Assembly: GCA_029261855.1 (NCBI GenBank) | Contig: JAJDAN010000016.1 | Span: 1 to 42,677, forward strand | Length of the DNA stretch: 42,677 nucleotides | Source of the DNA: Deltaproteobacteria bacterium | Lineage (GTDB): Bacteria; Myxococcota_A; UBA9160; UBA4427 | Reading direction: 5' to 3' | Part shown: positions 1-42,677 of the stretch, piece after piece | Layout: each line of letters opens with the position of its first letter | Position numbering within the stretch: position 1 is the stretch's first letter | Made by a program: the position numbers and the translations under genes | Notes under the pieces: generated by a model | Database searches by the model: none | The model's input: the letters and a program-made list of their open reading frames with translations, nothing else | What the model was told of the DNA's origin: nothing

Positions 1-141
1 TTCGTCGACTTCTACCTCTCGGGGCGGCTGCATCTCGACGAGCTGATCTCCCACCGGACTCCGCTCGAGGGCGTGAACGATGCCGTGGAGAACCTGCGCG
101 GCGGTGCTGTCGCACGGCAGGTCTTTACCTTCGACGACTGA
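1..141 (+). CDS. C-terminal end of a zinc-dependent alcohol dehydrogenase (partial)
   Basis: Frame 1 is open from the window edge to a TGA at 139-141 and gives 46 residues. The order of elements (FYLSGRLHLDELISHR, then PLEGVNDAVENLRGG, then VARQVFTFDD) matches the last helix and strand of the medium-chain, zinc-binding alcohol dehydrogenase family, especially class III / S-(hydroxymethyl)glutathione-type members. Those proteins end with a Leu-Asp-Glu-Leu-Ile element, an 'I/V-N-x-A-x-x-x-L-x-x-G' helix and a short strand. The zinc- and NAD-binding residues lie outside the window, so substrate cannot be judged. The gene converges on the LLM oxidoreductase that follows. Confidence 0.6.
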   Translation, partial: FVDFYLSGRLHLDELISHRTPLEGVNDAVENLRGGAVARQVFTFDD

Positions 142-169
142 TCGCGCGCTTCCGATCGGGTGGCGCTTC

Positions 170-1108
170 TCAGAGGAGTGGCCGTACCTCTGAGGCGAAG
201 CGCTCTAGCTGAGCGTCTCGCTCCTCGAAGGGTCCGGTCATGTCGAGAACGAAGTGCCGCACGCCGGCGTCGCGGAACTCTGCGATCTTCGCGGCCACTT
301 CTGCCGGTGAGCCGAGCGCCGCGTAGCGCTGCGCGGGCTTCCGAAAATCCATGGCGTAGCGCATGCTCAGGTGTTCGGTCGCGGCATCGAGCGCCCGCTC
401 GTAGTCGTCGTCGATCCAGGCAAAGAGCAGATGCGCCGTGCCGAGTTGCTCGATCGTGCGCCCGGCCTCTTCGGCCGCAGCCGCGATGGTCTCGAGGCCC
501 TGGCGGTAGCGATCTGGCGCCACCACATAGGACATCCAGCCGTCCGCCATGCGCCCGATGCGGCGCAGCGCGGCCTCGGATCGCCCGCCGCACCAGATCG
601 GGGGCCCCCCCGGCTGCACGGGGGTGGGCAACATCTTCACCTCGGGGAACGGGTAGAAGATTCCATCGCTCGCAAAGGCCTCGCCCGACCAGAGCCCTTT
701 GAGAATCGGGATGGCTTCACCGAGGCGCGCGCCGCGCTCCTTCACCGGGACGCCGCAGACCTCGTACTCGACCGGGAACTCACCGCCCACGCCGACGCCG
801 AAGATGAAGCGTCCGCCCGTCAGCCGGTCGATGGTCGCGACCTGCTTTGCCACCAGCGTGGGATGGCGCAGCGGCAGCAGGTAGACGCCGGTTCCGACGG
901 TGATCCTCGGATTGAAGGCCGCGATCAACTCGAGCTGTAGCAAGGGGTCGAGGATCGGCAGTGGAAACGCCATGTGGTCGCCCGTCCAGACGGAGTCGAA
1001 GCGGTGGAACTCGGCAAACTCGGCGGTTTCTCGGGCCGAGGCGACGTCGGTCGCGACGGCCATGAAGCCGAACTCGAGGTCGCCGGCGAGGGGTAGGGGC
1101 ATGGGCAT
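170..1108 (-). CDS. LLM-class F420-dependent oxidoreductase
   Basis: A 312-residue protein with the luciferase-like monooxygenase TIM-barrel layout. It has an early strand ending FDSVWTGDHM, then 'NPRITVGTGVYLLPLRHP' and 'TGGRFIFGVGVGG', which are the usual signature blocks of F420-dependent LLM enzymes, and a C-terminal block 'SPAEVAAKIAEFRDAGVRHF'. Family members transfer hydride to or from F420 or use FMN; the substrate here is unknown. The ATG at 1108 is preceded by AGGAGG with a 5-nt spacer; a second in-frame ATG lies two codons downstream. It is divergent from the carboxymuconolactone-decarboxylase-like gene, sharing a 113-bp upstream region. The Ddn-like protein at 16150 is a second sign that this organism makes F420. 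Confidence 0.85.
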   Translation of the reverse strand: MPMPLPLAGDLEFGFMAVATDVASARETAEFAEFHRFDSVWTGDHMAFPLPILDPLLQLELIAAFNPRITVGTGVYLLPLRHPTLVAKQVATIDRLTGGRFIFGVGVGGEFPVEYEVCGVPVKERGARLGEAIPILKGLWSGEAFASDGIFYPFPEVKMLPTPVQPGGPPIWCGGRSEAALRRIGRMADGWMSYVVAPDRYRQGLETIAAAAEEAGRTIEQLGTAHLLFAWIDDDYERALDAATEHLSMRYAMDFRKPAQRYAALGSPAEVAAKIAEFRDAGVRHFVLDMTGPFEERDAQLERFASEVRPLL

Positions 1109-1221
1109 GGCATCCTCCTGTCGGGTCCGGCGGAGTGCACGCCGATCGACGTTCGATGTTTCTTATTGTAGTAGTCTCGACGTCACGGCACATCCCGGCC
1201 GTCGAAGAGCGAGGAGAGAGC

Positions 1222-1803
1222 ATGACCAACCCTTCCAGTGAGTCACGCATCCCGCGCCTCTCGGTCGAGGAGGCGCGCGCCGCAGCGGAGAGCGCGGGCA
1301 TCCGGCCCGACATGGCCGAGCTCAGCGTATTCCGCGTGCTGCTACGCCACCCGGAGCTGGCCAAGGTGCTGAACGGAATGCTCGGCATGCTGCTCTTTCA
1401 GGGCAACAAGCTCGACCCGCGGCTTCGCGAGCTGATCATCATGCGTATCGGATGGACGACGGGCTCGTGCTACGAATGGACGCAGCACTGGCGCGTGGCT
1501 CGTCAGTTGGACATCCCGGAAGGCGTCATTCTGGCCGTGCGCGACTGGAAGAGTTCCACCGTTCTCGACCAGGCCGATCGCGCGGTGCTGCAGGCGACCG
1601 ACGAGACGCTGGAGCACGGCACGATCTCGCCCGAAACCTGGGCCTTGTGCGAGAAATACGTTCCGGACGAGCAAGCTCGTCTCGAACTTCCGGTTGCGAT
1701 CGGCAACTGGCGCCTGTTCTCGCAGATGCTCCGCAGTCTGGAGATCCCGCTCGAAGACGGTGTAGAGGCTTGGCCGCCCGACGGGCTGGAGCCCACTTCG
1801 TAG
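1222..1803 (+). CDS. carboxymuconolactone decarboxylase (CMD/AhpD-fold) family protein
   Basis: A 193-residue all-alpha protein. The block LRELIIMRIGWTTGSCYEW followed by TQHWRVARQL is the conserved core of the CMD family. In the motif C83-Y84-E85-W86-x-x-H89 the Glu and His match the CMD-type active-site helix. The second Cys of the AhpD CxxC pair is absent, so peroxidase activity of the AhpD kind is unlikely. The start at 1222 is chosen because GAGGAGAG sits at 1211-1218, although the frame is open further upstream to 1135. Such proteins are common beside LLM oxidoreductases and amidohydrolases in aromatic or lipid catabolic clusters, which is the setting here. The exact reaction cannot be read from sequence. 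Confidence 0.8.
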   Translation: MTNPSSESRIPRLSVEEARAAAESAGIRPDMAELSVFRVLLRHPELAKVLNGMLGMLLFQGNKLDPRLRELIIMRIGWTTGSCYEWTQHWRVARQLDIPEGVILAVRDWKSSTVLDQADRAVLQATDETLEHGTISPETWALCEKYVPDEQARLELPVAIGNWRLFSQMLRSLEIPLEDGVEAWPPDGLEPTS

Positions 1804-1819
1804 ACCACCGAAGCGAAGT

Positions 1820-2929
1820 TCAGGCGATCAAGAACGCTTCTGCGGCGTTGTCCCAGAACACCCGGCGAATACTCTCCTCGGCGATCGGCTGCTTCTCGAG
1901 GCTCTCGATGCCCCAAGGAAAGGTTCCGTCTGGGTGCGGGTAGTCCGTATTGAATACGAAGTGCTCGTCTCCGAGTAGATCGATCGCAGATGCGAGCGTC
2001 ATCTCGTCGCCTCGTGCCGCGACCCAGAAGTTCCGCTTGAAGTAGTCGAGCGGCGCCATCTTCATATGCGGGTGCTCGGCATCGCGGGAGAAGGCCCAGT
2101 GCTGCTCCATTCGCTGCACCCAGAAGGGCGCCCAACCGGCGTCCGCCTCGACGTGGACAATGCGAAGCTTCGGATAGCGCTCCGCCACGCCAAACCAGAT
2201 CAGGCCCGCCATCGCCGACATCGCCTCGAAGGGATGAGCAAGGATGTGACCGGCCGTATGGCTCTCCATCCGGTCACCGTACGATGGGTGATGGGGCGAG
2301 CCCGAGTCGTGGATGCTGATCGGCAGCCCGAGTCGCTCGATTTCCTCGAACAGGGGCAGGTTCGCCTCATCGTGCAGGTTCCGGCCGGCGACCGGATTCG
2401 GGCGCAGGTAGAACGAGACGCAGCCCTTCTCGGCGCTGCGCCGAGCCTCTTCGATGGCCAGGTCCGTCGCCTGAACCGGAAGCATTGCTGCCCACCGTAG
2501 TCGCTTCGGATCGGCGCTGCAGTAGTCGGCGCTCCAGTCGTTGAAGGCCCGGCAGCAGGCGAGCAACAGCTCGGGGTCGCGGAACTCACGGCCGAGAATT
2601 TGGCCACCTACGGTCGGGTAGATTACCTGAATGTCGACGCCGTACTCGTCCATGTCAGCGAGTCGCGAGGTTGCATCGTACCGGGCCTTCTGCGCGCGCG
2701 CGAAGCGCTGCTGCGCTCGGGCCATGGCTGCCAGGAATGCTGGCGTCGAGAAGGGATACTTCCCCTCGGAGACGATGCTCTCACCCTCGACGACCATGGC
2801 GCTGCGGCCGTCGATCTCGCGCCGCTGCGGTGCGGACTCGCGAAAGCGCGGGTCGATCCACTCCGTCCACACACTCGCGGGCTCCATCTGGTGACAGTCG
2901 GTGTCGATGATCCGGTAGCCGTTCCGCAT
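1820..2929 (-). CDS. amidohydrolase family protein (COG2159 / Amidohydrolase_2)
   Basis: A 369-residue metal-dependent hydrolase or decarboxylase with a TIM-barrel fold. The N-terminus carries IIDTDCHQMEP, the D-x-H-x-x-E-P variant of the first metal motif common in this subfamily, where the second His of HxH is replaced. Mid-protein 'LPISIHDSG' supplies the barrel His. 'LRIVHVEADAGWAPFW' and the C-terminal 'FNTDYPHPDGTFPWG' (metal-binding Asp after the last strand) complete the family pattern. The start at 2929 has AGGAA upstream. The gene converges on the CMD-like gene with a 16-bp gap. A broken relative lies immediately upstream (2945-3320). Family members decarboxylate or hydrolyse aromatic and related acids; the substrate is not known. 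Confidence 0.85.
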   Translation of the reverse strand: MRNGYRIIDTDCHQMEPASVWTEWIDPRFRESAPQRREIDGRSAMVVEGESIVSEGKYPFSTPAFLAAMARAQQRFARAQKARYDATSRLADMDEYGVDIQVIYPTVGGQILGREFRDPELLLACCRAFNDWSADYCSADPKRLRWAAMLPVQATDLAIEEARRSAEKGCVSFYLRPNPVAGRNLHDEANLPLFEEIERLGLPISIHDSGSPHHPSYGDRMESHTAGHILAHPFEAMSAMAGLIWFGVAERYPKLRIVHVEADAGWAPFWVQRMEQHWAFSRDAEHPHMKMAPLDYFKRNFWVAARGDEMTLASAIDLLGDEHFVFNTDYPHPDGTFPWGIESLEKQPIAEESIRRVFWDNAAEAFLIA

Positions 2930-2944
2930 CGTGAGTTCCTTTCC

Positions 2945-3320
2945 GCCGTCGCACCGCTAGCTGGGCGGTCTCGAACATGAGACCGCTGAAGATCAAGTTG
3001 ATGAAGCAGCGCATGTTGTTCATGAACAGGGTGGTCGAAATGGCTGCGAGCAGGCGACCCGTCGTCATGCCGGTCCAGATCGAGGCGCCGCCGCTGGTTC
3101 CACCGGAGCCGATGTGGAAGTTGACCGGCATGCCGTACTCCTGCGCTCATGCCCTCGAAGCTGTCGATCGAGAACGTCCCGCGAACCTCTTCCCCATCGG
3201 GCTGAACGACACAGAAGCCCGGCGGGCCCAACACGAGCATATCCGATCCGAATCTGCGATGGTAGATGGGAAATTGCGGAGACGACCGGGTCGAGCCGCA
3301 TCGGGCCTGCACGAGGAGGA
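2945..3320 (-). pseudogene. broken amidohydrolase-like remnant
   Basis: The 396 bp between the amidohydrolase and the nitronate monooxygenase have no intact gene, but the minus strand holds coding remnants. From about 3137 downward the frame reads EYGMPVNFHIGSGGTSGG, then a region ending NLIFSGLMFE. This matches the 'LPVNFHIGSGGT ... NLI-SG-ER-P' segment that precedes the last metal site in COG2159 amidohydrolases. It then runs out into unrelated sequence and has no C-terminal domain. Upstream, in a different frame, lies FGSDMLVLGPPGFCVVQPDG and GTFSIDSFEGMSA; joining the two needs a one-base correction near 3140. I read it as a truncated, frameshifted paralogue. The upstream piece I cannot place with certainty. 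Confidence 0.5.
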
Positions 3321-3326
3321 AGCGGC

Positions 3327-4460
3327 GTGAGTCTGCGGACGCGAATCTGTGACATTTTCGAGATCGAGTACCCCATTGCTCTTGCCGGAATGGGCGGAGC
3401 GAGCACTCCTGCGCTGGCGGCTGCGGTGTCCAATGCCGGCGGATTGGGAATCCTGGGAGCGGCGGCCTGCTCTCCAGAAATGTTGCGCCGCTGGATTCGG
3501 GAAGTCCGCGAGTTGACGGACAAGCCCTTCGGAGTCGACACACTGCTGCCGGCGTCCGTGCGCCGGGAGACCTTCAAGCAGGCAGACGGTCCCTCGCCCG
3601 CGGAGTTGATCCCCGAGTATCAGAAGTTCGCAGCTGAGTTCATGGAGGTGGAGAAGCTCACCAAGGCGAGCATGCAGGAGATGGCACGCGAGGTGGGCAT
3701 CGACCCCAACGAGAAGAGCGGTCCTCCGATGTTCAGCAAGGAGTTCTTCAACGCACAGATGGACGTCATCGTCGAGGAGCGTGTCCCTGTCTACGCGGCC
3801 GGGCTGGGCAATCCGGGGCCCTGGATGGACCGCTTCCGAAAGAACGGCACCAAGGTGATGGCCGTGGTCGGTGCTGTGCGGCATGCGCGGCAGGTTGCAG
3901 CGTCCGGCATCGATGTGATCGTCGCGCAGGGCCACGACGGCGGGGGGCACAACTCTCCGGTCGGCACGATGGCGCTCATCCCGCAGGTCGTCGATGCGGT
4001 GGGCGGGATCGCCGTGTTAGGAGCCGGCGGGATTTCCGATGGCCGCGGCGTCGCGGCCGCCATGATGTTGGGCGCGGAGGGCGCCTGGGTTGGCTCGGCG
4101 TTCCTTGCCACCGAAGAGGCGGGAATTCTGGATTTCCAAAAGCAAGCCATCGTCGACTCCAACGAGGAGAACACGACGGTTTCCCGCTCGGTCACTGGAA
4201 AGCCTGCACGCGTGATCAAGAGCAAGTGGAGCCAGGCCTGGGTCGACGGACCGCTGGAGCCCCTGCCCATGCCGTTCCAGCCGATGATCGCGATGCCCGT
4301 GCTGGCCGCGGCTTCGGCAGCCAAGCGTGGCGACATCGCGCCCGGCTTTGCCGGACAGGGCATCGGTATGATCGACGCCGTGCGGCCTGCGAAGGACGTT
4401 CTTGCCAGCCTCGTCGCCGGGGCGGAGAAAGCCCTCGAGGGGGCAGCGCGCAAGACCTGA
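3327..4460 (+). CDS. nitronate monooxygenase (2-nitropropane dioxygenase-like, FMN)
   Basis: A 377-residue TIM-barrel flavoprotein. It opens with the family N-terminus TRICDIFEIEYPIALAGMGG. The core motif AQGHDGGGHNSP (H203 and H208; H203 fits the catalytic base of the family) is followed by GAGGISDGRGVAAAMMLGA, the FMN-phosphate binding loop, and then 'WVGSAFLATEEA'. Members oxidise nitronates, but many homologues in lipid-catabolic clusters act as FMN enoyl or other reductases, so the precise substrate is open. The GTG at 3327 is chosen because GAGGAGGA ends 6 nt upstream and the family N-terminus follows directly; the frame is open further upstream. A 232-bp gap with a promoter precedes the TetR gene. 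Confidence 0.85.
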   Translation: MSLRTRICDIFEIEYPIALAGMGGASTPALAAAVSNAGGLGILGAAACSPEMLRRWIREVRELTDKPFGVDTLLPASVRRETFKQADGPSPAELIPEYQKFAAEFMEVEKLTKASMQEMAREVGIDPNEKSGPPMFSKEFFNAQMDVIVEERVPVYAAGLGNPGPWMDRFRKNGTKVMAVVGAVRHARQVAASGIDVIVAQGHDGGGHNSPVGTMALIPQVVDAVGGIAVLGAGGISDGRGVAAAMMLGAEGAWVGSAFLATEEAGILDFQKQAIVDSNEENTTVSRSVTGKPARVIKSKWSQAWVDGPLEPLPMPFQPMIAMPVLAAASAAKRGDIAPGFAGQGIGMIDAVRPAKDVLASLVAGAEKALEGAARKT

Positions 4461-4631
4461 TCTGCAGGCGCGTTGGCTCATACCCGCAACAAGAAGCGGC
4501 TGATTCCGGTAGGCCCGACGTGAACGACGGTGATGTCTGAGCGGCCTACAAGAATGCGACCGCTACGAGGGCCACCTCTATGACTTGGGAAGCCAGCGAG
4601 CAGGCGTGGCTGATAACCGGCTGTAGCGTAT

Positions 4632-4671
4632 TTGACATGTCCTAATCAAACCATCAGAATCTGAGTGATTC
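4632..4671 (+). promoter_or_regulatory. sigma70-type promoter and overlapping inverted repeat (probable TetR operator)
   Basis: TTGACA at 4632-4637 is a perfect -35 match. A 17-bp spacer leads to CAGAAT at 4655-4660 (four of six -10 positions), 33 bp before the TetR start codon. The inverted repeat GAATC-N5-GATTC at 4657-4671 overlaps the -10 and the expected transcription start, and CATCAG is repeated directly at 4652-4657 and 4671-4676. The stretch is clearly more AT-rich than its surroundings. The position suggests autoregulation of the TetR-P450 pair; this is inference. Confidence 0.55.
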
Positions 4672-4692
4672 ATCAGTTCTGGAACTTCCTGG

Positions 4693-5352
4693 ATGACCCG
4701 AGCGCAGCGTCAGTCCCGCGGAGAACTCACCCGCCAGCAGATCCTCGATGCCGCCACCGAGCACTTTGCCCGCCACGGCTACGCGGGAGCCCGCATCGAA
4801 GCGATCGCCGAGGACGCCCACCTCAGTGGGCCGGCCCTCCTCTACCACTACAAGGACAAGCGCCGTCTCTACGTCGCCACCCTCGAAAGGGCCTTCGCCG
4901 GCCTGGCCGAGGATCTCTCGCGCACGCTGGCCCAGGACGCGCCCCTGGCGGATCGCATCGAGGCCGCCGTGTCTGTCTGGGTCGACTTCATGGCGGCGCG
5001 CCCCGCCGTAGCGCGCATCGTCCTGCGCGAGGGAGCCGGCGCGTCGCCCGAGCTGGCCGAGGACTTCGCGCCGATCGCCGCGCCGCTGCTCGCGATGCTC
5101 GACCGGATCTACGAAGAGGGGCGACGCACCCGCGTCTTTCGCGACGACCCGGTCGAGCCGCTCCATCTCGTGAGCGCCGTCGTCGGCACGTCGGTGTTCT
5201 TCACCGCCGCGATTCCCACCCTGCTCCCGCGACTCGACTTCGACCCGCTCGATCCCGAGCGTCTCGAGGCCCACCGTCGCGAGCTGCTCACCATCGTGCG
5301 CCGTCTTCTCGGCCTGCGCGCACCGCGCCTGATCACTGGAGGAAACCCGTGA
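4693..5352 (+). CDS. TetR/AcrR-family transcriptional regulator
   Basis: A 219-residue one-component regulator. The N-terminal helix-turn-helix domain (about residues 10-60) shows RQQILDAATEHFARHGY, then 'IAEDAHLSGPALLYHYKDK', the classic TetR DNA-recognition segment. The rest is a helical ligand-binding domain without a recognisable ligand signature. The gene is translationally coupled to the P450: its TGA overlaps the P450 GTG as GTGA. The usual arrangement is that the regulator represses its own operon until a substrate of the enzyme binds. The inverted repeat at 4657-4671 sits where such an operator would be. The start ATG has only a weak Shine-Dalgarno sequence. Confidence 0.9.
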   Translation: MTRAQRQSRGELTRQQILDAATEHFARHGYAGARIEAIAEDAHLSGPALLYHYKDKRRLYVATLERAFAGLAEDLSRTLAQDAPLADRIEAAVSVWVDFMAARPAVARIVLREGAGASPELAEDFAPIAAPLLAMLDRIYEEGRRTRVFRDDPVEPLHLVSAVVGTSVFFTAAIPTLLPRLDFDPLDPERLEAHRRELLTIVRRLLGLRAPRLITGGNP

Positions 5353-6674
5353 CCGACCATCTCGACTACGACCCCTTCTGCCGCGACGTCCAACTCGATC
5401 CCTACCCCTCCTACGCCGCACTGCGCGAGCAACCGGGGCTGTTTCGGGTGGAGAACTCGCAGGCCTGGGCCGTCTCGCGCTACGACGACGTCCACCACGT
5501 GCTCAGGCACCCAGAGGTCTTCTCCTCGCGCGCGCTCCAGACCTTCCTCGGCGGGAGCCTCCTCGAGAACGCGAACCGGGGGCCGCTGCGTTTCCTGTCG
5601 CACCCCAGCATGGGCCGCATCGCCCGCACGGTGGGAGACGTGTACCGCGCCTTCGGCCGCCGCACGCCGATGTTCGAGCTCGTGCAGACATTCCTCTCGA
5701 GCCGGGCGGTGATCAGCGCCGATCCGCCCGACCACACCCGCCTGCGCCACCTCGTGAATCGCGGCTTCACACCGCGGCGCATTGCCGCGCTCGAGCCGCG
5801 CATCCGCGAGATCGCCCGCGACTGCCTCGACGCGATCGAAGGCCGCGACGAGATGGACCTCATGCGCGACTTCGCCGTCCCTCTGCCCGTGACGGTGATC
5901 GCCGAGCTGCTGGGCGTGCCCGAAGATCGCTTCGCCGACTTCAAGCGCTGGTCCGACGCGGTCGTGCAGGGCGTGAGCATGGGCGGCGGCGAGGCCGGAC
6001 AGCGCGCCCCCATCGGCGCCATGCTCGAGTTCATGCGCTACCTGGAAGGGCTGATCGAGGAGCGGCGTGCGGCTCCCGCCGACGATATCGTGAGCGTGCT
6101 CGTCCGCGACGAGACCGGGGGCAAGCTCGACGTCCACGAGCTGCTGCTCTTCCTGATCGTGATGCTCGTCGCTGGCAACGAGACCACGACGAACCTGATC
6201 GGCAATGCGATCCACCTGCTGCTCGACCGTCCGGACGACCTCGCGGCCGTCGAGTCCGACGAGAGCCTCGTCCCGGGCCTCGTCGAGGAGTCGCTCCGCT
6301 ACGTGTCGCCGATCCAGATGCTGCCGCGCGTCGCCACGTGCGACACGGAGATCTCGGGCACGAAGATCCGCGAAGGCGAGCACCTGCTGGTGCTCTTCGC
6401 ATCGGCGAACCGCGACTCGCGAAAGTACCCGGACGGGGACAGCTTCCAGCTGCGCCGCGACCCGAAGGAGCACCTCGCCTTCGGGTTCGGCATCCACTAC
6501 TGCCTGGGCGCGTCTCTCGCGCGGCTCGAGGGGCGCGTAGCCTTCGATGAGCTCTTCGCGCGGATCCACAACCTGCGTCGCGCGCCCGGCGACGTGACCT
6601 TCCTCGAGAGCGGCATCCTGCGCGGGCCCAAGACGCTACCCGTAGCCTTCGACCGGCGGCGCGCCGCGGCATGA
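5349..6674 (+). CDS. cytochrome P450
   Basis: A 441-residue soluble bacterial P450 that inserts one oxygen atom from O2 into an organic substrate. All landmarks are present: the I-helix AGNETTT (275-281; oxygen-activating Glu-Thr pair), the K-helix E313-x-x-R316 in EESLRYVSP, and the heme loop FGFGIHYCLGASLARLEG with the heme-thiolate Cys at residue 385. 'SADPPDHTRLRHLVNRGFTP' is the usual C-helix block. The GTG start at 5349 overlaps the TetR stop by 4 nt and has GGAGG at 5338-5342. No ferredoxin or reductase gene is adjacent, so electron partners must be encoded elsewhere. The sequence looks like the bacterial CYP families that hydroxylate terpenoids, steroids or fatty acids, but I cannot assign a subfamily. 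Confidence 0.93.
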   Translation: MTDHLDYDPFCRDVQLDPYPSYAALREQPGLFRVENSQAWAVSRYDDVHHVLRHPEVFSSRALQTFLGGSLLENANRGPLRFLSHPSMGRIARTVGDVYRAFGRRTPMFELVQTFLSSRAVISADPPDHTRLRHLVNRGFTPRRIAALEPRIREIARDCLDAIEGRDEMDLMRDFAVPLPVTVIAELLGVPEDRFADFKRWSDAVVQGVSMGGGEAGQRAPIGAMLEFMRYLEGLIEERRAAPADDIVSVLVRDETGGKLDVHELLLFLIVMLVAGNETTTNLIGNAIHLLLDRPDDLAAVESDESLVPGLVEESLRYVSPIQMLPRVATCDTEISGTKIREGEHLLVLFASANRDSRKYPDGDSFQLRRDPKEHLAFGFGIHYCLGASLARLEGRVAFDELFARIHNLRRAPGDVTFLESGILRGPKTLPVAFDRRRAAA

Positions 6675-6726
6675 GGGGTGGCCGGCCGTTGGACCGCTTC
6701 ATCTCTGCGGGGCGTCGAGGCCGCGA

Positions 6727-6778
6727 TGGTACGCCGGGAGGGATTCTCGAACCCCCGACCCTCAGGTTCGAAGCCTGA
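6727..6778 (-). repeat. partial tRNA-Arg(TCG) copy: probable distal attachment-site remnant
   Basis: This 52-nt stretch repeats 13427-13476, the 3' half of the intact tRNA-Arg(TCG): CCA, discriminator, 3' acceptor strand, T arm, variable loop and the whole anticodon arm. The only difference is a 2-nt insertion (TC) in the T loop. Similarity stops abruptly at 6779, where the D arm should begin. It has the same orientation as the intact tRNA. A tRNA 3'-half direct repeat lying downstream of the 3' end of the intact gene is what tRNA-targeting integrative elements leave at their far end. Confidence 0.7.
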
Positions 6779-6834
6779 ACGGAGGTCTTCGTCCTCAAGG
6801 CGGCTATCGCGAGTAGGCGGACAGAGCCAGGAAG

Positions 6835-6890
6835 GTGACCCCGCTCGTCGGCTTCGGCTTGGACAGCGTCATCGAGACCGTCGCAGCTCA
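6835..6890 (+). pseudogene. fragment of a cation-diffusion-facilitator (CDF) metal transporter
   Basis: The frame beginning at 6835 reads TPLVGFGLDSVIETVAAHL. The block 'LVGFGLDSVIE' is a strong match to transmembrane helix 2 of CDF-family cation efflux proteins, where the Asp is a metal ligand. Nothing before or after it continues the family, so it is a scrap of under 20 residues. It lies directly before an RND metal-efflux fragment, which supports origin from a metal-resistance locus. Confidence 0.4.
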
Positions 6891-7159
6891 CCTCCGCAGG
6901 GAAGGATGTCGACGCCGCGTCCGTCGAAGGCGCATGCCTTCGCTTGAGACCCGCCCTGATGACCGCGGCGACGACAGCACTCGGACTGCTGCCTTTGCTC
7001 TTTTCGACGGGCACGGGAAGCGAGGTGCAGCGGCCTCTCGCCACGGTCGTAGTCGGAGGGCTGATCACTTCGACCGTGTTGACGCTCCTCGTGATCCCGG
7101 CGCTCTACAAGGTTCTCGCGCGAACCCGACTCAGCCGACGTGGTGTGACACTCCTGTGA
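6889..7159 (+). pseudogene. C-terminal fragment of an RND heavy-metal efflux pump (CusA/CzcA-like)
   Basis: From about 6889 the frame reads KDVDAASVEGACLRLRPALM, then TALGLLPLLFSTGTGSE, 'VQRPLATVVVGGLITST' and 'LTLLVIPALYKVLAR' to a TGA at 7157-7159. These are the conserved C-terminal transmembrane segments of heavy-metal-efflux RND pumps. Only the last ~90 residues of a protein of about 1,000 survive, with no start, promoter or partner genes. An ATG at 6944 could in principle start a 71-residue peptide, but I read the stretch as the relic end of a deleted pump gene inside the tRNA-bounded segment. Confidence 0.75.
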
Positions 7160-7503
7160 CCGAGCGCGCCTGCCCGATGAACGGACAAGGTCCGCGACAG
7201 GTCGGCTCGTCCAGAGAGGCCGGACTTGCGTTGGACGGCTACGACGCTCTGGCGTGCGATCGCCGTTCCTCGCCGTCGCGAAGGCAAGGTAAAACAGACC
7301 TGTCTGGCGGCGACGACTCTGAGACGCTCGTTCGTTCCGAGACGCTCTTGGCCCACCGCGATCGCCTGCGCGCGGCCTCGACGACGCCGTTCAGCTCGAG
7401 ACTGCTCTCGCGCGTGCTCTCCTATCTGGGGCTACCGCCCCTGGCCTGGGCCGGCGCCGCGCTGGTGGAGCGGCTGCTCATGCAGGCGCTGGGCGACCGA
7501 CTG
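7160..7503. other. gene-poor stretch without a recognisable gene
   Basis: Between the RND fragment and the stop of the sterol-desaturase gene there is no supported gene. An open plus-strand frame passes through, and its part from about 7320 has a plausible helical protein character (SRLLSRVLSYLGLPPLAWAG, then 'ALVERLLMQALGDRLLLA'). It has no start signal and no family I recognise, and it runs into the antisense of the next gene. I see no RNA gene or convincing terminator. Confidence 0.35.
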
Positions 7504-8286
7504 CTACTCGCCTCGGAAGCGCCCGCGCGCTGGGAGCGCGAGCACAGCCATGGTTCCGAGCGACGAGGGGAGACCGGGAAGCCCGGTTTCGACCGACACG
7601 GTCGATCGGCTGTCACCGAAGGAGCCGAGGAGCCGATCCCACAGTGAGAAGATCGTGCCGTAGTTCGAGTCGAGCAATCGCGCCTGCACGCTGTGATGCC
7701 GCCGGTGGAGTGCGGGCGTGATTATCACATACCCGAGCGCGTGCTCGAGGCTCGACGGGAGCCCGATATTCCCGTGCTCCCAGAAGTTGGCGAACGCGAA
7801 GACCACCTCGAAGACGATGATCCCGACCACGGGAACCCCGAGCATGACGACCGCGAAGAGGCGCACTGGCAGCGCGAGCAGCAGCTCGCCCGGGTGAAAT
7901 CGAAGTGCCGTGGTCACCGTGTACTGAGAGTCCGAGTGGTGCGCCTGGTGGAAGCGCCAGAGCAGCGGCACGCGATGATTCGCGCGATGCCAGAAGTAGG
8001 AGACGAGATCGAGCCCAAGGACACTGATCGCGATCAGGGCCCACAACGGGAAGGAGACCTGGTTGAGCAGCCCGAGTCCCTCGCGATCAGCCCAGATCGA
8101 GACCGCACAGGCACAGCCCCCGCACACGAGGCCTAACACGGCTACGTTGACCGCCCAGAGCCCCGCGTTGGTACGCCAGCTGCCGCCTAGCGCTTCGTGC
8201 GGGCGCCACCGTTGCAACACGACCGCGAGGCACAGAGCCGCGACGAACCCAGCCGACTTGACGATCTGAAAGTGAATCTCGGTCAT
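7504..8286 (-). CDS. sterol desaturase / fatty acid hydroxylase family membrane protein
   Basis: A 260-residue integral membrane di-iron enzyme. The eight-histidine signature of the family is present in order: WHRANH (HxxxH), HQAHH (HxxHH) and LHRRHH (HxxHH), set between hydrophobic helices such as 'PLWALIAISVLGLDLVSYF' and 'LFAVVMLGVPVVGIIVFEVV'. Members hydroxylate or desaturate C-H bonds of sterols, fatty acids, hopanoids or carotenoids at the membrane. The substrate is not predictable, and no sterol-synthesis genes are nearby. The ATG at 8286 is chosen because the family N-terminus begins there; its Shine-Dalgarno sequence is weak. The gene stands alone between decayed sequences inside the putative tRNA-Arg island. 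Confidence 0.85.
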   Translation of the reverse strand: MTEIHFQIVKSAGFVAALCLAVVLQRWRPHEALGGSWRTNAGLWAVNVAVLGLVCGGCACAVSIWADREGLGLLNQVSFPLWALIAISVLGLDLVSYFWHRANHRVPLLWRFHQAHHSDSQYTVTTALRFHPGELLLALPVRLFAVVMLGVPVVGIIVFEVVFAFANFWEHGNIGLPSSLEHALGYVIITPALHRRHHSVQARLLDSNYGTIFSLWDRLLGSFGDSRSTVSVETGLPGLPSSLGTMAVLALPARGRFRGE

Positions 8287-8761
8287 GTCGTCGGAAATGA
8301 TAGCCCTGCAGGCCGGCGCCAGACGGCCCTCGCTCCGGCGTGATCGGCCACCGCGAGTGGGAGAGCCCGCCCGGGGGTGGGTTGACGTTCCTCGGTCTCC
8401 GGTTCCCCCTCGCAAGGCCGGACGCCGACTTTGCGGCGCTCACGACCACGGCGACTTCGGCATGGCGACCTTCTGCCGGACTCGGACGACGATGGGCTGA
8501 ACGATGGCGAGGAGAACCCGACCTTGCCCGACACCGAGAGCAGCGGCTGCAGGCACGATCGCCTGCTTCAGGTCTCAGCCTCCTACGTAGAGCCGCTCGT
8601 GGCTAGCCGGGGCGCTTCAGACAAGCGGGTGGCCTGGGTTCCACCAAGCCAATTGCGCAGACGTGCGCGCGATCCCTCCCGGAGCGCTGTCCATTCAACC
8701 GACTTGCGTCCAAGACTTGATGTCAAGGGGGGACCGAGATCGCGGCGCCCCGCGAGGTGGG
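8287..8761. other. intergenic decay region with a thrombospondin-3-type repeat scrap
   Basis: The 475 bp hold no intact gene. On the plus strand around 8473-8530 one frame reads LLPDSDDDGLNDGEENPTL, the Asp-rich calcium-binding motif of thrombospondin type-3 repeats found in large exported bacterial proteins. It has no start or continuation, so it is most likely a leftover of a deleted surface-protein gene. The rest shows nothing I can identify. Confidence 0.4.
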
Positions 8762-9988
8762 TCAGATCCGCTCATTCACCGGGCGTTCGCTCGATCCGAA
8801 CAACGCGCTGAAGCGTGCCGCCGCGGCCAGCATGATCATGATCATCGCCATGGCGATCCGGGCCGGGGTACCGAGTGCCGGCACCACGACTACCGGCGGT
8901 AGGGGGGTCGTGTTCTCGTAGTAGAGGAAGGTGCCGTAGCGCTCGCCCGAAATCAGATCCAGGTCGCCGTCGCCGTCGAGGTCGCCCAGCGTGGGGGTCG
9001 AAAAGATCCCGACATCCTCGCCGTCGAGGGGGTTGGCGGCGCCGGTGCGCGGCACGAAGACGGGGCTCGCAGCGCTTCCCGTGTTCTCGTAGTAAGAGAA
9101 GATGCCGCCCGTCTGGCCGACAACCAGATCCAGGTCGCCGTCGCCGTCGAGGTCGACCAGCCTGGGTGCCGGAATTTCCAAGACGATTTGGCCGTCGAGG
9201 GGGTTGGCGGCGCCGGTGCGCTGGACGAAGACGGGGCTCGCAGCACTTCCCGTGTTCTCGTAGTAATAGAAGGCGCCGCTGTAGGACCCGGCAACCAGAT
9301 CGAGGTCGCCGTCGCCGTCGATGTCGCCCAGTGTGGGCGACGCGATCGCGATGTACTCCCCGGTACTCAGGCCGTCGAAGGGGTTGGCGGCGCCGAAGCC
9401 CTGCACGAAGACGGGGCTCGCAGCACTTCCCGTGTTCTCCCAGTAGTCGAAGGTGCCTACGTAATCCCCGTTGACGAGATCGAGGTCGCCGTCGTCGTCG
9501 AGGTCGCCCAGTGTGAACCTCGAGTGGTAGCCACCGGAAGTCACGGCGTCGACGGGGCTGGCAGCGCCGGTGCGCTCCACGAAGACGGGGCTCGTCGCGC
9601 TTCCCGTGTTCTCGTAGTAATAGGCCTCGCTGTGGTAATCCCCGCTGATGAGATCGAGGTCGCCGTCTCCGTCGAGGTCGCCGAGCACCGGTGCCGACCA
9701 ATCCCCGACATCCTCGCCGGCGAGGGGGCTGGGACGCGCCTCGAAGGTCGGGGGAGCAGCCGAGGCCGTCTGGGCCCCAAGCCCCAGCAGGGTCACTGCC
9801 AGTGCCGAGCTTGCCGCCACGCTTCGCAGCACCCAACGCAGGTAGGAGGTGTTGCGCCGGTGGCGCTTTACGAAGCGCCGCGCTGCGCTGCGGCGCTCAT
9901 GGCGTGAGCCCGCGCCCTCGGCCTGCGCCGCTCGGGCGAGGGTTCGAACGCAGGTGTCCTGGAGGTTCGTTCGTTGGATCGACCGCAT
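8762..9988 (-). CDS. FG-GAP/VCBS repeat exported protein with unusual long signal region
   Basis: A 408-residue protein predicted to be exported. Residues 1-57 are very basic (ARRFVKRHRRN, LRWVLRS), followed by a hydrophobic stretch and ASA/APP, a likely cleavage site near 77. This is an extended signal peptide. The mature part is five near-identical repeats of 57-60 residues, each with DLDGDGDLDL, 'YYYENTGSAASPVFV' and 'RTGAANPLDG', forming calcium-binding blades of an FG-GAP/VCBS beta-propeller. At DNA level the units recur every 171-180 bp. The C-terminus has VPALGTPARIAMAMIMIML and a basic tail, resembling an IPTL-type CTERM sorting signal. The start at 9988 has GAAAGGG upstream; an open frame extends further to 10102. 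Role: surface or matrix protein, by inference. Confidence 0.75.
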   Translation of the reverse strand: MRSIQRTNLQDTCVRTLARAAQAEGAGSRHERRSAARRFVKRHRRNTSYLRWVLRSVAASSALAVTLLGLGAQTASAAPPTFEARPSPLAGEDVGDWSAPVLGDLDGDGDLDLISGDYHSEAYYYENTGSATSPVFVERTGAASPVDAVTSGGYHSRFTLGDLDDDGDLDLVNGDYVGTFDYWENTGSAASPVFVQGFGAANPFDGLSTGEYIAIASPTLGDIDGDGDLDLVAGSYSGAFYYYENTGSAASPVFVQRTGAANPLDGQIVLEIPAPRLVDLDGDGDLDLVVGQTGGIFSYYENTGSAASPVFVPRTGAANPLDGEDVGIFSTPTLGDLDGDGDLDLISGERYGTFLYYENTTPLPPVVVVPALGTPARIAMAMIMIMLAAAARFSALFGSSERPVNERI

Positions 9989-10185
9989 CGATGCTGCCCT
10001 TTCGAGGTTCGAACGGGCACCCGACCCGGGAGCAGACGAGCTGCGAGGCGGTGGACTCGGTCGGGGCGTCTTGAATACACCATCGCTAGTGGCGAAGTCC
10101 ACCGGATTACGGGGATGCGCTTTGATTTCCGTCCGCTTCTTCCGAAGACGGCCTGCCGTGAGACCATCGCCGAATCCCGATTCGC

Positions 10186-11244
10186 TTAGCCCTCGGTGCG
10201 TGCCCAGAAAGTCTGGTCGGGTGTCGAGAGCGCCTGACGATGGGTGTCGTCGTGCAGCCCGAGCAGGCCGGGTCGGCGCAGGCCCGGCAGGACCTGCACG
10301 TCATAGATCTCCTCGCACGTGCGCAGGTAGCGCATGTCTCCGACGAAGGCGCCCGTCGGAAGATGCAGGATCGAGATTCCGCAGAACGCGTCCTTGTTGT
10401 GGGCCAGCGAGAGATCGCCGAAGGAGTGCTCGGCACGGACGCGCGAGTTTCCGACGAAGAGATAGTCGCCGCATCGCGCCAGGCCGCGCGCGAAACTCGG
10501 CAGTCGATGGACGGTCTCGAATTGGCCACGCTCGACATCCACGGCGATCACCTCGCCCGTCGCCGAGAGCAGCGCATAGAGCTTGCCGTCGTAGACGCGC
10601 GGCGAGTGCGGCATTGCAAGCCCGCCCAGGACGACTTCGCCGGAGGGCACGTGCATCAGGAGACCGCCTTGCTCCTTCCCCGCTCGCCAGCCGCCCGCTG
10701 TATCGGTGGACCCGAGTGACGTCACGAAGCGAGGCTCCCCGTCGACGCCGGCCAGCCCGTTCAGGTGGCAGCGGTCTTCGGGGGCCAGCGCCGAGACGAA
10801 GGGCGGCTGCCACACGGGGCGGAAGCTATGGCTCGGATCGAGCTGGAAGAGACAGGAAAAGAGCGTATTGACGCCGAGGAGTCCGTCGCGGCTCCAGATC
10901 ATGTCGTGGACGGCGAGCGCACCCACGAAGTGGACCGAGCGCGGCACGAAGAGGGCGTCGTAGGTCCCCGGCTGCCGCGGGTGCCCTTGCGTCAGTCGCG
11001 GCTCGTTCGCGAGCAGCACGATCGAATTCTTGGTCGCGATCGCCATTCGGTCGCCGTCGACCGCCAGCCCCATCGGCTCGTCGAAGGTGCGGGGGAGCTG
11101 GATCAACCGCTCCCCGTCCGAGGCGAGGACGATGGCCTTGCCCGCCTGATAGGTGGTGAGGACCAGCGAGCAGTCGAGTTCGGCGAGTAGCTCGGGGACC
11201 CCCGGCGTGTGTTGGATCGAGAAGGGGGTCGTCGGAGCGGACAT
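10186..11244 (-). CDS. TIGR03032-family beta-propeller protein of unknown function
   Basis: A 352-residue protein. Its opening TPFSIQHTPGVPELLAELDC, then SLVLTTYQAGKAIVLASDG, and later CHLNGLAGVDGEPRFVTSLG and LPSFARGLARCGDYLFVGNS are the diagnostic blocks of the TIGR03032 (DUF4915-type) family. Members are often encoded near TPR or sulfotransferase genes and are predicted six- or seven-bladed propellers; no activity has been established that I know of. There is no signal peptide. The ATG at 11244 is chosen because the family begins at this point; the Shine-Dalgarno sequence is poor. The gene sits 197 bp upstream of the FG-GAP gene on the same strand, so both may share a transcript. Confidence 0.8.
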   Translation of the reverse strand: MSAPTTPFSIQHTPGVPELLAELDCSLVLTTYQAGKAIVLASDGERLIQLPRTFDEPMGLAVDGDRMAIATKNSIVLLANEPRLTQGHPRQPGTYDALFVPRSVHFVGALAVHDMIWSRDGLLGVNTLFSCLFQLDPSHSFRPVWQPPFVSALAPEDRCHLNGLAGVDGEPRFVTSLGSTDTAGGWRAGKEQGGLLMHVPSGEVVLGGLAMPHSPRVYDGKLYALLSATGEVIAVDVERGQFETVHRLPSFARGLARCGDYLFVGNSRVRAEHSFGDLSLAHNKDAFCGISILHLPTGAFVGDMRYLRTCEEIYDVQVLPGLRRPGLLGLHDDTHRQALSTPDQTFWARTEG

Positions 11245-11283
11245 GGGCGGCGGATTGTCCCACGTCGGCACGCTTTGTCCATA

Positions 11284-11340
11284 CGCAACGCAGCGGCTGA
11301 AGGCTTCTTCGGCTTGCTGAAACGAGAGCGCGTCTCGCAG
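11284..11340 (+). mobile_element. fragment of an IS3-family transposase (OrfB integrase core)
   Basis: One plus-strand frame reads RNAAAEGFFGLLKRERVSQ. This matches the 'NAAMESFF-LLK-ERV' block that carries the catalytic Glu of the DDE site in IS3-family OrfB transposases; here the usual Glu-Ser is Glu-Gly. No other part of the transposase and no terminal inverted repeats are visible. It is a relic of about 57 bp between the TIGR03032 gene and the membrane-protein gene, inside the putative island. Confidence 0.5.
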
Positions 11341-11486
11341 ATGAACTCGGTCACGCCGACCCGACACCCGGTGGCCGCAGCTGCATGGGTGGGAATGCTG
11401 AGGTTGGCGTCGTCCACACCGGCCCAGAAGCCCACGTGACCGCGTTCGTGAGGTTCACGCGGCTCAGCGCGGGTTCGTCGACGTAG

Positions 11487-13175
11487 GTGATAGGATCGAG
11501 CGCGGTGGCCTCCGCACATCCGCTCACACACCGCGTCGCCGCCTCGATCGCGACGATCGGTGGCCTCGTCGTCGTCGCCCAGGGGCTGCGCATCCTGCTT
11601 GCGGACGGCTCCTACTTCGACAGCGAGGCGGCCGTCGTCCTGAGCCTCGACGGGCTTGGCGCGGTCGAGACCTTCCAGGGCAAGCTCCTCGGCGGCGGCC
11701 AGAACTTTCCCCGGGTCTATCTGCTCTTCATACGCGCCGTGCGAGAGTTGCTCGGCGATTCGACCTGGGCGACGCGGCTGCTGCCACAGCTCTTCTTCCA
11801 GGCGGCCACGCTGCTGTGGATGCGCCTGCTCTACCGGCGCTTTCGCGACGAGCCGGTCGTCCTGCTCCTGGGCGTGCTGCTACTGGCGGCGGCGCCTACG
11901 TGGCCGATCTACAGCGCCGCCGTCAAGCAGTACAGCTTCGACACCTTCTGGGTGCTGCTTCTCTTCTCTGCGCCGGAGCGGTGGCTCGACGACGCCCTCC
12001 GTCGCGGCGAGCGACGGGGGCGGCTCCTCTGGCTGGTGCTGCCCGTGGCCGTCTCGTTCACCTACGGGGTCGCACTGCTGGCGCGCCTGCTCGGCTGGTG
12101 GGTGTTCGGCGCTCGACGCGAGGGGCTCGGCGTGAACGTGCGGACAGTCGGGATGGTGGCGTTCGCGTTCGCCATGGGGAGCGGCCTCATCTGGGTCTCC
12201 GATCTGCAGCACACCGTCACCCAGGGCACACTCTTCCTCTTCTGGAAGGAATGCACGCTTTCCGCATCGCCCGGGGACACCCTGGGCATCCTGGAGCGCT
12301 CGTTCCTGGGCTTCTACCAGGGACCGGTGGAGTTCCTGCCCATTCGGGCGTTCGCCCTCCCGGTTCGCGCCGGGCTCCTCGTGCTCATCGCCGGAGGCGT
12401 CGCCAGCGTGCTGCGGTCGGTGGTCGCTCGAGATGGCCGGGCCCCGACGAGCTGGGGAAGCCGGTCCCTGGGCTGCGCGGCGGGCGTCGCCGGCGTGATC
12501 GCGACCTCCTACGTGCTCGACTACCCGCTGTGCGCCGGGCGGCTGCTCCTCTACGTGCTGTGGTTCCAGCAGATGCTGATCCTCGAAGGTGCTGCGGCGG
12601 CGCTCGCCGGGGCGCGCCGACTCGACGAGCGCGCTGGCGGCGTCCGCGTGCCTTCGTACGCCGCACTCGCGGGCGCCGTGCTCCTGGCCGGCGTCCTGGC
12701 CTTCCGCGCCTTCTCGGCGGCGGGCGACCTGCTCGACCGGATCCCGGTCGAGAACCTCCGCCCCCATCGGGCCAAGCTCGACAGCGCGCCCGAGCTCCCG
12801 ATCGTGGTCACGGAGTGCATGCACCGTCAGGTCCGCACCCTGCCCGAAGGCCTCGGCGACAGACAGGTGGTCATCCGCGACTGGCGGGGCGAGCAGCCGC
12901 CGCTGCCACTCGGCGAGGAGATCTGGGTCGTGCACTCGCTGCGGCGCCCCGACATCTGTCTCGGCATCCACGAGTGGTTCCGGATGCTGACCTCCGACGC
13001 GCCGCCCTTCTCCCCCCCGAACCCGGAGAAGGTGCTCGTCTATCGCACCCGGGTTCTCACCGCCGAAGAGTTGTCCGAACGCGCCCGGGAGGCCCGCACC
13101 CAGGGGCCCGGGGACGCACCGGCCGGCCTGAGGCGCTGGCGCGAGGCCGTCGAGAAGGAGCGGTCCGCGAACTGA
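11487..13175 (+). CDS. polytopic membrane protein, GT-C glycosyltransferase-like
   Basis: A 562-residue inner-membrane protein with about ten hydrophobic helices in the first 420 residues and a soluble C-terminal part of about 140. The N-terminal loop contains YFDSEAAVVLS after the first helix, where GT-C (PMT/ArnT-like) glycosyltransferases carry their catalytic Asp/Glu. It is followed by 'FPRVYLLFIRAVRELLGDS' and WATRLLPQLFFQAATLLW, the typical membrane pattern of that fold. The match is at the level of architecture, not a named family, so a polyprenyl-sugar-dependent transferase is likely but unproven. Start: GTG 11487 is used; GTG 11505, with AGGAT 9 nt upstream, is equally plausible. It is isolated from other glycan genes. 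Confidence 0.6.
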   Translation: MIGSSAVASAHPLTHRVAASIATIGGLVVVAQGLRILLADGSYFDSEAAVVLSLDGLGAVETFQGKLLGGGQNFPRVYLLFIRAVRELLGDSTWATRLLPQLFFQAATLLWMRLLYRRFRDEPVVLLLGVLLLAAAPTWPIYSAAVKQYSFDTFWVLLLFSAPERWLDDALRRGERRGRLLWLVLPVAVSFTYGVALLARLLGWWVFGARREGLGVNVRTVGMVAFAFAMGSGLIWVSDLQHTVTQGTLFLFWKECTLSASPGDTLGILERSFLGFYQGPVEFLPIRAFALPVRAGLLVLIAGGVASVLRSVVARDGRAPTSWGSRSLGCAAGVAGVIATSYVLDYPLCAGRLLLYVLWFQQMLILEGAAAALAGARRLDERAGGVRVPSYAALAGAVLLAGVLAFRAFSAAGDLLDRIPVENLRPHRAKLDSAPELPIVVTECMHRQVRTLPEGLGDRQVVIRDWRGEQPPLPLGEEIWVVHSLRRPDICLGIHEWFRMLTSDAPPFSPPNPEKVLVYRTRVLTAEELSERAREARTQGPGDAPAGLRRWREAVEKERSAN

Positions 13176-13220
13176 AGCCCGGGGCTCAGTCCTCGAGATA
13201 CCCGATGCTGCGCGGCTGCT

Positions 13221-13274
13221 CTTCGCCGCCTCGCTTGTTCCCTCGGCTACCGAATCCGCGTCGGCTTGGGGCGG
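13221..13274. repeat. 54-bp repeat, copy A
   Basis: This stretch begins CTTCGCCGCCTCGCTTGT and ends in the block CTTGGGGCGG. It recurs with a few substitutions at 13333-13386. Both copies lie in the 250-bp non-coding stretch downstream of the 3' end of tRNA-Arg(TCG). No coding potential is apparent. Confidence 0.7.
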
Positions 13275-13316
13275 GGACGGCGGGGCTTCGGCGTGCGTGG
13301 TGTTCGTCGCTCGCAG

Positions 13317-13332
13317 TGGTACGCCGGGAGGG
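13317..13332 (-). repeat. 16-bp copy of the tRNA-Arg(TCG) 3' terminus
   Basis: TGGTACGCCGGGAGGG equals the CCA end, discriminator, 3' acceptor strand and first T-stem bases of the intact tRNA at 13427. It abuts repeat copy B directly. It is probably a leftover of a tandem duplication or a second integration at the tRNA end. Confidence 0.6.
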
Positions 13333-13386
13333 CTTCGCCGCCTCGCTTGTCCGCTCGGCTCCCGAATCCGCGGCTGCTTGGGGCGG
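13333..13386. repeat. 54-bp repeat, copy B
   Basis: Second copy of the repeat at 13221-13274, with scattered base changes. It is immediately preceded by a 16-bp tRNA-Arg terminus and lies 40 bp from the intact tRNA. The two copies are 112 bp apart start to start, suggesting an old tandem duplication of tRNA-flanking sequence. Confidence 0.7.
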
Positions 13387-13426
13387 CTTCGATTCTTCCG
13401 GGGTGTGCGGGACGGGGTTGCAGGCG

Positions 13427-13503
13427 TGGTACGCCGGGAGGGATTCGAACCCCCGACCCTCAGGTTCGAAGCCTGATGCTCTATCCAGCTGAGCTACCGG
13501 CGC
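13427..13503 (-). tRNA. tRNA-Arg (anticodon TCG)
   Basis: A full 77-nt cloverleaf including an encoded CCA (complement of 13427-13429). The acceptor GCGCCGG pairs with CCGGCGT (one G-U pair at the base), the D arm is GCTC...GAGC, the anticodon stem is TCAGG/CCTGA with loop CTTCGAA, and the T arm carries TTCGAAT. The anticodon TCG reads CGA and other CGN arginine codons. A partial direct repeat of its 3' half lies 6.7 kb downstream of its 3' end at 6727. Confidence 0.97.
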
Positions 13504-13638
13504 GTAGGGGTTGCTGGAATGGCGGCTTCCGATCGGGCTGTGCCCGCTCGTGACCAGGGTCGCGGCAGTTGGTACCCGAGGGTTGGCCTGCCCGCCAGGG
13601 AGGGCGCGTTCGGGTCCCCCGAGGCGCCTTGCCCGGCC

Positions 13639-13827
13639 TCAGCCGGAGGCGGACTTGGGTCCGGCGAAGAACCAGATCACGAGTCCGAGCAGCGGGAGCA
13701 GCAGGACGAGCAGGATCCAGAGGACCTTGGCGCCGGTGGTCGCGCTGCTCTGGAAGATGTTCACGATGGCCCAGATGTCGGCGGCCAGGATGAGCAGCCC
13801 GAAGATTCCGTTGACTCCGTCGAACAT
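13639..13827 (-). CDS. small PLDc_N-type membrane protein
   Basis: A 62-residue protein of two transmembrane helices: 'IFGLLILAADIWAIVNIF' and WILLVLLLPLLGLVIWFFAG. The second ends with the 'LLPLLGLVIWFFAGP' pattern of the phospholipase-D-nuclease N-terminal (PLDc_N) domain, which also occurs as a stand-alone membrane peptide. Its function is unknown; related small proteins are thought to sit in the inner membrane. AAGGAGAG precedes the ATG at 13827 at good spacing, which supports a real gene despite the small size. It stands upstream of tRNA-Arg(TCG) on the same strand, with 135 bp between. Confidence 0.75.
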   Translation of the reverse strand: MFDGVNGIFGLLILAADIWAIVNIFQSSATTGAKVLWILLVLLLPLLGLVIWFFAGPKSASG

Positions 13828-13998
13828 GGATCTCTCCTTCGTCCGTGTCGTGGTGGTCAGTTGGCTGCCAGTATGGCGCGTGCCGCCCCCGGGTCAATCG
13901 CGCTGCCTCCGGGGGTTGGACGGGGGTACGCAGAAAAGTGATTGACGACGGAACGGTGTAGGGCACAGGATCAAGGCTCCGCTCCCGAGGAGACTCCC

Positions 13999-14514
13999 AT
14001 GCGCCCGTCCCTGACTGTTCCCCTGCTTCTTTCTCTTGCTCTTGCCCTGCTCGTGCCCGGGGCGGCATCGGCCGCGACCATCGGGCTCGGCGCGACCATG
14101 GACTGCATGCAGGCCAATGCCGGCGCGGGCACCTGTGGCGCCGGTGGCAGCGGCAACGGCACGGCGACCATCACCCTCGACACCGACACGAACCTGCTCA
14201 GCTGGGACATCAGCTGGAGTGGTCTGTCGGCGACCGAGATCCTGATGCACTTCCACGGTCCGGCACTGCCGAACCAGAACGCCGGCGTGCAGGTGACCCT
14301 CGACCACACCAGCAATCCCTCCATCGGCAACCAGGTGATCAGCGCCGGGCAGGCCACGGATCTGCTCGCGGGCCTCTGGTACATCAACCTGCACACCACG
14401 GCCTTCGGTGGCGGTGAGATTCGCGGTCAGGTGACGGTGCCCGAGCCGGGCAGCCTGGCGTTGCTCGGTTTCGCGGTCTGCATGGCGACCGCACTCGGAC
14501 GCCGACGGGTCTGA
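13999..14514 (+). CDS. exported CHRD-domain protein with PEP-CTERM sorting signal
   Basis: A 171-residue protein. It has a Sec signal peptide (LLLSLALALLVPGAASA, cleavage near residue 26). The middle is a CHRD domain, shown by LLSWDISWSGLSATEILMHF, then 'GPALPNQNAGVQVTL' and 'LLAGLWYINLHTTAFGGGEI'. The C-terminus VPEPGSLALLGFAVC followed by a short hydrophobic stretch and GRRRV is a textbook PEP-CTERM signal, which directs cleavage and surface sorting by an exosortase. It is therefore probably displayed on, or released from, the outer surface or matrix. CGAGGAGA precedes the ATG. No exosortase gene is in the window. Confidence 0.88.
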   Translation: MRPSLTVPLLLSLALALLVPGAASAATIGLGATMDCMQANAGAGTCGAGGSGNGTATITLDTDTNLLSWDISWSGLSATEILMHFHGPALPNQNAGVQVTLDHTSNPSIGNQVISAGQATDLLAGLWYINLHTTAFGGGEIRGQVTVPEPGSLALLGFAVCMATALGRRRV

Positions 14515-14557
14515 GAGCGGCCCGCCCGGAAGCTCCGCCACCCAGCATGCATGCGCG

Positions 14558-15970
14558 CTAGGACGCCCTCGCGGGAGACGGGTCCGTCCAGTGGATCTGG
14601 TTGCGGCCGGCCGCTTTGGCACAGTACAGGGCCTCGTCGGCGAGCTCGAGCAGACGCGGCTCGTCGGGGTCGCCGAGGGCGACGCCGACGCTGACACCGA
14701 CGTGGATCTCCTGGCCGTCGATCTGCATGGGGCGGGTGACGCGCACGTGGATGCGTTCGGCGATGTGGTGCAGGGCTTCCGCGTCGACGTCGCGACACAG
14801 CACCACGAACTCGTCGCCGCCGAAGCGGGCGACGAGATCGTTGGGTCGTACGGCGGCCTGGATGCGCTTGGCGGCCGCGACGAGCACGGTGTCGCCGACG
14901 AGGTGCCCGTGCTGGTCGTTGATGGACTTGAAGTGGTCGAGGTCGAGGTACAGGATGCCCGTGGTGCCGGTGGCACTGGTGTCTCCAGCCTTGAGTGGCG
15001 TGTCGCGTGGGGCGGCCAGCTGGGCGTCGAGGCCTCGGCGATTGAACAGCCCCGTCAGGCCATCGCGGATCGCGGCGTTCTCGAGCGCCGTCACGTGGCT
15101 CCGCCACTGCAGCACCAGCTCGACGAGCTGTCGCAACAGCTCGACCGCGTAGGCGTTCAGGGTGGGGGAGGGGCCGCCTTCGATCATCCAGATCGTGATC
15201 GTCGCGTACCACTCGCCGTCCGAGGCGCGGATGGGGATGATCCACAAGCCCGAAAGCCCGTGGGCTGCGGCAGTGGTGCGCAGGGGCTCGGGGAGGGCGT
15301 CGCCGGTTTCGAAGAGCAGGTCTTCGCCGTCGCGCTGCGCCTTCGCCCAGACGGAATCGTCTTGCAGGTCGAGACCGTTGAGTGTGTCGGGCAGTGCGTT
15401 GCCCACTGCGACCAGTTCGTCTGCGGCGTCGCGCAGGGTGACCGTTCCGCGAGAGACCTCCGTGCGGCTGAAGATCAGCTCGAGCAGGACGGACAGGATG
15501 TCTTCGGTGGGCGAGCCCTCGAGCAGACCCTGGACCATCTCGTGAAGGATCAGCTGGTCGTTCGCGAGCCGGATCCAGATGGCGAAGCCCTTCGGGTCTG
15601 AAGGGTCGCCGAGTCCGGCGACGCTCAGGTCGCATTCCTGGTAGCTGCCGTCAGCCGCCTGCACGCGATAGCGGGCCGTGGCGCGGGGCGAGAAGCCCTG
15701 GGCGGATGCCGCCAGGACGGCGCCGGCGCGGCCGAGCTCTTCCGGGTGGATCAGCTCGATGCCGGTGCGGCCTTCGAGGTCTTCGGGCTGCCAGCCGAGC
15801 ATCGGAGCGCAAGAGGGGCTGACCCAGGCGATGGTTCCGTCGCGGTCGAGCGCGAGGACCGCGTCGTTGGGCGACGCGCTCAGCACCTCTAGAACGAGGC
15901 TCGGAACTTCGACCGTTTCCCCCAAGACTCGCGCGCCTCCGCAATCAGCTGCGTGCGCAGCCGCGCGCAC
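14558..15970 (-). CDS. PAS-GAF-GGDEF diguanylate cyclase
   Basis: A sensor protein of 470 residues with no transmembrane helix. A PAS domain (about 27-130) begins SPNDAVLALDRDGTIAWVSP. A GAF-like region (about 150-310) follows, then a GGDEF domain with D-x-D metal residues in LYLDLDHFKSINDQHGH and the active-site loop GGDEF at 384-388. The product-inhibition I-site RPND (R375-x-x-D378) lies exactly five residues upstream, so the enzyme should make cyclic di-GMP and be feedback-inhibited by it. No EAL domain is present. The GTG at 15970 gives the full frame; a TTG at 15925 preceded by GGAGG is an alternative start that keeps all domains. It converges on the PEP-CTERM gene with a 43-bp gap. Confidence 0.9.
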   Translation of the reverse strand: MRAAAHAADCGGARVLGETVEVPSLVLEVLSASPNDAVLALDRDGTIAWVSPSCAPMLGWQPEDLEGRTGIELIHPEELGRAGAVLAASAQGFSPRATARYRVQAADGSYQECDLSVAGLGDPSDPKGFAIWIRLANDQLILHEMVQGLLEGSPTEDILSVLLELIFSRTEVSRGTVTLRDAADELVAVGNALPDTLNGLDLQDDSVWAKAQRDGEDLLFETGDALPEPLRTTAAAHGLSGLWIIPIRASDGEWYATITIWMIEGGPSPTLNAYAVELLRQLVELVLQWRSHVTALENAAIRDGLTGLFNRRGLDAQLAAPRDTPLKAGDTSATGTTGILYLDLDHFKSINDQHGHLVGDTVLVAAAKRIQAAVRPNDLVARFGGDEFVVLCRDVDAEALHHIAERIHVRVTRPMQIDGQEIHVGVSVGVALGDPDEPRLLELADEALYCAKAAGRNQIHWTDPSPARAS

Positions 15971-16149
15971 CGGTCCCCACCTGGTCCGGGGCTTTTCGGC
16001 CTTTTGCCAGCCGCTCTTGAGGTACGCGAGAGGCTACGGGTCGTCGCTTGCCGCTCGTCTGCGCGCGCGGCTCCGGTTCCCGGCAGCGGACCTGCCGGTC
16101 GCGTGCGAAGCTTGTGCCCCGCACACCTCGAAACGCCCGGGACGAGAAC

Positions 16150-16719
16150 ATGTCGGACGAAGCACCCCAGACCGAGCAGGGCTTGATGGTCTACCCCGAC
16201 CACGGCTGGCGTTGGCTCTTCTTCCGTGCGCCCATGTGGCTGTGGCGCATGGGCCTGGGGCCCCTGATGGGCTTTCGCTTCTGCGTGCTCACCGTATACG
16301 GACGCAAGACCGGGCTGCCGCGCCATACTTTGCTCGAATGGGTCGAAGATGGCGGCCGCCTGCACGTGGGTGCCGGCTGGGGGCCGCGGTCCCAGTGGGT
16401 GCGGAACCTGCTCGCCAATCCCATCGTGACCGTGCAGTCCGGGATCGGAACGGTGCGCGGGCGCGCGCTTCGCATGACCGATGGCGACGTCATGCGTCGG
16501 CTGTATCCGCACCTGAAGAAAAGTCCGGTGTGGGCCCAGTACTGCGCGTCCTGGGGAGTCGACGGCAGCGACCCCGAGGACGTGGCCGCGAACGCCGGAA
16601 AGCTCTGGACCTTCGTCATCGAACCGGGCCCGGGCGACGCGCCGCCCGCGATGCAGGCGGATCTCTGGTGGGTGCCAGCGGGGATCGCGTTGTTGCTGCT
16701 GGTGCCGTTTCTTCTCTAG
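16150..16719 (+). CDS. deazaflavin (F420)-dependent nitroreductase family protein (Ddn-like)
   Basis: A 189-residue protein. The core VLTVYGRKTGLPRHTLLEWV, then 'GRLHVGAGWGPRSQWVRNLLANP' is the conserved pattern of the deazaflavin-dependent nitroreductase family, a split-barrel fold that binds F420H2. The C-terminus adds a hydrophobic helix (WWVPAGIALLLLVPFLL) that would anchor it to the membrane; I have not seen this as a standard feature. Members reduce quinones, nitro compounds or enones. Its stop codon (16717-16719) directly abuts the stop of the convergent thioesterase with no intervening base. The start ATG has a weak Shine-Dalgarno sequence. Confidence 0.8.
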   Translation: MSDEAPQTEQGLMVYPDHGWRWLFFRAPMWLWRMGLGPLMGFRFCVLTVYGRKTGLPRHTLLEWVEDGGRLHVGAGWGPRSQWVRNLLANPIVTVQSGIGTVRGRALRMTDGDVMRRLYPHLKKSPVWAQYCASWGVDGSDPEDVAANAGKLWTFVIEPGPGDAPPAMQADLWWVPAGIALLLLVPFLL

Positions 16720-17577
16720 TCAGCCGCGCTTCACGCGCAGCAGGCCTTCCTGGGCGATGGTCGCGACGTGGGTTCCGTCGGCGCGAAAGACGAGACCCGT
16801 GGCGAGGCCGCGGCTGCCGATCATGCCGTGGGCGTTCATGTCGATGAGCACCCAGTCGTCGGCCCGCACCGGGCGATGGAACCACATGGCGTGATCGAGG
16901 CTCGCGCCCATCAAGCCGTCGTCCTTCTTGTCGTCCGGGTGCGAGCGGTGGATGGCGCTCATGGGGTTCATGTCGGACAGGTAGGCGAGGCCGCAGCTCT
17001 GCAGGCGGGGATCGTCGCTGAGGGTCTGGGGGAAGCGCGCCCAGGCGATGGAGCGCGGCGGGGCGGCGCCTTCGCCTTCACCGGGAATCGGCACGTTGCA
17101 GCGGTGCGCGCCGGCGTCCCACTCGGACTTCAGGTCTTCGGGCGCCGGGATGTCCTTCGGCAGGCTGGCGGACTGGGTCTCCGGTCCTTCTTCTGCGACC
17201 TGGAACGAAGCCGCGAGAGTGAGGATGGCGCCACCGCTCTGGCGCGCGGCGACGCGCCGCGTGGTAAACGAACGACCGTTGCGGATGCGGTCGACTTCGT
17301 AACGCACGGGCTCACGCAGGTCGCCGCCGAGGATGAAGTAGGCGTGCAGCGAATGGACTGCATACTTGGGGTCGACGGTCTGGGTCGCCGCCCATAGCGC
17401 CTGTGCGATCACGAGGCCGCCATAGATGCGACCCCAGGAATACGCGGGACTCTCGCCCACGTAGGTATCGGGGCCGTGGGGCTCGAGATCGAAGACGTTC
17501 GAAAGGTCGAGGGTCTCGCTGCTCGCGGGCGTGCCCGGCTGGGCAGAGGGAGTCGCTGCTTTCGTCGCTTCGGTCAT
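16720..17577 (-). CDS. acyl-CoA thioesterase II (TesB family)
   Basis: A 285-residue double-hotdog thioesterase hydrolysing acyl-CoA to free acid and CoA. The first hotdog has YVGESPAYSWGRIYGGLVIA and HSLHAYFILGGDL, followed by 'YEVDRIRNGRSFTTRRVAA'. The second ends with ASLDHAMWFHRPVRADDWVL and 'GLATGLVFRADGTHVATIAQEGL'. The Asp of SLDHAMWFH corresponds to the catalytic Asp of the family. The ATG at 17577 is preferred over the ATG at 17589 because the extra four residues have no support. It is divergent from the GPH transporter, with only 43 bp between start codons. It fits the lipid-catabolic flavour of the region. Confidence 0.88.
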   Translation of the reverse strand: MTEATKAATPSAQPGTPASSETLDLSNVFDLEPHGPDTYVGESPAYSWGRIYGGLVIAQALWAATQTVDPKYAVHSLHAYFILGGDLREPVRYEVDRIRNGRSFTTRRVAARQSGGAILTLAASFQVAEEGPETQSASLPKDIPAPEDLKSEWDAGAHRCNVPIPGEGEGAAPPRSIAWARFPQTLSDDPRLQSCGLAYLSDMNPMSAIHRSHPDDKKDDGLMGASLDHAMWFHRPVRADDWVLIDMNAHGMIGSRGLATGLVFRADGTHVATIAQEGLLRVKRG

Positions 17578-17620
17578 GGGGGCGAGCACTCTAGCAGGCC
17601 GGCCCGGCTATCCTCCCGCG

Positions 17621-19072
17621 ATGCTGGCCGACGACATCGAGCGCGCCGGGACTGGGGCGTCCGAATCGTCGGATCCGCACTTCGTTCCGCCCGCGACCTC
17701 CGACGCGGCCATCGGCCAGGCCGGCGCCGAGGTCCTGAGCTTCGGCGTGATCTGGGCGTTCTCCTTCCCGGCCGTCGCGTTCGGCATCATGTCGCTGCTC
17801 TTCGGCACCTACCTGATGAAGTTCGCCACGGACGTGCTGTTGATCGCGCCCGCTGCCATGGGGACGATCATCGCGGGTTCGCGGCTGTGGGACGCGGTGT
17901 CGGACCCGCTCGCGGGCTACTTGTCCGACCGCACCCGGTCGCGCCTCGGTCGTCGGCGCATCTGGATGTTCGCGGCGGCGGTCCCCATGGCGTTCGGCTT
18001 GTTCGCCATCTGGTCGCCGCCCCTGTCCCTGGGCCCGGGCGCGCTGGTGGTGTGGATGGCGGTGGCCCTCGTCTTCTACGAAACCGCGAGTACCGCGTTC
18101 TGGGTTCCCCACGGCGCCGCCGGCATGGAACTCACCCCGAACCACCACGAACGCACCCGGCTCTGGGGTTGGCGCCACATGATCGGCGTGGGCGGCATGA
18201 TGCTGGGGCTCGTCTCACTGCAGTTCATGAACATGGCCGAGGACAAGCGGCTGGTGGCGTTCGTCATCTCGGCAGTCGCGTCGGTCAGCGTCGCGATCGT
18301 CGTGTTGTGGTCGACCTGGCGCCTGCCCGAACGCGCCGACTACCAGGGCCGCGGCGGCAAGAGCCCGGTGAAGTCGCTCACCGACGTGTTCCGGAATCCG
18401 CACTCACGCCTGGTGCTCGTCATCTACGGGATCGAGACCTTCGGCGCCGCCAGCGTCGGCATGCTGGTGCCGTACCTGGTCGAGTACGTGGTCCCCATGC
18501 AGAGCCAGATGGTGCCGATCCTGCTGACCTACACGGTCCCGCAATTCCTGTTCGCACCGCTGTGGATGCGGCTGTCGCGGACCGTCGGCAAGAAGCGCCT
18601 GTGGCTGTGGAGCATGGCCGTTACGTCGGTCGCGTTCCTCTCCTTCCTGCCCATCGAGAGCCCGGGCCTCGCGATCTATCTCGTCGCCTTCATGCTCGGG
18701 ACCGCGGGCGGGATCGGCGCCGTCGTCGCCCCTTCCATCAACGCAGACATCATCGACTACGACGAGTACCTGACCGGCGAACGCAAGGAAGGCTCGTATA
18801 TCGCCGTCTGGAATCTCGTGCGGAAGAGCGCCGGGTCGGCCATTGCCTTCGTGACGGGTCTGGTCCTGCAGTCGTCGGGTTTCGAGCCGAACGTGGTACA
18901 GAGCGAAGAGGCGAAGTTCGCGATCCGCGCGCTCTTCTGCCTGCTGCCCGCAAGCTGCTATGCGATCGGGACCCTGCTGCTGGTGCGCTATCGGCTCGGC
19001 GAGAAGGAACACGCCGAGATCCGGGCCGTGCTCGACGCCCGGATCCTCGGTCAGGGGGAGGAAGCGTCATGA
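17621..19072 (+). CDS. MFS transporter, GPH (glycoside-pentoside-hexuronide:cation symporter) type
   Basis: A 483-residue inner-membrane protein with about 12 transmembrane helices. The loop between helices 2 and 3 reads RLWDAVSDPLAGYLSDRTRS followed by RLGRRRIW. This is the 'D-x-x-x-D-P-x-x-G-x-x-S-D-R-T-x-x-R-x-G-R-R' signature of the GPH/MelB family. A second landmark, INADIIDYDEYLTGERKEGS, is the conserved loop between helices 10 and 11. GPH members carry sugars with Na+ or H+, but many in catabolic clusters carry other organic acids or lipids, so the substrate is open. The stop overlaps the SDR start as ATGA. The ATG at 17621 lacks a clear Shine-Dalgarno sequence. Confidence 0.85.
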   Translation: MLADDIERAGTGASESSDPHFVPPATSDAAIGQAGAEVLSFGVIWAFSFPAVAFGIMSLLFGTYLMKFATDVLLIAPAAMGTIIAGSRLWDAVSDPLAGYLSDRTRSRLGRRRIWMFAAAVPMAFGLFAIWSPPLSLGPGALVVWMAVALVFYETASTAFWVPHGAAGMELTPNHHERTRLWGWRHMIGVGGMMLGLVSLQFMNMAEDKRLVAFVISAVASVSVAIVVLWSTWRLPERADYQGRGGKSPVKSLTDVFRNPHSRLVLVIYGIETFGAASVGMLVPYLVEYVVPMQSQMVPILLTYTVPQFLFAPLWMRLSRTVGKKRLWLWSMAVTSVAFLSFLPIESPGLAIYLVAFMLGTAGGIGAVVAPSINADIIDYDEYLTGERKEGSYIAVWNLVRKSAGSAIAFVTGLVLQSSGFEPNVVQSEEAKFAIRALFCLLPASCYAIGTLLLVRYRLGEKEHAEIRAVLDARILGQGEEAS

Positions 19073-19839
19073 GCAGACTGGAAGGCCGGCGGGTGATCGT
19101 GACGGGTGGCGGCAGCGGGATCGGGCGCGCGGCGGTGGTGCGCCTGGCGGCGGAGGGCGCGCGGGTCGCGGTGCTCGACAAGCGCCTCGCCCTCGCCGAA
19201 GAGGCTGCCGCCGAGGTCGAGGGCGCGCTCGCGATCGCCTGCGACGTCGGGTCCGAAGAAGAGATCGCCTCCGCGGTCGCCGCGACGGTGGAGGCCTTCG
19301 GGGGCCTCGACGGGTTGTTCGCCAACGCGGGAACGGCTGGCGCGGGTTGGATCCACGAGACGACTCTCGCAGACTGGGAGGCGGTGCTGCGCGTGAACCT
19401 GACGGGGGTGTTCCTGGCGGCGAAGCACACGCTTCCGCACCTGCTGGCGGCGGGCGGCGGTTCCATCGTCACCACCGGATCCGTGGCCTCGACGATCATC
19501 GCCGCGGGCGGGTCCGCTGCGAGCTATGCGGCCAGCAAGGGAGGTCTGCTGCAGCTCACCAAGCAGATCGCCGTCGACTACGGGCCCCAGGGCATTCGCG
19601 CGAACTGCGTCTGCCCCGGCGCCGTGAAGACGAGCCTGGGGGCGCACGCCCAGGAAGACGGCCTCGAGGCGACGACGAAGCGAGGCGAACCGCTGCCCCG
19701 TCAGGTCCCACAGACTCCGCTGCTGCGGCGCGCCGACCCGGCAGAGGTGGCCAGCGCCGTCGCATTCCTGCTTTCGGACGACGCCTCGTTCATTACCGGC
19801 ACGGCCCTGATGGTCGACGGCGGCTACACCGCCATCTAG
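19069..19839 (+). CDS. short-chain dehydrogenase/reductase (classical SDR)
   Basis: A 256-residue NAD(P)-dependent oxidoreductase. The cofactor motif TGGGSGIG lies at 12-19, CDVGSEEEI follows strand 3, 'ANAGTAG' is the NAG motif, a Ser lies in VTTGSVAS, and the catalytic pair is Y153-x-x-x-K157 in SYAASKGG. 'RANCVCPGAVKT' and the C-terminal 'FITGTALMVDGGYTA' complete the family. The acidic residue after strand 2 (VLDKR) suggests NAD preference. The start overlaps the transporter stop by 4 nt with GGGGGAGGAA just upstream, so the two are translationally coupled. The C69 peptidase follows 13 bp later, making a three-gene operon. Confidence 0.93.
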   Translation: MSRLEGRRVIVTGGGSGIGRAAVVRLAAEGARVAVLDKRLALAEEAAAEVEGALAIACDVGSEEEIASAVAATVEAFGGLDGLFANAGTAGAGWIHETTLADWEAVLRVNLTGVFLAAKHTLPHLLAAGGGSIVTTGSVASTIIAAGGSAASYAASKGGLLQLTKQIAVDYGPQGIRANCVCPGAVKTSLGAHAQEDGLEATTKRGEPLPRQVPQTPLLRRADPAEVASAVAFLLSDDASFITGTALMVDGGYTAI

Positions 19840-19852
19840 AGTTTGACTCCCC

Positions 19853-21136
19853 ATGTGCGACTCCCTCGTCGCGACCAGCGCCAACACCTCTGCGGGCACC
19901 ACGCTATTCGCCAAGAACAGCGATCGGAAGCTCGGTGAATGCCAGCCACTGCTGCAGTTTCCCGCGGCGGTGCATCCGCGCGGCGCGCGCGTCGGTTGTA
20001 CGCACATCGACGTCCCCGAGGTGGCGGAGACCTATCGCGTCATGGGTCACTCGCCCTGGTGGGTCTGGGGCTTCGAGCACGGCGTCAACGAACACGGTGT
20101 CGCCGTCGGCAACCAGACCGTTTTCTCGAAGGAGCCCGTCGAGGAGACGCCCGGGCTGATCGGGATGGATCTCGTGCGGCTCGGTCTCGAGCGCGGTCGC
20201 GACGCCCGGGAAGCGCTCGAAGCCATCGCCTCGTTGCTCGAGGCCCACGGCCAGGGCGGGGCGGCGCTGGGGCCCGACGCCGCGGGCTACCACAACAGCT
20301 TCCTGATCGCGGACTCGACCGAAGCCTGGCTGATGGAGACGTCCGGCCGCCGCTGGGCGGCGCGCCCCGCCGAGCTGGACGCGCTCTCGAACCACATGAC
20401 TCTCGGGTCCGACTGGCGCATCGCGTCGCGCGACCTCGATTCGTTCGCGCGTCGCGAAGGTTGGTGGGCCGAGAAGGGTCGTGTGGATGTGGCCGTCGCC
20501 TATCGGCACCCGCAGGTGCCGGGCGCCATCTCGGAAGGTCGCCTGCGACGTTCGCGCGAGCTGCTCGCCCAGGGCCGCGGCGAGATCGACGTCGAATACC
20601 TGCAGCGTGCCTTGCGCGATCACGGAGACGGCGGCGATGCCCCGCCGGCGAATGTGACGCCTGACGACGAGCGCTTCTTCACGCTGTGCATGCACAGCGA
20701 GCCGGTCGGGACGACGACGGCGAGCCTGGTGGCGCCGCTGCCGACGGATCGCAGCTCGGCGTGGCCGGTCTGGGTTTCCTTCGGCACGCCCTGCACGGGT
20801 GTCTTCCTGCCCGTCTACCTTTCGGGCGTCATCCCGGACCTGCTGTCGCGTGGAGACGACAACCCCGACGAGGACTCGGCCTGGTGGGTCTTCCATGAGC
20901 TTTCGCAGGCGGCGGCAGGCGACTTCGCGCGCAACACGCCGATGCTGCGCGAGGCGTGGTGCGGACTCGAAGAACGCATCGACCTCGAGCGTCGCGCCGT
21001 CGAGTCGTCGGCGCGCACGGCGTCGGTGTCGGGCGACGACGACGAGGCGGCCGGGATCCTGACCGAGTTCATGGCGCGGGTTGCGGGGGACGCCGTCGAT
21101 TTCGCCCGGGAGTTGCGCGCGCGGATCGAAGACTGA
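19853..21136 (+). CDS. Secernin-like C69-family dipeptidase
   Basis: A 427-residue protein beginning MCDSLVATSANTSAGTTLFA then KNSDRK. In this N-terminal-nucleophile family Met1 is removed so that Cys2 becomes the catalytic nucleophile. The 'FAKNSDR' and 'GINEHGVAVGNQ'-type blocks (here GVNEHGVAVGN) and 'YHNSFLIADSTEAWLMET' are characteristic of peptidase family C69 / Secernin. There is no signal peptide, so it is cytoplasmic. It probably cleaves dipeptides or amide bonds of small molecules. It is the third gene of the GPH transporter-SDR-C69 unit, which suggests uptake and breakdown of one compound class, possibly an amide. This is inference. Confidence 0.85.
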   Translation: MCDSLVATSANTSAGTTLFAKNSDRKLGECQPLLQFPAAVHPRGARVGCTHIDVPEVAETYRVMGHSPWWVWGFEHGVNEHGVAVGNQTVFSKEPVEETPGLIGMDLVRLGLERGRDAREALEAIASLLEAHGQGGAALGPDAAGYHNSFLIADSTEAWLMETSGRRWAARPAELDALSNHMTLGSDWRIASRDLDSFARREGWWAEKGRVDVAVAYRHPQVPGAISEGRLRRSRELLAQGRGEIDVEYLQRALRDHGDGGDAPPANVTPDDERFFTLCMHSEPVGTTTASLVAPLPTDRSSAWPVWVSFGTPCTGVFLPVYLSGVIPDLLSRGDDNPDEDSAWWVFHELSQAAAGDFARNTPMLREAWCGLEERIDLERRAVESSARTASVSGDDDEAAGILTEFMARVAGDAVDFARELRARIED

Positions 21137-21151
21137 TCGGGGCGCGGGCGC

Positions 21152-21403
21152 TCAGGCGCGGCGGGCAGTCTCGGCGGCAGCTACATCGCGTCGCGCAGGT
21201 CGTGCGGGGCGGGCCTGGGTGAAGTAGTCGGCCCGGTTCTCCCACGGCACCCCGAGTGCGTTCAGGATGTGCCGCTTCGTGGCCTGTCGACAGGGCCTTC
21301 CCTTTTCGATCGCATGGATGGTGCGCGTCGAAACGCCCGCCCGTTGGGCGAGATCGTTCTGGGTCCATCCAAGGGCCTGCCGTGCGGCACGGATTCGATT
21401 CAT
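21152..21403 (-). CDS. small XRE-family helix-turn-helix regulator
   Basis: An 83-residue protein. Residues 3-50 form a complete Cro/CI-type helix-turn-helix: 'RIRAARQALGWTQNDLAQRA', then GVSTRTIHAIEKGR and 'ATKRHILNALGV'. The C-terminus is basic and Ala-rich with no effector domain. Proteins of this size act as autoregulators or partner with toxins; no toxin gene is adjacent, as the neighbours are the convergent C69 peptidase (15 bp) and tRNA-His upstream. The frame and start at 21403 are clear, with a weak AGG 8 nt upstream. Confidence 0.8.
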   Translation of the reverse strand: MNRIRAARQALGWTQNDLAQRAGVSTRTIHAIEKGRPCRQATKRHILNALGVPWENRADYFTQARPARPARRDVAAAETARRA

Positions 21404-21598
21404 CGGGGGATACCTGGGAGCATCGACGTACGTTCGAGGGCCTCGATTCTAGCGCCGACGGGCCTCCCGGATCGAGGCGTTTTCGAGCCGATCCGAACAC
21501 CGTCCCGTCAGCAGCCCAAGCCGCCACACCCACAGAAATGAAGAGGAACCAAGTTCGCCCCCGAGGGGGGATCTGGCAGCCAGAACGCGCCCGCGGCC

Positions 21599-21640
21599 AG
21601 CGCCTGCGGCTCAGCAACCCGCCCCCATGGGCGGGTTGCG
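21599..21640 (-). terminator. hairpin repeat 1 downstream of tRNA-His
   Basis: A 42-nt unit beginning AGCGCCTGCGGCTCAG on the plus strand. It ends in a perfect 11-bp stem (21614-21624 with 21629-21639) and a 4-nt loop. The stem pair at the third position is A-T, while the sister unit has G-C there. There is no T run, so if it terminates tRNA-His transcription it does so by structure alone. Confidence 0.5.
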
Positions 21641-21645
21641 TAGAA

Positions 21646-21686
21646 AGCGCCTGCGGCTCAGCGACCCGCCCCATGGGCGGGTCGCG
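21646..21686 (-). terminator. hairpin repeat 2 downstream of tRNA-His
   Basis: A 41-nt near-copy of the preceding unit. Its 11-bp stem is 21661-21671 with 21675-21685 and the loop is 3 nt. It starts 9 nt beyond the encoded CCA of tRNA-His. Relative to unit 1 the stem has a compensatory A-T to G-C change, so pairing has been conserved. Confidence 0.55.
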
Positions 21687-21694
21687 AAGAGAGC

Positions 21695-21771
21695 TGGGGT
21701 GGACGACGGGACTTGAACCCGCGACCGCACGGACCACAACCGTGAGCTCTACCAACTGAGCTACGCCCACC
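21695..21771 (-). tRNA. tRNA-His (anticodon GTG)
   Basis: Cloverleaf with acceptor GTGGGCG/CGTCCAC, D arm GCTC...GAGC, anticodon stem CACGG/CCGTG with loop TTGTGGT (anticodon GTG), T arm CGGG-TTCAAGT-CCCG and encoded CCA (complement of 21695-21697). The discriminator is C and the base before position 1 is G (complement of 21771), the extra G-1:C73 pair specific to histidine tRNA. Confidence 0.97.
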
Positions 21772-21785
21772 ACGAAACGGCCGGG

Positions 21786-21814
21786 AACCTAGATCCGGGG
21801 GGTGGGGGTGTCAA
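21786..21814 (-). promoter_or_regulatory. sigma70-type promoter of tRNA-His
   Basis: On the minus strand TTGACA (21814-21809) is a perfect -35 box. A 17-bp spacer leads to TAGGTT (21791-21786), which keeps the critical A and final T of the -10 box. Transcription would start near 21779, a few bases before the tRNA 5' end. Confidence 0.6.
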
Positions 21815-21899
21815 CGTGCCCTCCCTGTCCGCCCCGGCGGCGTCCCTTGCCCAACGGCGGCCCAACCCGATACGGGCTGGCTGCTACTTTGGCCGCCGC

Positions 21900-21976
21900 G
21901 CCCCGGTAGCTCAGGTGGATAGAGCAGCTGCCTTCTAAGCAGCGGGTCGGGGGTTCAAGTCCTCCCCGGGGCGCCA
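21900..21976 (+). tRNA. tRNA-Arg (anticodon TCT)
   Basis: A 77-nt cloverleaf with acceptor GCCCCGG/CCGGGGC, D arm GCTC...GAGC, anticodon stem GCTGC/GCAGC with loop CTTCTAA (anticodon TCT, reading AGA/AGG), a T arm with TTCAAGT, discriminator G and encoded CCA at 21974-21976. It is divergent from tRNA-His. The sulfatase start codon follows only 22 bp after its 3' end. Confidence 0.97.
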
Positions 21977-21998
21977 GGAGACCGGCTTGGAGCTGCCG

Positions 21999-23489
21999 AT
22001 GATGACAGGCCGGAGTGTGTCGCCGATCGCCGCGTTGGCGGTCGCTTCCCTGGCCCTGGGCTTTGTCTTTGTCGGCTGCGGCGACTCCCGTCCTCCCCGG
22101 GGTCTCGTGCTCGTGGTGGTCGATACCCTGCGTGCGGACCATCTCGGCGCCTACGGCTATGGGCGGCCGACGTCGCCGAACATCGATGCGCTGGCCGAGG
22201 ACGCGGTGCTCTTCCGGGACGCCGTCAGCCCGGCGCCCTGGACGTTGCCGTCGCTGGCGACCTTGATGACGTCCCTCTATCCGTCGGTGCACGGGGCGCA
22301 CTCGCCGAGCGATCTGCAGAACCTGGCCTGGCTGTTCAACCCGGGCAACTTCCAGGCCTTCTCGAGCCTGCACGAATCGCGGACGACGCTGGCGGAAGTC
22401 CTGCGGGACGCGGGCTTTGCGACCTTCGGCGCGGTCCAGGGCAGCTACCCGACCTCGGTCTTCGGGATGGGGCAGGGCTTCGACATCTACCGGCAGAACC
22501 TGACGCCCGGGGTGCGCTTCGACGTCGAAGACGCGCTGGCGTGGCTCGACGACGAGCAGCCCGATCGCTTCTTCGTCTATCTGCACGTGATGGAGGTGCA
22601 CGCACCGTACATGGCGCCGGCCATCAAGCCCGGCAGCGAACGCAAGCTGGATCCGGGGCGCATGGCCTACTACGAGGAAGCGATCGGCGAGGAGAGCCGG
22701 CGTTTCCTCGAGACCGATTTCGACCCGGACTATCGCGGGACGGTGAATGGTTCGCGGGCGGATCTGCGCGCGCGAGCCCACGCGCCGGACGAGCTGTCGC
22801 CCGCCGATCGCGAGCATCTGGTCGCCCTCTACGACCGCGGCATCGTCTACGCCGACCACTGGATCGGCGTGCTGCTGGACGGCCTGCGCGAGCGCGGTCT
22901 GCTCGACGACGTCGTGTTCGTGCTGACTGCCGACCACGGGGAAGAGTTCGTCGAACACGGTCGCCTCGAGCACAGCTTCAGCTTCTACGAGGAAATGCTG
23001 CACGTGCCGCTGATCGTGCGCGTGCCCGGAGAGGGCCGGGGTGTGGTGGTCGAAGAGACGGCGGGGCTCGTCGACGTCATGCCCACCGTGGTCGGAGTGC
23101 TCGGGGTGCCCGGTAGCGAGGGCATGCAGGGGCGTGATCTGCGCAGCGCGTGGCAGGCGCCGGGCCGCGAGAAGCGTGCGCCCGACTATCTTGGCGAGGC
23201 GAGTCTCCACCGCCGGGACCGGGCGCTGCGCGGTCCCGGGTTCAAGTACATCCGGCGCGACGACGGCGCGGGCGCCGTGCGGGAAGAGCTGTACGACCTG
23301 GCCGTCGACCCGGGAGAAAAGCGCAACCGTTGCCGCCAGGCGCCGCAGGCGTGTCTGGCCCATCGCCGCCGGCTCGCGGCGGTGCTCGCTGCCCAGCGCG
23401 AGCGCGCGAGCGCGATGGCGGCCCCCGAGCCCGCCGAGATCGACGACGACACCCGCGAATCGCTGCGCGCCCTGGGATACATCGAGTAG
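21999..23489 (+). CDS. sulfatase-superfamily lipoprotein with Thr in the nucleophile position
   Basis: A 496-residue protein of the alkaline phosphatase/sulfatase superfamily. Its N-terminus is a lipoprotein signal: a hydrophobic stretch ending FVFVGCGDS with a lipobox Cys. Metal ligands appear in VVVDTLRADHLGAYGYGRP and in 'FVLTADHGEEFVEHG'. The nucleophile motif is W-T82-L-P-S-L instead of the C/S-x-P-S-R that is converted to formylglycine, so Thr82 would be the nucleophile. The C-terminal 'ESLRALGYIE' ending is common in this subgroup of envelope enzymes. It may act as a phosphohydrolase, phosphotransferase or sulfatase at the envelope. ATG 21999 has GGAG 6 nt upstream; ATG 22002 is equally possible. 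Confidence 0.82.
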   Translation: MMTGRSVSPIAALAVASLALGFVFVGCGDSRPPRGLVLVVVDTLRADHLGAYGYGRPTSPNIDALAEDAVLFRDAVSPAPWTLPSLATLMTSLYPSVHGAHSPSDLQNLAWLFNPGNFQAFSSLHESRTTLAEVLRDAGFATFGAVQGSYPTSVFGMGQGFDIYRQNLTPGVRFDVEDALAWLDDEQPDRFFVYLHVMEVHAPYMAPAIKPGSERKLDPGRMAYYEEAIGEESRRFLETDFDPDYRGTVNGSRADLRARAHAPDELSPADREHLVALYDRGIVYADHWIGVLLDGLRERGLLDDVVFVLTADHGEEFVEHGRLEHSFSFYEEMLHVPLIVRVPGEGRGVVVEETAGLVDVMPTVVGVLGVPGSEGMQGRDLRSAWQAPGREKRAPDYLGEASLHRRDRALRGPGFKYIRRDDGAGAVREELYDLAVDPGEKRNRCRQAPQACLAHRRRLAAVLAAQRERASAMAAPEPAEIDDDTRESLRALGYIE

Positions 23490-23550
23490 CGCCGCGGTCA
23501 GCGGCATCCCGGTGGAGGTGGCGCCGGTCTGACCCGGCACCCGCGACGCG

Positions 23551-23991
23551 TCAGACCGCTTCCCACTGCGGGATGCGCAGGGTCTCGCCGTCTGCACCTT
23601 CGCCGTCCGGGTAGGGGAACTCTTCGAAGGTGGCGCGGACGCGCTGCCCGATCCGGACGTCGTTCGGCTCGCGGTTCAGCACGTTGCCGATCACGCTGAC
23701 ACCCGGCGCGCCGTCGAGGGAAACCACTACCACCGCGTAGGGGACGGCGTCCGCCAGCCAGGGATGCACGGCCTGGTGGACCACCGCGACGCTCTCGACG
23801 GTGCCCTCGCCGCTGCAGTCGCGGAACACGACGTTCGTCCCCTGGCAGTTGCCGCAGATCTCGTCGGGCGGCTGCTGGAAGGCGCCGCAGTCTTCGCAGG
23901 CCTGGGCCACGATCTTGCCGGACGTGAACCACGGGCGGTTCCAGTCGTCCAGGGTGGGCAGTACCCAGTCGTCTCCGAGATGTCTCGCCAT
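23551..23991 (-). CDS. DUF35 OB-fold/zinc-ribbon protein (thiolase partner)
   Basis: A 146-residue acyl-CoA-associated protein. The N-terminal rubredoxin-like zinc ribbon shows C-E-D-C ... C-G-N-C within ACEDCGAFQQPPDEICGNC. The rest is an OB fold with 'GEGTVESVAVVHQAVHPW' and 'VIGNVLNREPNDVRIGQRVR'. In actinobacterial steroid degradation such DUF35 proteins form obligate complexes with Ltp2-like thiolase-fold aldolases or with MaoC hydratases. Here the gene starts 4 bp after the stop of a thiolase-fold protein, the same pairing. It is the last gene of the seven-gene minus-strand run. The start at 23991 is where the family N-terminus begins; the frame is open further upstream. Confidence 0.88.
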   Translation of the reverse strand: MARHLGDDWVLPTLDDWNRPWFTSGKIVAQACEDCGAFQQPPDEICGNCQGTNVVFRDCSGEGTVESVAVVHQAVHPWLADAVPYAVVVVSLDGAPGVSVIGNVLNREPNDVRIGQRVRATFEEFPYPDGEGADGETLRIPQWEAV

Positions 23992-23995
23992 CGGG

Positions 23996-25156
23996 TCAGT
24001 CCTTTGCCAGCAGCAGCGCGCTGCCCGGTGCGTAGCCGGGGCCGGACACCACGAGCGACAGCTCGGCGTCCGCGACCTGGCAGGTCGACTCGCCACGCAG
24101 CTGGCGCGTGGCCTCGACGATCAGCTCGAAGCCGTGGATGTACGCCTCGCCGATGTTGCCCCCGCTGGTGTTGAACGGGAAGCGAGCGTCCGGGCCTTCG
24201 AGTGCGCCGTTCGACACGAAGGCCTCGACCTCGTCGGGCTTGCAGAAGCCCATCTCGCACAGCGAGATGAGCACCGGGCCGGTGAAGTTCTCGTAGAACT
24301 GCGCGACGTCGACATCGTCGGGGCCTACGCCTGCGCGTTCCCACAAGGTCTCGCCGACGTTGTCGTAGTACATGCGACCGAGCCAACGCGGCTGGAAGGC
24401 GGAAGACCCGTACATGGGGCCGAGCCCCTGGGCGGCGGCCAGGATGCGGGCGGGCTTGCTGCGCAAGTCGCGCGCACGTTCGGCGCGGGACACGACGACC
24501 GCCGACGCTCCGTCGTTTTCCGGGCAGCAGTCGTAGAGATGGAAGGGTTCGACGATCCAGCGCGACGCGTGGTACTTCTCGCGGGTGAGCGGCTTGCCGT
24601 AGCGCGTGGCGCGCGGGTTGCGCTGGGCATTCGCGTAGCAGGCCATCGAGATGTCACACAGGGCTTCCTGGGAGATGCCGTGGTCGTGCATGAAGCGCGC
24701 GCTGTGGAGCGCGCATTCCTGGGCGGGAGAAAGCAGGCCGTAGGGGGCCTTCCACGCCATGTCGCCGTCCATGGTGCGCCCGCTGCCGCGCGCCTGGCCG
24801 AAGCGGCCGAACTGCCCCTGGGCCAGTGCCCGGAAGGCCACCACGTTTTCCGCGTAGCCGGCGCTGACCGCGGCGTCCGCCATCTGCACCGCCGCAGCCG
24901 CGTTGTTGCCGCCCCCGGCCCAGGACTGGGAGGACCAGCGCAGATTCTTGATGCCGAGCGCGCGGGCCAGTCGCAGCGGGTCGTTGCGCTGGTCGTTGTA
25001 CGAGACGAAGCCGTCGATGTCCGCGATGTCGATGCCGGCGTCTGCGGCGGCGTTCCGGATCGCGGTGCAGCAAAGCTGGAACTCGGTCTGGGTCGCGCGT
25101 CCGCGGACAAAGTAGTCGGACTCGCCGACGCCGGCGATGATGGCCTGCTTCTGCAT
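23996..25156 (-). CDS. thiolase-fold protein of the SCP-x/Ltp2 type lacking the catalytic Cys
   Basis: A 386-residue lipid-transfer-protein-like thiolase. The N-terminus (AIIAGVGESDYF) and C-terminus fit the family. Where thiolases have the nucleophile loop C-x-S-G there is SWAGGGNNAAAAVQMADAAV, with no Cys. Where thiolases have GGxxxxGHPxGA it has NTSGGNIGEAYIHGFEL, with Tyr instead of the His. Ltp2-type retro-aldolases, which cleave steroid side-chain beta-hydroxyacyl-CoA esters, show this Tyr and lack the Cys. So a retro-aldol rather than thiolytic reaction is more likely, together with the DUF35 partner 4 bp downstream. The start at 25156 lies 4 bp after the stop of the H1-like gene and has a weak Shine-Dalgarno sequence. 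Confidence 0.85.
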   Translation of the reverse strand: MQKQAIIAGVGESDYFVRGRATQTEFQLCCTAIRNAAADAGIDIADIDGFVSYNDQRNDPLRLARALGIKNLRWSSQSWAGGGNNAAAAVQMADAAVSAGYAENVVAFRALAQGQFGRFGQARGSGRTMDGDMAWKAPYGLLSPAQECALHSARFMHDHGISQEALCDISMACYANAQRNPRATRYGKPLTREKYHASRWIVEPFHLYDCCPENDGASAVVVSRAERARDLRSKPARILAAAQGLGPMYGSSAFQPRWLGRMYYDNVGETLWERAGVGPDDVDVAQFYENFTGPVLISLCEMGFCKPDEVEAFVSNGALEGPDARFPFNTSGGNIGEAYIHGFELIVEATRQLRGESTCQVADAELSLVVSGPGYAPGSALLLAKD

Positions 25157-25160
25157 GGGA

Positions 25161-25691
25161 TTAGAACCTTCGGTTGCGACTGCGACCGGGGATCACGCCG
25201 TCGTGGCTGATCTCGAGTGCCTTTTCGGCGACCGCGCGGGCGGCTTCGGTGGCGTCCTTGAAGGACTCCGCTTCGAGCTGCTGACGGGCTTCGCGAAACT
25301 CGTCCGGGCGGAAGGATGTCGCCACCCGCGGCCGCAGGCCGAACACGTGGCCCATGTTGACGTCGAGCGCCGAGAAACCGCCTTTCTTGGCTGCGGGCTT
25401 CGCGGGCTGGGCTGCGGGCTTCGTTGCCGGCTTCGTTGCCGCGGTCGTCTTGGCTGCAGCCGACTTCGCCGGGCTCTTCTTTCCCGAACTCTTCTTTTCC
25501 GAGCTCTTCTTTCCCGAGCTCTTCTTTCCCGAGCTCTTCTTGCCCGCAGTCTTCTTCGCCGGGCTCTTCTTGGCGGCGGCAGCCTTCTTCGTGGCCGGCT
25601 TCTTCTTCGCCGCGGCCTTCTTGGCGGGTTTCTTCGCGGCCTTCGAGGCCTTCGACTTGGATGCGGACGCGCTCTTCTTCTTGGCTGTCAT
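25161..25691 (-). CDS. histone-H1-like Lys/Ala-rich protein with a separate C-terminal domain
   Basis: A 176-residue protein in two parts. Residues 1-105 are Lys/Ala/Ser/Pro repeats of the eukaryotic-H1/AlgP type, including tandem KKSSG units that are also repeated in the DNA (25480-25550). Such tails bind DNA without sequence specificity. Residues ~106-176 are of normal composition and begin FSALDVNMGHVFGLRPRVAT, then 'SFRPDEFREARQQL', and end in a basic tail. I do not recognise this domain. The ATG at 25691 is the only sensible start. The stop is 4 bp before the thiolase-fold gene, so they should be co-transcribed, an unusual pairing of a chromatin-like protein with lipid metabolism. DNA binding is inferred from composition. 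Confidence 0.75.
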   Translation of the reverse strand: MTAKKKSASASKSKASKAAKKPAKKAAAKKKPATKKAAAAKKSPAKKTAGKKSSGKKSSGKKSSEKKSSGKKSPAKSAAAKTTAATKPATKPAAQPAKPAAKKGGFSALDVNMGHVFGLRPRVATSFRPDEFREARQQLEAESFKDATEAARAVAEKALEISHDGVIPGRSRNRRF

Positions 25692-25703
25692 AGCCGGCAG
25701 CTT

Positions 25704-25730
25704 AGCCGTTTTTCGCGCGCGGGAACGGCT
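25704..25730 (-). other. stem-loop between the HEAT-repeat and H1-like genes
   Basis: AGCCGTT at 25704-25710 and AACGGCT at 25724-25730 form a 7-bp stem around a 13-nt GC-rich loop, within the 45-bp gap and just upstream of the H1-like start codon. It could attenuate readthrough or affect mRNA stability. It is not followed by a T run. Confidence 0.35.
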
Positions 25731-25736
25731 CCGGCT

Positions 25737-27056
25737 TCAATGAGCGTGGGTGTCCAGGTCGCCCCGGGCGAGATCCGCAAGCTTGCGCAGTGCCGGGTCC
25801 GGGTGATCGCGGCCGATCTCGGCCAGGGCACGTCTTCCGCCGGGACCGGCGAGGGAAAGCCCCGAGATCGCCGCGTGCCTGGCGTCCCGGGACGTCGCGC
25901 AGCACGCGGGGTAACGGCCATAGACGATCGCGCGCAGGTCGGGAACCGCGCGGTCGCCGAAGGACGCGGCCAGGCGGGCTGCGGTTCCACGCACCGCCGG
26001 GACCGCGTCGGCGAGAGAGGCCAGGGTGTCGGGCAGGCTGGCCATCCCGAGCACGGCAACCAGCTGCTCGAGTGCGGCCGCGCGCAGCAGCGGGTCCGGG
26101 TCGTCCACCGCAAGCCGGCGCAGCAGCGCGGCATCTCCGGCCGTGGCGGTTCGCACCGCCACCTGCCGATACGCGGGGTCGTCCTGGGCGACGAGCCAGG
26201 CCCGGTCGTCGCTGGTGATCCCCGTCGGAGAGACCCGGGAAAGGGCGTCGAAGACGCGCGCGGGTGCCCGCCCGCCGGCCCCTCCATCGGTCGCGGCGGA
26301 CGCGGCGTCCCGCAGCCGCCCCGCCAGCGAATCCGTGTGCACGGCATCGAAGACCGGCAGCAGCGCGTCGACCAGCGCTGGCTCCCCGTGTTCTCGCAGC
26401 AGACCGCGCACCAGGGCTTGCTCGGAATCGGGGCCGAGCACCGAGGACAGACCTTCGACGGACGAGAGCCGGTCGGCAGCCGCCACGGCCAACGCGGGCT
26501 GCGCGGTCGCGACCAGGGTCGCCAGGAAGCGCACCCCGGCGGCACCGTCTCGCGCTTCCGGGGCGATGGCGAGGTAGTGGTGCAGTACGTCGATGCTGCC
26601 GAGCGCCGGGTCATGGACGAAGGCGCTTCCGCCCAGTGCGAGCCCGAGGGTCTGCCGGCGCTTGCTCGGTTCGGGGATCCGCGTTCGCCAGATCGACGCG
26701 CTACCCAGGGGTTCCAGCACGACCAGGGCGCGACCGCTCTCGTCGAACCGCGGCGGTCGCCCGCTGGCCAGCTCCTCCCAGGCGAAGCGCAAGGGCGTGC
26801 CTTCGTCGAAGTCGCCGGCACGGGCGCCGACGACGCGCTCGACCCAGATGCGCGCGCTGTAGCCGTGGGCATCCAGGCGCTGGACCTCGTTGATGCGGCC
26901 GACCACGGTCAGCGCGTCTGCTTCCATGGCTTCGACGAGACCCCGGGCGGCGGGCGCGGGCTCCCCGGCGCTCGCCACCTGGGCAAGCTGCGCGAGCGCG
27001 AGCCCGGAGACCGCTGCCGCGAACCACGGCAGCGCGCGACTTCGGCTTCCGGTCAC
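25737..27056 (-). CDS. exported HEAT-repeat-like protein
   Basis: A 439-residue protein with a Sec signal peptide (WFAAAVSGLALAQLAQVASA, cleavage near residue 30). The C-terminal half has several HEAT-like helical pairs: 'QVAVRTATAGDAALLRRLAVDD', 'PLLRAAALEQLVAVLGM', 'AVRGTAARLAASFGDRAVPDL' and 'GGRRALAEIGRDHPDPALRKL'. The N-terminal half has a beta-rich region with VVGRINEVQRLDAHGYSARI, which resembles domains of exported proteins but which I cannot name. The GTG start overlaps the stop of the CehA-like gene as GTGA, so the two are translationally coupled. HEAT repeats suggest a periplasmic scaffold. Catalytic residues are not evident. Confidence 0.7.
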   Translation of the reverse strand: MTGSRSRALPWFAAAVSGLALAQLAQVASAGEPAPAARGLVEAMEADALTVVGRINEVQRLDAHGYSARIWVERVVGARAGDFDEGTPLRFAWEELASGRPPRFDESGRALVVLEPLGSASIWRTRIPEPSKRRQTLGLALGGSAFVHDPALGSIDVLHHYLAIAPEARDGAAGVRFLATLVATAQPALAVAAADRLSSVEGLSSVLGPDSEQALVRGLLREHGEPALVDALLPVFDAVHTDSLAGRLRDAASAATDGGAGGRAPARVFDALSRVSPTGITSDDRAWLVAQDDPAYRQVAVRTATAGDAALLRRLAVDDPDPLLRAAALEQLVAVLGMASLPDTLASLADAVPAVRGTAARLAASFGDRAVPDLRAIVYGRYPACCATSRDARHAAISGLSLAGPGGRRALAEIGRDHPDPALRKLADLARGDLDTHAH

Positions 27057-30000
27057 GGTCCGGGCTGGAAGCCCGGCTCGCCGTCCACATCGGCGTAGAG
27101 TGCGTTGGTCGCGCCCAGCGCCATCACGCCGCTCTCGCCCAGGTTGCCGTCGACCAGATCGCCGACGACCTGGTTGGTCGTGCGGTCGATGTTCTCCGGG
27201 AAGACCGGGAACATGGGCGCCGACACGCCGTCGCTGCCTTTGACGATCACCACGAACCAGGTGTCTTCAGCGAGCCCCGTGAACGGGACGATGAGCTGCC
27301 GGGTCTCGAGCCGCGTCGCGCCTGTGAGTCCGGGCTCGACCACCACGTTGTCGACCGCGAAGTCGACGCCGGCGGTCAGCACCAGACTGGGGATCGCGCT
27401 GTACATGTACGGGTCTTCGGGCACCGTCTCGGCGTTGGCGTAGATCTCGATGCGGTCGTATTCGGCCCATTCCGGCGCCTGGATGTCGATCTCGAGGTCG
27501 ACGTCGCCCGTGGTGCTGACCAGCTGGGTCGAGCCGTTGCGCGTGAGATCGGCGACGCCGCCGCTGCCGTCGCGCGCATGCAGTCTCGTCTGCACGTAGA
27601 CGCCCTGTCCGCCGACGGCGCGTCCGGCCAACACCGCTTCCCCGACCTCGCGCGTGTCGAACCATTTCGGCGCGTCGGTGCTCGCTGCGACCCAGGTGCG
27701 TGCGCCGCTGCTGTTGAGATTGAAGAACTTGTGGGTGTCCGTGTCGGCGATGAAGGTGATCGGGATGCCCTGGTTCAAATGGTTGAACCAGATCCCGATG
27801 CGTTCGCCGAGGAAGTTCCGCTGGGACCCGCGGCTCTCGCCGTTCCACAGCTCGAGGGCGTCGAAGGGATGGAAGAGGTTGCCCGTGGCCGGCAGTCGCA
27901 GGGCCGCGCGCGCGCTGGCGTCGAGGCCGTCCTGGATGGGCGACAAGGCGGTGTCGATGGCCAGCGGCGCGAAGTGGCTGTCGATGTGATTCACCTGCAC
28001 GGCGGTCTCGGGCAGCGATTGCGCGCCCGTGGTCGCCAGCGCGTAGATCTCCGCCGGGGTCGCGTTGAGCGCGCCGTACTGCGGGAAGTCCATGCCCGCC
28101 GGCGCTGCCAGACCCCAGTCCGTCGACCCGCCGGACGGCACGCTCGGGTCGACGGTGAACGGGTAGCCGTTGAAGTGTCCGTAGTCGAAGCTCGTGATCT
28201 CTTCGCCCACCGTCGAAGTCAGGAACTTCGACATGCCCAGCTCGGCGATGCGGGGCTTGAGGTCCGTGTGGACGCCGTGATCGGTCATGATGACGTTGTC
28301 CACGCCTTCGCCGGCGAACTGCATCACGCGGTCGCTGTGGCTGACCCGCGAGTCCGCCGAGTGGATGCCGTGGACGTGGAAGTCCGACGACACGAACCCC
28401 GGCGTCTCGACGACCCGGGCGATGCGCGCAATGACCTGGGTCTGCTCGCCGCCGACCAGGGTGCGGGGCTCGTGGAACAGGGAGTACTCGGGCCCGCGCG
28501 ATACGTAGATCTCGTACTCGCCGGGCTCAACCACGAGGCTCACCTCGCCCTTGGCATCCGCATAGCCCGCGGCGGCGACGCCGAAGGGGCGTGAGTCTGT
28601 CGGGTCGCGGAAGAGGCCCACGTCGCCGATCGACAAGCCGAACAGGTTGCCGCCGGGGATGATCGGTTCGGGACTGGGGTCGAAGCCGACGACCGTCACC
28701 CGGGCCGGGATCGCCTGGAAGTCTTCGTCGCGGACCTTCACCTTGAGGACGGCGGACTCGGGGAGATCGACGGTGGGCAGGACGACCGTCTCGTCGGCGG
28801 CCACGGAGAAGGGATGCACCGGCGGCTCGGAGGCCCCGCCTTCGTAGAGGTGCCCCGTCAGCGCCGCCGCCATCGCGTAGCTGTCGCCGGCGGGAGTGGG
28901 CGGCACGGTGCCCGCATAGCAACCGTCCGCGTCAGTGCTGAACAGGGTGTGGACGTCGTCGACGGTATCCACGTCGAGGGTGCCGATGACGACCCGGGCA
29001 CCCTGCGCCGGCACGCCCGCGACAGTGACGCAGCCCTCGACGTGCCCGACCGCCGACCCGGAGATATCCGCCGCCATGTCCACGGCATTCGCCCCCGACC
29101 CGTCGCCGACGCCGAGGTAGCGGGTGTAGCTGCGCGTCGCGCCGGCCTCGACGAGGAAGGGCGAAGGCAGCCCCAGGATCGCCTGGAGCACACCGATGCT
29201 CTGGAGCGACAGGGTCACGCCCGAGGTGTTGAGGAAGCTCGGCGCGAACGGCCCCGGGATGGGGATGGTCGCGAAGGAATAGTCGACACCCGCCGCCTCC
29301 CCGTAACCAATCCACGCGAGCGAGCCGAGGTTGGCGGTGAGGATCGCCCCCGGACCCTGCCCCGGCGTGAAGAAGTTCTCGACCTCGCCACCCGCGTTGA
29401 TCCAGTCGCCGATGAGCAGGTTCAAGGGCGTCCCGCCGAGATTCGTCACGGCGGTGTCCATGCGTACGCGTGTCGAGAAGGGGACGAGGCTGTAGGTGGT
29501 GCAGGCCTCGATCGGAAGGTCGTTGTCGTCGGCGTGGGCCGGGACCATGACGCCCGGGATGCCCGAGATCTGGCTCGAGGGGTTGATGAAGTCGAGCAGG
29601 TCATCGGGACCGCAGCTGCGGATCGCCGCGGGGTTGCCGTCTGCTCCGTCGTTCACGATCTCGACGATCTGGGGATTGACCACCGTCTCGACGTCCAGGG
29701 CCGGCGCGATCTCGATGAAGTTGTCGAGCCCGGGGTGGCCCACCAGTTCGAGGTCGATCAGGTTTCCACCGAAGGCCCCGACGCTGTACATGTCGCGCTG
29801 GGGCGCGTCCTGGATGATGAAGCGAGCCGTGCAGTTCGAAAGCAGGTAGTCGCCGACCCGGCTGTGGGCGAGGGGACCGGTGATGAGCTGGGACTCGTCG
29901 CTGATGCGCTCGGCGCGCGCAGGAGGCTCGTACTGGAACGCGCGTGTCGCCGTGACGAGCGCGCCGCCGGGGAAGCTGCGGCCGTGCACCTCGAGCAGAT

Positions 30001-30262
30001 TGTCTGCGGCGAGTACGCCCAGGGCCCCGGCGCGTCGCCCTCCGTCGTCTTCCTTCTCGAAGGCGAGGGTCTCGCCATTGAGGACGACTTCGATGCTGCC
30101 GTGCTTGAACGATCCCTCCAGCACGAAGGCAACGGATTCCATGCACTCGCCGACCACCGTGCCGCTGGGCTCGACGATTTCGATGCGGCTTTCTCCCGGA
30201 CAGCGGAAGGCGAGGGTGGCGACGGCGACGACGAGAACGGAGACAGCAAGGCTTCGAGTCAT
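27053..30262 (-). CDS. large exported CehA/McbA-family metallohydrolase (PHP domain)
   Basis: A 1,069-residue protein with a signal peptide (SLAVSVLVVAVATLAF). The first ~480 residues are beta-rich domains of no clear family, followed by carboxypeptidase-regulatory-like modules (e.g. 'KGEVSLVVEPGEYEIYVSRG'). The catalytic PHP-type domain (about 640-900) shows DFHVHGIHSADSR (metal-binding HxH), MTDHGVHTD, 'VGEEITSFDYGHFNGYPF' and 'FIADTDTHKFFNLNSSGAR'. CehA and McbA hydrolyse carbaryl-type carbamate esters, but the family is broad and no substrate is implied here. It is followed by the coupled HEAT-repeat gene and preceded by the SirB1-like gene (79 bp). Probably periplasmic or outside the cell. 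Confidence 0.8.
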   Translation of the reverse strand: MTRSLAVSVLVVAVATLAFRCPGESRIEIVEPSGTVVGECMESVAFVLEGSFKHGSIEVVLNGETLAFEKEDDGGRRAGALGVLAADNLLEVHGRSFPGGALVTATRAFQYEPPARAERISDESQLITGPLAHSRVGDYLLSNCTARFIIQDAPQRDMYSVGAFGGNLIDLELVGHPGLDNFIEIAPALDVETVVNPQIVEIVNDGADGNPAAIRSCGPDDLLDFINPSSQISGIPGVMVPAHADDNDLPIEACTTYSLVPFSTRVRMDTAVTNLGGTPLNLLIGDWINAGGEVENFFTPGQGPGAILTANLGSLAWIGYGEAAGVDYSFATIPIPGPFAPSFLNTSGVTLSLQSIGVLQAILGLPSPFLVEAGATRSYTRYLGVGDGSGANAVDMAADISGSAVGHVEGCVTVAGVPAQGARVVIGTLDVDTVDDVHTLFSTDADGCYAGTVPPTPAGDSYAMAAALTGHLYEGGASEPPVHPFSVAADETVVLPTVDLPESAVLKVKVRDEDFQAIPARVTVVGFDPSPEPIIPGGNLFGLSIGDVGLFRDPTDSRPFGVAAAGYADAKGEVSLVVEPGEYEIYVSRGPEYSLFHEPRTLVGGEQTQVIARIARVVETPGFVSSDFHVHGIHSADSRVSHSDRVMQFAGEGVDNVIMTDHGVHTDLKPRIAELGMSKFLTSTVGEEITSFDYGHFNGYPFTVDPSVPSGGSTDWGLAAPAGMDFPQYGALNATPAEIYALATTGAQSLPETAVQVNHIDSHFAPLAIDTALSPIQDGLDASARAALRLPATGNLFHPFDALELWNGESRGSQRNFLGERIGIWFNHLNQGIPITFIADTDTHKFFNLNSSGARTWVAASTDAPKWFDTREVGEAVLAGRAVGGQGVYVQTRLHARDGSGGVADLTRNGSTQLVSTTGDVDLEIDIQAPEWAEYDRIEIYANAETVPEDPYMYSAIPSLVLTAGVDFAVDNVVVEPGLTGATRLETRQLIVPFTGLAEDTWFVVIVKGSDGVSAPMFPVFPENIDRTTNQVVGDLVDGNLGESGVMALGATNALYADVDGEPGFQPGP

Positions 30263-30341
30263 GGGCCCATTCTACGACGAATGCCGCCCGAAGTGCGGAG
30301 CGTTCTCGTTCACTGACCGGGCGTCACCCGCTGGGCGCGCG

Positions 30342-31184
30342 TCAGTGCAGGGGCGGCAGATCCGCGCGCAGCTGCGCGACCAGGCGACGGATTGCGTCGA
30401 TGTCCTCGGCGTCGGACGCGGGGGCTCCCGTGCCCTCGGGGTGGGCGGCGAGGTAGCGCTCCAGGTCTGCCAGCGCCGGGTGCGGACACTCGAGTGCGTG
30501 GTACATCAGTCCGCGGTCGCGCAGCTCCCGGGCGGCGTCCGGAAACAGCAGCAGACTGCGGTCGCAGCAGGCCAGCGCCAGCTCGAACTCGCGCTTTCCG
30601 GCGTAGATCGATTTCAAGTTGCCGAGCATTCGCAGCAGGATGTGCTTCTTCGGCACGGGCGCAAACAGCGCAGGCGTCAGCTCGGCGTCGTCCCCGAGAG
30701 CGGCGCGGAGTCGGACGCGGCATTCGTTCGCTGACGCGAGGCGCCCTTCGAAGGCGTCCACGACGAGCGGCTCGGCGCCGACGCGCACCAGGAAGTGCCC
30801 GGGGAAGTTCACTCCCGCCGCATCGAGCCCGAGCCTGCGCGCCACTTCCATGTACAGCACGCCCAGGCTGATGGGGATGCCGGTCTTCCGGTCGATCACC
30901 TGGTGGAGGAAGCTGTTGCGTGGGTCGTAGTAGTCGTCGCGGGCGCCGTGGAAGCCGTGCACACCGAACAGCTCTCGGTTCAGTACCCGCACCTGATCCG
31001 CGACAGACTCCGCGAGCGCGAAGTTCGGCCGCACCGCGTCGGCGAGTGCGTCGAGGCGAACGAGATAGCCCGGCACGTCGAGTCCTTCGCAGGACTCGGC
31101 CGCCAGCCACAGGGCCGCCGCGCCGAGGTCGATGTCCTCGTCCCGCGCCCTTGCGATCTCACTGAAATGGTCTCGAGGGTTCAC
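30342..31184 (-). CDS. SirB1/transglutaminase-like plus TPR family protein
   Basis: A 280-residue cytoplasmic protein of the SirB1 (Transglut_core2) family. The core reads FHGARDDYYDPRNSFLHQVI, then 'RKTGIPISLGVLYMEVARRLG' and 'GVNFPGHFLVRVG', all conserved blocks. The canonical catalytic Cys position after 'GIPISL' is Gly, so it is probably non-catalytic, as usual in this family. The C-terminus has TPR-like helices ('RMLGNLKSIYAGKREFELAL', 'RELRDRGLMYHALECPHPAL'). The start lies 16 bp after the stop of the M28 gene. The function of SirB1 proteins is poorly defined; the E. coli homologue was linked to regulation of other genes. Confidence 0.82.
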   Translation of the reverse strand: MNPRDHFSEIARARDEDIDLGAAALWLAAESCEGLDVPGYLVRLDALADAVRPNFALAESVADQVRVLNRELFGVHGFHGARDDYYDPRNSFLHQVIDRKTGIPISLGVLYMEVARRLGLDAAGVNFPGHFLVRVGAEPLVVDAFEGRLASANECRVRLRAALGDDAELTPALFAPVPKKHILLRMLGNLKSIYAGKREFELALACCDRSLLLFPDAARELRDRGLMYHALECPHPALADLERYLAAHPEGTGAPASDAEDIDAIRRLVAQLRADLPPLH

Positions 31185-31200
31185 GCTTTGCCGCCCTCGC

Positions 31201-34200
31201 TCAGTCCCGGGACGAGGGGGTGAGCATCACGGCGGTACGCGACTCGCCGCGGAGCACGACGATCTTGACCGGGACGCCGACCTCGAGCCCATCGAGCGCG
31301 TACGTGTAGTCGTAGATGTTCTCGATACTGCGACCGTCGACCTCGACGATGAGGTCACCGGCCAGCAGACCTGCCTGCTCGGCCGGGCCTCCGCCCGATA
31401 CGCCGGCGAGCTTGAGACCCGGGCGTCCGTCGTTGTTCGCGTAGTCGGGGATCGTGCCGAGGTACACGCGCAGTCCCGCACGCGGCAAGCCCTGGGCCGG
31501 CGCCGACATGGCCACATAGGCGGGCGCATCGGGGTCCGTGGCGAGGGACGCGGCGATGTCGGCCATCAGTTCGGCGACCTGCGCCAGTCCGGGGTAGTCG
31601 ATCTGGTCGGACCGGTCGCGAGGCGTGTGGTAGTCCTCGTGCGAGCCGGTGAACGCGCTCAGGATCGGGACGTGCTTCAGGTAGAAGGTGGTCGCGTCCG
31701 TCGGCAGGTAGCTATCGCCAATGGGGATGATCATGAGACCGCGCGGCGCATTGCGTCGCTCGATCACGCCGGGCCAGACGGGACTCGAGTCGACGCCGAG
31801 CAGGGTCAGGTGCCCGCGCAAGCGCCCCACCATGTCCATGTTCAGGTAGGCGGCGATCCGCGGGGACAGGTCGGCGTGCGGATTGCCGGGGTCGGCGTCG
31901 GTGCGTGCGAGCAGCTGATCGGCCCAGGCTGCGGACCCGAGCAGACCCAGCTCCTCACCGGACCAGGCGGCGAACACGATGTCCCGGGAGGTCACCAGCC
32001 GGCCTTCGGCCTGCTCGTGGGCCAGTCGATCCGCGATCTCGATCAGGGCGGCGACGCCGGACGCATTGTCGTCGGCGCCGGGGTGGATCTGCCCGTGTTC
32101 GTCGCCGCGCGCGAGGGAACCTGCCGCGTCGCCGGTGCCGAGATGGTCTACGTGCGCGCCGATCAGGACGAACGGAGCCGCGTTGGCCGCCGCACCGTTC
32201 TTGCCCGCCGGGGGCGCCAGGGTGGCCGGCAAGCGCGCGATCACGTTGCGGCCCTTCTTGCGCTGCTGCTGGATGTCAATGTTGCCCGCCAGCCTCACGC
32301 CCTGCAGCGCGAAGCCCGGCATGCGGATGCCCCGGTCCAGGGCGTCCTGCAGGTCGCGCAGGTCGTGGTCCGAGCCCGCGCGGATCAGGGCGTCGGCGGC
32401 TTCGTCGCTCAGGCTGATCACGGCGACGCTGGTTCCAGAAAGCGATGCGTCGGATCGCAGGCCGACGAGCTCTTCGCGCACCTTCGACGCCGGGCCACTG
32501 ACGAAGAGAACGCCGCGCGCCCCGCGGTCGCGCGCCACCATCGTCTTGTAACGCAGGCTGCTCTGGCGATTGAGTCGCCGCCGCGCTTCTTCGTCGAGAT
32601 TCTCGGGCATGTAGCGGAGCACGAGCACCCACTTGTCCTGCACATCCAGGTGCGCGTAGTCGTCGACTTCCCGCTGATCGCTCTCGGCCGGCGCGACCAG
32701 TCCGTAGCCGGCGAACACCACCGGTGCCTCGGCGACCTCGCCGATGCGTGAGAAGCTCAACGGTCGCCAGTCGCGGTCGAGCACGAGGCCGCGCTCGTCG
32801 GGAGACGAGTCCGCGCCGGATGCCCCCGGCAGGGTCGCCTGCAGGCGATTTCCCGACCCGAGCGATACGCCGGCGGTGAAGCCGAACTCGTGGAAGTAGC
32901 TGCCACCATCGCCTGCGGGCTCGAGGCCGAGGGAACGGAACACCCGCGCCACGTAGCCGGTGGCGATGCGCTCGCCTTTCGTGCCGGTGAGGCGTCCCTC
33001 GGTGGCGTCCGAGCTGAGATCGTCGACCAGCTGGTGCAGGTCGCGGGGCTCGATGTCCCGCGACAGGCCGGTCGGCACCGGCAACAACGGACCCGCGCCG
33101 TGGACGCTGTGGGCGGGTAGGCCGAGGCGCCGACGTGCGAGGTCGTCGTCCCAGCTGGCGCGGTAGATCTGCGACTTTCCGCCCGGCGGCTTTCGCGTGA
33201 AGAAGACCTCGCCGCCCCCAGGCGAGAACACGGGCAGCAGGTCCGCGCCGTCCTGCTGGGTCACGCGCACGGGTGCCGACTGACCGGCCGCGTCCACGAT
33301 GTACAGCTCGAAGTTCGCGAAGCCGTGGGTGTTCGTCGTGAAGATCACGTAGTCGCCCGACGGGTGATAGAACGGCGCCCAGGACATGGCCTCGAGACGG
33401 GTGAGCTGCTGCAGGTCGCTGCCGTCGCTGCGCATGCTGAAGATCTCGGCGCGGGTGCCGTCTTCGTCGAAGCGGCGGAACACGATGCGCTTGCCGTCCG
33501 GGCTGAAGAAGGGACCCCCGTCGTAGCCCACGTGGTTCGTGAGGCGTCGGATGTCACCGCCGCGGGCGTCCATGATGTAGATGTCGATGAAGCGAGACGG
33601 GTCGATGGCCAGGCGTTCGCGGTCGGACGCGGACAGTGCAGAAGAGGGAGACGGAGAGGGCGACCCGTCCTGGGCGTAGGCGTGCCGGTTCGACGCGAAC
33701 ACGATGGAGCGGCCGTCCGGGGACCACGAAGCCTCGGCGTCGTAGCCCGGCGCTTCGCCGACGGGGATGGGCTTGTCGCCCGCCTGGGAGGGCAGGCGGG
33801 TCGTGAAGATGTCGTAGTGCGGGTCGTAGTCCCAGGCGTAGCGGCGCTCTTCGCCGGATTCACGCTCCGCGATCTCGGCCTGCTGCAGGCTCTCGCTGGC
33901 CGGGTCCAGGTGAGTCGACGAGAAGAGCACGCGCTTGCCGCTCGGGTGGATCCAGGCGCAGGTGGTCTTGCCGACACCCGGCGACACGCGGTCCACGTCC
34001 CCGGTTTCGAGGTCCAGGGTGAAGATCTGGTAGAAGGGGTTGCCGGGGGTCCGCTCGCTCTGGAAGACGAGCGTCCGTCCGTCCCGGCTGAAGTAACCCT
34101 CGCCGCTGCGTCGGCCGTCGAAGGTCAGCTGCCTCGCAGGGCCCATCAGCGACGCCGGGGGCCGGGCCGTCGCCGTCTTCTTCGCGGGCTGGTTCGGCAA

Positions 34201-34266
34201 ACCGGTGCAGGAAAGCAGGAACATTGCCGACGCGGCGAGCGCGACGAGAGAGGAGCGGTTGCGCAT
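31201..34266 (-). CDS. lipoprotein with TolB-like propeller, M28 zinc peptidase and PDZ domain
   Basis: A 1,021-residue envelope protein. The signal MRNRSSLVALAASAMFLLSC ends in a lipobox Cys at residue 20. A PD40/WD-type beta-propeller follows (about 45-400, e.g. SWSPDGRSIVFASNR and FFSPDGKRIVFRR). A PA-like region comes next, then an M28 aminopeptidase domain with zinc ligands in GAHVDHLG, ADDNASGVAA, WSGEELGLLGS (Glu-Glu), NMDMVGRL and HEDYHTPRD. A C-terminal PDZ domain ('GGPAEQAGLLAGDLIVEVDG') ends it. It probably degrades peptides at the cell surface. The start at 34266 is chosen for the lipoprotein signal; the frame continues upstream to 34533 but has no signal-like features. It is the first gene of the seven-gene run. 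Confidence 0.88.
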   Translation of the reverse strand: MRNRSSLVALAASAMFLLSCTGLPNQPAKKTATARPPASLMGPARQLTFDGRRSGEGYFSRDGRTLVFQSERTPGNPFYQIFTLDLETGDVDRVSPGVGKTTCAWIHPSGKRVLFSSTHLDPASESLQQAEIAERESGEERRYAWDYDPHYDIFTTRLPSQAGDKPIPVGEAPGYDAEASWSPDGRSIVFASNRHAYAQDGSPSPSPSSALSASDRERLAIDPSRFIDIYIMDARGGDIRRLTNHVGYDGGPFFSPDGKRIVFRRFDEDGTRAEIFSMRSDGSDLQQLTRLEAMSWAPFYHPSGDYVIFTTNTHGFANFELYIVDAAGQSAPVRVTQQDGADLLPVFSPGGGEVFFTRKPPGGKSQIYRASWDDDLARRRLGLPAHSVHGAGPLLPVPTGLSRDIEPRDLHQLVDDLSSDATEGRLTGTKGERIATGYVARVFRSLGLEPAGDGGSYFHEFGFTAGVSLGSGNRLQATLPGASGADSSPDERGLVLDRDWRPLSFSRIGEVAEAPVVFAGYGLVAPAESDQREVDDYAHLDVQDKWVLVLRYMPENLDEEARRRLNRQSSLRYKTMVARDRGARGVLFVSGPASKVREELVGLRSDASLSGTSVAVISLSDEAADALIRAGSDHDLRDLQDALDRGIRMPGFALQGVRLAGNIDIQQQRKKGRNVIARLPATLAPPAGKNGAAANAAPFVLIGAHVDHLGTGDAAGSLARGDEHGQIHPGADDNASGVAALIEIADRLAHEQAEGRLVTSRDIVFAAWSGEELGLLGSAAWADQLLARTDADPGNPHADLSPRIAAYLNMDMVGRLRGHLTLLGVDSSPVWPGVIERRNAPRGLMIIPIGDSYLPTDATTFYLKHVPILSAFTGSHEDYHTPRDRSDQIDYPGLAQVAELMADIAASLATDPDAPAYVAMSAPAQGLPRAGLRVYLGTIPDYANNDGRPGLKLAGVSGGGPAEQAGLLAGDLIVEVDGRSIENIYDYTYALDGLEVGVPVKIVVLRGESRTAVMLTPSSRD

Positions 34267-34328
34267 CTGCGAGGAACGGCCTTTCCGGGGGGTCTTGCGG
34301 GACGGGAGGCACGGCATTGTCGCGGACG

Positions 34329-34396
34329 GCCCCACACCCTGCAAAGCCGCAGGAGAGCTGCCCCTCGGGGGCGCGGGCAAGGAGAGGTGTGGGGGC
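34329..34396. other. nested inverted repeats in the divergent upstream region
   Basis: CCCCACACC (34330-34338) pairs with GGTGTGGGG (34386-34394). The enclosed 47 nt fold into two smaller hairpins: CTGC/GCAG at 34339-34352 and GCCCC/GGGGC at 34360-34372. The result is a three-way-junction-like shape in the 259-bp space between the M28 gene and the small membrane-protein gene. It could be a leader element or only GC-rich chance pairing. Confidence 0.3.
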
Positions 34397-34525
34397 TGCA
34401 GCACGGGCGCTGCAGCGTCCGCCCGGCGCTGCACCCCGGGACCGCCCCTCGGCCCGCAGAACGCCCCACGCTCGATTCTGCGTCGGCACGCGGCTTGCTC
34501 TACCTGGGGCTGGAGGAACGAGGAG

Positions 34526-34780
34526 ATGAACATGCCCTACGAGGTCGAGAGTCGATACCCGGTCACGCGTCCGCCCAGCCCGGGGGTCGCGGCGGTTCTC
34601 TCGGTGCTGATCCCGGGGTTGGGACAGGTCTACGGCGGACGCCTGGGCGCCGGTGCGTTGTGGTTCCTCGGGACCTGCATCGCGTATTCCGCGGTGCTGC
34701 TTCCGGGCTTCCTGGTCCACGCGGTCTGTGTCTGGTCGGCCTATGAGGGTGCGATCCGCTTCCGCCGCTGGACGGACTGA
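34526..34780 (+). CDS. small TM2-like membrane protein
   Basis: An 84-residue protein with the motif SPGVAAVLSVLIPGLGQVYG then GRLGAGALWF, the 'P-x-x-A-x-x-L-S-x-x-x-P-G-x-G-Q-x-Y' helix of TM2-type small membrane proteins, and a second helix 'CIAYSAVLLPGFLVHAVCVW'. The function is unknown; such proteins sit in the inner membrane. ATG 34526 has GGAGG 9 nt upstream; ATG 34532 with AGGAG 6 nt upstream is an equally good start. It is divergent from the M28 gene. It is 121 bp before the DAHP synthase, with TAAGAT at 34854-34859 as a possible -10 box for that gene. Confidence 0.75.
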   Translation: MNMPYEVESRYPVTRPPSPGVAAVLSVLIPGLGQVYGGRLGAGALWFLGTCIAYSAVLLPGFLVHAVCVWSAYEGAIRFRRWTD

Positions 34781-34901
34781 TCGCGCGCGGGACTCCGGGT
34801 CTCGCCGTCTCTGGGTCTTTCCGCGACCTTCCTTCGGCGGGGAGTGCCGCTGCTAAGATCCTCGACCCCGTGCCATTCGCGCGGGGTGAGGATTTGGCTT
34901 C

Positions 34902-35972
34902 ATGGCACAACGCACTGATGATCTCCGGATCGAGAACCTGCGGCCCCTGCTGCCGCCGGCGATCCTCATGGAGGAGCAGGCCGCGACGGAGGCCGAAACG
35001 GCGACCGTCGTGCGCGGTCGCGACGAAGTCGCGCGCGTCCTGCGCGGCGAGGACGATCGCCTGCTCGCCGTCGTAGGCCCGTGCTCGATCCACGACCCCG
35101 TCGCCGCCCTCGAGTACGCGGGCAAGCTCGCCAGCTTCAGCCGCAAGCACCGGGACGATCTCTGCATCGTGATGCGGGTGTACTTCGAGAAGCCCCGCAC
35201 GACCGTCGGCTGGAAGGGCCTCATCAACGACCCGCGTCTCGACGGCAGCTTCGCGATCAACGACGGCCTGCGGAAGGCGAGACGCTTCCTGCTCGACATC
35301 CTCGACCTCGACCTGCCCGCGGGCAGCGAGTTCCTGGACCCGATCACCCCCCAGTTCATCGCCGACCTGATCTCGTGGGGCGCCATCGGCGCCCGTACCT
35401 CGGAAAGCCAGGTGCACCGCGAGCTGGCCTCGGGCCTCTCGATGCCCGTCGGCTTCAAGAACGGCACCGACGGCACGGTGCAGATCGCCATCGACGCCAT
35501 CCGCTCGAGCGCCGATCCGCATCACTTCCTGTCGGTCACCAAGCAGGGCGTCGCCGCCATCGTTGCGACCATGGGAAACGGTGATTGCCACGTGATCCTG
35601 CGCGGGGGAAGCAGCGGCCCCAACTACGACGCCGCATCGATCGCGAAGGTGACTGCCGCCCTCGAGGCGGCCGGTCTGCCGCGCAGGCTGATGGTCGACT
35701 GCAGCCATGCCAACAGCGGCAAGAAGCACGACGTGCAGCCCGAGGTCGCGCGGTCCGTTTCGGATCAGGTTGCCGCCGGCGACCGCGACATCTTCGGCGT
35801 GATGCTCGAGTCGTTCCTCAAGGACGGCAATCAGAGCCATTCCCAGGACCGCGGCGCAGACGGGCTCGAGTACGGCAAGAGCATCACCGACGCCTGCATG
35901 AGTTGGGAGCGGACGGTCCCGGTGCTCGAAGGGCTCGCGGAAGCGGTTCGCGAACGACGCAAGACCGGCTGA
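34902..35972 (+). CDS. aroG: 3-deoxy-7-phosphoheptulonate synthase, class I (AroF/G/H type)
   Basis: A 356-residue enzyme of the shikimate pathway that condenses phosphoenolpyruvate and erythrose 4-phosphate to DAHP. Family signatures: VVGPCSIHDP near residue 60, MRVYFEKPRTTVGWKGLIND, 'SEFLDPITPQFIADLISWGAIGARTSESQ', GFKNGTDG, LRGGSSGPNY, and the C-terminal MVDCSHANSGKKHDVQ. The metal ligands (Cys of GPCS, His of SHANS, Glu and Asp) are present. Which aromatic amino acid inhibits it cannot be told, so the symbol is for the class. The start ATG has GTGAGGA upstream. It may share a transcript with the enoyl-CoA hydratase 30 bp downstream. Confidence 0.93.
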   Translation: MAQRTDDLRIENLRPLLPPAILMEEQAATEAETATVVRGRDEVARVLRGEDDRLLAVVGPCSIHDPVAALEYAGKLASFSRKHRDDLCIVMRVYFEKPRTTVGWKGLINDPRLDGSFAINDGLRKARRFLLDILDLDLPAGSEFLDPITPQFIADLISWGAIGARTSESQVHRELASGLSMPVGFKNGTDGTVQIAIDAIRSSADPHHFLSVTKQGVAAIVATMGNGDCHVILRGGSSGPNYDAASIAKVTAALEAAGLPRRLMVDCSHANSGKKHDVQPEVARSVSDQVAAGDRDIFGVMLESFLKDGNQSHSQDRGADGLEYGKSITDACMSWERTVPVLEGLAEAVRERRKTG

Positions 35973-36002
35973 GCGAACGGCTGGGAACAGGAGGGAAGGT
36001 CG

Positions 36003-36782
36003 ATGACGGAGTTCTGCAAGGTCGAGAAGGACGGTCGCATCCTGACGGTCACCATGAACCGGCCGGATCTCCTGAACGCGCTGCACCCCCCGGCCAACGT
36101 CGAGCTGGGTCACGTCTTCGACGACTTCGCCGCCGATCCCGACCTGTGGGTCGCGATCATCACCGGGGCGGGGCGCGGCTTCTGCGCGGGCAACGATCTC
36201 AAGTTCCAGGCGGCGGGCAAGATGAAGGGCGGTGTCGAGGTGCCGGTCCACGGCTTCGCGGGACTGACGGCCCGCTACGACTGCGACAAGCCCGTGATCG
36301 CGGCCGTCAACGGAGTCGCCATGGGCGGCGGCTTCGAGATCGCGCTGGCCTGCGACATCCTCATCGCCTCCGAAGACGCGAAGTTCGCACTGCCCGAGCC
36401 GCGGGTGGGACTGGCCGCCCTGGCGGGCGGCATGCACCGCCTGCCCCGGCAGATCGGGCTGAAGCACGCCATGGGCATGATGCTCACCGGCCGTCGGGTC
36501 GACGCCAAGGAGGGCCACGACCTCGGCTTCGTCAACGAGGTCGTTCCCGCGGCCGAGTTGATGTCGACGGCCCGGCGCTGGGCGGAACAGATCTGCGAAT
36601 GCGCGCCGCTCTCGGTGCGCGCCACCAAGCAGGCCGCGATGGCAGGCATGGCCCACGGCACCATCGAGGCAGCCATGGCCGAGAAGTACGAAGGCGTCCG
36701 CACGATGGTGAAGAGCGAGGACTTCGTCGAGGGTCCGAAGGCCTTTGCCGAGAAGCGCAAGCCGAACTGGAAGGGGCGCTAG
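36003..36782 (+). CDS. enoyl-CoA hydratase/isomerase family protein
   Basis: A 259-residue crotonase-fold enzyme of acyl-CoA metabolism. The first oxyanion segment is GAGRGFCAGNDLKF. The second is 'GVAMGGGFEIALACDILIAS', whose Glu matches the catalytic Glu144 of rat enoyl-CoA hydratase. 'FALPEPRVGLAALAGGM' supplies the second Glu (Glu164 equivalent). Both acids present supports hydratase activity. AGGAGGGAAGG just upstream is a strong ribosome site. A hairpin directly after the stop (36783-36810) may end the transcript. Confidence 0.9.
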   Translation: MTEFCKVEKDGRILTVTMNRPDLLNALHPPANVELGHVFDDFAADPDLWVAIITGAGRGFCAGNDLKFQAAGKMKGGVEVPVHGFAGLTARYDCDKPVIAAVNGVAMGGGFEIALACDILIASEDAKFALPEPRVGLAALAGGMHRLPRQIGLKHAMGMMLTGRRVDAKEGHDLGFVNEVVPAAELMSTARRWAEQICECAPLSVRATKQAAMAGMAHGTIEAAMAEKYEGVRTMVKSEDFVEGPKAFAEKRKPNWKGR

Positions 36783-36810
36783 GAGTGTGCGCGCCAGAAG
36801 GCCGCGCACG
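36783..36810 (+). terminator. post-stop hairpin (related to the one at 42649)
   Basis: Immediately after the TAG of the enoyl-CoA hydratase, GTGCGCG (36787-36793) pairs with CGCGCAC (36803-36809). The element shares GGAG-Y-GTGCGCG and AAGGCCGCGCAC with 42649-42675. There is no T run. Confidence 0.5.
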
Positions 36811-36860
36811 CGCCGCAAGCCGGGCCTGCGGTTCCGGCCGCTAGCCCGAGGCGCACCGTC

Positions 36861-38078
36861 ATGAACGCGTGGCTCCGCCAGACCTTCGCCGCGCTGGCGG
36901 TGCGAGACTTCCGTGTCCTGTGGCTCGGGACCCTGCTCTCGTTTCTCGCCTTCTTCATGTCGACGGTGGTGCAGAGCGTCGTCGCGTTCGAGCTGACGGG
37001 CAACAACACCGCGGTCGGGTTCGTGGTGTTCGGTCAGGGGCTCGCGATGTTCGCGCTCGGGCCCCTCGGCGGTGCCTACGCGGACCGTCTTCCGAAGCGC
37101 CGCACGATCGCGGTCTGCCAGCTGGTGACCACCCTCGTCTTCTTCACGCTCGCGGGGCTGATGGCGAGCGGCCGGATCCAGGTGGGCTTCCTGGCGGCGG
37201 GGTCCTTCTTGATGGGCGCGATGTTCGCGTTCCTCGGTCCCACCCGGCAGGCCTTCGTCGTCGAGCTGGTGGGGCTGGCGCAGCGCGGCAACGCCGTCGC
37301 GCTTTCCCAGGTGGCGAACAACCTCTCGCGAGCACTCGGCCCGGCGGTGGCGGGGGGTCTGCTCGCCTGGCCCGCGGTGGGCGCCACCGGCGCCTATATC
37401 ACGATGGGCGGCCTCTACAGCCTGTCGGTGCTCACGATCCTGCTGCTGCCATCGTCCCCGGCGCGAGCCAACGCCAAGGAGACCCACGTCCTCGAGGACG
37501 TGATGGCAGGGCTTCGTTATGTGCGCGGCCAGCCACGGGTGCGGACCCTCGTGCTGCTCTTCATGTCGGTGATCATGCTCGGGATGCCCCACGTGACCCT
37601 GATGCCCGGTCTGATGGAGAACGAGCTCTCGCGCCCCGCCGAGTCGATCAGTCTGCTGTTCGGGATCTCCGCGGCGGCGGCCTTCGTGACGAGCGTGATC
37701 GTCGCGCGCCAGGCGGACTCCCCCCGCGCCGTCGCGATCTTCGTCCTGATGGGCTTCGGGTTCGGCGTCTCGCTCATGGTGCTCGCGTGGGCGCCGAGCT
37801 TCGGCGCGGCGGTGGCTTCGATGGTGCTGGTGGGGATCACCACCGGTGGCTTCCAGACCCTGTCCGGTGCGGTGATCATTCGAGAGACCGAGTCGCAGTA
37901 CGTCGGCCGCGTGATGTCACTGACCATGATGGCGTTCGGTGGCTTCGGGTTGATCGGTCTGCCCGTCGGCTTCCTGGGCGATCAGATCGGCGAGCGCGGC
38001 ACCCTGATGGTGCTCGGCGTATCCGTCTGTGCGGTGGTGCTGGCGCTGCGGCTCGTACTCGCGCGCCACCGCTCGTGA
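36861..38078 (+). CDS. MFS exporter (DHA3/EntS-like)
   Basis: A 405-residue inner-membrane transporter with about 12 helices. The N-terminus AALAVRDFRVLWLGTLLSFL and the helix 2-3 loop 'LGPLGGAYADRLPKRRTIAV' (MFS motif A variant) followed by a conserved 'FAFLGPTRQAFVVELV' are typical of the DHA3 drug/siderophore exporter group that includes EntS. It would export small molecules by proton antiport; the substrate is unknown. It starts 78 bp after the enoyl-CoA hydratase and converges on argD, with 16 bp between stops. Confidence 0.85.
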   Translation: MNAWLRQTFAALAVRDFRVLWLGTLLSFLAFFMSTVVQSVVAFELTGNNTAVGFVVFGQGLAMFALGPLGGAYADRLPKRRTIAVCQLVTTLVFFTLAGLMASGRIQVGFLAAGSFLMGAMFAFLGPTRQAFVVELVGLAQRGNAVALSQVANNLSRALGPAVAGGLLAWPAVGATGAYITMGGLYSLSVLTILLLPSSPARANAKETHVLEDVMAGLRYVRGQPRVRTLVLLFMSVIMLGMPHVTLMPGLMENELSRPAESISLLFGISAAAAFVTSVIVARQADSPRAVAIFVLMGFGFGVSLMVLAWAPSFGAAVASMVLVGITTGGFQTLSGAVIIRETESQYVGRVMSLTMMAFGGFGLIGLPVGFLGDQIGERGTLMVLGVSVCAVVLALRLVLARHRS

Positions 38079-38094
38079 GGCGCGCGGCCCGGGT

Positions 38095-39306
38095 TCAGGC
38101 TTGAACTTCCTGCTCGATGGCCTTCTCGATGACCGAGAGCCCTTCTGAGAGTTCGGATTGTTCGATCGTGAGCGGCGGCGCCAGGCGCAGGATCTTCTCA
38201 CCCGCGGTGATCACCAGGACGCCTTCCCGACGGCAACGATCGACCACCGGGCCCACCGGCCCCGTGAGCTCGATGGCGCGCAACAGGCCCGCACCGCGGG
38301 TCTCGACGATGCGGTCCGGGCCGAGGCGACTCGCCATGGCCTCGAGCTGCGCGGCGAGGGTCTCGCCCATGCGGCGGCCGTGGTCGAGCACGCCGTCCTC
38401 GATCAGGACGTCGAGCACCGCGCAGGCGCAGGCGGCGGCCAGCGGATTGCCGCCGAAGGTAGAACCGTGGGTGCCGGGGGTGAGGGCCGTGGCGACGGCT
38501 TCCGTCGTGCAGGTCGCGCCGATGGGGATGCCGCCGCCGAGCGCCTTCGCCAAGGTCATGACGTCGGGAGCGACGCCGTGATGCTCGTGGGCGAAGAGCC
38601 TCCCGGTGCGACCCATGCCGGTCTGGATCTCGTCGAAGATCAGCAGGCAGCCGTTGCGATCGGCCAGCTCGCGCAGGCCGCGCAGGAAACCCTCGGGCGC
38701 GGGGCGGACGCCGCCTTCGCCCTGCACCGGCTCGACGATGATCGCGGCCGTCTTCTTCGACAGCAGCGCTTCGGTGGCGGCGAGGTCGCCGTAGGGAGCG
38801 TGATGGATGCCGGGAACCAGCGGCTCGAAGCCCTTCCAGTAGGCGGGCGTTCCCGTCACGCTCACGGTGAACAGCGTGCGACCGTGGAAGCCGCCCTCGA
38901 AGGCGATGATCTCGAAGCGGTCGTCGTCGCGGTCGCGGTGCCAACGGCGGGCGAGCTTGAGCGCGGCTTCGTTCGCTTCGGCGCCGGAGTTGCAGAAGAA
39001 GACGCGGTCCGCGAACGAGTGTCGCACCAGGCGTTCGGCCAGCTCGATCTGGGGTCGTGTGTTGTAGAGGTTCGACACGTGCCAGATGCGGTGAGCCTGC
39101 TCGTCGAGTGCCCGCATCAGCGCCGGATGACAGTGCCCGAGCACGGCGGTCGCGATGCCACCCATGAGGTCGAGGTAGTGCTTGCCGTCGGCGTCCTCGA
39201 CCCGGCATCCCTGGCCGCGCACGAGGGTGATGGGCTGCGGCCGGTAGTTGCCGATGAGTACGTCGCTGCCGCGGCGTGCGATGGATTCGTTCGAGTCAGG
39301 GCTCAT
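38095..39306 (-). CDS. argD: acetylornithine/succinyldiaminopimelate-type aminotransferase
   Basis: A 403-residue class III PLP aminotransferase. It has the N-terminal DADGKHYLDLMGGIATAVLG, then 'FCNSGAEANEAALKLAR', 'IAFEGGFHGRTLFTVSVTG', EPVQGEGGVRP and LIFDEIQTGMGRTG, whose Asp binds the pyridine nitrogen. The Schiff-base Lys254 is in TLAKALGGGIPIGA. 'GTHGSTFGGNPLAAA' is the phosphate-binding segment. These blocks are those of ArgD, which makes N-acetylornithine in arginine synthesis; ornithine or succinylornithine relatives cannot be excluded as no other arg gene is nearby. It is a single gene between two convergent or divergent neighbours. The Shine-Dalgarno sequence at 39306 is weak. Confidence 0.9.
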   Translation of the reverse strand: MSPDSNESIARRGSDVLIGNYRPQPITLVRGQGCRVEDADGKHYLDLMGGIATAVLGHCHPALMRALDEQAHRIWHVSNLYNTRPQIELAERLVRHSFADRVFFCNSGAEANEAALKLARRWHRDRDDDRFEIIAFEGGFHGRTLFTVSVTGTPAYWKGFEPLVPGIHHAPYGDLAATEALLSKKTAAIIVEPVQGEGGVRPAPEGFLRGLRELADRNGCLLIFDEIQTGMGRTGRLFAHEHHGVAPDVMTLAKALGGGIPIGATCTTEAVATALTPGTHGSTFGGNPLAAACACAVLDVLIEDGVLDHGRRMGETLAAQLEAMASRLGPDRIVETRGAGLLRAIELTGPVGPVVDRCRREGVLVITAGEKILRLAPPLTIEQSELSEGLSVIEKAIEQEVQA

Positions 39307-39336
39307 GGCGCAGGAGCCTAGCGCCCGAACGGCCTG

Positions 39337-41115
39337 CTAGACCAGACGACGAATGGCCAGGTGCGGCCGCACGCGCTGGCTCTTGCCCTTCACGAAGACC
39401 TCGTCGAGGGCCTTGCACTCGAATCGGGTTCGGACGCGTTGCCAGGTCGAGTGCCCGATCACCACCTGCCCGGGCTCGGCCACCGCCGATTCCAGCCGGC
39501 TCGCGGTGTTCACGACGTCGCCGATCACCGTGTAGTCCTTGCGCTCGGGCGAGCCCACGTCCCCGACGACCACGGGCCCCGAGTTGATGCCGATGCGCAT
39601 GGCGACGTTGCGATCCGCTTCGGATTCGGCGTTGAGCTCGGCGAGCCGTTCCTGCATGCGCAGCGCGCACTCCACGGCCCGGGCAGCGTGGTCGGGCATG
39701 GCGAGGGGCGCGCCGAAGAAGGCCATCATGCCGTCGCCGCGGAACTTGTCGAGGGTGCCTTCGAGCGCGAACACTTCCTCGGTCAGTCGCTCGAAGATGT
39801 GGTTGAGGACACCGATGACCTCTCGCGGCGGAAGCTCCTCGGCCAGGGTGGTGAAGCCCGTGATGTCCGCGAACAGGACGGTGACCTCGCCCTCTTCCGC
39901 GGCCATGCCCCGGTCCGAGACGCCCGACGCCGAGATGATGCGGTCGACGACGCCGGGCGAGCTGTAGCGCGCCAGGCGATCGCGGATCTGCTGTTCCTGC
40001 CGCACCTTGTCGCGAAGCGCTGCTTGCTCGACGGCCACCGCCGACAGGATGGCCAGCGTCGACAGCGTCTGCAGCTGTCCGGCGGTGAAGGCGTGCAGCT
40101 CGCTCTGCTGGTCGACGTAGATGAAGCCGACCACGCGTCCCTCGCGGTACAGGGGCGCACACATGGCCGAGTGGATGCGCATGGCGATGATGCTCTCGGC
40201 GCCACCGAAGCGCGCGTCGACGTTGGCGTCGCGCACCAGCAGGGACTGTCTGCGCTTGATGCAGTCGTTCGCGATGTTCGTGCTGATGACGATGGGCTCG
40301 TCGGGGATGCCCTCTCGGGTGCGCATCACCTTGGGCTCGGTAGTGTCGCTTTCCTCGTCGTAGAGACAGATGACGCCGCGCTCGGCAGTCAGGTTGTCAA
40401 AGACCAGCTCGAGGATGCGTTCCAGGGTCTCGTCGAGGGTGTCGCAGGTGAGCAGGGCTTCGGCGGCCTGGCTGAAGACACCGAGCAGCCCGGCGGGCTC
40501 TTCGAGGGAAACCGGCATGTCGTGGGATCGCGAGCTCGACTTCGCTGGCGATTCGCGAGAGGCATCACGCGGGACCAGGGGCGAAAGCGACAGGGAGAGA
40601 TCTGGCGACGACATGAACAGCGAATCGAGCTGGTTCATGTCGAGGACCTCGGCGGGTTGCTCGTGGCCCTGAGGCTCCCACACGACACGGGCTCGCCCGG
40701 TCTGGGGCATGACGCCGATGTCGATCCACAGCTTGATGGTCCCGATGTCGACGCAGTCGCCATCGCGCAGTTGCTGGCTGCGCGTCTTGAACGTATTGAC
40801 CTTGAGACCGTTCTTGCTGCCGAGATCCGATAGCAGCCAGCCGTCGTCGTTGCGGCTGATCTCCGCGTGCTCGCGCGACACGCTCTCGTGTCCGAGCACG
40901 AGGTCGCAGTCCGGCGATCGCCCGATGAGAATCGTGCGGTCGCCGACGACGATGCTGCTCTCTTCGCCGAGGGCGTCGCGGTAGCAGATGCGGCAGAGCA
41001 CCGGCGCCTCGCTGGAGGCGTCGCGGCGCTTGTCGTTGCGGAAGCTCAAGCTTGGACCCCGTTCGCGCGCCGGGCCGGGCGCGGCGCGTCTCCTTCCGTA
41101 TCGAGTCGTTCGCAC
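39337..41115 (-). CDS. FHA-GAF class III adenylate cyclase
   Basis: A 592-residue cytoplasmic signalling enzyme. The N-terminal FHA domain (about 45-125) shows ILIGRSPDCDLVLGHESVS then 'REHAEI', with Arg and Ser for phosphothreonine binding. The GAF domain spans about 215-370. The class III cyclase domain (about 405-585) has metal Asp residues D417 in LFADITGF and D461 in KFRGDGMMAFFGAP. The adenine-selecting residues are K457 and D527 (KDYTVIGD), with transition-state N536 and R540 in VVNTASR. Lys/Asp indicates ATP rather than GTP, so the product is cAMP. The start is uncertain: GTG 41115 is used, and no start codon between it and the FHA domain is clearly better. Confidence 0.9.
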   Translation of the reverse strand: MRTTRYGRRRAAPGPARERGPSLSFRNDKRRDASSEAPVLCRICYRDALGEESSIVVGDRTILIGRSPDCDLVLGHESVSREHAEISRNDDGWLLSDLGSKNGLKVNTFKTRSQQLRDGDCVDIGTIKLWIDIGVMPQTGRARVVWEPQGHEQPAEVLDMNQLDSLFMSSPDLSLSLSPLVPRDASRESPAKSSSRSHDMPVSLEEPAGLLGVFSQAAEALLTCDTLDETLERILELVFDNLTAERGVICLYDEESDTTEPKVMRTREGIPDEPIVISTNIANDCIKRRQSLLVRDANVDARFGGAESIIAMRIHSAMCAPLYREGRVVGFIYVDQQSELHAFTAGQLQTLSTLAILSAVAVEQAALRDKVRQEQQIRDRLARYSSPGVVDRIISASGVSDRGMAAEEGEVTVLFADITGFTTLAEELPPREVIGVLNHIFERLTEEVFALEGTLDKFRGDGMMAFFGAPLAMPDHAARAVECALRMQERLAELNAESEADRNVAMRIGINSGPVVVGDVGSPERKDYTVIGDVVNTASRLESAVAEPGQVVIGHSTWQRVRTRFECKALDEVFVKGKSQRVRPHLAIRRLV

Positions 41116-41179
41116 GCGCTCTTGATGCTCGGGTGAAACCCCGCGGGGCGAACGACCAATGGGCCGCTAGTCTCCCGGC

Positions 41180-41845
41180 GTGGGCCCCCTGGTCGCGATT
41201 CATCCGGTTCCCCAGGCGCGCGAGGAGCGGGCGGTTGCCGTGCTCGCCCGCGCGTTTCGGGACAACCCCCTGGATATCGCCGTGATCCGGGGCAGTGCCG
41301 AACGTCGCTTGCGATCCATCGAGTGGGGGATGCGATCGACCCTGGCTGCCGCCCGGCGCGCGAACCGCTCGATGTTGCTGGCCGCCCATGACCGCGACGC
41401 GAGCGCGGATCCCCTCGGGGTGCTACTCGCACTACCGTCCAGCGCGCTGCCGCTACCCCCGGCGCCCCTGCTCGGCCAGCTGCGCGCCAGCGTGGGCCAG
41501 GGCTTCGGCGCGCTCCGACGCTGGGGCGAGGTCTTCCACGTCCTCGAGCGTCAGCAGCCCGCGGAGGCCCATTGGTACCTGTCTCTGGTCGGGGTCGATC
41601 CACCCCAGTGGAGCAACGGGATCGGCCGGCGGTTACTCGACGCCTGGCTCCAGGCGATCGACCCGGAGAGGTTGCCGAGCTATCTCGAGACCGACCGCGA
41701 GCAGAATCTCTCCTTCTATGCGGCCTCGGGCTTCGAGGTGGTTGCCGAACTCGAGATCCTGGAGACGCCGGTCTGGTGCATGCGGCGGCCGGCGCCGGCC
41801 AGGCCGCCGGCAACACCGAAGTCGAGTAGAGGAGAGACGCCGTGA
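41180..41845 (+). CDS. GNAT-family N-acetyltransferase
   Basis: A 221-residue protein with the acetyl-CoA-binding core of GNAT enzymes: 'HWYLSLVGVDPPQWSNGIGR' then RLLDAWLQAID (the Q/R-x-x-G-x-G/A loop is represented by SNGIGR). The next strands carry 'PSYLETDREQNLSFYAASGF', and the N-terminus has AVLARAFRDNP. It acetylates an unknown amine. The GTG at 41180 is the most upstream reasonable start, with no clear Shine-Dalgarno sequence. The stop overlaps the GTG of the E2-like gene as GTGA, so the two are co-translated. Confidence 0.82.
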   Translation: MGPLVAIHPVPQAREERAVAVLARAFRDNPLDIAVIRGSAERRLRSIEWGMRSTLAAARRANRSMLLAAHDRDASADPLGVLLALPSSALPLPPAPLLGQLRASVGQGFGALRRWGEVFHVLERQQPAEAHWYLSLVGVDPPQWSNGIGRRLLDAWLQAIDPERLPSYLETDREQNLSFYAASGFEVVAELEILETPVWCMRRPAPARPPATPKSSRGETP

Positions 41846-42648
41846 TCTTCAGCCGCCCCGATGCGGACCGCATCCGCGACCTGTCGCGGATGCGTCGCTT
41901 CATGCCCTTCATCTCGCCCCGTCGCAACGACTCGCTCGTCTTCTACCGGACCGAGATCGAGCTCGACGCGGCCAACGCGCTGCTCGAGCGGATCAACGCC
42001 AAGCGTTCCGCCGATTCGCCCGCCACCTTGTTTCATCTGTATCTGCGCTCGGCGGCGATCGCGATGCACGAACGTCCGGGCGTCAACCGCTTCGTCGCCG
42101 GCGGCAAGCTGTGGCAGCGCAACCACGTAGCGATCACCTTCAGCGCGAAGATCGCGATGGAAGACGGCGCGCCCGTGTCGACCATCAAGCGCATCTTCCC
42201 GGCCGCAGAGTCGTTCGAGCAGATGGTGGATTCGGTCCTCGAGGAGCTGCGCGCGCGCCGGAAGGGCATCGAGGATCGCGCCGAAAAAGAGGTCAAGCTC
42301 GCGCTCGTGCTCCCCGGCTTCCTGATCCGTGCGGGGCTGTGGCTGCTCGACCGGGCCAACCGCTGGAATCTGATGCCGCGCTCGATGATCGATGACGACC
42401 CGCTGTTCGCGTCGCTCTTCGTCGCGAATCTCGGCTCGGTCGGGCTGGGTGCGGGCTTCCATCACCTGTGGGAGTACGGCACGTGCTCGATGTTCGGTGT
42501 GATCGGTGGCTTCCGGCGTCGCGCCGACGGGGTCGAGGTCATGAACGTCGACTACACCTACGACGAACGGGTCGAGGACGGTCTCTACGCCGGCATCACC
42601 CTCGAGCAGCTGACGGGCCGGCTCGAAGACCCGGAGAGCCTGCTCTAG
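41842..42648 (+). CDS. 2-oxoacid dehydrogenase E2-like acyltransferase domain protein with altered active site
   Basis: A 268-residue protein matching only the catalytic domain of lipoyl acyltransferases; lipoyl and subunit-binding domains are missing. N-terminal 'RMRRFMPFISPRRNDSLVFY' and central 'NRFVAGGKLWQRNHVAITFS' resemble the CoA-acyltransferase fold. The C-terminal motif, D-H-R-x-x-D-G in active enzymes, is here Y-D-E242-R-V-E-D246-G, so the catalytic His is Glu while the Asp remains. It is therefore either inactive as an acetyl transferase or uses a different mechanism. It is coupled to the GNAT gene (4-nt overlap), with AGAGGAGAGA upstream of GTG 41842. A hairpin follows its stop. 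Confidence 0.75.
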   Translation: MIFSRPDADRIRDLSRMRRFMPFISPRRNDSLVFYRTEIELDAANALLERINAKRSADSPATLFHLYLRSAAIAMHERPGVNRFVAGGKLWQRNHVAITFSAKIAMEDGAPVSTIKRIFPAAESFEQMVDSVLEELRARRKGIEDRAEKEVKLALVLPGFLIRAGLWLLDRANRWNLMPRSMIDDDPLFASLFVANLGSVGLGAGFHHLWEYGTCSMFGVIGGFRRRADGVEVMNVDYTYDERVEDGLYAGITLEQLTGRLEDPESLL

Positions 42649-42675
42649 GAGCGTGCGCGGCTGAAGGCCGCGCAC
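42649..42675 (+). terminator. post-stop hairpin (related to the one at 36783)
   Basis: GTGCGCGG (42653-42660) pairs with CCGCGCAC (42668-42675) around a 7-nt loop (CTGAAGG), starting 4 nt after the stop of the E2-like gene. The window ends two bases later, so a T run cannot be seen. It shares its sequence with the element after the enoyl-CoA hydratase stop. Confidence 0.55.
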
Positions 42676-42677
42676 CC

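Follow-up and report, generated by a model that had tools for sequence, protein, structure and literature searches.

The gene at 25161..25691 (minus strand) of the window, by which we mean the whole 42,677-nucleotide stretch of DNA that was analysed, encodes a 176-residue protein in which a histone H1-like tail precedes a small conserved domain. We propose that this protein is a lineage-restricted nucleoid-associated protein that coats or bridges the chromosome, and place the probability of this reading at about 0.6. In our view the tail most plausibly tethers the protein to nucleic acids in general, and specificity lies in the domain. The tether role is assigned because of the precedents of FrzCD and AlgP and the wide use of such tails in the class to which this genome belongs, and a tether tail joined to a specific domain leads us to propose a nucleoid-associated protein.

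The open reading frame begins with ATG, and homologues share the same two-part layout. Residues 1-104 (25380..25691, minus strand) form a Lys/Ala/Ser tail with a net charge of +35, in which a single residue is acidic and large hydrophobic residues are lacking beyond Met1. Tandem Repeats Finder detected a 15-bp repeat of about 7 copies at 25469..25571 (minus strand) that codes for KKSSG-type units, in agreement with the tandem KKSSG tail described in the initial annotation. The tail was classed as H1-like on its composition and on weak matches below the curated cut-offs, with scores of 22.5 bits for HC2 (PF07382; cut-off 40) and 36.7 bits for hist_H1_lk_Burk (NF038053; cut-off 80). The protein is H1-like in a loose sense, a long Lys/Ala-rich tail of net charge +8 to +44 with at most one large hydrophobic residue, that applied to 22 of 23 members of the family. 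It shares the Lys/Ala tail composition of the HC2 and hist_H1_lk_Burk proteins, but scores far below their cut-offs and carries a C-terminal domain that both matches miss. That domain, the normally composed residues 105-176 beginning FSALDVNMGHVFGLRPRVAT, was also correctly recognised at the outset, and it is the domain, not the tail, that is conserved. Alignments and AlphaFold2 models of two homologues placed its conserved core at residues 105-164 (25200..25379, minus strand), with helices predicted at residues 113-117, 129-138 and 147-164. A short basic end with a net charge of +4 follows (residues 165-176; 25164..25199, minus strand), modelled at low confidence (pLDDT 53-58).

With the domain alone as query, 25 of the 90 class genomes searched gave a match, and the 287 other Myxococcota genomes gave none. 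A scan of the genomes of 84,980 species returned 15 loci, mostly on contigs already found in the class search and nearly all in metagenome-assembled genomes titled Myxococcota, Myxococcales or Deltaproteobacteria. The domain is thus restricted so far to one uncultured lineage of Myxococcota. Viral or plasmid carriage was considered and rejected, as no copy of the domain was found among the viral contigs of IMG/VR or the plasmids searched. Within the class the family spans 16 genera, and grouping in the gene tree follows family in part and does not demand transfer. Carrier genomes were larger than those of non-carriers (median 5.3 versus 4.35 Mb, p = 0.0003, uncorrected for relatedness). The gene is absent from approximately 70% of class genomes and is therefore not essential to the lineage.

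Identity in the domain was 79% with the sister species and 39-60% across the class, with the consensus VNxGHVFALRPRVxTSFRxxDFxxAKxxLxDExYxxxxEAARAVAEKALELT and invariant residues V7, P17, F23, A31, L35 and A46 (domain numbering). Between pairs of relatives dN was 0.05-0.30 and dS 0.48-2.7, and the dN/dS ratio in the domain, about 0.06-0.25, indicated purifying selection. Since dN lies far below dS, the frame is translated and the domain is under selection. The domain was C-terminal and the tail N-terminal in all full-length members. Tails ranged from 27 to 161 residues, were almost devoid of acidic or hydrophobic residues and, one genome (G074) apart, carried net charges of +8 to +44; with the same exception, a Lys/Ala tail preceded the domain in every carrier with a readable full gene. 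The G074 member (L088:2065-2367, minus strand), from a 2.3-Mb genome, retains the domain and the promoter box described below, and has a 28-residue tail of net charge 0. The charged tail was either lost in this member or never present, and the tail is therefore not always needed.

The initial annotation held that bacterial H1-like proteins usually consist of the tail alone, a view that needs correction. Outside the class such tails are found on other domains in AlgP, PhaF and FrzCD (PMC9239181, PMC5716589), and sequence searches of the class genomes for further H1-like tails showed them fused widely, to DEAD-box helicases, DksA, ribosomal protein L17, a FYDLN protein and an EF-Tu-D2-like protein. 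In three helicases the Lys/Ala tail lies ahead of the helicase domain (L109, L135 and L113, the last in this genome at G000:C89:383546-383929, minus strand). Loci L111, L115, L116, L121, L125 and L132 carry tails on DksA, L17 (where the tail is C-terminal), the EF-Tu-D2-like and FYDLN proteins and one unassigned protein. Nearly pure (KKATR)n proteins of about 100-150 residues, H1-like and with no other domain, were also seen (L106, L110, L127). Across these proteins, the H1-like tail acts as a modular add-on.

The description of the domain as unrecognised still holds. Comparison with Pfam, NCBIfam and PHROGs gave only scattered matches at E > 0.01, and sequence searches of the PDB gave nothing significant. 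The 14-3-3 proteins appeared there at E ~0.003 over a 35-residue helical hairpin; this match covers half of the domain, many of its listings are near-identical 14-3-3 entries, and we judged it a chance helical match and rejected it. No Pfam HU match was found for HU or HupS, with one member reaching HU_rel at E = 0.1. AlphaFold2 models of the window protein and a 54%-identical homologue agreed in their three-helix secondary structure (mean pLDDT 83.5 and 82.4, pTM 0.68 and 0.67, as monomers): the predicted helices span domain residues 9-13, 25-34 and 43-60, and residues 2-3 form a short bridge with 39-40. A histone fold, with its short-long-short helices, was rejected, as the longest predicted helix here is the last and the histone families went unmatched. 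Foldseek gave no significant match in the PDB or BFVD (best E 4.6 and 0.98), and the best VIA-align scores, Z 3.6 for phi29 p16.7 and 3.1 for the DnaT ssDNA-binding domain, were too weak to use. The lack of a match in the PDB or BFVD does not prove a new fold.

We also considered whether the domain could be a diverged ribbon-helix-helix (RHH) DNA-binding domain, which would make the protein an H1-tailed analogue of CdbA. This nucleoid protein of Myxococcus binds c-di-GMP and is a 67-residue RHH tetramer, reported from Myxococcales only (PMC7156744). HHalign matched the domain to 18 RHH proteins of the same class over 40 columns, in the expected register, with the strand RVxTSF followed by a helix and then by an S-x-E-A-A-R-A helix, and the score of 14.4 exceeded the column-shuffle mean of 9.0 (SD 1.8). 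The distance from the end of the strand to the second helix is 20 residues, compared with 19 in CdbA (PMC7156744), and the strand region is unpaired in the monomer model, as expected of an RHH strand. However, HHalign assigned a probability of 2.8%, and among 150 shuffles the highest score, 14.9, exceeded the real one. None of 23 members matched a Pfam RHH family at E values up to 1, no RHH chain of the PDB was among the Foldseek matches listed for either model, and the single phage RHH protein in the fold search had an E value of 0.98 and a TM-score of 0.28. In the model, moreover, a helix precedes the strand, and the helices are separated by a loop of 8 residues. Thus, while the sequence register suggests RHH kinship, we regard membership of this fold as rather unlikely. 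The likeness to CdbA and CdbB of Myxococcus xanthus is that of another small, in this case putative, nucleoid protein of Myxococcota with a weak profile similarity in a strand-helix-helix register; CdbA is tail-less, and here a tail is present and RHH membership of the domain is only suggested.

The gene appears to have a promoter of its own. A putative -10 box of the leaderless type, TAAGCT, lies 7 nt before the ATG (25699..25704, minus strand), and in 22 of 23 members TAnnnT, usually as GCTAnnnT, precedes the start codon by 6-9 nt; of all ATGs at the same loci, 1.0% have such a box. The binomial significance of this enrichment is overstated, the members being related, yet they cover 16 genera. 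A stricter pattern that included the first codons was found in carriers only, where 9 matches were to family members and 2, from two carriers, to other genes. A scan for the sigma-70 consensus detected no promoter, and the box emerged only on comparison of homologues. A TANNNT box adjoining the open reading frame marks leaderless genes in Deinococcus (PMC12340547), and the conserved motif here points to leaderless transcription from the gene's own promoter. The same TAnnnT-ATG layout was seen in the sister species at another locus (L093; G039:C310:1994-2022, minus strand), ahead of a 360-residue ParB-like reading (NGRHRLAAAKVLGL) with a MAAKK tail; this protein had no Pfam match at 1e-4.

The neighbourhood was examined for a conserved partner. 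As noted at the outset, a gap of 4 bp (25157-25160) separates the gene from a downstream Ltp2/thiolase-like gene (23996..25156, minus strand); the same arrangement occurs in the sister species and in no other carrier. Flanking genes differed in nearly every genus and included a beta-lactamase-family hydrolase, glutathione peroxidase, amidohydrolase, STT3/AglB-like protein, amine oxidase, HlyD, an RRM protein and a luciferase-like protein, and no operon partner was conserved beyond the genus among the carriers' loci. Because the neighbours vary outside the genus, the Ltp2 link is local, and the Ltp2-like gene is probably outside the function of the protein. A genomic context unrelated between genera, together with a promoter box of its own, is as would be expected for a stand-alone chromosomal protein. 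Upstream in the window, two minus-strand genes at 25737-30262, encoding a HEAT-like protein of 439 residues and a protein of 1069 residues without a Pfam match, separate the H1-tailed gene from a SirB1-like transglutaminase/TPR gene (30342-31184). In the sister species a SirB1-like reading seemingly lies directly upstream of the H1-tailed gene, which suggests insertion or loss. Elsewhere in the window, ARAGORN called a tRNA-Thr (plus strand) and a tRNA-Arg (minus strand) on the same bases (13399-13503); Rfam backs the minus-strand tRNA, and the tRNA-Thr call is probably an antisense artefact.

The initial annotation had suggested that the domain anchors a nucleoid protein or a polyester or lipid granule protein. 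The first of these fits the tail, and the second did not withstand the searches for PhaC and WS/DGAT and the comparison of neighbours. A granule role has its precedents, since PhaM links polyhydroxyalkanoate (PHA) granules to DNA (PMC3556143), as does PhaF (PMC3574117), and PhaF has an AlgP-like tail (PMC9239181). In the window, genes of lipid-metabolism type adjoin the H1-tailed gene, and WS/DGAT-like readings lie 3-5 kb from it in two genomes of one genus. However, the PHA synthase PhaC (PF07167) was absent from this genome, in which our protein differs from PhaM and PhaF with their hosts, and from 24 of 25 carriers; PhaC_N was found in 2 of 89 class genomes, one of them a carrier. The wax-ester synthase WS/DGAT (PF03007), present in 80 of 89 class genomes, occurred in 24 of 25 carriers and 56 of 64 non-carriers at equal density per Mb (p = 0.32), and the carrier without a match was G074. 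Homologues showed no conserved linkage to WS/DGAT genes, and gene neighbours were not conserved between genera. A role as a PHA or wax-ester/triacylglycerol granule protein is therefore very improbable.

For the nucleoid-associated protein that we favour, the polycationic, disordered N-terminal tail would bind DNA or other nucleic acid by charge, without sequence specificity, and the helical C-terminal domain of about 60 residues would supply the specific function. If the domain self-associates, one protein could bridge or cluster DNA. We rank self-association of the domain first, with somewhat less than half of the total probability, and docking of a partner on the nucleoid second, with a smaller share of the same total. 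Transcription would start at the gene's own promoter and yield a leaderless mRNA. Close parallels come from FrzCD of Myxococcus, also of the Myxococcota, whose N-terminal, positively charged, histone-like tail binds the nucleoid without sequence specificity and tethers the protein to DNA (PMC5716589), and from AlgP (AlgR3) of Pseudomonas, a DNA binder with an H1-like Lys/Ala tail, the KPAA repeats of which bind DNA, and a small alpha-helical domain (PMC9239181). FrzCD is a chemoreceptor, and the chemoreceptor domain is absent from the protein described here. In AlgP the tail is C-terminal, behind a 124-residue N-terminal domain (PMC9239181), unlike the N-terminal tail of all full-length members here, and the helical domain here has 60 residues; the two domains are likened by description.

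The same precedents, AlgP with polyphosphate and FrzCD with chemosensory clusters (PMC9239181, PMC5716589), could also be read as a nucleoid tether for some non-polyester cargo, such as a polyphosphate granule or a signalling or other complex. The conserved motif GHVFALRPR, superfluous for the packaging of DNA by charge alone, would fit such a role. Against it, no conserved neighbour among the carriers hints at a cargo, and CHAD proteins, which associate with polyphosphate granules, showed no association with the family (7 of 25 carriers, 22 of 64 non-carriers) and are absent from this genome. We consider a cargo tether unlikely, and continue to favour a nucleoid-associated protein.

That an undescribed self-associating or DNA-binding fold joined to an H1-like tail constitutes a new class of chromosome-organising protein, found in one class of Myxococcota only, is a tentative proposal that we hold to be possible but improbable. 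The protein would add an unnamed domain family to the few bacterial H1-like proteins that combine their tail with another folded part. Its lineage also attaches H1-like tails, as modular additions, to many nucleic-acid proteins. Should the domain self-associate or be RHH-like, comparison with eukaryotic H1, in which a globular part is combined with a tail, and with CdbA would be a natural one.
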